Part shown: one piece after another, positions 1 through 40,161 of the stretch | Layout: each line of letters opens with the position of its first letter | Numbering within the stretch: the first letter of the stretch is position 1 | Source: Gammaproteobacteria bacterium | GTDB taxonomy: Bacteria; Pseudomonadota; Gammaproteobacteria; Eutrophobiales; Eutrophobiaceae | Assembly (NCBI GenBank): GCA_018676275.1 | Contig: JABHFC010000098.1 | Span: 1 to 40,161 of the forward strand | Reading direction: 5' to 3' | Length of the DNA: 40,161 bases | The notes under the pieces: model-generated | What the model was told of the DNA's origin: nothing | What the model saw: only the letters and a program-made list of their open reading frames with translations | Database searches by the model: none | Made by a program: the position numbers and the translations under genes

Positions 1-2282
1 ATCTGATACAGACCAACCAGACGTACCTTGCTCATAATAATCGGTGTGACCAGAAGGTTCGCAAAGATGGAAAACAGCATTGTTGCGGCAGCTAATGCAC
101 CAAACTGTGCAACAACCGTAAAATTGGAAAATAACAGAACGCCAAAACCCAGAGATAAAGCCAGGCTTGATACGATTAGCGGTGTGGCCTCTTCCTGGAC
201 AGCAATATAGACAGCTTCTTTGTAATTCGACGTTCGCCTGCAAAGTTCATTATAACGTGCGAGTAAATGTATGGTGCCATCGACTGCTATACCGATAGCG
301 ATGACAGCGACCATTGCAGTTCCCGGGTTTAATGAAATATCCAGTAGTCCCATGATGCCGAACATAAGTGCGATTGGAATAATTGCCGGCACCAGGGCTA
401 TCAAGCCACCCTTAAACGAGGTAAACATTGCTGACATGATAATGAAGATCAATGTCAGCAATATCGCCAGGGCTTTAATCTGCGCCACCATCAGGTTTTC
501 AGCGGCAGAATTCACCATCAGATTTTCACCAATGATATGTGCTTTCATCTCCGGACCAATGATGTGTTTAACCGTATCTTCGAGTTCCTCTATGTAGCTG
601 TTCAGTGTGTGTGAATCACTGACATTGTGACGAACGACAATATTCGCGCGACTGTAATCGTGACTAACATAACTATCAAGATCACTGCGGTGAAAAAACA
701 TCAGGTACTGGGCAACCAGTTGTCGTGTTTTCGGCAATGATAATTCGGCAAAATCACCTCTAAATTCCCTGTTCACGAAAGCAAGATGATCTGCCAGGGA
801 GATGCTTCGATCAAACACACCCTGTTTTTTCATGAAATCCTGAATTTGTTTCAGCTTTTCAATGTTTTTTGGATCATGAAAAGAATTTTTCGTTTTTGTT
901 TCCAGGGTAATAAAGAAAATCTTGATACCGGCAAGATCTTCATGAATACGCTTTGTATCCTGAATTAAGGGCCTGTCGCTGGGAAAATAGGATAAAGGAT
1001 CATTCGTGACATAAAGTGTTGAGGCCTGGTAAATGAAAAACAGGCAAAGCAGAGTCGTTCCAATCAAAATTGCACCCGGGAAACGATCTTGGGAATAGCG
1101 GAAACTCTTGATTACCCTATCAGGAATACTGCTGCGTGTTTCATCGCTGTCTAATTGGCGAGCCTGGTTTGGTCCGAATATTGACAGGATCAAAGGAACC
1201 ACCAGTATCGTGATGATGCCGTTGGCAAGCATGGCAAAAGTAGAAGCTATCGCGAAGTGCTGGATCAAGCCAATATCACTAAACATATTACTGGCAAAGC
1301 CCAGGGATGTAGTCAATACAGTCAACATTAATGGTAAACCAATATGACTGGCCATGTATTCGATTGCTTCTTTGCGCGGTTCCTTTTCAGCTGTGGATAA
1401 ACCACGGAAGAATGCTGACATTAAATGTGTGTCTTCAGTCGAGCCGATCACAATTATTAATGACGGTAACATTGCACTGAGAATATTTAGCGGAATTCCG
1501 GTCCAGCCTAGCATGCCAAATGTCCAGACAATGGTAAGTGTAGATGTTGCCAATGGAATAAAAGCAGACAAACCTCTACGCATAAAAAATAAAATGGCGA
1601 GTACCAGTATTAAACCTGACAAAGGACCGAGAAGAACGAAGTCCTCGTACAAACTCTTTTTCAATTCAGCATTAATACGTGGTGAACCAACCTGTGTCAT
1701 ATGCTCAAAGCCTGAGCGGTGTTCGCTCAGCAAGGACTCCATCGCATCAAACATGGTACGACTGAAGTTCTTTTCATCATTAGTATTTTCTACTGCAACT
1801 ATCATTGCAGTAACGCTGCCATCGTCAGAAAAGAAATTGCCCTGATAAAGCGGATTCGCCATGGCATTTTGCTTTGCTATTTGCGCTTCTTCATCCGTTT
1901 GTGGTGCATCGCGCAGAACCGGCTTTGTATCAACTTTGCCGTCTTTTCCATCAATGGTATGCAGGCTATAAAGACTATCGACCCGGCTAACGTTAGGGAT
2001 TTGTTCCAGATCTTCGTGTAGTTTTTGTAGCCTGCCCAGCTTCGCCGGGGTCCATAACTGGCTATCCTTGATATAAATTATTGTCTTGTTATCGGTACCA
2101 AATTCACCAGCAACACGTTGATAGATTAACCTTCCCGGATCATTTGCTGGTATTAAACTGTCAACACCAGTGTCTATTTCCAGTTTGGGCAAACCTCCAG
2201 CGAAGAATAAAGTAACAATCAGAAGTGCAAGAAAAACACCCTTACGATCATTGCAACCGAGCATGAATAATTTGGTAATCAT
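1..2282 (-). CDS. RND/MMPL family transporter, truncated at left window edge
   Basis: Manual reverse translation from an ATG at 2282 (ATGA overlap with the upstream gene's stop) gives MITKLFMLGCNDRKGVFLALLIVTLFFAGGLPKLEIDTGVDSLIPANDPGRLIYQRVAGEFGTDNKTIIYIKD..., then several hydrophobic segments with MMPL/SSD-like sequence (LLGPLSGLILVLAILFFMRRGLSAFIPLATSTLTIVWTFGMLGW). No stop before the window edge, so it is absent from the ORF track. Confidence 0.88.
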   Translation of the reverse strand, partial: MITKLFMLGCNDRKGVFLALLIVTLFFAGGLPKLEIDTGVDSLIPANDPGRLIYQRVAGEFGTDNKTIIYIKDSQLWTPAKLGRLQKLHEDLEQIPNVSRVDSLYSLHTIDGKDGKVDTKPVLRDAPQTDEEAQIAKQNAMANPLYQGNFFSDDGSVTAMIVAVENTNDEKNFSRTMFDAMESLLSEHRSGFEHMTQVGSPRINAELKKSLYEDFVLLGPLSGLILVLAILFFMRRGLSAFIPLATSTLTIVWTFGMLGWTGIPLNILSAMLPSLIIVIGSTEDTHLMSAFFRGLSTAEKEPRKEAIEYMASHIGLPLMLTVLTTSLGFASNMFSDIGLIQHFAIASTFAMLANGIITILVVPLILSIFGPNQARQLDSDETRSSIPDRVIKSFRYSQDRFPGAILIGTTLLCLFFIYQASTLYVTNDPLSYFPSDRPLIQDTKRIHEDLAGIKIFFITLETKTKNSFHDPKNIEKLKQIQDFMKKQGVFDRSISLADHLAFVNREFRGDFAELSLPKTRQLVAQYLMFFHRSDLDSYVSHDYSRANIVVRHNVSDSHTLNSYIEELEDTVKHIIGPEMKAHIIGENLMVNSAAENLMVAQIKALAILLTLIFIIMSAMFTSFKGGLIALVPAIIPIALMFGIMGLLDISLNPGTAMVAVIAIGIAVDGTIHLLARYNELCRRTSNYKEAVYIAVQEEATPLIVSSLALSLGFGVLLFSNFTVVAQFGALAAATMLFSIFANLLVTPIIMSKVRLVGLYQ

Positions 2283-3196
2283 GGCTGCACCATTACCTCA
2301 TCATCTAGTTGAGATAGCTGTTCTTCATTATTAACGGACATGACCACTTCTTCTTCAGCCTCTGTTTCATCATCCATGTCTTCTGGTGGAATATAAGGAT
2401 GATTTTGATAAAGCCATTCTGCTGTGAATATTTCCGCTGGCACATAGTCATGAGAAAAAAGTCTACGTGTAACTTTAAGCAATGACTGATGTTGCTCCTT
2501 GATATCCTCTATCAAGATCATGCCCGACCGCCACATATCTCCATCCACCGCTCTGATATCGTGATGACTTTGACGCTTGTGTACCCGACCATGACTATCA
2601 TAGTGCTCAGTCTGACTAATAAAAAAGTTGTCCTGGCGCACAAAGTGACGTCGTAGAGGTTTAGTTAAATTTACATCTTCGTTCAAACCATGCACATCAA
2701 TAGTAAAATACTGCATATTCCTGATTGTTCTGTTTTGTCGTCTTGTATATTGATAATCAGACAATTTTTCTCCAATAATATTTTCGACAGAAAAGTCAGT
2801 CCCCAGGAAATTTCCGTCACTGCTTTCACCTTTACTTTCGATAAGTTGCTCGGCGAACGCTGGCAAATATATTGACTTGGTCATAACTCCCAATGGGTCC
2901 CGTGTAGCCAATACAGCTACACCCCTTATTTCATGCGGAAAATCAAACACCAGCATGAATTTGGCCGTTCCATCTTCTTCCACTCTTGAATAACGATGTG
3001 CTTTTCGAGTATCTCGTTTACCATTGCGATCACTCATTACCATTGACTGCTCTTCGTAAACGTATGGGTATTGCTGGTGACGATTGTAGACCTCTTCCAT
3101 TATTTCCCGACCATTCAATTCCATTGACGACTCTGCATAGGCTAGCGAAGAAATTGCCGTCACTAAGAATAGAGGAATATGGAAAAATAGTTTCAT
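2279..3196 (-). CDS. LolA-like outer membrane lipoprotein-sorting family protein
   Basis: Protein from MKLFFHIPLFLVTAISSLAYAESS (signal peptide). LolA-like features such as VFDFPHEIRGVAVL and the position next to an MMPL transporter. The ORF track's longer start (3280) overlaps the upstream gene; 3196 is more likely. Confidence 0.75.
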   Translation of the reverse strand: MKLFFHIPLFLVTAISSLAYAESSMELNGREIMEEVYNRHQQYPYVYEEQSMVMSDRNGKRDTRKAHRYSRVEEDGTAKFMLVFDFPHEIRGVAVLATRDPLGVMTKSIYLPAFAEQLIESKGESSDGNFLGTDFSVENIIGEKLSDYQYTRRQNRTIRNMQYFTIDVHGLNEDVNLTKPLRRHFVRQDNFFISQTEHYDSHGRVHKRQSHHDIRAVDGDMWRSGMILIEDIKEQHQSLLKVTRRLFSHDYVPAEIFTAEWLYQNHPYIPPEDMDDETEAEEEVVMSVNNEEQLSQLDDEVMVQP

Positions 3197-3200
3197 TAGT

Positions 3201-3830
3201 CTATTGCTCTCCCTCCAGCGCAAGGATGCTGGAAGATATCTGATCACAAAGCCCGGCAAAAAGATCCTGCATGTCAGCAACTATTTGATCGTAGTCGCCA
3301 TCGTCAATATCGGAGTCACTTTGTAACGATGCATGGTACATACCCAGTTCTTCTTCGTCGGCATTACTCAGTTGCCATCGTGCTGAAAGCTGAACTCTAC
3401 CATCGTCATCTAGTTCGAATTTACCCATATGCACCTGAACCCGATAGTCCGGTAGGGTCGCAGAGCGATTCAATGGTGAGCCAATATCAATCGTGGATAA
3501 CCTGATCGCCAGATTAACAGCCAGAGTTCGCAAAAGATTTTTGCGCAGGTTACCACCCCACTGATTGCGTTCAGAAAAATGCAGACGATTATCGCCATTA
3601 CGCGTGACTATCTGGAAGCGTTCCAGGTACCTTGGTATATGCAGGTCAATGAGTTCAATTGCCAACTGGTTTTCTGTATCAATCTCGGGAGCATTCGCTT
3701 CAACGGCATCAATAAGATAATAATTCACGCCATTCTTTGATCCGCTGCCAAAGCAACCGGTCAATAATGCACATACCGTAATCAACAATAAAACCGGCAA
3801 TAAAGAAATTGATTTGTGATTATTCATCAT
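3201..3830 (-). CDS. pqiC: PqiC-like ABC-type transport auxiliary lipoprotein
   Basis: Lipobox LLTGC near the N terminus; 209 aa; directly follows PqiB with a TAATG stop/start overlap. Confidence 0.8.
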   Translation of the reverse strand: MMNNHKSISLLPVLLLITVCALLTGCFGSGSKNGVNYYLIDAVEANAPEIDTENQLAIELIDLHIPRYLERFQIVTRNGDNRLHFSERNQWGGNLRKNLLRTLAVNLAIRLSTIDIGSPLNRSATLPDYRVQVHMGKFELDDDGRVQLSARWQLSNADEEELGMYHASLQSDSDIDDGDYDQIVADMQDLFAGLCDQISSSILALEGEQ

Positions 3831-5476
3831 TATTCCTCTTCAATATCCTTGCCGAATATTAATGACTGTGGGTTACGTTCCAGAGTTTCGACCAGAGCGC
3901 GGATAGAACGTGCGGTTTCTTCCAGCTCAGCACTGAGCTTGATGACGTTATACTGTAAGGGTGAATTAGGCTTGAGAACCCGATTTGTCAAAGTTAGAGT
4001 CTCTTCCAGTTTTTCCAAAGCGACATGACCCGCATTAATGGCTTCTTTCAGATTAGACTCATCAACTTTTCGCATTATGCTGCGGAAAGATTCCAGCGAG
4101 TCCTGCAGATCGGAAACTATCACCGGAATTTCCGGATTATTGATAACCTTGTTAGCCCCCCTCAGGGTAGATAACAATTCCGAACCAATTTCTTCGATTT
4201 CCAGCCCATCCAGCTTGGCAACAAATCGTTCGACGGATGCTGTAATTGCATCAAAGTTGGAGGCGGGAATGGTGGGTAATTCCGGAACCCTGGTGTCAGT
4301 TCCACTAAGCAATACTTCTGTATCAGGATGCATATCCAACTCAATAAACAATTGCCCGGTTAATAAACTACCGGTACGCAACTGCGCCCTGAGTCCACGT
4401 TCCACTAACACGTTCATTACATGATAGGGAGAATCCTGCTCATCACCATCACTGGCAATAATTCTTTCCGGTTCAATTTCAATAAGAACGGGTATACGAA
4501 ATGTTGTGTCCTTACTTTCAAACTCCAGTCGGATATCCAGTACAGAGCCAATTTTAATACCTTTAAATTCAACCGGTGCCCCGATACTCAAACCACGTAC
4601 CGAGCTATCGAAAAAGACAATGAAATTAATCTTCTTGGTGTAAGAGTATTCCTTAATAGTTGTGTAATCGTCGAAAAGCGTAAACACGAGATCTTCTTCA
4701 TATTCGGTAACTGGTTCCAGTGTTGCCGGTGTTTCAAACGCGATACCACCGAACACTAACGAAGCCACTGATTCCATTTCCATCTTGAAACCATCAGCAC
4801 CCATCGTTACTTCCATGCCACTGACATTCCAGAATCGGGTATTACCGCGTATTAACTGATCAAACGGTTCTTTTATGAATGCGTGTATAAAAACACTTTT
4901 GCGATCTGTACCAAGCTCATGACCGAGCACCTCGCCGGCTTCCATACCCTGGTAATAAATCGGTGAGCCGGTATCAATTGAGCCCAGTCTCCCCGAGATC
5001 AGGGAAATACGCTTGCCGGCTTCATTAGCGGTGACCACCGGTGCCTTTTCAAGACCAACAAAATGTGATTGTGGCGCCCCCGGACCCGGCTCGATTTCGA
5101 TATAGGCGCCGGAGATCAAAGTGCTTAGTCCAGACACGCCCTTTAAACCGAATTGAGGCTTAACCACCCAGAAACGGGTATTACGACGCAGGAAATGATC
5201 AGTGCCCTTATCGAACTCGCCTGATATCAAAACATGTGACAAGTCATCGCTAAACCGAATTTGCTCAACCATGCCAATAGAGACGTTCTTATACTTTATT
5301 TTAGTTTTACCAACCTCAATACCTTCAGCTGTTTTGAAACTGATGCTCGCCTTGGGACCCTGTTCGGATAATGTCTTTACTACCAACCAGCCACCAACAA
5401 TGACGGTAATCAGAGGTATTAACCAGACCATTGATGGGCCTGATCGTTTGCTCACATGTGGATTAGAGACTTGCAT
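3830..5476 (-). CDS. pqiB: PqiB-like MCE (MlaD) domain intermembrane transport protein
   Basis: N-terminal TM (MVWLIPLITVIVGGWLVV), repeated MCE-type segments (GIEVGKTKIKYKNVSIGMVEQI; GSPIYYQGMEAGEVLG; GAPVEFKGIKIGSVLDI), 548 aa, downstream of PqiA. Confidence 0.92.
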   Translation of the reverse strand: MQVSNPHVSKRSGPSMVWLIPLITVIVGGWLVVKTLSEQGPKASISFKTAEGIEVGKTKIKYKNVSIGMVEQIRFSDDLSHVLISGEFDKGTDHFLRRNTRFWVVKPQFGLKGVSGLSTLISGAYIEIEPGPGAPQSHFVGLEKAPVVTANEAGKRISLISGRLGSIDTGSPIYYQGMEAGEVLGHELGTDRKSVFIHAFIKEPFDQLIRGNTRFWNVSGMEVTMGADGFKMEMESVASLVFGGIAFETPATLEPVTEYEEDLVFTLFDDYTTIKEYSYTKKINFIVFFDSSVRGLSIGAPVEFKGIKIGSVLDIRLEFESKDTTFRIPVLIEIEPERIIASDGDEQDSPYHVMNVLVERGLRAQLRTGSLLTGQLFIELDMHPDTEVLLSGTDTRVPELPTIPASNFDAITASVERFVAKLDGLEIEEIGSELLSTLRGANKVINNPEIPVIVSDLQDSLESFRSIMRKVDESNLKEAINAGHVALEKLEETLTLTNRVLKPNSPLQYNVIKLSAELEETARSIRALVETLERNPQSLIFGKDIEEE

Positions 5477-6720
5477 TATAGTGTCTGATCGTTTTCTCTT
5501 ACGTTATCCCAAATAAGTCGGGGATCAAAATGATGTGCGGCAAACATCGTCACCACCACTACTCCTGCAAAGAACGAGGCTCCGATACCAGGGCGAATAG
5601 TTGAAAGGGCATCAAGACTAACCAGCGCCGACAACAAACCCACCAGGAATATATCCACCATCGACCATGCGCCGACCACTTCAGTGATGCGATATAACAT
5701 GGTGCGATCTTTTGGCCGCCAGAGAGATTTTCTCTGCACCGATAACAAAAGGTAACTGAGCACAATGAGCTTCATGACCGGCACGACAATACTGGCAACA
5801 AAAACTATCATGGCTAAACCCCACATACCAGAGTGGATCAAATGTACCACTCCGCTAAGGATTGTACTGGGTTCACCCTGACCAAAACGTATTACTGTCA
5901 TTACCGGGTAGAGATTAGCGGGAATAATCAAAACAACCGCCGCCATCAATAGAGCCCAGGTCGCTTCGATACTGTTGTGCTTGCGATGATGCAGCGGTGT
6001 CGCGCATCGCGGGCAATGCTGTTGATGGCCTTGCTCTTCACTGAGCAAGCCACAGGTATGACAGTTAAGATATATTGCATCAGGATTCAAATCGGATTCG
6101 TTCGGATTTGAATGAGGTGTAAGTGACCAAAGTACTTTTGGATCAAAATTCGTTCTGGCGGCAGCAAAGATAATCAACAAGGCACAAAGGGCAAAAAATG
6201 AGGTGCCGATAATGACATTCGCGATATCCTGTAATTTAACTATGGCAATCAATACACCCAACATAAACACGCTAACCAGACTCCAGGGTGTGATCATATT
6301 GATAACGCGATAAATCGGACCCATGCCTGCCGGGACATAGCCCAGTCGCACGGATACCAGCAAATACAGCATTCCGACTATTGCTATAAAAGGAAACCCG
6401 ATGCTGGTGAAGAAAATTATTAAGCCCAGATCTCCCATGCCCATCTCGTACATGGCCCAACCACCAGACATCAGTACATTCTCCACAACCCGGCCACCAA
6501 GAGTTAATGATAGAAAGGGAAAACTATTGGCCAGCAATAACAGTATGAGAGCAGTGAAATAAAGAGCCAGGCTACGGTTGAGGGAATCGGGGATGTGTCT
6601 ATACAAGAGGGAACCACAGAAGTCACAGCTCGCCTTGGCGCCCACTGGTATTGGTATATATCGATGCAGATGATCGCACTCGTGACAAGCGCTGAGCTCA
6701 CCCGCCGAAACATCAGACAT
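5476..6720 (-). CDS. pqiA: Paraquat-inducible protein A family membrane protein
   Basis: Two repeated halves, each with CxxC...CxxC metal-binding-like motifs (CHECDH...CDFC; CHTC...CPRC) followed by four hydrophobic helices; 414 aa; TAATG overlap with pqiB. Confidence 0.92.
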   Translation of the reverse strand: MSDVSAGELSACHECDHLHRYIPIPVGAKASCDFCGSLLYRHIPDSLNRSLALYFTALILLLLANSFPFLSLTLGGRVVENVLMSGGWAMYEMGMGDLGLIIFFTSIGFPFIAIVGMLYLLVSVRLGYVPAGMGPIYRVINMITPWSLVSVFMLGVLIAIVKLQDIANVIIGTSFFALCALLIIFAAARTNFDPKVLWSLTPHSNPNESDLNPDAIYLNCHTCGLLSEEQGHQQHCPRCATPLHHRKHNSIEATWALLMAAVVLIIPANLYPVMTVIRFGQGEPSTILSGVVHLIHSGMWGLAMIVFVASIVVPVMKLIVLSYLLLSVQRKSLWRPKDRTMLYRITEVVGAWSMVDIFLVGLLSALVSLDALSTIRPGIGASFFAGVVVVTMFAAHHFDPRLIWDNVRENDQTL

Positions 6721-6894
6721 TTTTAATCCCCGGAATTGTTCTTATAATTTTTAGTAATACCGCAACAAGATTCTGCCTGTATAAGAACCAGAAGCCAAGC
6801 AAATTATAGGCCGACAAATGCTGAAACTCTGTCTAATAGAGCAACTTACGACTCAAAATTGAATATTTACAGGGATAGCTGATAATTTACCGTT

Positions 6895-8043
6895 TTACTC
6901 ACTTTCTTCTTCAAAAAAAGCATTTATTTCATCCATGCGCGTCTCTGCATCCCTGTAGCCCAGGGCCATTAGTTCTGAAATATAATCCTGTTGAAACATC
7001 ACCATACTTAACAAATCATTCGATCGTGTTTCCTTTGTACCCAGACCACGCGTCATAAAGCGAAATGCTGGTGGTAAATTCGGCTCGAATTGATTAGCCA
7101 TTTCGCCAAGATTCCTGGAAGGTCGCAACAATAATAATTTGACTGGTTCCAAATCATGATCCTGTGGCTCAGCATGAGCCTCAATCAGTGAATTGATCCG
7201 TTCAAGCCGCAGCGCATCATTATCAAAAACATCAAGAAAAATAGCATTGAACATGGAGCCGACCACTTGTGCCGGGGGGGGATAGTCATCGATCATGTCG
7301 ACAGCCTGTTCTTCCGGGGTGGGTAAATAGCGGGTTGATATAGCCAGTATTCGCCGCGCGCCAATATGAATCGCAGGTGACAGGGGCGCCGTCAAACGAA
7401 TGCCACCGTCTCCATACCACTCTCCTTTAACTTGCACAGCAGGAAAAAATAGAGGAAGTGAAGCCGAGGCCATAATATGTTCTACCTGAATATCAGACAT
7501 GACACTTTCTCGGTGTGCCCTCTCCCAGTGTTTAACATCCTCACCATGCACCCAGGTAATTGACTGACCTGTCGAATAACTGGAAGCGGTGATCGCGATT
7601 CCTTTCAATTCCCCACTGGCGATATTGGACTCAATACCTTTTAAACAACCATGTTCAGCTCGAAAGATGCGCTCTAGAAACTCTCTAAGCGGTTCGGTAT
7701 CGACCATGGCGCGGACCTTAACCTGTTTCGAAGCCCTGCCCATAATCAGACGTACAGCCCACCCACCTACATGCATCAGTATTGATGGAGCGTCCACTCT
7801 GAAAACATGATCAATTGTTAATCCGGCCCAGATATTGGCAAGATTTTCGATTCTGCTTTCAAAACTGCCGCTTTCATTTGCCAGGTAAGCTGCGTTGATA
7901 GCGCCTGCTGATACTCCGGTAATTATGGGAAAGCGGATTTCCTTATGATGATGTGCGAGACCACGCAAAAAGCCAACCTGATAAGCAGCACGTGCACCGC
8001 CGCCGCTCATTACCAGACCAAGATCATCGCCCTTAATATTCAT
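6895..8043 (-). CDS. Patatin-like phospholipase family protein
   Basis: Oxyanion motif GGGARAAYQVG, nucleophile elbow GVSAG, and DGG of the catalytic dyad (YGDGGIR). Confidence 0.92.
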   Translation of the reverse strand: MNIKGDDLGLVMSGGGARAAYQVGFLRGLAHHHKEIRFPIITGVSAGAINAAYLANESGSFESRIENLANIWAGLTIDHVFRVDAPSILMHVGGWAVRLIMGRASKQVKVRAMVDTEPLREFLERIFRAEHGCLKGIESNIASGELKGIAITASSYSTGQSITWVHGEDVKHWERAHRESVMSDIQVEHIMASASLPLFFPAVQVKGEWYGDGGIRLTAPLSPAIHIGARRILAISTRYLPTPEEQAVDMIDDYPPPAQVVGSMFNAIFLDVFDNDALRLERINSLIEAHAEPQDHDLEPVKLLLLRPSRNLGEMANQFEPNLPPAFRFMTRGLGTKETRSNDLLSMVMFQQDYISELMALGYRDAETRMDEINAFFEEESE

Positions 8044-8135
8044 TCTTATCGATCAAGATTAATTTCAGTGTTGTCATTATGCCTCTAAAACAAATCGTTC
8101 GCCTGTCTCACTAAAAGTTACTCTCCAATAAATAT

Positions 8136-9365
8136 CTAAATTATATCGCTTATAAATTGAATGCCTTTGACCAAAACAAAAGCAGAGCTCGCCATAAAAG
8201 CAATTAATGATACCCAGGCTGGAAATACTATTATTCCTTCAGGTGAAGGGTCTCGACTTTTGATTCGCCAGAGTGCCAGACTAACAATAGAAAATACCGT
8301 TAGTAAAATAAGTGATGTCGCTTCAGCCAGAGTCGCCAGGCTTCCTAACAACGCCAATATCATTACTATTATTGATGCAATAAGCGTGGCATAGACAGGT
8401 GTTCGTGTTCGCTGATTTACTCTGGACAGGAAAGAGGGTAATTGATTATTGCTACTCAGGCCATAGAGGACACGCGAGGCCATAATTATTTGTATAAGGG
8501 CGCCGTTTATAATTGCGAACAAACCAATAACACTGATTAATACAGCATTCTTCCCTGTGTAATGCTCATAGAGTAAAGCAAGCGGTGCCTCACTTTTAAC
8601 AAGGGTTTCCATTGGTAAACCCAAAACCGTCACTGTCATTATCACCAGATACAATACTGTTGTGATACCTAGAGTTAAAAGGATCGCAAGAGGTAAGTTG
8701 CGCCTTACATTTTTTACCTCCTCGGCAACATTAACCATGTCTTCAAAACCAATGAAGGCGTAGAACGCGAGAATTGCACCGGCAAAAAGTACGCCCCCAT
8801 CTGCGGTGCTGAAAGACGGAATAAATTGAGGCCATTGTTCAGGAAGCTGGGTAAAGGCGTCACGGCTCACAATAATCACTAAAATAAGTCCGCCAATTTC
8901 TATCACTGTGATCAATGCAGCTATGGTGACGGATTCAGCAATACCCCACACAGCAATAACGAACAAAACAGATGTGATTACAATGATGATGAGAACTCTG
9001 TCGACTACAAAGAATTCATGAAAATAACCCACGAATCCGTTAACCAGGGCAGCAGCCGAAACAACGCCCGCGAATGCAACAGCCAGGCCAATAACGGTAG
9101 CAAGACTTGTGGATGAAAAGCCATTTTCTACATACACAGCCTCTCCGGCCGCACGCGGGAACCTTGCTGATAGCTCAGCGAAGGCCATACCAATCAAAAT
9201 TGCCATAATGGATGCCAGCAGAAAGGATGCCGGAGCCAGATACCCTGCCACTGCTGCGAGTTCGCCAACCAGAGCATATATACCTGCTCCCACTGTCGTG
9301 CCAAGACCATAGAGCACCATCATGGGTAAGGACAGGCTACGTTTCAGGGCAGTATTTTCTGGCAT
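8136..9365 (-). CDS. APC family amino acid permease
   Basis: Roughly 12 hydrophobic segments; N-terminal MMVLYGLGTTVGAGIYALVGE and FYAFIGFEDMVNVAEEVKN typical of the APC superfamily. Confidence 0.9.
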   Translation of the reverse strand: MPENTALKRSLSLPMMVLYGLGTTVGAGIYALVGELAAVAGYLAPASFLLASIMAILIGMAFAELSARFPRAAGEAVYVENGFSSTSLATVIGLAVAFAGVVSAAALVNGFVGYFHEFFVVDRVLIIIVITSVLFVIAVWGIAESVTIAALITVIEIGGLILVIIVSRDAFTQLPEQWPQFIPSFSTADGGVLFAGAILAFYAFIGFEDMVNVAEEVKNVRRNLPLAILLTLGITTVLYLVIMTVTVLGLPMETLVKSEAPLALLYEHYTGKNAVLISVIGLFAIINGALIQIIMASRVLYGLSSNNQLPSFLSRVNQRTRTPVYATLIASIIVMILALLGSLATLAEATSLILLTVFSIVSLALWRIKSRDPSPEGIIVFPAWVSLIAFMASSAFVLVKGIQFISDII

Positions 9366-9462
9366 AGCATATTTATATCAGGAACACTCTCATAATTCCT
9401 TTTTATAGTTATAAAAGACCTTCAATATCAATTTTTCTGTCTCTATTTGCTATAATTTGAAC

Positions 9463-9720
9463 ATGAACCCCTCTTCTTTAATGACGATGTTTTTGGCTTT
9501 CGCCAATGATCTAAAATTCAAAAACCTTTTCCTGATAATCAGTGCTTTGTTTGTTACCGATCTACTGGTCCCTGATTTTATACCCTTGTTTGATGAAATC
9601 ATTCTGGGCTTGCTCGCCATCATATTGGCTAACTGGAAGAAAGAGCGCAAACTGGAAAAAGATGAAGAAAATGTTATTGAAGGAGAAATTGTTGACGAAG
9701 ATGATAAATCACAGGGTTGA
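9463..9720 (+). CDS. Small membrane protein, possibly DUF6116-like
   Basis: ATG at 9463 (the track start at 9457 is TTG). Protein NPSSLMTMFLAFANDLKFKNLFLIISALFVTDLLVPDFIPLFDEIILGLLAIILANWKKERK. Family name is from memory and unverified. Confidence 0.6.
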   Translation: MNPSSLMTMFLAFANDLKFKNLFLIISALFVTDLLVPDFIPLFDEIILGLLAIILANWKKERKLEKDEENVIEGEIVDEDDKSQG

Positions 9721-9940
9721 ATTTTAAAATATTGACTCATATTTTTTATTCCTGTTTCTCGGCATGGTTCTATTAGTAGCCACTTTCATCTAATCTTTTC
9801 TAATTAGTCAACATTCTGTTCACTGGCAAGCTCAAGATTAGTCCAGTGCTAATACCCTGGTAGTTATGTAAGAGGTACTCTGGATCTGTAAAAATACGGA
9901 TGATTGTTATCATTCAGATTTTATAAATGAAAATACTCGC

Positions 9941-10663
9941 ATGATAAACACGGTTCAAAGCATCCCGCTTTTCAATCTGGCAATAGCTTTTGTTCCTGCC
10001 TTTGCTGTCCTTCTTATTCTTGCTAAATGGTCTTTAAACGCCAGCAATGCACTTCATGCGATAATACGTATGTTGATCCAGTTACTGATCATTGGTTATT
10101 TTCTCACTTATATTTTTGAAGCAAAACATGCCTGGGTAATTCTGTTTATTTTGACTGCAATGGTTTTAGCGTCAAGTTGGATAGCACTGGGCACAATAAA
10201 GTCTATTCGATATCTGCTATTTAAACATGCCTTTCTATCCATCGCGTTTGGTGGCGGCATTACTCTGGCGCTAATCACACAGGGAGTTCTCGTACTTAAG
10301 CCCTGGTATCTACCACAGCTTATGATTCCACTTGCAGGAATGATATTTGCGAATTCAATGAATAGCATTAGTCTTGCTGCTGAACGACTCAATGCTGAAT
10401 TGGAAAGGAATGTGCCATATAACGAGGCACGTAACATCGCACTCCATGCAGCTCTGATTCCTATAATCAATTCATTGTTTGCTGTAGGACTTGTTTCCCT
10501 GCCGGGCATGATGACAGGGCAAATATTATCTGGTGTTTCTCCCCTGATAGCTATCAGGTATCAAATTATGGTGATGTGTATGATATTCGGATCATCGGGC
10601 ATTTCTGCGGCCTGTTTTTTAATGTTAGCCAAACCTGTCTTTGAAAAAAGCCGGAGTAATTAA
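9941..10663 (+). CDS. fetB: FetB/YbbM (UPF0014) family ABC transporter permease
   Basis: Membrane protein of 240 aa with family-typical segments LMIPLAGMIFANSMNSISLAAERL and LVSLPGMMTGQILSGVSPLIAIRYQIMVMCMIFGSSGISA. Confidence 0.88.
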   Translation: MINTVQSIPLFNLAIAFVPAFAVLLILAKWSLNASNALHAIIRMLIQLLIIGYFLTYIFEAKHAWVILFILTAMVLASSWIALGTIKSIRYLLFKHAFLSIAFGGGITLALITQGVLVLKPWYLPQLMIPLAGMIFANSMNSISLAAERLNAELERNVPYNEARNIALHAALIPIINSLFAVGLVSLPGMMTGQILSGVSPLIAIRYQIMVMCMIFGSSGISAACFLMLAKPVFEKSRSN

Positions 10664-10841
10664 CACAGGAATGTATGTAGGTTAAGACAGGTAGCTAGTA
10701 ATAATTGCATATAGCTGGCAGGTTTGAACTAATAAATTTTACAATCCTCCTTATTTTTCATTTATATTTGCGAGATTGTCCTATAATCCAGCAATAGTCC
10801 GGGCAGATAAAATATTAATTGCTTAATCAGGAGTCAATTTA

Positions 10842-11087
10842 ATGTCAGATAACGATGATCAAACCCAAGCCACTATTGCAAAAACACTATGGTCGGAAAC
10901 TCTAATAGAGCTGCTGATTGTTTCATTAGAGAAAAACCTTTCTGACGAGAAAATTGTAGAGCTATTGAAAGATCTTAAACAAAAGAAATTTAAACCAGAT
11001 TATATTGTCAGGAAGGTATCAAAGAGCCTCGGTGAAAAACAAGCCAACAGGGTTAAACTACTACTACCCAAAACCTTGAGTCGATGA
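10842..11087 (+). CDS. Hypothetical protein, 81 aa, charged and helical
   Basis: ORF with ATG preceded by AGGAG-like sequence (atcaggagtcaatttaatg). No family recognised. Confidence 0.65.
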   Translation: MSDNDDQTQATIAKTLWSETLIELLIVSLEKNLSDEKIVELLKDLKQKKFKPDYIVRKVSKSLGEKQANRVKLLLPKTLSR

Positions 11088-11145
11088 TCGCTTAAAACCT
11101 CTTTTACAATGGCTTTAACCCGGTTGTATTAGAATGTAATTCAAC

Positions 11146-12591
11146 TCAGACTGGTGCTGGCAAATCTGAGCTTCCCATCAAATAATCGTCAATCCCTCTG
11201 GCTGCGCTCCTGCCCTCGGCTATAGCCCAAACGATCAAGCTCTGTCCTCGCTGCATATCGCCTGCAGTAAAAACACCTTTAACGTTCGTCATCCAGGTCT
11301 TTTTATCTGCAATAATATTGCCACGTGCATCCAGTTCAAGACCCAGTTGTTCAAGCATGCCCGGTTTTTCCGGACCGAGGAAGCCCATGGCCAGGAAGGC
11401 GAGATCACAGGGTAGTTCCTGTTCACTGCCGGCGACTTCTTCGAAACTCATTCGTCCGTCAACATTCTTCATTTCTACATTTACCAGCTGCAGTGCCTTA
11501 ACATTGCCATTGCCATCATCAACAAAGCGTTTGGTATTCACAGAATAAACTCGTTCGACACCTTCTTCATGAGCAGAAGCTGTCCTGAAAATACGAGGCC
11601 ATTCCGGCCAGGGGTTATCTTCAGGTCTTGATGATGGTGGTTTCGGCATGATTTCCAATTGATGTACAGATGCACAACCTTGTCGGTTTGCTGTGCCTAA
11701 ACAATCGGCACCGGTATCGCCACCGCCGATGATTACAACATGCTTGCCTTCAGCATTAATAAAGTTATCCGGTTTATCGTCTCCTTCACACAGCCTGTTC
11801 TGCATTGGCAGGTATTCCATCGCCTGGTAAATACCTTTTAACTCACGACCTTCTGCGGGTAAGTCGCGGGCAGCACAAGCGCCTCCTGTTAATAACAGGG
11901 CGTCAAAATCATTTTGTAATTGTTCAACAGGAATATTATCACCGACATGCGCATTGGTTTTGAAGGTAACACCTTCAGCTTCCATTTGTTTCATCCTTCG
12001 ATCAATCTGACTCTTTTCCATTTTGAATTCTGGAATCCCGTAGCGTAGCAAGCCACCAATACGATCTGCCCGTTCAAATACTGTCACATCATGACCTGCC
12101 CTGGCCAGTTGCTGTGCCGCTGCCAGACCAGCCGGACCCGAACCAACGATGGCAACTTTCTTGCCGGTTTTTGTCTCAGCAATTTCGGGTTTAATCCAGC
12201 CGTTCTCCCAGGCCTTATCAATAATCGACAGTTCCACCGCTTTAATAGTAACGGGATCCTCATTTATACCTAATACACAGGAACCTTCGCATGGTGCCGG
12301 ACACAGGGTGCCGGTAAATTCGGGAAAATTATTGGTCGCATGCAAACGTTGAATCGCTTCATTCCATTGATCACGATATACGAGATCATTCCAGTCAGGG
12401 ATCATATTGCCCAGCGGGCAACCTTGATGACAGAAAGGAATACCACAATCCATACAGCGTGATGCCTGGGTTTTTAGAGGTTCAACAGGCCACGGTTGCA
12501 TGACTTGCCGGAAATCTTTCAAGCGTTCTTCTACCGGACGATAGGGTTGTTTTTCCCTGTCAAATTCAATGAAACCCGTTATTTTACCCAT
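11146..12591 (-). CDS. gltD: Glutamate synthase small subunit (NADPH-GOGAT beta)
   Basis: Cysteine cluster [23 protein letters not shown] motifs ([28 protein letters not shown]), immediately after gltB. Confidence 0.97.
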
Positions 12592-15500
12592 GAGCTGCCT
12601 CCATTACCGCATCATCTACTGATGTGCCCTCTTCTTTTGCCTTTTTGATCGCGGCTAGAACACGTTTGTAGTCTGTTGGCATTACCTTGACAAATCTGGA
12701 CTGATAATAGTCCCAGTTATCGAGAATATTTTTCGCTACAGTACTTTGAGTATATTGAACATGCCTGGTCAACAAGGTTTTCACAATGTCCAAGTCTTCG
12801 TCTTCACTGAGTGACTCCAGGTCAACCATGCCCTGGTTACAACGAATATCAAAATCACCTTTTTCATCGAGAACATAAGCGATACCGCCAGACATTCCCG
12901 CGGCAAAATTACGACCGGTATTTCCAATAATTACAACGCGACCACCGGTCATGTATTCACAACCATGATCACCGATCCCCTCAACAACGGTATGCACGCC
13001 ACTGTTACGAACACAGAAACGTTCTCCTGCAATCCCCCGGAAATAAGCTTCACCTTGAGTTGCACCATAGAGCAAGACATTACCGACCAGGATGTTATCT
13101 TCAGGGACAAAAGTGGAATGACGTGGCGGATAAACGATAATTTTGCCACCGGACAGGCCCTTACCAAGATAGTCGTTAGCGTCACCTTCAAGTGTTAATG
13201 TCACGCCTTTAGGTATGAACGCGCCAAAACTCATCCCAGCGGAACCATTAAAATGAATGTTCACTGTATCTTCCGGCAGACCTTCTCCGCCATAACGTTT
13301 AGTGATGTTATAACCAAGAATGGTACCAACTGTTCTATTGGTATTTAAAACCGGCAGGATAATATCAACCGGCTTTTTGTTTTCCAGTGCATCCTTACAC
13401 AAGGGAACAATGGTTGTTACATCGAGGGATTGATCCAGACCATGATCCTGGCTATTAACGCAGTAAACTTCATCACCGGGACGGGGTTCCGGCTTGTATA
13501 GTATGTTTGAAAAATCAAGCCCCTGTGCTTTCCAATGATCAACTGCTTTTTTCATTTCCAGTCTATCAACCTGACCAATCATTTCGTCAATTGTTCGAAA
13601 ACCCAATTCAGCCATATACTCACGCACTTCTTCAGCAATGTATTTAAAGAAGTTTTCAACAAACTCAGGCGTGCCGGTAAATTTCTTTCTTAATTCAGGG
13701 TTTTGTGTTGCTACGCCCACGGGGCAGGTATTCAAATGACAGACACGCATCATTACACAGCCCATAACCACAAGTGGTGCAGTAGAGAATCCAAATTCTT
13801 CTGCTCCCATTAGTGCTGCAACAATGACATCACGTCCAGTCTTTAACTGACCGTCAGCCTGTACCACAATGCGATCCCGCAAACCGTTTTGTACCAATAC
13901 CTGTTGAGTTTCAGCCAGACCAAGTTCCCAGGGTAAACCTGCATGCTTCAATGAGCTTATCGGTGAAGCACCTGTGCCTCCATCGTAACCAGAGATAAGT
14001 ACCACGTCAGAATGTGCTTTAGCCACACCGGCTGCAACCGTACCCACGCCAACCTCTGCCACCAGTTTCACATGCACTCGTGCTTCAGGATTGGAGTTCT
14101 TTAAGTCATGAATAAGCTGTGCCAGATCTTCAATAGAATAAATATCATGGTGCGGTGGTGGCGATATCAATCCAACCCCTGCAGTAGAGTGTCGTACTTT
14201 TGCTATCCAGGGATAGACTTTAGGACCAGGTAATTGACCTCCTTCACCCGGTTTTGCCCCTTGTGCCATCTTGATCTGTAAATCATCTGCATTTGCCAGG
14301 TATTCGCTTGTTACACCAAAGCGACCCGAGGCAACCTGTTTAATTGAACTCCTTCTCGAGTCTCCATTAGCGTCGGGCGTAAAACGGTCAGGGTCTTCGC
14401 CACCTTCGCCGGTATTAGATTTTCCGCCGATTCGATTCATGGCAATCGCCAGCGTTTCGTGTGCTTCCTGACTTATTGAGCCATATGACATGGCACCGGT
14501 CGAAAAGCGTTTCATTATATTTTCGATCGGTTCAACTTCATCTAAAGGAATCGACTTGTTTGAATTCTTGAATTCGAATAAGCCTCTAAGCGTAGCAATA
14601 TGTTCGTTTTGATCGTCTACCAGTGAAGTATATTCTTTGAAAATCTGGTACTGCCCTGAACGCGTAGCATGTTGCAGTTTAAAAACAGTATCAGGATTGA
14701 AAAGATGATATTCCCCATCACGTCGCCATTGATACTCTCCACCCCATTCCAGTTCAGGACGTTGAACCTGTCGATCCGGAAAGGCATTGTGATGACGTAA
14801 GCTCATTTCTTCTGCAACCACATCCAGGCCGATTCCGCCGATACGGGATGCTGTCCAGGTGAAATACTTATCCACGAAATCTTTGTCAAGACCAATGGCT
14901 TCAAAAATCTGTGCGCCACGATAGGATTGAACTGTTGATACCCCCATCTTTGCCATGATTTTGGTCAGGCCTTTGTTTACAGCCTTGATAAAATTCTGAA
15001 TTGCCTTTTCATGTGACATATCCGGAACATGTCCAGATCCAATCAAATCCCCTAATGACTCAAAAGCGAGGTAAGGATTAACACAACCGACGCCATAACC
15101 TAATAATACCGCGAAGTGATGAACCTCACGTGGCTCTCCCGATTCCAGAACCAGACTTATTTGTGTGCGCGTTCCCTTTCTTACAAGGTAATGATGTACT
15201 CCGGCTGTCGCTAATAATGCCGGTATCGGTGCGTGATCTTTATCAATATCACGGTCCGATAAAATAATGTAGGTAAAACCTTCCGCAAGTGCTGCATCTG
15301 CCGCTTCACAAACTTCTGCCAAGGCCTTATCCAGCCCTGCTCCGCCTTCAGCGACCGGATAAACAATCGGGATTACTTTTGTCTTAAAGCCCGGTAAATC
15401 AACGTCGCGAATTCGCGCTAGTTCTTCATTAGTGATAACCGGGGAATTCAAACTAATCTGACGACAATGCTGCGGGCCTGCTTCTAAAAGATTACCTTCT

Positions 15501-17149
15501 GGCCCAATAGATGAGCCGACCTGAGTAACCAGTTCTTCACGAATACCATCCAGCGGTGGATTCGTGACCTGTGCAAATAGCTGTTTGAAATAGTCATATA
15601 ACAAACGTGAACGGTTCGATAATACTGCAAGCGCTGTATCCGTTCCCATTGAACCAGTTGGTTCCATACCTTTAGCTGCCATTGGTGCCATAAGAATTTT
15701 CAGATCTTCATGGGTATACCCAAAAGCCTGCTGACGCAGTAGCAATGTTTCCGGATCTGTACCATGAGTCTGCTTGGGCTGTGGCAGGTTTTCAATTGGT
15801 ACCATGTTCTTTTTCAGCCACTCGCCATAAGGATGTTCCCTGGCAAAAGTTTCCTTCAGCTCTGCATCATCAATGATTCGACCCTGTTTTGTGTCGACCA
15901 TAAAAATACGACCGGGATGCAAACGTTCTTTAACTAATACATTTTCAGGAGCTATATCAAGCACACCAACTTCCGATGCCATGATCACTCTGTCATCTTT
16001 TGTCACATAATAACGTGAAGGACGCAGACCATTTCTATCCAGCACGGCTCCGATAACTTCTCCATCAGTGAATGCGACGGAAGCGGGCCCATCCCATGGC
16101 TCCATCAGACAAGAATGATATTCGTAAAAAGCACGACGCTCTTCATCCATCGTTTCGTGTCCTGACCAGGCCTCCGGGATCATCATTAATATCGCATGCG
16201 GTAATGGGCGCCCGGCCATATGCAAAAATTCCATCACATTATCGAAAGTTGCAGAGTCGCTACCTCCTTCGATTACAACCGGAAACAGCTTCTTTAAGTC
16301 CTCACCAAACAATTCCGACTCACATAGAGCTTCGCGTGCGCGCATCCAGTTTGCATTTCCTCGAGCAGTATTTATTTCACCATTATGTGCCACGTAACGG
16401 AAAGGGTGAGCCAATTTCCAGGCGGGAAAAGTGTTTGTGGAAAATCGCTGATGCACCAGTGCCATAGCCGATTCAACATCAGGATCGCAAATATCCGGGA
16501 ACATGGGCTCAAGCTGAGTGCCGGTTAACATGCCCTTGTAGACAAAAGTACGATATGACAGTGATGGAACGTAGAACAATTCCTGTTCCGACATACCAGA
16601 ATTCCAAATGGCATATTCGCTGCGCTTGCGTATTACATATAATTTACGTTCAAGTGAGGCTGCATCCTTTACATTCGCTCCTCGACCGATAAAAATTTGT
16701 TTGAACGCAGGCTCTCCAGCCAATGCTGTAGGACCAACCATGGAGTCATCAACAGGAACATCACGCCAGCCCAGTACTACCTGGCCTTCTTCCTCTACTA
16801 TCTTGTTAAATATTTCCTGACACTGTGCAGACTGCTCTGCGTCTTTTGGCAAAAAAACCAGGCCCGCACCGTAATCTTCATCGGCAGGAAGATCGATGCC
16901 CAGTTTGCTGCATTCTCTTTGAAAAAACTTATGCGGCTTCTGGATAAGAATACCAACACCATCGCCAGTGTTTTCTTCACAACCACAAGCGCCCCGATGC
17001 AGAAGGTTTTTTAATATTGTTAAAGCATCACTAACTATTTGATGCGACTTGCGACCTTTGATATCAACAACGAAGCCAACGCCACATGCGTCATGCTCCT
17101 GGGCAGGATCATAGAGACCTTCTTTTTCGTGGCCGACAAATTTTCTCAT
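12584..17149 (-). CDS. gltB: Glutamate synthase large subunit (NADPH-GOGAT alpha)
   Basis: 1521 aa; N-terminal HDACGVGFV amidotransferase, [33 protein letters not shown] domain [12 protein letters not shown] and the C-terminal GXGXG-type domain. Confidence 0.98.
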
Positions 17150-17294
17150 ACTGAATACACCATAATGACTTTGAATTAGTTCGCAGAAAACTGAATGATC
17201 TGGAATATCCCGAGGACACTATCCAGAAGAACACTTGTTCACACCCCCTCGGCGTGAAACTGTGTCTCTTTTTCTAAAAGCAAAAAGGAGCAGG

Positions 17295-17323
17295 ATTATA
17301 ATAAAGCCACCAGCTTATGTCAC
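17295..17323 (-). promoter_or_regulatory. Putative sigma70-type promoter for gltBD
   Basis: Minus-strand GTGACA (17318-17323), 17-nt spacer, TATAAT (17295-17300); about 140 nt upstream of the gltB ATG. Confidence 0.55.
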
Positions 17324-17443
17324 GGTGCAACATATCATGAGATTAAACATATCTCTGCATTTAGATACATTTAATGATAATTGTGTTGTTTTACGATCTT
17401 TTAGAGGATTTTAGGGGCTTTTATTATTCAAATATTGTCTCTG

Positions 17444-18976
17444 TTACTCAGTTTTGATTGCCTTATGTATGCTGGATATCGACTTTGCCCAGGGCTTGCC
17501 CTGCTGAACATCCTTCGACAAGCTGCTAATCGCTGCCCGCGCTTCTTCGCGGTCAGAATAAAGTCCATAGACAAGAACATGCCAGGGTTTATCCGCTTGC
17601 ATTGCCTGGTATAGCGACAGCTGTTTATGGTCCAGTTGAGCACCATTCAGGAAGCGTCTAATAGTTGTCATTTCCATGGCACCGATTAGCTGTATCACGT
17701 AGTGATCACTTGATTGTTGCCGTAACCACTCGTGGCCTCGAATTTCAGAACTCGTTATTTCTATTTTTGTTGTTGTTCTCTGTAAATCCTGCTGTTCCGA
17801 TTTCGCTTCTGTTAGCGCTGGTACGTCTGATTGGTTTAATCCTGGCACCGCAGCTCCGGCACTTTCCGTATGACTGAGCTTTAAGACATCCGGAATATTA
17901 ACTGTCGAATCCAATTCATTCTTAGTCGCTACTTCTACTTTTTCTTCAATCACCTCAGCTTCCAAACTACTCTGCGCCAAAGATATTGGCTCACTCTTGT
18001 TCAATTCATCTGTATTTTTGCTGGAAACAGAAAATTGTTTTTCAGGTAGTCTCAATGATATTTGCTCCGCATTAATCGATTCGTCTTCCTGTAAATACGA
18101 CCAAACGTAGATAATAATAAAAGTTATTAGCAAACAGGCTATGACGACTAAGCCTTTGTTTCGAGCTCCATCAGTATTTTTTTTGCCGGTCTTTGATGAA
18201 AGTATCTTCATATCCAGGTTTGCGGGATCACTTAAACCCTGTCTTGCAAGAAAGCTTATGTTCCCGGCCAGGCCGCCAGACACTTTATGAATTCTACTAA
18301 TTTCCTTATCCGAGAACGTATCTTCTTTACCGCCACAAACAGCCAGAAGATAATGCAGGTAAGCTGTTGTTTCATTCAAATCAAAGCTGGGTATATTAAT
18401 TGTATGAACAAGACCAGTATTGGAGCTTTCATCTGCAATTTCATTAATTCTCTGTAATAACGAGTCTTGCCCTATAAGCACAATCCTAATGAATGTATTT
18501 TTCTCTTTAAAACTCATAAGCTGAAAAATAAAACGTAAAGTCTTCTCATTGAGCTTATCTGCATCATCAATAAACAGTATTGGAATTTTCCCAATAAGAT
18601 TGCAGTGACTGAGATGCTTGTTTATCAGCGCGATAGATTCAGATGTATCATCTGTGTCATTCTGATGTTCCCTTAACATTGATTTAACTAATATGTCAGG
18701 GTCAATTTTTGGGGTCGCATCAATTCGACAAGCTAACCAGTCATCATCGGCTGTAACCACGAGATGTTGAGCAAATAATGTCTTGCCAACTTTTTCACGC
18801 CCTTTAATTAACAGCACTTGTTGACTGACCTGCAGTAAATGTTTGATCAAATCCAATCGGTGCTGGGTTTCAGCGGAAGTGAAAAATAGTTCTTTACTGT
18901 ATTTGTTCTGAAATGGATCTTGTGTCAGAGCTAATATCTTGAAATAGTCGTCCGGGGTGAGTGATTGTCTGGCCAT
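17444..18976 (-). CDS. damX: ExeA/DamX-like AAA ATPase with transmembrane segment and C-terminal SPOR domain
   Basis: Walker A GREKVGKT, Walker B PILFIDDADKL, TM GLVVIACLLITFIIIYVW, C-terminal SPOR-like HYVIQLIGAMEMTTIRRFL...WHVLVYGLYSDREEARAAISSL. Confidence 0.85.
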   Translation of the reverse strand: MARQSLTPDDYFKILALTQDPFQNKYSKELFFTSAETQHRLDLIKHLLQVSQQVLLIKGREKVGKTLFAQHLVVTADDDWLACRIDATPKIDPDILVKSMLREHQNDTDDTSESIALINKHLSHCNLIGKIPILFIDDADKLNEKTLRFIFQLMSFKEKNTFIRIVLIGQDSLLQRINEIADESSNTGLVHTINIPSFDLNETTAYLHYLLAVCGGKEDTFSDKEISRIHKVSGGLAGNISFLARQGLSDPANLDMKILSSKTGKKNTDGARNKGLVVIACLLITFIIIYVWSYLQEDESINAEQISLRLPEKQFSVSSKNTDELNKSEPISLAQSSLEAEVIEEKVEVATKNELDSTVNIPDVLKLSHTESAGAAVPGLNQSDVPALTEAKSEQQDLQRTTTKIEITSSEIRGHEWLRQQSSDHYVIQLIGAMEMTTIRRFLNGAQLDHKQLSLYQAMQADKPWHVLVYGLYSDREEARAAISSLSKDVQQGKPWAKSISSIHKAIKTE

Positions 18977-19050
18977 ACTTACCTATTTTTTAAGAATTAC
19001 CACAGGCGGGTAATACGACAGGTAGGTTGAAATACCTGTTAAACATACTC

Positions 19051-20136
19051 TTAGAGGTCTTCTGTCGGACCAACCGTCTCTTTTGGCTCCATACTCAACA
19101 CATATGATAGTTGCAATGAAAGAGGCTCATAGATTATTAATGCCCTTCCCTGTGCATCATCTTGCTGAATTACTGAAGACTGATCCTCTTCAACAATAGT
19201 TAACAGGTTTTCAGTGTTTGTAGCTTCTACTGACTTATCCTGGATTTCATCTAATAATGACTGACGAGCTTCTTTCAAAACACCATTCTCGTAATATTGA
19301 TATCCGGCAAACGATACTAAAAGCAAAATCAGTATGAAAGTGATACCTCCATAACTTTTACCGCTTATGTCCTTGTTCAGGTTTGCCTGCATTAGTTGAC
19401 GGGCCAAAATATTAACACCGCCTGGTAAGCCCCCACTGGCTTTATGTAAATATTCTATTTCACTTTCTGTAAATGGTATTTCAATGTTATCCCCGCATGA
19501 AGAAAATCTATATTTTAAATAAGCTCCAATTTGATCTTTCGTAAAGCAGGGCATAGAAAGGGTATCAATTGTCCCTTCGGCTAGTTCCTTTAAGCCAGGT
19601 TTGGAAATAGTCTCTGTTATTGACTCATTTGCGAAAAAGATAAACCTGAAAAACGCATCGTTGTAACGTAGATCGGCTAATTGAAGAAGAAACTGCAGGG
19701 TGCCGAATGATAATTTATGAGCATCATCTATAACAATCACAGGCACTACTTTTTCCTGATAAGACTGTTCAAGATATTTGTGCATCATGCTAATTGATTG
19801 GGGAGCACCAATTTCCTTTTCAGGCAATAATTGTTGAATGATTGAATGTGCAATTGATTCTGGTTCTGAGTCAGAATTGGCTATAGTAAAACTTACTTGC
19901 CAATCTTTCTCTTTCAATATAAGCAATTTCTGAGCGAGTAAGGATTTCCCTGCTCCTGAGACGGAATTGATAAGTAGCGCTTTTTCGCTGGCCTTTATAT
20001 GCTGCTTTGCTTCTTTAAGCCTTCGATTTATTTCCGGCGTCAGGTAAATATTTTTATCGATAACATCCAGTGGGAAAGGATCTTTATCCAATCCGTATTC
20101 GAGGTAATATTTATTTTCAGAAATTGAATTTTTCAT
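19051..20136 (-). CDS. ExeA-like AAA ATPase with transmembrane segment and no SPOR domain
   Basis: Walker A SVSGAGKS, Walker B PVIVIDDAHKL, TM GGITFILILLLVSFAGYQYY, then a ~75-residue tail without SPOR features. Confidence 0.85.
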   Translation of the reverse strand: MKNSISENKYYLEYGLDKDPFPLDVIDKNIYLTPEINRRLKEAKQHIKASEKALLINSVSGAGKSLLAQKLLILKEKDWQVSFTIANSDSEPESIAHSIIQQLLPEKEIGAPQSISMMHKYLEQSYQEKVVPVIVIDDAHKLSFGTLQFLLQLADLRYNDAFFRFIFFANESITETISKPGLKELAEGTIDTLSMPCFTKDQIGAYLKYRFSSCGDNIEIPFTESEIEYLHKASGGLPGGVNILARQLMQANLNKDISGKSYGGITFILILLLVSFAGYQYYENGVLKEARQSLLDEIQDKSVEATNTENLLTIVEEDQSSVIQQDDAQGRALIIYEPLSLQLSYVLSMEPKETVGPTEDL

Positions 20137-20162
20137 GTCGAAAAAAATATTTTTACCAAGGT

Positions 20163-21305
20163 CTATTTATCTTTCATTATCCGGTCATATTCCATCATCG
20201 CAAACCTGTCAGTCATCCCTGCAATATAATCTTTTACGATACTCTCTCTGCTATAACTTTCATTATCAGTATAACTAGCTGAGATTGTACTTGTTGACCT
20301 CTCTGGTAACAAACCTGGATTATCAATAAAGCTATTAAAAAGCTCAACCACGATGTGTTGGGATTTTTCAGCCATTTCTCGAACTTTACTGTGGTTATAC
20401 AAATTCTTGCTCAGAAAACGTTTTAACTGGATATGCTTTCTGTGCACATCCTCGCCAAGTTTTATAACAATGTCTTCGGAATTTCGTACATCATCTATTG
20501 ACTTCACCCCAATAGATTGAACTCTTGCTTTACTGGTTTCGATAAGGTCTGTAACCAGATTATTGATCATTCGCCTGATTAATTCGTTACTTAAGCGCTT
20601 GCCCTTTATATCTGGCCAGTGATCAGTAACATATTGATAGTGTTCATCAATGATTTCACAATCTCTTAATTCATCGATAGAAATAAGACCAGAACGTAAG
20701 CCATCGTCAACATCGTGATTATTGTAAGCTATTTCATCGGCAATATTTGCTACCTGGGCTTCCATACCTGGCTGCAGGTTTTGTTCAAATCGCTGGCCCA
20801 GTTCACCCAGGATCTCTGCATTTTTACGTGAACAGTGTTTCAATATTCCTTCCCGAGTTTCGAAAGTCAGATTTAGGCCCGGATATTCTGCATACCTTTC
20901 TTCAAGCAAATCTACGACTCTCAATGATTGAAAATTATGTTCAAAACCTCCATGGTCTTTCATGCAAAGATTCAATGCGGCCTGCCCTGCATGCCCAAAT
21001 GGCGTATGACCGAGATCATGTGCCAGGCATATCGCTTCCGTGAGATCTTCATTCAGCCCTAGCGCACGCGCAACAGTTCTACCAATCTGAGACACTTCAA
21101 GAGAATGTGTCAGGCGAGTACGAAACATATCGCCTTCATGATTAACGAATACCTGAGTCTTGTATTCAAGCCTTCTGAAAGCAGAGCTGTGAATAATACG
21201 ATCCCTGTCTCTCTGATACTGACTACGAAAAGGTGAAGCTTGTTCAGTAAATCGACGACCGCGTGATGATTCATCGCTGGCTGCATATGATGCCAGCGAG
21301 AGCAT
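20163..21305 (-). CDS. dgt: Deoxyguanosinetriphosphate triphosphohydrolase-like protein
   Basis: HD-domain signature: RTRLTHSLEVSQIGR, AICLAHDLGHTPFGHAGQ, DEIAYNNHDVDDGL. Confidence 0.95.
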   Translation of the reverse strand: MLSLASYAASDESSRGRRFTEQASPFRSQYQRDRDRIIHSSAFRRLEYKTQVFVNHEGDMFRTRLTHSLEVSQIGRTVARALGLNEDLTEAICLAHDLGHTPFGHAGQAALNLCMKDHGGFEHNFQSLRVVDLLEERYAEYPGLNLTFETREGILKHCSRKNAEILGELGQRFEQNLQPGMEAQVANIADEIAYNNHDVDDGLRSGLISIDELRDCEIIDEHYQYVTDHWPDIKGKRLSNELIRRMINNLVTDLIETSKARVQSIGVKSIDDVRNSEDIVIKLGEDVHRKHIQLKRFLSKNLYNHSKVREMAEKSQHIVVELFNSFIDNPGLLPERSTSTISASYTDNESYSRESIVKDYIAGMTDRFAMMEYDRIMKDK

Positions 21306-22399
21306 TAATTTTTTCCTTTTACTGAAGAAAATTGCTCAACTGTAAGTTGCAACAAGTTCTCGTCAAATTCATTAGTAACTACCGCGTCACCAATACTTTT
21401 CAACACAACCAAAAAGAGTTGCCCATCTTTCGCTTTCTTGTCGACGGACATCAATTCTCTCATATTTGAAATTTCAAATTGTTCTGGCAGCTTTATTGGT
21501 AATCCAGCTTTTATAAGCAGGTCCCGAATCCTGGCTAAATCAGTTTCTGTAATCCATCCGCTTCGACAGGATAAATCTGCTGCCATAAGCATTCCCAGAC
21601 CGACAGCTTCACCATGTAACCAGTCTTTATAATTCAAACCTGTTTCAACTGCATGAGCAAAAGTATGACCAAAATTCAATAATGCGCGTTGACCTTGTTC
21701 TCTTTCATCATCGGCAACTACTTCTGCCTTATTCTGGCAGGAACGTTCAATTGCGTATTGCAAACATTCATCATCCCGATCCCTCAAACTTTCTATATTA
21801 TTCTCCAACCAGGTGAAAAATACCGGGTCTCGAATTAATCCATATTTTATAACCTCAGCCAGTCCAGCTGATAATTCACGGTCGGGAAGTGTGTCCAGCA
21901 CATCACTATCTGAATATACGGCTATTGGTTGATGGAAGGCACCAATCATATTTTTACCGATCTCATGATTCACCGCTGTTTTTCCACCAACAGATGAATC
22001 TACCTGGGCTAGTAAGGTAGTCGGTATTTGAATATAGTTGGCACCTCTTTGATAACAGGCTGCTGCAAATCCTGTTATGTCACCAACTACACCCCCTCCT
22101 AAAGCAATAAGAGTACAGTTACGACTGAATTTATTTTCCAGCAATTGAGTAACTATTTCATTCATTACGGTAAGATTCTTGTGTGATTCACCGTCTGCTA
22201 TTACATAAGATAATGGACTGAAGTCAGCAAGAGTGTCCAATAGTTGAGGCAAGTACAATGAGGCAATCGTGGTATTGCTGACTACCATAACTTGCGAGGA
22301 GTGAATAATATTTACAAATAGCTCTGGATCGCCCAGCAAGCCTTTTCCAATAAGGATTGGATAACTCCTCTGACCTAATTCTACTTTAAGTTCTTTCAT
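21305..22399 (-). CDS. aroB: 3-dehydroquinate synthase
   Basis: IALGGGVVGDITGFAAACYQRG, IPTTLLAQVDSSVGGKTAVNH, NFGHTFAHAVE; ATGA overlap with aroK at 22396-22399 favours the 22399 start over the track start at 22420. Confidence 0.97.
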   Translation of the reverse strand: MKELKVELGQRSYPILIGKGLLGDPELFVNIIHSSQVMVVSNTTIASLYLPQLLDTLADFSPLSYVIADGESHKNLTVMNEIVTQLLENKFSRNCTLIALGGGVVGDITGFAAACYQRGANYIQIPTTLLAQVDSSVGGKTAVNHEIGKNMIGAFHQPIAVYSDSDVLDTLPDRELSAGLAEVIKYGLIRDPVFFTWLENNIESLRDRDDECLQYAIERSCQNKAEVVADDEREQGQRALLNFGHTFAHAVETGLNYKDWLHGEAVGLGMLMAADLSCRSGWITETDLARIRDLLIKAGLPIKLPEQFEISNMRELMSVDKKAKDGQLFLVVLKSIGDAVVTNEFDENLLQLTVEQFSSVKGKN

Positions 22400-22914
22400 G
22401 GCAAATCCAATTGCTGACAAATTCTATTTACAATCTGTTTAATTATATTGTTGTCTGTCTGAATAACCAGATCTGCAACTTCCTCATACAATGGGACTCT
22501 TGTTTCCAGCATTTCCAATATTGTCGCCCTACGATCATCAGTATTTAACAAGGGACGCTTTTTATCTTTGGCAGTTCGATCCATCAGCTTTTCCGGAGAG
22601 GATTTTAAGTAAACAACCCGGCCTCTGCTTTTCAGGAATTTTCTATTGCTATCGGACAAAATGGCTCCGCCACCCGTGGCCAATAAGATACCCTTTTTCG
22701 CTGTAAGCTCCTCTATCATTTTCGCCTCTCGCTTTCGAAATCCTTCTTCACCTTCAATCTCGAATATTAGAGCGATATCAGCACCGGTTTTCTTTTCTAT
22801 TTCTCCATCTGAGTCATAGAATTGCATTCCTAGTCGAGATGCCAATTGGCGTCCAATAGTGGTTTTTCCCGATCCCATCGGTCCAATGAGGAATATATTT
22901 TGTATTGCTTCCAC
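22396..22914 (-). CDS. aroK: Shikimate kinase
   Basis: IFLIGPMGSGKTTIGRQLA, DSDGEIEKKTG, ATGGGAIL. Confidence 0.97.
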   Translation of the reverse strand: MEAIQNIFLIGPMGSGKTTIGRQLASRLGMQFYDSDGEIEKKTGADIALIFEIEGEEGFRKREAKMIEELTAKKGILLATGGGAILSDSNRKFLKSRGRVVYLKSSPEKLMDRTAKDKKRPLLNTDDRRATILEMLETRVPLYEEVADLVIQTDNNIIKQIVNRICQQLDLP

Positions 22915-23123
22915 TGTAATAACGATAGCTTTCTGATTGATTCAAAAGGTCACTGCATTAATCAAAATATAAAGAGTCCATTCAAGAAGATTGAACAGTT
23001 CACCAGGCGCATGAATTGACATTTGTAATGTTACCGTATCGCTACAATTAGTTAAATTTTGTTTGGGCAAAAGAATTTTTCATGCATCCTGAATCTCCGT
23101 GCTTGCAAATTCAGGATAAAAAA

Positions 23124-23149
23124 AAAGATGTAGCCGAAGCTACATCTTT
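23124..23149 (-). terminator. Rho-independent terminator downstream of pilQ
   Basis: Perfect 11-bp stem AAAGATGTAGC/GCTACATCTTT with TTCG tetraloop on the minus strand, followed by a T-run (a-run on + strand from 23118), 34 nt past the pilQ stop. Confidence 0.93.
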
Positions 23150-23182
23150 CTCTAGAGGTACTAACGATTACGTTTTTTATTA

Positions 23183-25321
23183 TTATATTTTCAATTCTTC
23201 CTTAATGATTTTCGGTGTTACAAAAATCAACAACTCACTTCTGGCATTTTCCACCCTGGTTTTCTTAAACAGAAATCCTAGTACTGGTAGTTCACCGAAG
23301 AAGGGGACTCGGTCTGAAGATTTTCTATCGACCTGACTATAAACCCCGCCCAGAACAACGGTCTCACCATCATCAACCAACACCTGAGTACTCACCGACC
23401 TTGTATTGATTGGCGGCACACCCAGCACGTCGGGAGAACCTCGTGTATCCTGATTTACCATCAAATCCAGTAAGACCCGATTGTCCGGTGTGATTTGCGG
23501 TGTCACTCTTAAAGCCAACACGGCTTTCTTAAAAGAAACTGAAGTTGCACCGCTGGATGAAGCTTCCTGAAAGGGTATTTCTACGCCTGACTCTATCACG
23601 GCTTCCGTCTGATTTGAGGTAATAACTTTTGGGCTGGCGATATCTTCACCACGTCCTTCTGCCAGTAAAGCTGAGAGTTCCAGTTGCAATAGATAGGAAC
23701 CAATTTTTCCAACTGCCAGACCTATACCAGAAGTTGCACCTGCAACAGGCAGGTTAACCAGTAAGTCATCTGCACCATGATTAAATGCTGTGGGTGCTCC
23801 AAAATCTCTTGGCCCAACGACATTACCTCCTCCCAGTGCGAACAATTCGCCGGCAGTCTGATTTGACTGATCCGAATGTTTGCTATAACCGAACTGTACA
23901 CCCAGATCTCTGGTAAAACTTTCATCTGCATTAACAATGCGAGATTCGATCATTACCTGTCTTATAGGTATATCTAGTTTCGACACCATTGACCTTATAG
24001 ATTCAAGGCTGCCTGCCACATCCTGAATAATCAGGGTATTTGTGCGCTCATCAATAGTGACATTGCCTCTATCAGACAGCAGATTGTTCTCACCTGTCTG
24101 AATCAAACTCGCCAGTTCTGATGCTTTGGCATAATTTATTTGTACAAATTCAGTACGCAATGGAGCTAATTCTTCAACCTGTCTTTGTGACTCCAGTTCC
24201 AGCTTCTCTCTGGCAGCGATTTCCTCCTGAGGCCCTACCATCATGACGTTTCCAGCCTGACGCATACCCAGACCTCTCGCCTTAAGAATAATGTCAAGTG
24301 CTTGATCCCACGGAACATTCTTTAATCGCAGGGTAACACTACCGCTAACAGTATCACTGGCTACTAAATTCAAACCGGTAAAATCAGCAATTAACTGAAG
24401 GACAGCTCTTACTTCAATGTTTTGAAAATTCAAAGACAGGCGCTCACCGGTATATCCAAACTTTTTCTTTTTGCTGGCTTCTTCCTCTTCCACGGACAAT
24501 GGTCGAACTTCCAATGTAAACACATCGTCAGATTGATAAGCCATATGATCATATTGCTCACTGACTGTGCTGATGCGCATACGCGTACCATTGCCATAGG
24601 CTGAAGTATCTACTTCCTTCACGGGAGTAGCGAAATCTATAACATCCAGACGTCTATCAAGATTTGAAGGTAAATTTGTAGCAATAAAATCGACTACTAT
24701 TTGACCAGACTCCTGACCCAAATTAACACTAATTGATGGATCAGAAAGTTTAACAATTATTCGGCCCTCTCCACCTTCCCCTCTTCGAAAATCTATGTTG
24801 TCAATACTTGACGATCCGGAAGCAGACCCGCTGGATGCTGTTGTACTATCCACAGAAGGACTTCCTGCTCCCAGGGTAACTAATACAACATTATCTTGAA
24901 GCTGAATATCATAGGAAACTGAATTGACCAGATTTACCACTACACGTGTTCGCCCGGCAGCTTCTACCGCCGTCACACTATGTGCCATGCCTATACCAAT
25001 AGTCTGGCTTTTTTCTTCCAGATTCAGGTTAACATTTGGTAAGTCAATTGCGAGCCTGGCTGGATTATCAATAGTGAAGTTGACTGGCTCCTCCTGCAAA
25101 GCTTCTGAAAACTGCAAACTAAGTTGCACCTTTTCACCAGGCAGAGCTGAATAACTTATGTCATTCAAACTAACTTCAGCAAAGGCAGTCGTTGTACTAA
25201 AGAACATTGCACAGGTCAGGACCATGCCAATTGACCTTACTGTCCTGCTTATTAAAAGCGTATTCAAATACACTCTGAACATCTTGATTGTTTTAGTTTC
25301 AATCATATTTTGCCACCCCAT
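23183..25321 (-). CDS. pilQ: Type IV pilus secretin PilQ
   Basis: AMIN-like N-terminal repeats, secretin_N/STN (LNFQNIEVRAVLQLIADFTGLNLVASDTVSG), secretin core (VLDLMVNQDTRGSP...ETVVLGGVY...VPFFGELPVLGFLFKK). Exact start uncertain (25306 also possible). Confidence 0.97.
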   Translation of the reverse strand: MGWQNMIETKTIKMFRVYLNTLLISRTVRSIGMVLTCAMFFSTTTAFAEVSLNDISYSALPGEKVQLSLQFSEALQEEPVNFTIDNPARLAIDLPNVNLNLEEKSQTIGIGMAHSVTAVEAAGRTRVVVNLVNSVSYDIQLQDNVVLVTLGAGSPSVDSTTASSGSASGSSSIDNIDFRRGEGGEGRIIVKLSDPSISVNLGQESGQIVVDFIATNLPSNLDRRLDVIDFATPVKEVDTSAYGNGTRMRISTVSEQYDHMAYQSDDVFTLEVRPLSVEEEEASKKKKFGYTGERLSLNFQNIEVRAVLQLIADFTGLNLVASDTVSGSVTLRLKNVPWDQALDIILKARGLGMRQAGNVMMVGPQEEIAAREKLELESQRQVEELAPLRTEFVQINYAKASELASLIQTGENNLLSDRGNVTIDERTNTLIIQDVAGSLESIRSMVSKLDIPIRQVMIESRIVNADESFTRDLGVQFGYSKHSDQSNQTAGELFALGGGNVVGPRDFGAPTAFNHGADDLLVNLPVAGATSGIGLAVGKIGSYLLQLELSALLAEGRGEDIASPKVITSNQTEAVIESGVEIPFQEASSSGATSVSFKKAVLALRVTPQITPDNRVLLDLMVNQDTRGSPDVLGVPPINTRSVSTQVLVDDGETVVLGGVYSQVDRKSSDRVPFFGELPVLGFLFKKTRVENARSELLIFVTPKIIKEELKI

Positions 25322-25326
25322 TACAT

Positions 25327-25917
25327 TTATTCTTCAACGAGCACAATTGCAGCCTGTCGCTCATCCCATCGACCATTGCTGTCCTGAACGATTTCCCGTA
25401 ACTCGATTCGATCTTCAAATACATTGATGATCTTACCGATGTTACGCCCCATATAATTGCCTACTTTAACTCTGTGCACGGTATTATCCGGATCATTGAT
25501 GATTGCCCAGTTTTCGTTAGCATTCTCCAATGTACCTACCATCCTCAAGCTATCCAATTCAAATTGTTCCAGTTCTTCACGATTCCTGTTGCGAATTTCT
25601 GCTTCCATTTCTTTCGTCAAGCCAGTGTCTTTTACTTCGACTAACTCCTCGCTACGTAATTTGTAGAAAGAGACAAAAGGATCTCGTGAGTTTTTGTCTG
25701 CAGACATATAAGCATATGCTTCATATGGCTTGATCTCAGGCAATGGTTGAATCCTGCCGCCTGGGCGAGCTAATACTTCCTGAGTCCATTGATCCAGATC
25801 ACTTATGTCCGTAGAAACACAGCCACCGACCACAAGCAATGACGCCACAGCAATTAAATGACAAATTTGATTTTGGAATAATTTATTTCTCACGGCTTTA
25901 TCCCTCTTCTTCTTCAA
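25327..25917 (-). CDS. pilP: Type IV pilus lipoprotein PilP
   Basis: Lipobox LLVVGGC; YEAYAYMSADKNSRDPFVSF; TVHRVKVGNYMGRNIGKI; between pilO and pilQ. Confidence 0.96.
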   Translation of the reverse strand: MKKKRDKAVRNKLFQNQICHLIAVASLLVVGGCVSTDISDLDQWTQEVLARPGGRIQPLPEIKPYEAYAYMSADKNSRDPFVSFYKLRSEELVEVKDTGLTKEMEAEIRNRNREELEQFELDSLRMVGTLENANENWAIINDPDNTVHRVKVGNYMGRNIGKIINVFEDRIELREIVQDSNGRWDERQAAIVLVEE

Positions 25918-26491
25918 TGGCGCGATACGTTTTCGCTGTCGCTGCCATCGTCAATTCGCCAGGACGATTGCCTGTAAAATTAATTTTTATATTGTGAGTA
26001 GTTACAATTCTGGGTAATGCCGCGATGCCACTGACAAACTCGCCCAATTGGTGATAGCTACCCTTTACCTTGATGCTTATAGGCAGTTCAGCATAGAACT
26101 CTGTAGGTACTTCACTCAATGGTTGAAATAATTCAAACTCGAGACCTGAAGAAAGTCCTGTCTGGGAAATATCTACCAACAAACCTGCAACCTCTGTTTT
26201 GTTGGGCAATTGTCTTACCATATCGCCGAAAGATTGTTCCATTTCCTTCATTTGTTCACGCAAAGGCCTCAGATTGGCAGTCTTTTTCTGCTTTCTTTCA
26301 AAGATTTCCTTTTGCTCTATCTCCTGGGACTCGACAGTAGCAAGTTCTACTCTTTGCTCACTGATATCAAAGTGGTACCCGGCATATACAAGGGCTACAA
26401 AAAGAATAGCTATTAAGGCTAACTGAATTGGTAATGGCCAGACTCCGGGGTTATTCGGATCTAGATTGTTAAGATCATCAATGAGACTCAT
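25898..26491 (-). CDS. pilO: Type IV pilus inner membrane protein PilO
   Basis: Short N-terminal tail plus one TM then coiled coil; FELFQPLSEVPTEFYAELPISIKVKGSYHQLGEFVSGIAALPRIVTTHNI. Confidence 0.96.
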   Translation of the reverse strand: MSLIDDLNNLDPNNPGVWPLPIQLALIAILFVALVYAGYHFDISEQRVELATVESQEIEQKEIFERKQKKTANLRPLREQMKEMEQSFGDMVRQLPNKTEVAGLLVDISQTGLSSGLEFELFQPLSEVPTEFYAELPISIKVKGSYHQLGEFVSGIAALPRIVTTHNIKINFTGNRPGELTMAATAKTYRAIEEEEG

Positions 26492-27053
26492 ATGTCGTCT
26501 TCCTCTGATGTTTTCGGAATCACCTGAGTAAATCGTAGTATAAAAACGCTCACTCGAACTTCACCAGCGTTTTCAACCTTGATGATGTCAAGCGCAGGTG
26601 AAGTCAACCATTCTGATGACTCCAGGTTACGCATGAATGACGAAACACGTGCATTAGATTGCGCTTCTCCATTGATAGTAATGGAAGATCCACTTTGGGA
26701 AATTTCAGTAACACTTACTCCCTCAGGTAAACTCCCGACCAATTCATCAAAAAATCGAACTATTAAAGGTCTATTACCCTGCAGCTGTTCAATTGCTCGC
26801 ATTCGGGCTAACAGCTTTTTCTTTTCATTTTCCAGCTCTTTGATTTCTTCTATTTTTGTATCCAGCTGGACAATCTGATTTTCCAGAAATGTGTTACGAT
26901 TTTGCTGTGCCTCAATCAATTGTGAGTGATAAACATGTACAACTATCACTACCACTGCAGCCAGTACCGCGCCAACCCCAAGCATCACAAAAAACTCTTG
27001 CGTCTTTTCTTTGCGTTGGACCTCACGCCAGGGAAGTAGATTAATTCTAGCCA

Positions 27054-27054
<1 letters not shown>
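26488..27054 (-). CDS. pilN: Type IV pilus inner membrane protein PilN
   Basis: MARINLLPWREVQRKEKTQEFFVML signature N terminus; the ATG at 27054 is preferred over the track start at 27084. Confidence 0.95.
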
Positions 27055-28127
<1,073 letters not shown>

Positions 28128-28152
28128 TTATTGTGGCTAGTTATCTATCATT

Positions 28153-28182
28153 TGTATAATGGACATTAACTTCTTTGCGCAA
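28153..28182 (-). promoter_or_regulatory. Possible sigma70-type promoter for pilMNOPQ
   Basis: Minus-strand TTGCGC (28177-28182), 18-nt spacer, TATACA (28153-28158), 38 nt upstream of pilM in the divergent intergenic region. Confidence 0.35.
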
Positions 28183-28303
28183 CTATAGTCAATAAAAAAT
28201 AAAAAACAATTAATTAATACTGTTATCCGTAAAAACCATAGGGAATTTACAATTATCCTAATTTTTACCATATCTTGGATATATTTCATTTAAACTACAC
28301 AAC

Positions 28304-30775
28304 ATGTTGAGGTTTACATTCAATTTAGCGCTTTCCATGGTCGTCATTGGCATTATTTCCATGTCAATTCTTATGCTGTATGTACTGCCAGATTTACCGG
28401 AAATAGACACTTTGAGGGATGTTCGCCTGCAAGTGCCATTGCGCATATATAGTCAAGATGGCTCACTTATTTCTGAATATGGAGAGAAACGTCGTACACC
28501 AATTGATATTAGTGATGTACCTGTACCCTTAATTAAGGCTTTTCTTGCTGCTGAGGATGACCGCTTTTATGAACATCCCGGTGTTGATTGGCAAGGCATA
28601 CTCCGGGCTGTAGTAAATCTCATCAAAACCGGTGAGAAAACCCAGGGTGGCAGCACTATCACTATGCAGGTAGCTCGAAACTTTTTCCTTAGTAGAGAAA
28701 AATCCTATATGAGGAAAATTAATGAGATTTTTCTATCGTTCAAAATTGAAAACGAATTAAGCAAAGACGAGATACTGGAACTTTATCTGAATAAAATTTA
28801 CCTCGGTCAACGAGCATACGGTGTTGCAGCTGCTGCGCAGGTCTACTATGGCAGTGATATCAAGGATCTTGAATTACCCCAAATCGCATTAATTGCAGGC
28901 CTGCCTAAGGCACCCTCTACCACCAACCCGGTAAGTGCTCCAAAGAAAGCACGAATTCGCCGTAATTATGTCCTCGGACGAATGCTAGCCAGAGCCTATA
29001 TCAGTGAAGCGGAATATAAACTGGCAATTGAAACGCCAATTACCGCCAGCCTGCACAGCCCGGACATACAGGTTGAAGCACCTTATGTTGCTGAAATGGT
29101 AAGGAAATTTCTTACTGAGGAATTTGGAGAAGAAGCGTATAGCAATGGCTACAAGGTCTTTACAACTATCCGCGACAAAAATCAGACCGCCGCAAACCAT
29201 GCGCTACGCTCTGCCTTACTCGAATATGATGAACGCCATGGTTATAGAGGCGCAGAATATCATCACGATCTCTCAGAGAATACGGATGAAGAAAAATGGA
29301 AACAGCTTCTTGCAGCATATCCTACAATTGGTGAACTCTATCCTGCGCTGGTTATTGGAATCAGAGAGCAGTCCATCTCCGCATACGTCACCGGCATCGG
29401 CATTATTGATATTGAGTGGACCGGGCTTCAGTGGGCAAGAAAATATCTTTCCGAAAATAGACGCCAGGCAACACCTTCTGTTGCAGAAGAAATTGTAAGC
29501 GCAGGAGATGTCATTCGAATAATTGAAGATGAAGAGGGTCAATGGAGATTATCGCAAATTCCGGCAGTGGAAGGTGGATTGGTCTCACTCGAACCTGACA
29601 CTGGCGCAACGCTCGCTGTTGTTGGCGGTTTTGATTTTCAACGAAGCAAGTTTAATCGGGTTACTCAAGCCTATCGACAGCCTGGCTCCGGTTTTAAACC
29701 TTTTATTTATTCTTCTGCACTGGAAAAGGGTTACACAGCAGCAAGTAGAATAAATGATGCGCCGATAGTATTTGATGATCCTGGTATTGAAGATATCTGG
29801 CGACCGGAAAATTATAGCGGCAAGACCTATGGTCCAACACGTATCCGCGAAGCGCTGATTCGCTCCCGAAACCTGGTCTCAATTCGACTTTTGCATGCGA
29901 TTGGTATTCCCTGGGCGATGGATCATATTGCCAAATTTGGCTTTGATACAGACAAACTTCCGGGAAATCTTTCACTGGCATTGGGTAGTGGTGCCATCTC
30001 CCCATGGCAACTTGCGAGCGCATATTGCATCCTGGCAAACGGTGGTTACAAAGTAGAACCTTATTTTATTGATCGCATTGAATCTTATAACGATGAGATC
30101 ATTTTCCAGGCGAGCCCACTTGTTATATGCCGTGATTGTGACTTGCCTGCCGAGATGCCCGAGGAAAGCAGTAATATAGATGATGAAATAGCTGAACCTG
30201 CCGAATCTGCTGATGAAGCAAGTGAAGTAGCAGCTGATATCGATGAAAACAACGAAGAAGAATTAACAATTAATTATTCTCCCCAGGTTATCAAACCTCA
30301 GAACATCTGGATCATGCAATCCATGATGCGCGATGTTATTCAGCATGGCACAGGACGAAAAGCCAAGGCCCTGAAAAGATCGGACCTGGCAGGTAAAACC
30401 GGCACAACTAATGATCAGCGTGATGCATGGTTTTCTGGTTTCAATTCCTCACTGGTAACTATCTCATGGGTAGGCTTCGATCAGTTCAAACCATTGGGAA
30501 ATGGGGAAACTGGCGGCAAAGCGTCTCTGCCGATGTGGATCAAGTACATGAAAGTGGCACTGGAAGATGTACCCGAAATTAAACGCGACCCACCAGGCGG
30601 CATGCTTAATCTACGCATAAACAAAAAAACTGGCCTGGCTACCAGTTCAAATGATCCAGATGCTTTTTTTGAAATTTTTCGAGTAGAGCATGCTCCGGCT
30701 CCCAATAATCAGGAATCTGATCCAGACCCCTATAATCCGGATGATCAGGACGTCATTACACCGGAATTATTTTAG
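28304..30775 (+). CDS. mrcA: Penicillin-binding protein 1A (glycosyltransferase/transpeptidase)
   Basis: GT51: FLAAEDDRFYEHPGVDWQGILRA, GGSTITMQVARN; transpeptidase motifs GSGFKPF, SRN, AGKTGTTNDQRDAWFSG. Confidence 0.97.
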   Translation: MLRFTFNLALSMVVIGIISMSILMLYVLPDLPEIDTLRDVRLQVPLRIYSQDGSLISEYGEKRRTPIDISDVPVPLIKAFLAAEDDRFYEHPGVDWQGILRAVVNLIKTGEKTQGGSTITMQVARNFFLSREKSYMRKINEIFLSFKIENELSKDEILELYLNKIYLGQRAYGVAAAAQVYYGSDIKDLELPQIALIAGLPKAPSTTNPVSAPKKARIRRNYVLGRMLARAYISEAEYKLAIETPITASLHSPDIQVEAPYVAEMVRKFLTEEFGEEAYSNGYKVFTTIRDKNQTAANHALRSALLEYDERHGYRGAEYHHDLSENTDEEKWKQLLAAYPTIGELYPALVIGIREQSISAYVTGIGIIDIEWTGLQWARKYLSENRRQATPSVAEEIVSAGDVIRIIEDEEGQWRLSQIPAVEGGLVSLEPDTGATLAVVGGFDFQRSKFNRVTQAYRQPGSGFKPFIYSSALEKGYTAASRINDAPIVFDDPGIEDIWRPENYSGKTYGPTRIREALIRSRNLVSIRLLHAIGIPWAMDHIAKFGFDTDKLPGNLSLALGSGAISPWQLASAYCILANGGYKVEPYFIDRIESYNDEIIFQASPLVICRDCDLPAEMPEESSNIDDEIAEPAESADEASEVAADIDENNEEELTINYSPQVIKPQNIWIMQSMMRDVIQHGTGRKAKALKRSDLAGKTGTTNDQRDAWFSGFNSSLVTISWVGFDQFKPLGNGETGGKASLPMWIKYMKVALEDVPEIKRDPPGGMLNLRINKKTGLATSSNDPDAFFEIFRVEHAPAPNNQESDPDPYNPDDQDVITPELF

Positions 30776-30795
30776 AATTACTGCAAAGGTCTGTT

Positions 30796-31419
30796 ATGTC
30801 CACACGCATCAAGTCTTCGCAAAAATTGCGAATGGAAATCGCTGAGGTCGCGGCGAAACTTATTGCTGTAGATGGAGCACTTGATTATCACACAGCAAAG
30901 AGAAAAGCAGCTATCCAGCTTGGTTTATCTTCAAACAAAAACTTGCCCGCAAACCATGAGATTGAAAAAGCTTTAATCAGCTATCAAAACCTGTTTCAGG
31001 TGGACACTCATGAGAGCCAGTTGCAAGAGTTACGAAAGCAGGCAATCCAGGCGATGAAAATGCTTCGCCAATTTAAACCTTTACTTGTAGGCCCTGTTGC
31101 AAGCGGAACAGCAACCCGCAACTCGGAAATAATCCTGCATTTGTATTCTGATCAGCTTGAACAGGTAGGTTTGTTTCTTGCAGATCAAGGTATACCCTAT
31201 TCACTTGCCGAGAAGCACGTAAAAATCAATACCGCACAAAGTATCGTTTTTCCGACATACAACTTCATTGCAGATGAGACATCAATTTGTCTTGTGGTGA
31301 TGTCTGAAAAAGACAAGAACCTGAATCCGATCAGCTCGATTGACAATAAACCTATGATTTCTGCAAATTTGCAGGAAACCATCAGAATGACTGAATCAAG
31401 CTGTAGTTCTTTACAATAA
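30796..31419 (+). CDS. Conserved hypothetical protein with nucleotidyltransferase-like segment
   Basis: LLVGPVASGTATRNSEIILHLYSDQLEQVGLFLADQGIPY resembles a minimal nucleotidyltransferase core; located between PBP1A and PriA genes. Confidence 0.7.
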   Translation: MSTRIKSSQKLRMEIAEVAAKLIAVDGALDYHTAKRKAAIQLGLSSNKNLPANHEIEKALISYQNLFQVDTHESQLQELRKQAIQAMKMLRQFKPLLVGPVASGTATRNSEIILHLYSDQLEQVGLFLADQGIPYSLAEKHVKINTAQSIVFPTYNFIADETSICLVVMSEKDKNLNPISSIDNKPMISANLQETIRMTESSCSSLQ

Positions 31420-31447
31420 TAATATTTATGATATTCGCGCGAAAAGT

Positions 31448-33646
31448 ATGCACATACTGAACATAGCCTTGCCAGTACCTCTTCGCCGAAGCTTTGACTA
31501 TGCACCTGGTAATAATATTGCGATCGAAAGTCTAAAACCCGGCATGCGTATTCTTGTTCCTTTTGGAAAAGGAAAAGAAAGAGTTGGTATGCTAATAGGG
31601 ATATCTAATCACACTAATGTTGTAGCAAATAAAATAAAGAAAATTTCATCCGTCATCGATCAGATACCCATCCTGTCAAAATCGGATCTTAAACTTTTGC
31701 AATGGACAGCAGATTATTACCACCACCCCATCGGCGAAGTTATTTTCAATACACTTCCAGCCTTCCTTAAGCGGGGCAAACCAGCCGAATCGAAAAAAGT
31801 CTATTATTGGTGCTTATCCGAAACAGGGAAAAACTTTGATCCGCAAACGCTAAAGCGGGCACCCAAACAAATTGCCCTGCTCAATTTACTGGCATCACAT
31901 CCACACGGACTTGCCCTGGCCGAAATCGAATCGCAACTCCTGCACGCACGCACACCCTTACAGGCTCTACATAATAAAGGTCTGATTGAAAAAATTGAGT
32001 CCTCGTCTGGTCCAGGCACTCCTACCACAGACAAGGTCGAAATAAAGCTTAACAATGAGCAAAGGCAGGCAAGTAAGCAGGTTATTCGCTCGCTCTCTTC
32101 GAAGTCGGTATTTTTACTTGATGGTGTTACCGGAAGCGGTAAAACAGAAGTCTATATTGAGATCATGCAGGCAGTTATTGCCGAGGGAAAACAAATCCTC
32201 ATCCTTTCACCTGAGATTGGCCTGGCACCTCAACTCATCGACAGGATCACATCTCGATTACAAACAAATGTAGCGGTTTTGCATTCCGGTCTTTCCGATA
32301 GTGAGAGATTACAGGCCTGGGTAGACGCAAAAACCGGTAAGGCCTCCATAATAATCGGTACTCGATCTGCAATATGGACACCATTAAAAAATCCCGGCCT
32401 TTTCATTGTTGACGAAGAACATGACCTGTCTTACAAACAGCAAGACGGACTCAGATATTCAGCCAGAGATGTTGCCATCATGCGAGGTCAGCTAAGTAAG
32501 TCACCGGTTTTACTTGGCTCAGCAACACCTTCTGCAGAGTCCCTGCAAAATGTTCAACTCGAAAAATTCTCCTTACTTACCCTGAACAAACGTGCCGGCG
32601 AAGCAAACACCCCTTCGATCGAGATCATTGATTTGCGTAATCGGGCAATGCAAGGATCTGTGTCGCAAACACTGATACACGCTATCAAGAAAGAACTGTC
32701 TGAAAAAAATCAGGTGATGCTATTTCTTAATCGTCGAGGCTATTCCCCCACAATAATGTGCCATCATTGTGGCTGGATTGCAGATTGTGATCGCTGTGAT
32801 ATGCATATGACATATCATAAACGTCGCAATACCTTGTCGTGTCATCACTGTGATCATCAAATTGCTTTACCCAATAATTGTCCGGAGTGTAATGGTGAGC
32901 AATTACTGGAACTTGGACATGGCACAGAGCGTCTAACGGAAACACTAACGGAGTGTTTTCCAAAAGCCAGAGTATTAAGAATTGATCGGGACAGTACCCG
33001 TCGTAAGGGTTCAATGGAGCTTATGATTAATAGCATCAATGCTGGCGATGCTGATATTCTAATTGGCACACAAATGCTGGCAAAAGGTCATCATTTCCCG
33101 AAACTGACCTTAGTTGGAATCATTGATGCCGATGGTGGCCTGTGTAGTACAGATTTCCGTGCCAGTGAACGCATGGCACAACTATTTGTTCAGGTAAGTG
33201 GGCGCGCAGGCCGCGCGAATAAGCCTGGTACTGTTATGGTTCAAACTCACTTTCCTGATCATCCACTACTCAAGTCTTTAATAAGTAATGGATACAGGGA
33301 ATTTGCTAATGTGTTATTGCAAGAGCGTGAACAGGCAAACTTGCCACCGTTCAGTTACCTGGCACTACTACGTTCAGAGGCTCACCACCAGCATCAGACC
33401 AGGGAATTCCTGCAAAAGGCAAGTGTCCTGCTTAATCAACAGGGGCGGCAGATGGAAATTTTTGGGCCTGTACCTGCCCCAATGGAAAAAAGAGCTGGCA
33501 AAATTCGTATGCAACTACTAGTACAATCAAATAACCGCAGTTTATTGAGACAGGCTATGCACACCTGGAGTATGGCAATCGAAAAATTACCAGCGGCGAA
33601 AAAAGTCAGATGGTCTCTGGATATAGACCCACAGGACATGATGTGA
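31448..33646 (+). CDS. priA: Primosomal protein N' (replication restart helicase)
   Basis: Walker A GVTGSGKTEVY, DEEH box, zinc-binding CHHC/CDRC/CHHC/CPEC cluster, IGTQMLAKGHHFPKLTLVGIIDAD. Confidence 0.97.
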   Translation: MHILNIALPVPLRRSFDYAPGNNIAIESLKPGMRILVPFGKGKERVGMLIGISNHTNVVANKIKKISSVIDQIPILSKSDLKLLQWTADYYHHPIGEVIFNTLPAFLKRGKPAESKKVYYWCLSETGKNFDPQTLKRAPKQIALLNLLASHPHGLALAEIESQLLHARTPLQALHNKGLIEKIESSSGPGTPTTDKVEIKLNNEQRQASKQVIRSLSSKSVFLLDGVTGSGKTEVYIEIMQAVIAEGKQILILSPEIGLAPQLIDRITSRLQTNVAVLHSGLSDSERLQAWVDAKTGKASIIIGTRSAIWTPLKNPGLFIVDEEHDLSYKQQDGLRYSARDVAIMRGQLSKSPVLLGSATPSAESLQNVQLEKFSLLTLNKRAGEANTPSIEIIDLRNRAMQGSVSQTLIHAIKKELSEKNQVMLFLNRRGYSPTIMCHHCGWIADCDRCDMHMTYHKRRNTLSCHHCDHQIALPNNCPECNGEQLLELGHGTERLTETLTECFPKARVLRIDRDSTRRKGSMELMINSINAGDADILIGTQMLAKGHHFPKLTLVGIIDADGGLCSTDFRASERMAQLFVQVSGRAGRANKPGTVMVQTHFPDHPLLKSLISNGYREFANVLLQEREQANLPPFSYLALLRSEAHHQHQTREFLQKASVLLNQQGRQMEIFGPVPAPMEKRAGKIRMQLLVQSNNRSLLRQAMHTWSMAIEKLPAAKKVRWSLDIDPQDMM

Positions 33647-33717
33647 AGCTCATAAGTAAACACTTCACACTTCCATTTTATCTTCAGCTATTACAAACTA
33701 CATGAGTTAAAGCGAAA

Positions 33718-34359
33718 TTGGATGCACATGTGAAATTATTTATAGCTGTTTTCCTGCTGATCATAACAACTTCAGTTGCGGCACTGGATGTCAGGATTAC
33801 CAATGATCTCGAATCAGTCGAGGTAAGACACAAGGGACAGAAAGTTCTTATCCAGAGAATTCAGGATATTGATAATACCGTAGACCCCGCCTATGCACGC
33901 ACATCGAGAAGATGTCCGCCTTTTTGTGTTCAGCCTGCCAGCATTGCGGATGGAGTGGAAACCATCGCTGAAATTGAGGTCCTGGATTACCTTAAAAAAA
34001 GCAGCGAAGGTGACGATTCTATACTGGTCATTGACTCGCGCACACCAGACTGGCTGCTTAACGGCACCATTCCCGGTAGTGTAAATATTCCATGGACCTT
34101 ACTTAATCCAGAGTCCGGTGCAGACCCATTTGAAATTGCCGATATTCTGGAAAATAGATTCGGAGCTCGTTCGCAGGAAGGACTGTGGGATTTTTCCTCA
34201 GCCAAAACCCTGGTTCTTTTCTGCAATGGTATCTGGTGTGGACAGTCGCCATCGAACATACGTACCCTGCTACGCTTCGGCTACCCGCCAACTAAACTGA
34301 AATGGTATAGAGGTGGCATACAAAACTGGGAAAATCTTGGCTTAACCACTGTAGAATAG
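33718..34359 (+). CDS. Exported rhodanese-like domain protein
   Basis: Signal-peptide-like N terminus (KLFIAVFLLIITTSVAALD), rhodanese fold (ILVIDSRTPDWLLNGTIPGSVNIPW), active-site Cys loop FCNGIWCGQS. Start could be TTG 33718 or GTG 33730. Confidence 0.85.
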   Translation: MDAHVKLFIAVFLLIITTSVAALDVRITNDLESVEVRHKGQKVLIQRIQDIDNTVDPAYARTSRRCPPFCVQPASIADGVETIAEIEVLDYLKKSSEGDDSILVIDSRTPDWLLNGTIPGSVNIPWTLLNPESGADPFEIADILENRFGARSQEGLWDFSSAKTLVLFCNGIWCGQSPSNIRTLLRFGYPPTKLKWYRGGIQNWENLGLTTVE

Positions 34360-34397
34360 CTGCCTTCCATTAATACAGTATCAAATGCGATCGAACT

Positions 34398-34961
34398 ATG
34401 CCTCGCGATTATAAAAATACGAAAAAAAGCGCTCCGAATAAAAAGGAGTCAAAACTCAGCAGCCTGTTGACCTTTCTCAGTGGTTTATCTCTGGGTTTAC
34501 TGGTCGCGGTATTCGTATTTTTCTATGGTGATAACCTGGCTAGTTACTTTCAGATACAAAGGCATGTTGCGATACAAAGCAATAATGATTCTACAAAAAT
34601 GGAAGAGAATACGACCGCTATCCCGGAACCTACTTTTGAGTTCTATAATATTTTGCCCAATAAAGAAGTAGATATATCGGCCTGGGTTACCAAAGAAACA
34701 GAAAAGGAAAATACCAGTCCATCAGATGAAGAAGGAAATTACATTCTACAGGTAGGCTCCTTTAAGCAATATAAAGCTGCCGATCAGGTCAAAGCCAGGC
34801 TGGCTTTGTTAGGCTTCCAGGCTCATATTGAAACCGGCGTAATCAATGGGGAAGGTACTTATCGTGTTCGCATAGGGCCTTATAAAACACGAACAAAGTT
34901 AAGAGAAGCTCGTGAACGTTTGCTAGCGAATAATCTGGATTTTATCCAAATGCGCCTGTAG
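34398..34961 (+). CDS. SPOR domain membrane protein, FtsN-like
   Basis: Basic N terminus, one TM (LLTFLSGLSLGLLVAVFVFFYG), C-terminal SPOR YILQVGSFKQYKAADQVKARLALLGFQAHIETG...YRVRIGPYKTRTKLREA. Confidence 0.9.
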   Translation: MPRDYKNTKKSAPNKKESKLSSLLTFLSGLSLGLLVAVFVFFYGDNLASYFQIQRHVAIQSNNDSTKMEENTTAIPEPTFEFYNILPNKEVDISAWVTKETEKENTSPSDEEGNYILQVGSFKQYKAADQVKARLALLGFQAHIETGVINGEGTYRVRIGPYKTRTKLREARERLLANNLDFIQMRL

Positions 34962-34989
34962 GCGAAAATTGCTACAAGCTTTTACCGAT

Positions 34990-35232
34990 TTATAAAGCCT
35001 TATGGGAACCGTCACACTGCGGTTGATTTGCTGTCTTTTTACACCCACATAGATAGGCGCTTCCGGTTTTATCGGCAGTATAAGATAGCGGCACAAAACT
35101 TGTACCCTGATGAGAACCATCACAAAAAGGTTGTTTGCTGCTACGACCACAAGTACACCAATGGTAAGTTTTACCTTCTACCACTTCCACTTGATAAGGT
35201 GCTTTTTGCGCAACAATTGCTTCCTCACTCAT
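34990..35232 (-). CDS. Dual CDGSH iron-sulfur domain protein
   Basis: Two motifs: CTCGRSSKQPFCDGSH and CGCKKTANQPQCDGSH. Confidence 0.95.
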   Translation of the reverse strand: MSEEAIVAQKAPYQVEVVEGKTYHWCTCGRSSKQPFCDGSHQGTSFVPLSYTADKTGSAYLCGCKKTANQPQCDGSHKAL

Positions 35233-35337
35233 GATTTTATTCCCCTGTTAATTATCAGAACCCCAAGTTGGATTCGGAATTAGAACGCATAATATACGCT
35301 GCGTCTAACGAAACCCTGAGAATTAGTATAATTGAAA

Positions 35338-35411
35338 TGGAGCGGGTGATGGGAATCGAACCCACATTCTTAGCTTGGGAAGCTAATGTTCTGCCATTGA
35401 ACTACACCCGC
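35338..35411 (-). tRNA. tRNA-Gly (anticodon CCC), CCA encoded
   Basis: Reverse complement GCGGGTGTAGTTCAATGGCAGAACATTAGCTTCCCAAGCTAATGTTC... with acceptor GCGGGTG/CACCCGC, anticodon stem TTAGC/GCTAA and loop TTCCCAA, T-loop GGTTCGATTCC-type, and genomic TCCA at the 3' end. Confidence 0.95.
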
Positions 35412-35609
35412 AATATCCGCTAAAACTCTAATGCTTTTTCTATAGCAGTCAACCGATGTCTATAGTGATTACTTAAGTTAAGCGAGAATGTTATTTATTT
35501 CGTTAGGGATAAATTGGTGTAAAATCACTCTGATCATGTCCCAGGTAGACGTCTGGAGTGTGATATATACAGTCAAACCCATAAAACAATACTATAATCA
35601 AAGGGTTAA

Positions 35610-35666
35610 ATGAAAAGCACACAAGCCTCAAAAGCCCTGGTTCTGCAATGGATGGCAAACGTATGA
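35610..35666 (+). CDS. Possible 18-aa leader peptide MKSTQASKALVLQWMANV
   Basis: AAGGG upstream of ATG at 35610; stop TGA overlaps the in-frame ATG (35663) of the receiver gene as ATGA. Too short for coding statistics. Confidence 0.3.
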   Translation: MKSTQASKALVLQWMANV

Positions 35667-36052
35667 CGGGGAATTCACCTACTATTGTTGTAGTAGATGA
35701 CAGTCCTACTGTTAAGGCCCTGTTTGAGCGCGGCATTATTGACTGCCAGATCGAATTAAAAGTATTTAGATCTGCTGACAATGCCTGGACTTATCTTGAA
35801 GCTATAAGCCCAGCCTTGTTATTCCTTAACATAAAAATGCCCGGTAAGGATGGACTGACTTTTCTTAAGGAATTGAGACATTTACCGCTTCACAAAGAAA
35901 CATCTGTTGTTATGATAAGCTCAAAGGATTACGCTCAAGATCGCTCGGTGGCAGAAAAGCTAGGTGCGTTAGAGTTTATTACCAAGCCAATGCCGATACA
36001 GGTGATTACAGATGTCATACACAAATATTTACAACCTACTAAGACAACATAG
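35648..36052 (+). CDS. Stand-alone receiver-domain protein with Asn at the phosphoacceptor position
   Basis: IVVVDDSPTVKALF (acidic pair), ALLFLNIKMPGKDG (Asn for Asp), VVMISSKD, FITKPMP (conserved Lys). The start may be 35648 or 35663. Confidence 0.9.
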   Translation: MDGKRMTGNSPTIVVVDDSPTVKALFERGIIDCQIELKVFRSADNAWTYLEAISPALLFLNIKMPGKDGLTFLKELRHLPLHKETSVVMISSKDYAQDRSVAEKLGALEFITKPMPIQVITDVIHKYLQPTKTT

Positions 36053-36064
36053 CGAATTTTCCCT

Positions 36065-36979
36065 ATGAGTGATGCATATCTCCGTTTTTGGGGTGTGCGT
36101 GGTTCATATTCCGCTCCTTTCGAATCACATCTTGGTGTAGGTGGTAACACCTCTTGCGTTGAAGTCCGGGTTGATGACCAGATAGTTATCTGTGATGCAG
36201 GGACCGGCATCATTCCATTAGGAAATGAATTGATGGCGCAAAGTAAGATCCGCAACTTACTTGTTATCCTGACTCATTATCATTGGGATCATATTTGTGG
36301 TTTACCATTTTTCGTGCCCGCTTTTGTTCCTGACTGGAATATAGATTTTTTTGGTCCTGGTCAATGCGATGATGAAATCAAGGAACATGTCTCCGCACAA
36401 ATGCAGGCACCTTATTTTCCTGTAGGTACTGAAACCTGGCTAGCGAACGTAAATTACCTGAAACCAACTAAAAATCAGGAAATAGCCCAGGGACCGATTT
36501 CCTTTGAATATCACAACGTTCATCACCCTGGCACTACCTACGGTTATCGAATTAAGGCCATGGGTAAATCAATTCTTTATATTTCCGATAATGAATGTTC
36601 GTACCTGGGTAAATCTATTGATCGAAAGTCTGATGAATTGACAGAGGAAGAGAAGCAGCTATATGAAGAAATGAAAAAGGAAGAACATTTGGCGGAAATT
36701 GAAATGGTAAAAGATGCAGACATACTAATTCATGACGCTCAATATACGCCGGAAGATTATGAGAAAAAACGGGGATGGGGTCATTCCTGTTACATTGATA
36801 CTGTAAATATTGCTATTGAAGCGGGAGTTAAAGAACTTTACCTTTATCATCACGATCCAAACTATGATGATGATGCAATGGAAAAAATTCACCAACATTC
36901 ATTGAGCATTATCGAAGAAAAAAATTCCTCATTAAAATGTTTCATAGCCCGAGAAGGCCTGATAGTAGATCTCTCCTGA
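36065..36979 (+). CDS. MBL-fold metallo-hydrolase
   Basis: HYHWDH metal-binding motif, plus further His/Asp ligands (HNVHHPG, YISDNE, HDAQYTPEDY, GHSCY, YHHDP). Confidence 0.92.
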   Translation: MSDAYLRFWGVRGSYSAPFESHLGVGGNTSCVEVRVDDQIVICDAGTGIIPLGNELMAQSKIRNLLVILTHYHWDHICGLPFFVPAFVPDWNIDFFGPGQCDDEIKEHVSAQMQAPYFPVGTETWLANVNYLKPTKNQEIAQGPISFEYHNVHHPGTTYGYRIKAMGKSILYISDNECSYLGKSIDRKSDELTEEEKQLYEEMKKEEHLAEIEMVKDADILIHDAQYTPEDYEKKRGWGHSCYIDTVNIAIEAGVKELYLYHHDPNYDDDAMEKIHQHSLSIIEEKNSSLKCFIAREGLIVDLS

Positions 36980-37100
36980 TTGCTTATATTTCATTAGCAG
37001 TCACATTATGTATTAACACAATATCAATAGCATTGGCTCGCTTATACCTGATGACATTTCAATTTCAGGCAACGAGCAGTATTTTGGAAAAAATAAAGTA

Positions 37101-37787
37101 GTGGATAATGAAAAAACCCAGCGTCCAGTCCGAAGTTATGTCCTCAGGCAGGGCAGGCTGACTTCAGGTCAGGCATATGCACTGGAAAATTACTGGAGCC
37201 TATATGGCATTGAGTTTTCAAAAGCGAAGTTAGATCTGGATGTCGTATACGGTCGTAGTTCACCGAAGATCCTCGATATTGGCGTTGGTATGGGCAATAC
37301 CAGTGTCAGCCTGGCTTTGGCTCATCCAGAAAATGATTATCTTGCAGTAGAGGTACATCAACCCGGCGTAGGTAGTCTGCTCAGACTAATTCAGGAAGAA
37401 GGCATCAAAAATCTCCGTGTAATTTGTCATGATGTTGTAGAAGTACTATCACAGCAAATACCTGAGCGAAGTATTGATCAGGTATATATTTTTTTTCCTG
37501 ATCCCTGGCCAAAGAAACGGCATCATAAAAGAAGATTGATTAGCTCTGATTTTTTATCATTACTCATTCCGAAGTTGACATCACATGCCCGGATATTTAT
37601 TGCAACCGACTGGCAGGACCTGGCAGAACATGTAATAAAAGTTTGTGATAGTCACCCTGGCCTTATTAATCTCGCCGGAAAGGGAAATGCGGTTCCTCGA
37701 CCCACATGGCGACCATTAACGAAATTTGAACAACGCGGAAAACGATTGCAGCACCCGGTTTGGGATTTTATTTACGCACTTTCCTGA
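37101..37787 (+). CDS. trmB: tRNA (guanine-N7-)-methyltransferase
   Basis: LDIGVGMGNTSVSLA, DQVYIFFPDPWPKKRHHKRRL; GTG start. Confidence 0.96.
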   Translation: MDNEKTQRPVRSYVLRQGRLTSGQAYALENYWSLYGIEFSKAKLDLDVVYGRSSPKILDIGVGMGNTSVSLALAHPENDYLAVEVHQPGVGSLLRLIQEEGIKNLRVICHDVVEVLSQQIPERSIDQVYIFFPDPWPKKRHHKRRLISSDFLSLLIPKLTSHARIFIATDWQDLAEHVIKVCDSHPGLINLAGKGNAVPRPTWRPLTKFEQRGKRLQHPVWDFIYALS

Positions 37788-38434
37788 CAGTATAAATCTT
37801 GAAAAGAAGTGATGGCCTGAAACTCTGCGGTATCACGCACCGGCGCTTGGCTACTGGGTTGAGCAATACTGAGTAGATGACGAATACCATGCCGCTGAGC
37901 CGATCTTAGTACCTGCAAATTATCATCTATAAGGACAGTTGTATCTTCTGCAAAACATAGTTCATCTGTCAATTTCTCCCAAAACAACACATCTTCTTTC
38001 GGAGAACCAAAGCTATGCGCATTAAACATATGATCAAAATGACATTCCAGTCCTGTTTGCTCCATCTTCAGGCTGATAAATTTTTCGTGCGAATTTGTTA
38101 CCAAAACAATATTCTTTTTAATAGACCCCAGGAATTCCAGAAACTCTTCAACATAGGGTCGCGGCTGAATTAAATGTTCGATACCCTTATTAATCTCGAA
38201 TACATCCATATCTAATTGCTCTGACCAGAAATCGAGGCAATACCAGGGCAAAGTTCCTTCTGTATTTTGAAAAATGGGTATGAGTTTCTTTTTTGCAGTC
38301 TCAACATCCATACCATTGCGTTCCCCCCACTTCAGTGGAAGCTGTACCTGCCAAAAATAATCGTCAAAATGCAAATCCAATAATGTACCATCCATGTCCA
38401 GCAATACTGTTTTTACATCATCCCAGTTAATCAT
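37772..38434 (-). CDS. yrfG: HAD-family GMP/IMP nucleotidase (YrfG-like)
   Basis: LLDMDGTLLDLHFDDYFW, VLVTNSHEKFISLK, DHMFNAHSFGSPKEDVLFWEKL, VLIDDNLQVLRSA. Confidence 0.9.
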   Translation of the reverse strand: MINWDDVKTVLLDMDGTLLDLHFDDYFWQVQLPLKWGERNGMDVETAKKKLIPIFQNTEGTLPWYCLDFWSEQLDMDVFEINKGIEHLIQPRPYVEEFLEFLGSIKKNIVLVTNSHEKFISLKMEQTGLECHFDHMFNAHSFGSPKEDVLFWEKLTDELCFAEDTTVLIDDNLQVLRSAQRHGIRHLLSIAQPSSQAPVRDTAEFQAITSFQDLYCQESA

Positions 38435-38508
38435 TATGAAAGATAAATAGACCCTAGTAATTTTTGATTATAAATTTAGCCTTAAGACCATTTTGTGAGG
38501 AGCACATT

Positions 38509-39318
38509 TTGAACACCGATTCACCTGAACTTCTGCCAGCGGTAATCAGTATCGCGGAAAATGCCGCCAACGAAATACTTGAAATTTATCAAAGTGATTT
38601 CTCTGTGGAAAACAAAGAGGACAACTCTCCTCTTACAGAAGCTGACATGGCTTCACACAAAATAATCATAGCAGGTTTGAGTAATCTAACACCTGATATC
38701 CCCATTCTTTCAGAAGAGTCTGCGTCAATTCCGTTTGAAACCCGACGAAACTGGCAGCGCTATTGGCTGATTGATCCTCTGGATGGCACTCGCGAATTCG
38801 TCAAACGCAACGGAGAATTTACGGTCAATATCGCCCTGATAGACAATCATCAGCCTGTCCTTGGAGTAGTGTATGTTCCTGTTAGCAGAGATTGTTATTT
38901 TTCAAGCAAAGGAAATGGGGCATACAAACAGGTCAATGGGGAGGCTGCTACGAAAATAAAAACTAAACCTTCTTCAGGTGAGACTTTTATTGTAGCCGGT
39001 AGTCGGTCCCACGGTAGTGAACAACAACAAAACTTTTTTACTGCATTGGGCGACGATGTCGAAGTCATTGCCATTGGCAGTTCTCTTAAACTTTGTCTTG
39101 TTGCTGAAGGCAAGGTTGATATATATCCCCGTTTCGGACCAACTTCAGAATGGGATACAGCCGCTGCCCATGCTGTTGTTTTGGAGGCCGGTGGTGTCGT
39201 CACTGATACTCAACTTAAGCCGCTCGAGTACAACCGGAAAGAATCAATTTTGAATCCGTATTTCCTGGTGATTGCTGATACGAATTTTAACTGGAAACCA
39301 TATCTGGAACAGGTTTAG
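38509..39318 (+). CDS. cysQ: 3'(2'),5'-bisphosphate nucleotidase
   Basis: LIDPLDGTREFVKRNGEFTVNIALI, SEWDTAAAHAVVLEAGGVVTD. TTG start at 38509 with GAGGAG upstream; the ORF track extends to 38464. Confidence 0.95.
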   Translation: MNTDSPELLPAVISIAENAANEILEIYQSDFSVENKEDNSPLTEADMASHKIIIAGLSNLTPDIPILSEESASIPFETRRNWQRYWLIDPLDGTREFVKRNGEFTVNIALIDNHQPVLGVVYVPVSRDCYFSSKGNGAYKQVNGEAATKIKTKPSSGETFIVAGSRSHGSEQQQNFFTALGDDVEVIAIGSSLKLCLVAEGKVDIYPRFGPTSEWDTAAAHAVVLEAGGVVTDTQLKPLEYNRKESILNPYFLVIADTNFNWKPYLEQV

Positions 39319-39361
39319 ACGATTCGTCTGCTTATTGTTGCTTACGATATTATGAAGAAGT

Positions 39362-40161
39362 ATGAATACGCTTAATCAAAGCAAATTACCAAATCCAGTC
39401 GATGCTGGATTTTATATGCCAGCTGAATGGGCCCGGCACACTTGTACCTGGATGGCATGGCCCTGTCGAGAAGGTTTGTGGAACGATGAACAGGCTACAA
39501 GACAAAGCTACGCCGATGTAGCCAATGCCATCGCCCGTTTTGAACCAGTGAAAATGCTTATGCAGTCCCGATATGTTGACGATGCACGTCATCTACTGGG
39601 AAAAAATATTGAGATTATTGAAATGGAAATCGATGACTCCTGGGCACGCGATACTGGTCCTAACTTCCTGGTTAATAATAAAGGTGAGTTAGCCGGTTCC
39701 TGCTGGACATTCAATGCATGGGGAAACAAGTATGAACCCTATGATCAGGACGCATTAATGGGTTCGAGAATTCTGGAACTGGAAGAAGCCAGGATATATA
39801 GATCCGAACTCATTGCTGAAGGAGGTGGCATTACAGTTGATGGTGAGGGAACCGTTATAACTACCGAGTGCTGCTTCCCGAATTCAAATCGCAATCCCGA
39901 TTGGTCAAGAGAGGAGATTGAAAACGAGTTATGTCGGACCCTGGGTGCTGAAAAAGTCATCTGGATACCCGGGGACGCGGAAGAAGTGGAAACCGATGGA
40001 CATATTGACCTTTCAGCGGCTTTTATTAAACCCGGCCTTGTTCTTTTAGAAATAGCTTCTGATCCATCTGATCCTCGTTATTATATTGGCCAACAACATA
40101 TCACCGCTTTAACTGATCAGGTCGATGCAAAGGGTCGTCCCCTGCAACTGGAATTCATTTC
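39362..40161 (+). CDS. aguA: Agmatine deiminase family protein, truncated at right window edge
   Basis: Manual translation from the ATG at 39362: MNTLNQSKLPNPVDAGFYMPAEWARHTCTWMAWP...DDSWARDTGPNFLVNN...AEGGGITVDGEGTVITTECCFPNSNRNPDWS...ETDGHIDLSAAFI; no stop before the window end. Confidence 0.93.
   Translation, partial: MNTLNQSKLPNPVDAGFYMPAEWARHTCTWMAWPCREGLWNDEQATRQSYADVANAIARFEPVKMLMQSRYVDDARHLLGKNIEIIEMEIDDSWARDTGPNFLVNNKGELAGSCWTFNAWGNKYEPYDQDALMGSRILELEEARIYRSELIAEGGGITVDGEGTVITTECCFPNSNRNPDWSREEIENELCRTLGAEKVIWIPGDAEEVETDGHIDLSAAFIKPGLVLLEIASDPSDPRYYIGQQHITALTDQVDAKGRPLQLEFI

Follow-up and report, generated by a model that had tools for sequence, protein, structure and literature searches.

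Organization of the locus

The window (the whole 40,161-nucleotide stretch of gammaproteobacterial DNA analyzed, contig JABHFC010000098.1) carries adjacent genes encoding a CheY-like receiver and a hydrolase of the metallo-β-lactamase (MBL) fold (Table 1). The PF00072 score of the former exceeds the cut-off of 30.2 bits, and the protein is recognized as a receiver. Its translation start is more likely Met6 (position 35663) than the first codon of the open reading frame, because homologs align from Met6. The receiver stop codon (TAG, 36050-36052) is followed by 12 nucleotides and then by the in-frame ATG of the MBL gene (position 36065). This spacing agrees with an initial annotation of the locus, which also correctly reported that Asn, encoded by AAC, occupies the position of the phosphoacceptor Asp and that the acidic pair (D17 and D18), the conserved Ser (S91, MISS), and the conserved Lys (K113, FITKP) are retained. 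Likewise, the histidine kinase profile HATPase_c had no match anywhere on the contig, as expected from the claim that no such kinase is encoded nearby.

Table 1. Features of the receiver-hydrolase locus and of the preceding region
Feature	Position	Strand	Basis
80-aa protein with two CDGSH-like motifs (CxCGxSxxxPxCDGSH)	34990-35232	-	
tRNA-Gly (ccc)	35338-35411	-	
CheY-like stand-alone receiver, 134 aa	35648-36052	+	Pfam Response_reg, 69.7 bits
Acidic pair D17 D18, retained (VVDDS)	35696-35701	+	Sequence, ortholog alignment
Phosphoacceptor position Asn61 (AAC) in LFLNIKMPGKDG	35828-35830	+	Sequence
S91-S92-K93-D94-Y95-A-Q97-D98-R99, β4-α4 loop and start of helix 4	35918-35944	+	Ortholog conservation; helix 96-104 in model
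MBL-fold hydrolase, 304 aa, same frame as receiver	36065-36979	+	Pfam PF12706/PF00753; Foldseek YhfI, RNase Z, PhnP
Metal-binding motif H71-Y-H73-W-D75-H76	36275-36292	+	H71, H73, D75, H76 invariant in 71/71 orthologs and 47 distant homologs
His262, motif-V metal ligand	36848-36850	+	Alignment with RNase Z H269

The source genome (3.6 Mb, 451 contigs) contains 41 Response_reg matches. The phosphosite is Asp in 40 of them, which argues that Asn61, the sole Asn, did not arise by chance. An artifact of this particular genome was ruled out, as Asn also occurs in a genome of the same genus and at 20 distinct loci. Upstream of the pair, the product of the CDGSH-like gene is probably an iron-sulfur protein, and the tRNA gene lies between this gene and the receiver gene.

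Co-occurrence of the two genes and variation of the phosphosite

Orthologs of the MBL were detected in 29 of 369 gammaproteobacterial genomes and those of the receiver in the identical 29 genomes; neither was found alone. In the order of the source genome, represented by a single family in the set, 39 of 53 genomes contained the MBL ortholog, and all 14 family genomes without it lacked a receiver ortholog (best score of 71 bits versus ~205 to 214 bits for true orthologs). Both genes were missing from all seven genomes of one genus of the family, designated g15. The receiver gene was located directly upstream of the MBL gene at 70 of 71 distinct ortholog loci, with spacings ranging from overlaps of up to 8 nucleotides to ~140 nucleotides (ten loci overlap by 4 nucleotides), and none of the 71 retained the MBL in the absence of the receiver. 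The receiver and the MBL form a strict two-gene module. The pair was separated only in a Parabeggiatoa metagenome-assembled genome (L053), where the receiver is 1.6 kb upstream and an additional MBL-fold gene (2716-3762) intervenes (region L053:2055-4906). Beyond the pair, the neighbors are housekeeping genes in a conserved order, which we take by eye to be priA, SPOR, argS, thiG, trmB, yrfG-like, and cysQ. These neighbors were rejected as functional partners, since they are shared by synteny and offered no lead to a function.

Distant MBL homologs (33-40% identity) were found in many phyla. Classified by script, 19 of 63 were fused to a receiver, 7 were adjacent to one, and 37 were stand-alone. 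Thus, receiver association recurs well outside the source family, and the proposal that receiver and hydrolase belong together is upheld by perfect co-occurrence, near-universal adjacency, and fusions in distant relatives. The receiver is N-terminal in fusions from Verrucomicrobiota, Elusimicrobia, and Methylomirabilota and C-terminal in those from Acidobacteriota and Rokuibacteriota. In some distant MBLs, the receiver or pseudo-receiver is C-terminal and precedes either GAF or cNMP_binding plus GGDEF. The latter MBL-receiver-cNMP_binding-GGDEF architecture was seen at L101 and L113 (Chloroflexi and Rokuibacteriota). An MBL with a degenerate receiver and a GAF-like C terminus was seen at L102, L104, L109, L111, and L143, with a Pfam GAF match at L102 and L104. 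Degenerate receivers among the distant homologs were those of L058, L102, L104, L111, and L143. Like response regulators with enzymatic output, the module links a receiver to an enzyme, here by strict gene pairing and in distant relatives also by fusion.

The phosphosite of 70 ortholog receivers was Asp in 42, Asn in 20, and Ser in 8, which rules out Asn as a conserved hallmark. Asn cannot be taken as a fixed feature of the system, and the initial interpretation needs amending in this respect: orthologs in other genera of the family, and most of those outside it, have Asp or Ser. At least six state changes were needed on the MBL tree, and likewise on a receiver-plus-MBL tree built without the active-site columns. 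In approximately unbiased (AU) tests, a single clade was rejected for Asn (p 2e-60) and for Asp (p 5e-6) but not for Ser (p 0.58); a single ancestral loss was accordingly ruled out for the Asn type but not for the Ser type. One Asn clade, that of genus g17 (genomes of 1.0-1.5 Mb), branches from within an Asp clade. Given this distribution of Asp and Ser among the orthologs, the system was probably phosphorylatable ancestrally and lost Asp repeatedly, the prevalence of Asp and the distant homologs pointing to Asp as the ancestral state.

The two Asp-less types differ in the rest of the active site. D18 is missing from every Ser-type ortholog, and the metal site of these receivers is thus dismantled. 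D18 is retained in 18 of the 20 Asn-type receivers, in which the metal site could still work. This retention has to be weighed together with the report that Asn accounts for 16% and Ser for 15% of Asp substitutions and that Asn may deamidate to Asp, a reversion reported for a receiver (PMC4395418). The module could on these grounds be a conventional switch still, if Asn61 undergoes deamidation to Asp in vivo or if phosphorylation takes place at a different residue. However, Ser-type receivers of the same family cannot deamidate back and have lost D18 as well. Moreover, 12 of the 20 Asn types, including the receiver of the window, have Lys at the second position after Asn; in Asp types, this position is occupied by Ile, Leu, or Val and never by Lys. 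The residue following Asn61 is Ile, which makes deamidation slow. We consider a conventional switch improbable in the source lineage.

Asp-less receivers are under purifying selection, as estimated by the Nei-Gojobori method: pairs of Asn-type and Ser-type receivers had dN values of 0.06-0.16 for dS values of 0.45-1.8 where estimable (dS being near saturation), similar to Asp pairs. In the Asp, Asn, and Ser types alike, K113 does not vary, and the patch S92-K93-D94-Y95-x-Q97-D98-R99 hardly varies. These observations leave very little room for the receiver being a decaying remnant in Asp-less lineages, in which the MBL would act alone and co-occurrence would reflect nothing but operon inheritance. 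The slightly higher receiver/MBL divergence ratio of the Asn (1.23) and Ser (1.25) types relative to the Asp type (1.12) goes in the direction of decay, but dN is far below dS, the patch and K113 are conserved, and close relatives with a disrupted receiver and an intact MBL were not found, any more than loci with the MBL alone. We therefore regard decay as a marginal explanation. The S92-R99 patch is close to the usual α4-β5-α5 output face, which makes it a good candidate docking surface for the MBL. The initial annotation had proposed a possibly ligand-gated adaptor controlling the hydrolase; conservation of the receiver in the Asn and Ser lineages fits an Asp-independent adaptor or subunit role, whereas nothing was found in support of ligand gating.

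Structure models were generated with AlphaFold2 for an in-frame two-domain protein built by reading the receiver stop codon as Gln. The joined pair of the window was modeled with a pLDDT of 89 and a pTM of 0.70, the relative orientation of the domains not being fixed; by our own estimate, this pTM is about the value expected for two independently placed domains. The window-pair model was therefore discarded as uninformative about the interface. The model of a natural fusion (L062) reached a pTM of 0.83 (no inter-domain error reported), which suggests a more defined domain arrangement in that protein.

The hydrolase and its candidate substrates

The hydrolase matched Pfam Lactamase_B_2 (PF12706) with 49.8 bits. 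Residues H71, H73, D75, H76, H154, D175, D224, W238, and H240 are invariant in 71/71 orthologs, the first six of them being metal ligands. The MBL shares a PF12706 domain with dinuclear metal ligands with the atypical class-II phosphodiesterases (PDEs). The further ligand H262 is Ser solely in the reduced-genome, Asn-type g17 clade (L037, L038, L046, L054, and L159, from genus g17 and near relatives with genomes of 1.0-1.5 Mb), in which the neighboring His263 is retained. Because of this substitution, the enzyme of that clade may be altered. Foldseek returned YhfI (6kns and 1zkp), RNase Z, and PhnP as top matches, as well as Apyc1 when the natural fusion model was used, and the nearest folds were phosphoesterases with the exception of one arylsulfatase. 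The fold neighbors YhfI, RNase Z, and PhnP fit the phosphodiester substrate anticipated in the initial annotation; a cyclic nucleotide as that substrate is still hypothetical.

Among NCBIfam models, the best similarity was to RNase Z (TIGR02651), with 74 bits, and the region of H240 and H262 aligns with H247 and H269 of RNase Z. An RNase Z-like RNA-processing enzyme with a receiver adaptor might be envisioned on this basis. Yet the score is far under the RNase Z cut-off of 293 bits. The tRNA-binding flexible arm of RNase Z presumably sits between the motif III His and the motif IV Asp; only 21 residues separate H154 from D175 in the MBL, leaving no room for a counterpart of this arm. A helical insert longer than the equivalent stretch of RNase Z is present between D175 and D219. 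A role in RNA processing appears unlikely to us.

A second possibility, which is a specific version of the subunit model set out below, is that the MBL is a cyclic nucleotide (cNMP) PDE whose receiver subunit adjusts the level of cAMP, or of a different cNMP, synthesized by class III cyclases. Two PF12706 proteins, Rv1339 and the Corynebacterium CpdA, are cAMP phosphodiesterases, Rv1339 having been modeled on YhfI (PMC9293780). The fold similarity to YhfI and Apyc1, the distant MBL-receiver-cNMP_binding-GGDEF proteins, and a weak similarity to NF041851, the cyclic nucleotide-degrading PDE family, point the same way, although the latter score is 43.3 bits against a cut-off of 400. The genomic context provides further indications. 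Class III cyclases and GGDEF proteins were each present in every one of the 14 carriers examined; the two reduced-genome carriers among them have one of each. Among four module-less g15 genomes, two had a cyclase and one a GGDEF protein. Of the 29 module carriers, 22 encode the AC-FHA cyclase, compared with 58 of the remaining 340 genomes of the class; counted by family, it occurs in 11 of the 13 families with the module and in 33 of the other 169 (overlaps tallied by hand). Against this, the cyclase is encoded elsewhere in the genome, and its association with the module is confounded by phylogeny and vanishes inside the source family once g15 is left out. The AC-FHA cyclase was for this reason rejected as a partner in spite of the strong association at the class level. 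A cyclic-nucleotide substrate is plausible on circumstantial support, and we judge the receiver-tuned cNMP PDE to be a serious candidate that falls short of being probable.

Two observations concern the cyclase itself. The core cyclase is an AC-FHA protein, and its conserved class III cyclase-FHA gene precedes a phosphatase gene whose product looks PP2C-like by eye. This arrangement occurs at L216, L217, and L218 and persists in the reduced genomes of the family as well. All seven g15 genomes (G016, G027, G033, and G403-G406) lack both the module and the AC-FHA cyclase, and GGDEF proteins are few or absent in the four examined, a pattern suggestive of a joint loss of nucleotide signaling in this genus.

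A proposed receiver subunit without phosphorylation, and comparison with known systems

The reading that we favor, as reasonably probable, is that the receiver, once a phospho-switch and here locked or rewired, serves a YhfI/RNase Z-like phosphodiesterase as a dedicated and obligate partner or subunit. The pair would act as one regulatory unit in which the receiver binds the MBL, a putative dinuclear-metal phosphodiesterase of the YhfI, atypical class-II PDE, or RNase Z type, and sets its activity. The ancestral receiver would have been an ordinary Asp-phosphorylated switch fed by a distant kinase or a small phosphodonor, which we propose because the pair is not accompanied by a kinase gene. 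In the source genus, and independently in several others, Asp would then have been replaced by Asn or Ser, with loss of phosphorylation. Purifying selection would have kept the receiver because the enzyme continues to depend on this subunit. In the source lineage, the activity would be either constant or controlled through expression, through the binding of partners, or by a different modification. Several points count against the subunit model. The model of the joined window pair does not define how the two domains are oriented. The 37 distant homologs that have no receiver next door indicate that the MBL fold does not need one everywhere, and deamidation of Asn (PMC4395418) would keep a phosphorylatable fraction. 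The fuller proposal of an obligate receiver-phosphodiesterase complex, in which a phospho-switch was made a fixed subunit several times independently and which possibly degrades cAMP and is coupled to an FHA cyclase, is speculative, and we offer it tentatively.

Pseudo-receivers make up an estimated ~6% of bacterial receivers, and the mechanisms of their activation or inactivation have been described as a mystery (2025 review, PMC12632262). If the proposal is true, the closely related receivers with Asp, Asn, or Ser, all paired with one type of enzyme, would make up a natural series on how pseudo-receivers act without phosphorylation, and comparing them would reveal directly how a receiver serves its target in that state. 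The module also points to an uncharacterized family of putative receiver-linked MBL phosphodiesterases in several phyla. No study of the present pair was found in the open-access papers searched, an absence that does not prove novelty, and the word "Lactamase" does not appear in PMC12632262 or PMC4395418.

RitR (Asn53), FrzS, and CmrT (PMC4395418 and PMC12632262) likewise have a PF00072 fold lacking the phosphoacceptor Asp, RitR sharing the replacement by Asn. Known pseudo-receivers are, as here, mostly encoded by orphan genes without a kinase. However, they are mostly DNA-binding or motility proteins, whereas the present receiver is stand-alone and paired one-to-one with an enzyme, and its orthologs switch among Asp, Asn, and Ser within one group. 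The MBL shares its fold and metal ligands with YhfI and the atypical class-II PDEs (Rv1339 and CpdA), 6kns and 1zkp being the closest solved structures, but it is only 15-20% identical to these proteins and differs from them by an N-terminal FWGVRGS segment, the helical insert, a C-terminal HHDP motif, and a dedicated receiver. With RNase Z/ElaC, it shares the dinuclear site and the aligned H240 and H262 region but has no tRNA-binding arm and scores far below the family cut-offs. Finally, as in CheB and PleD, a receiver is linked to an enzyme; unlike in these proteins, the output is an MBL hydrolase, which in this lineage is a separate polypeptide, and the receiver of this lineage lacks the Asp.
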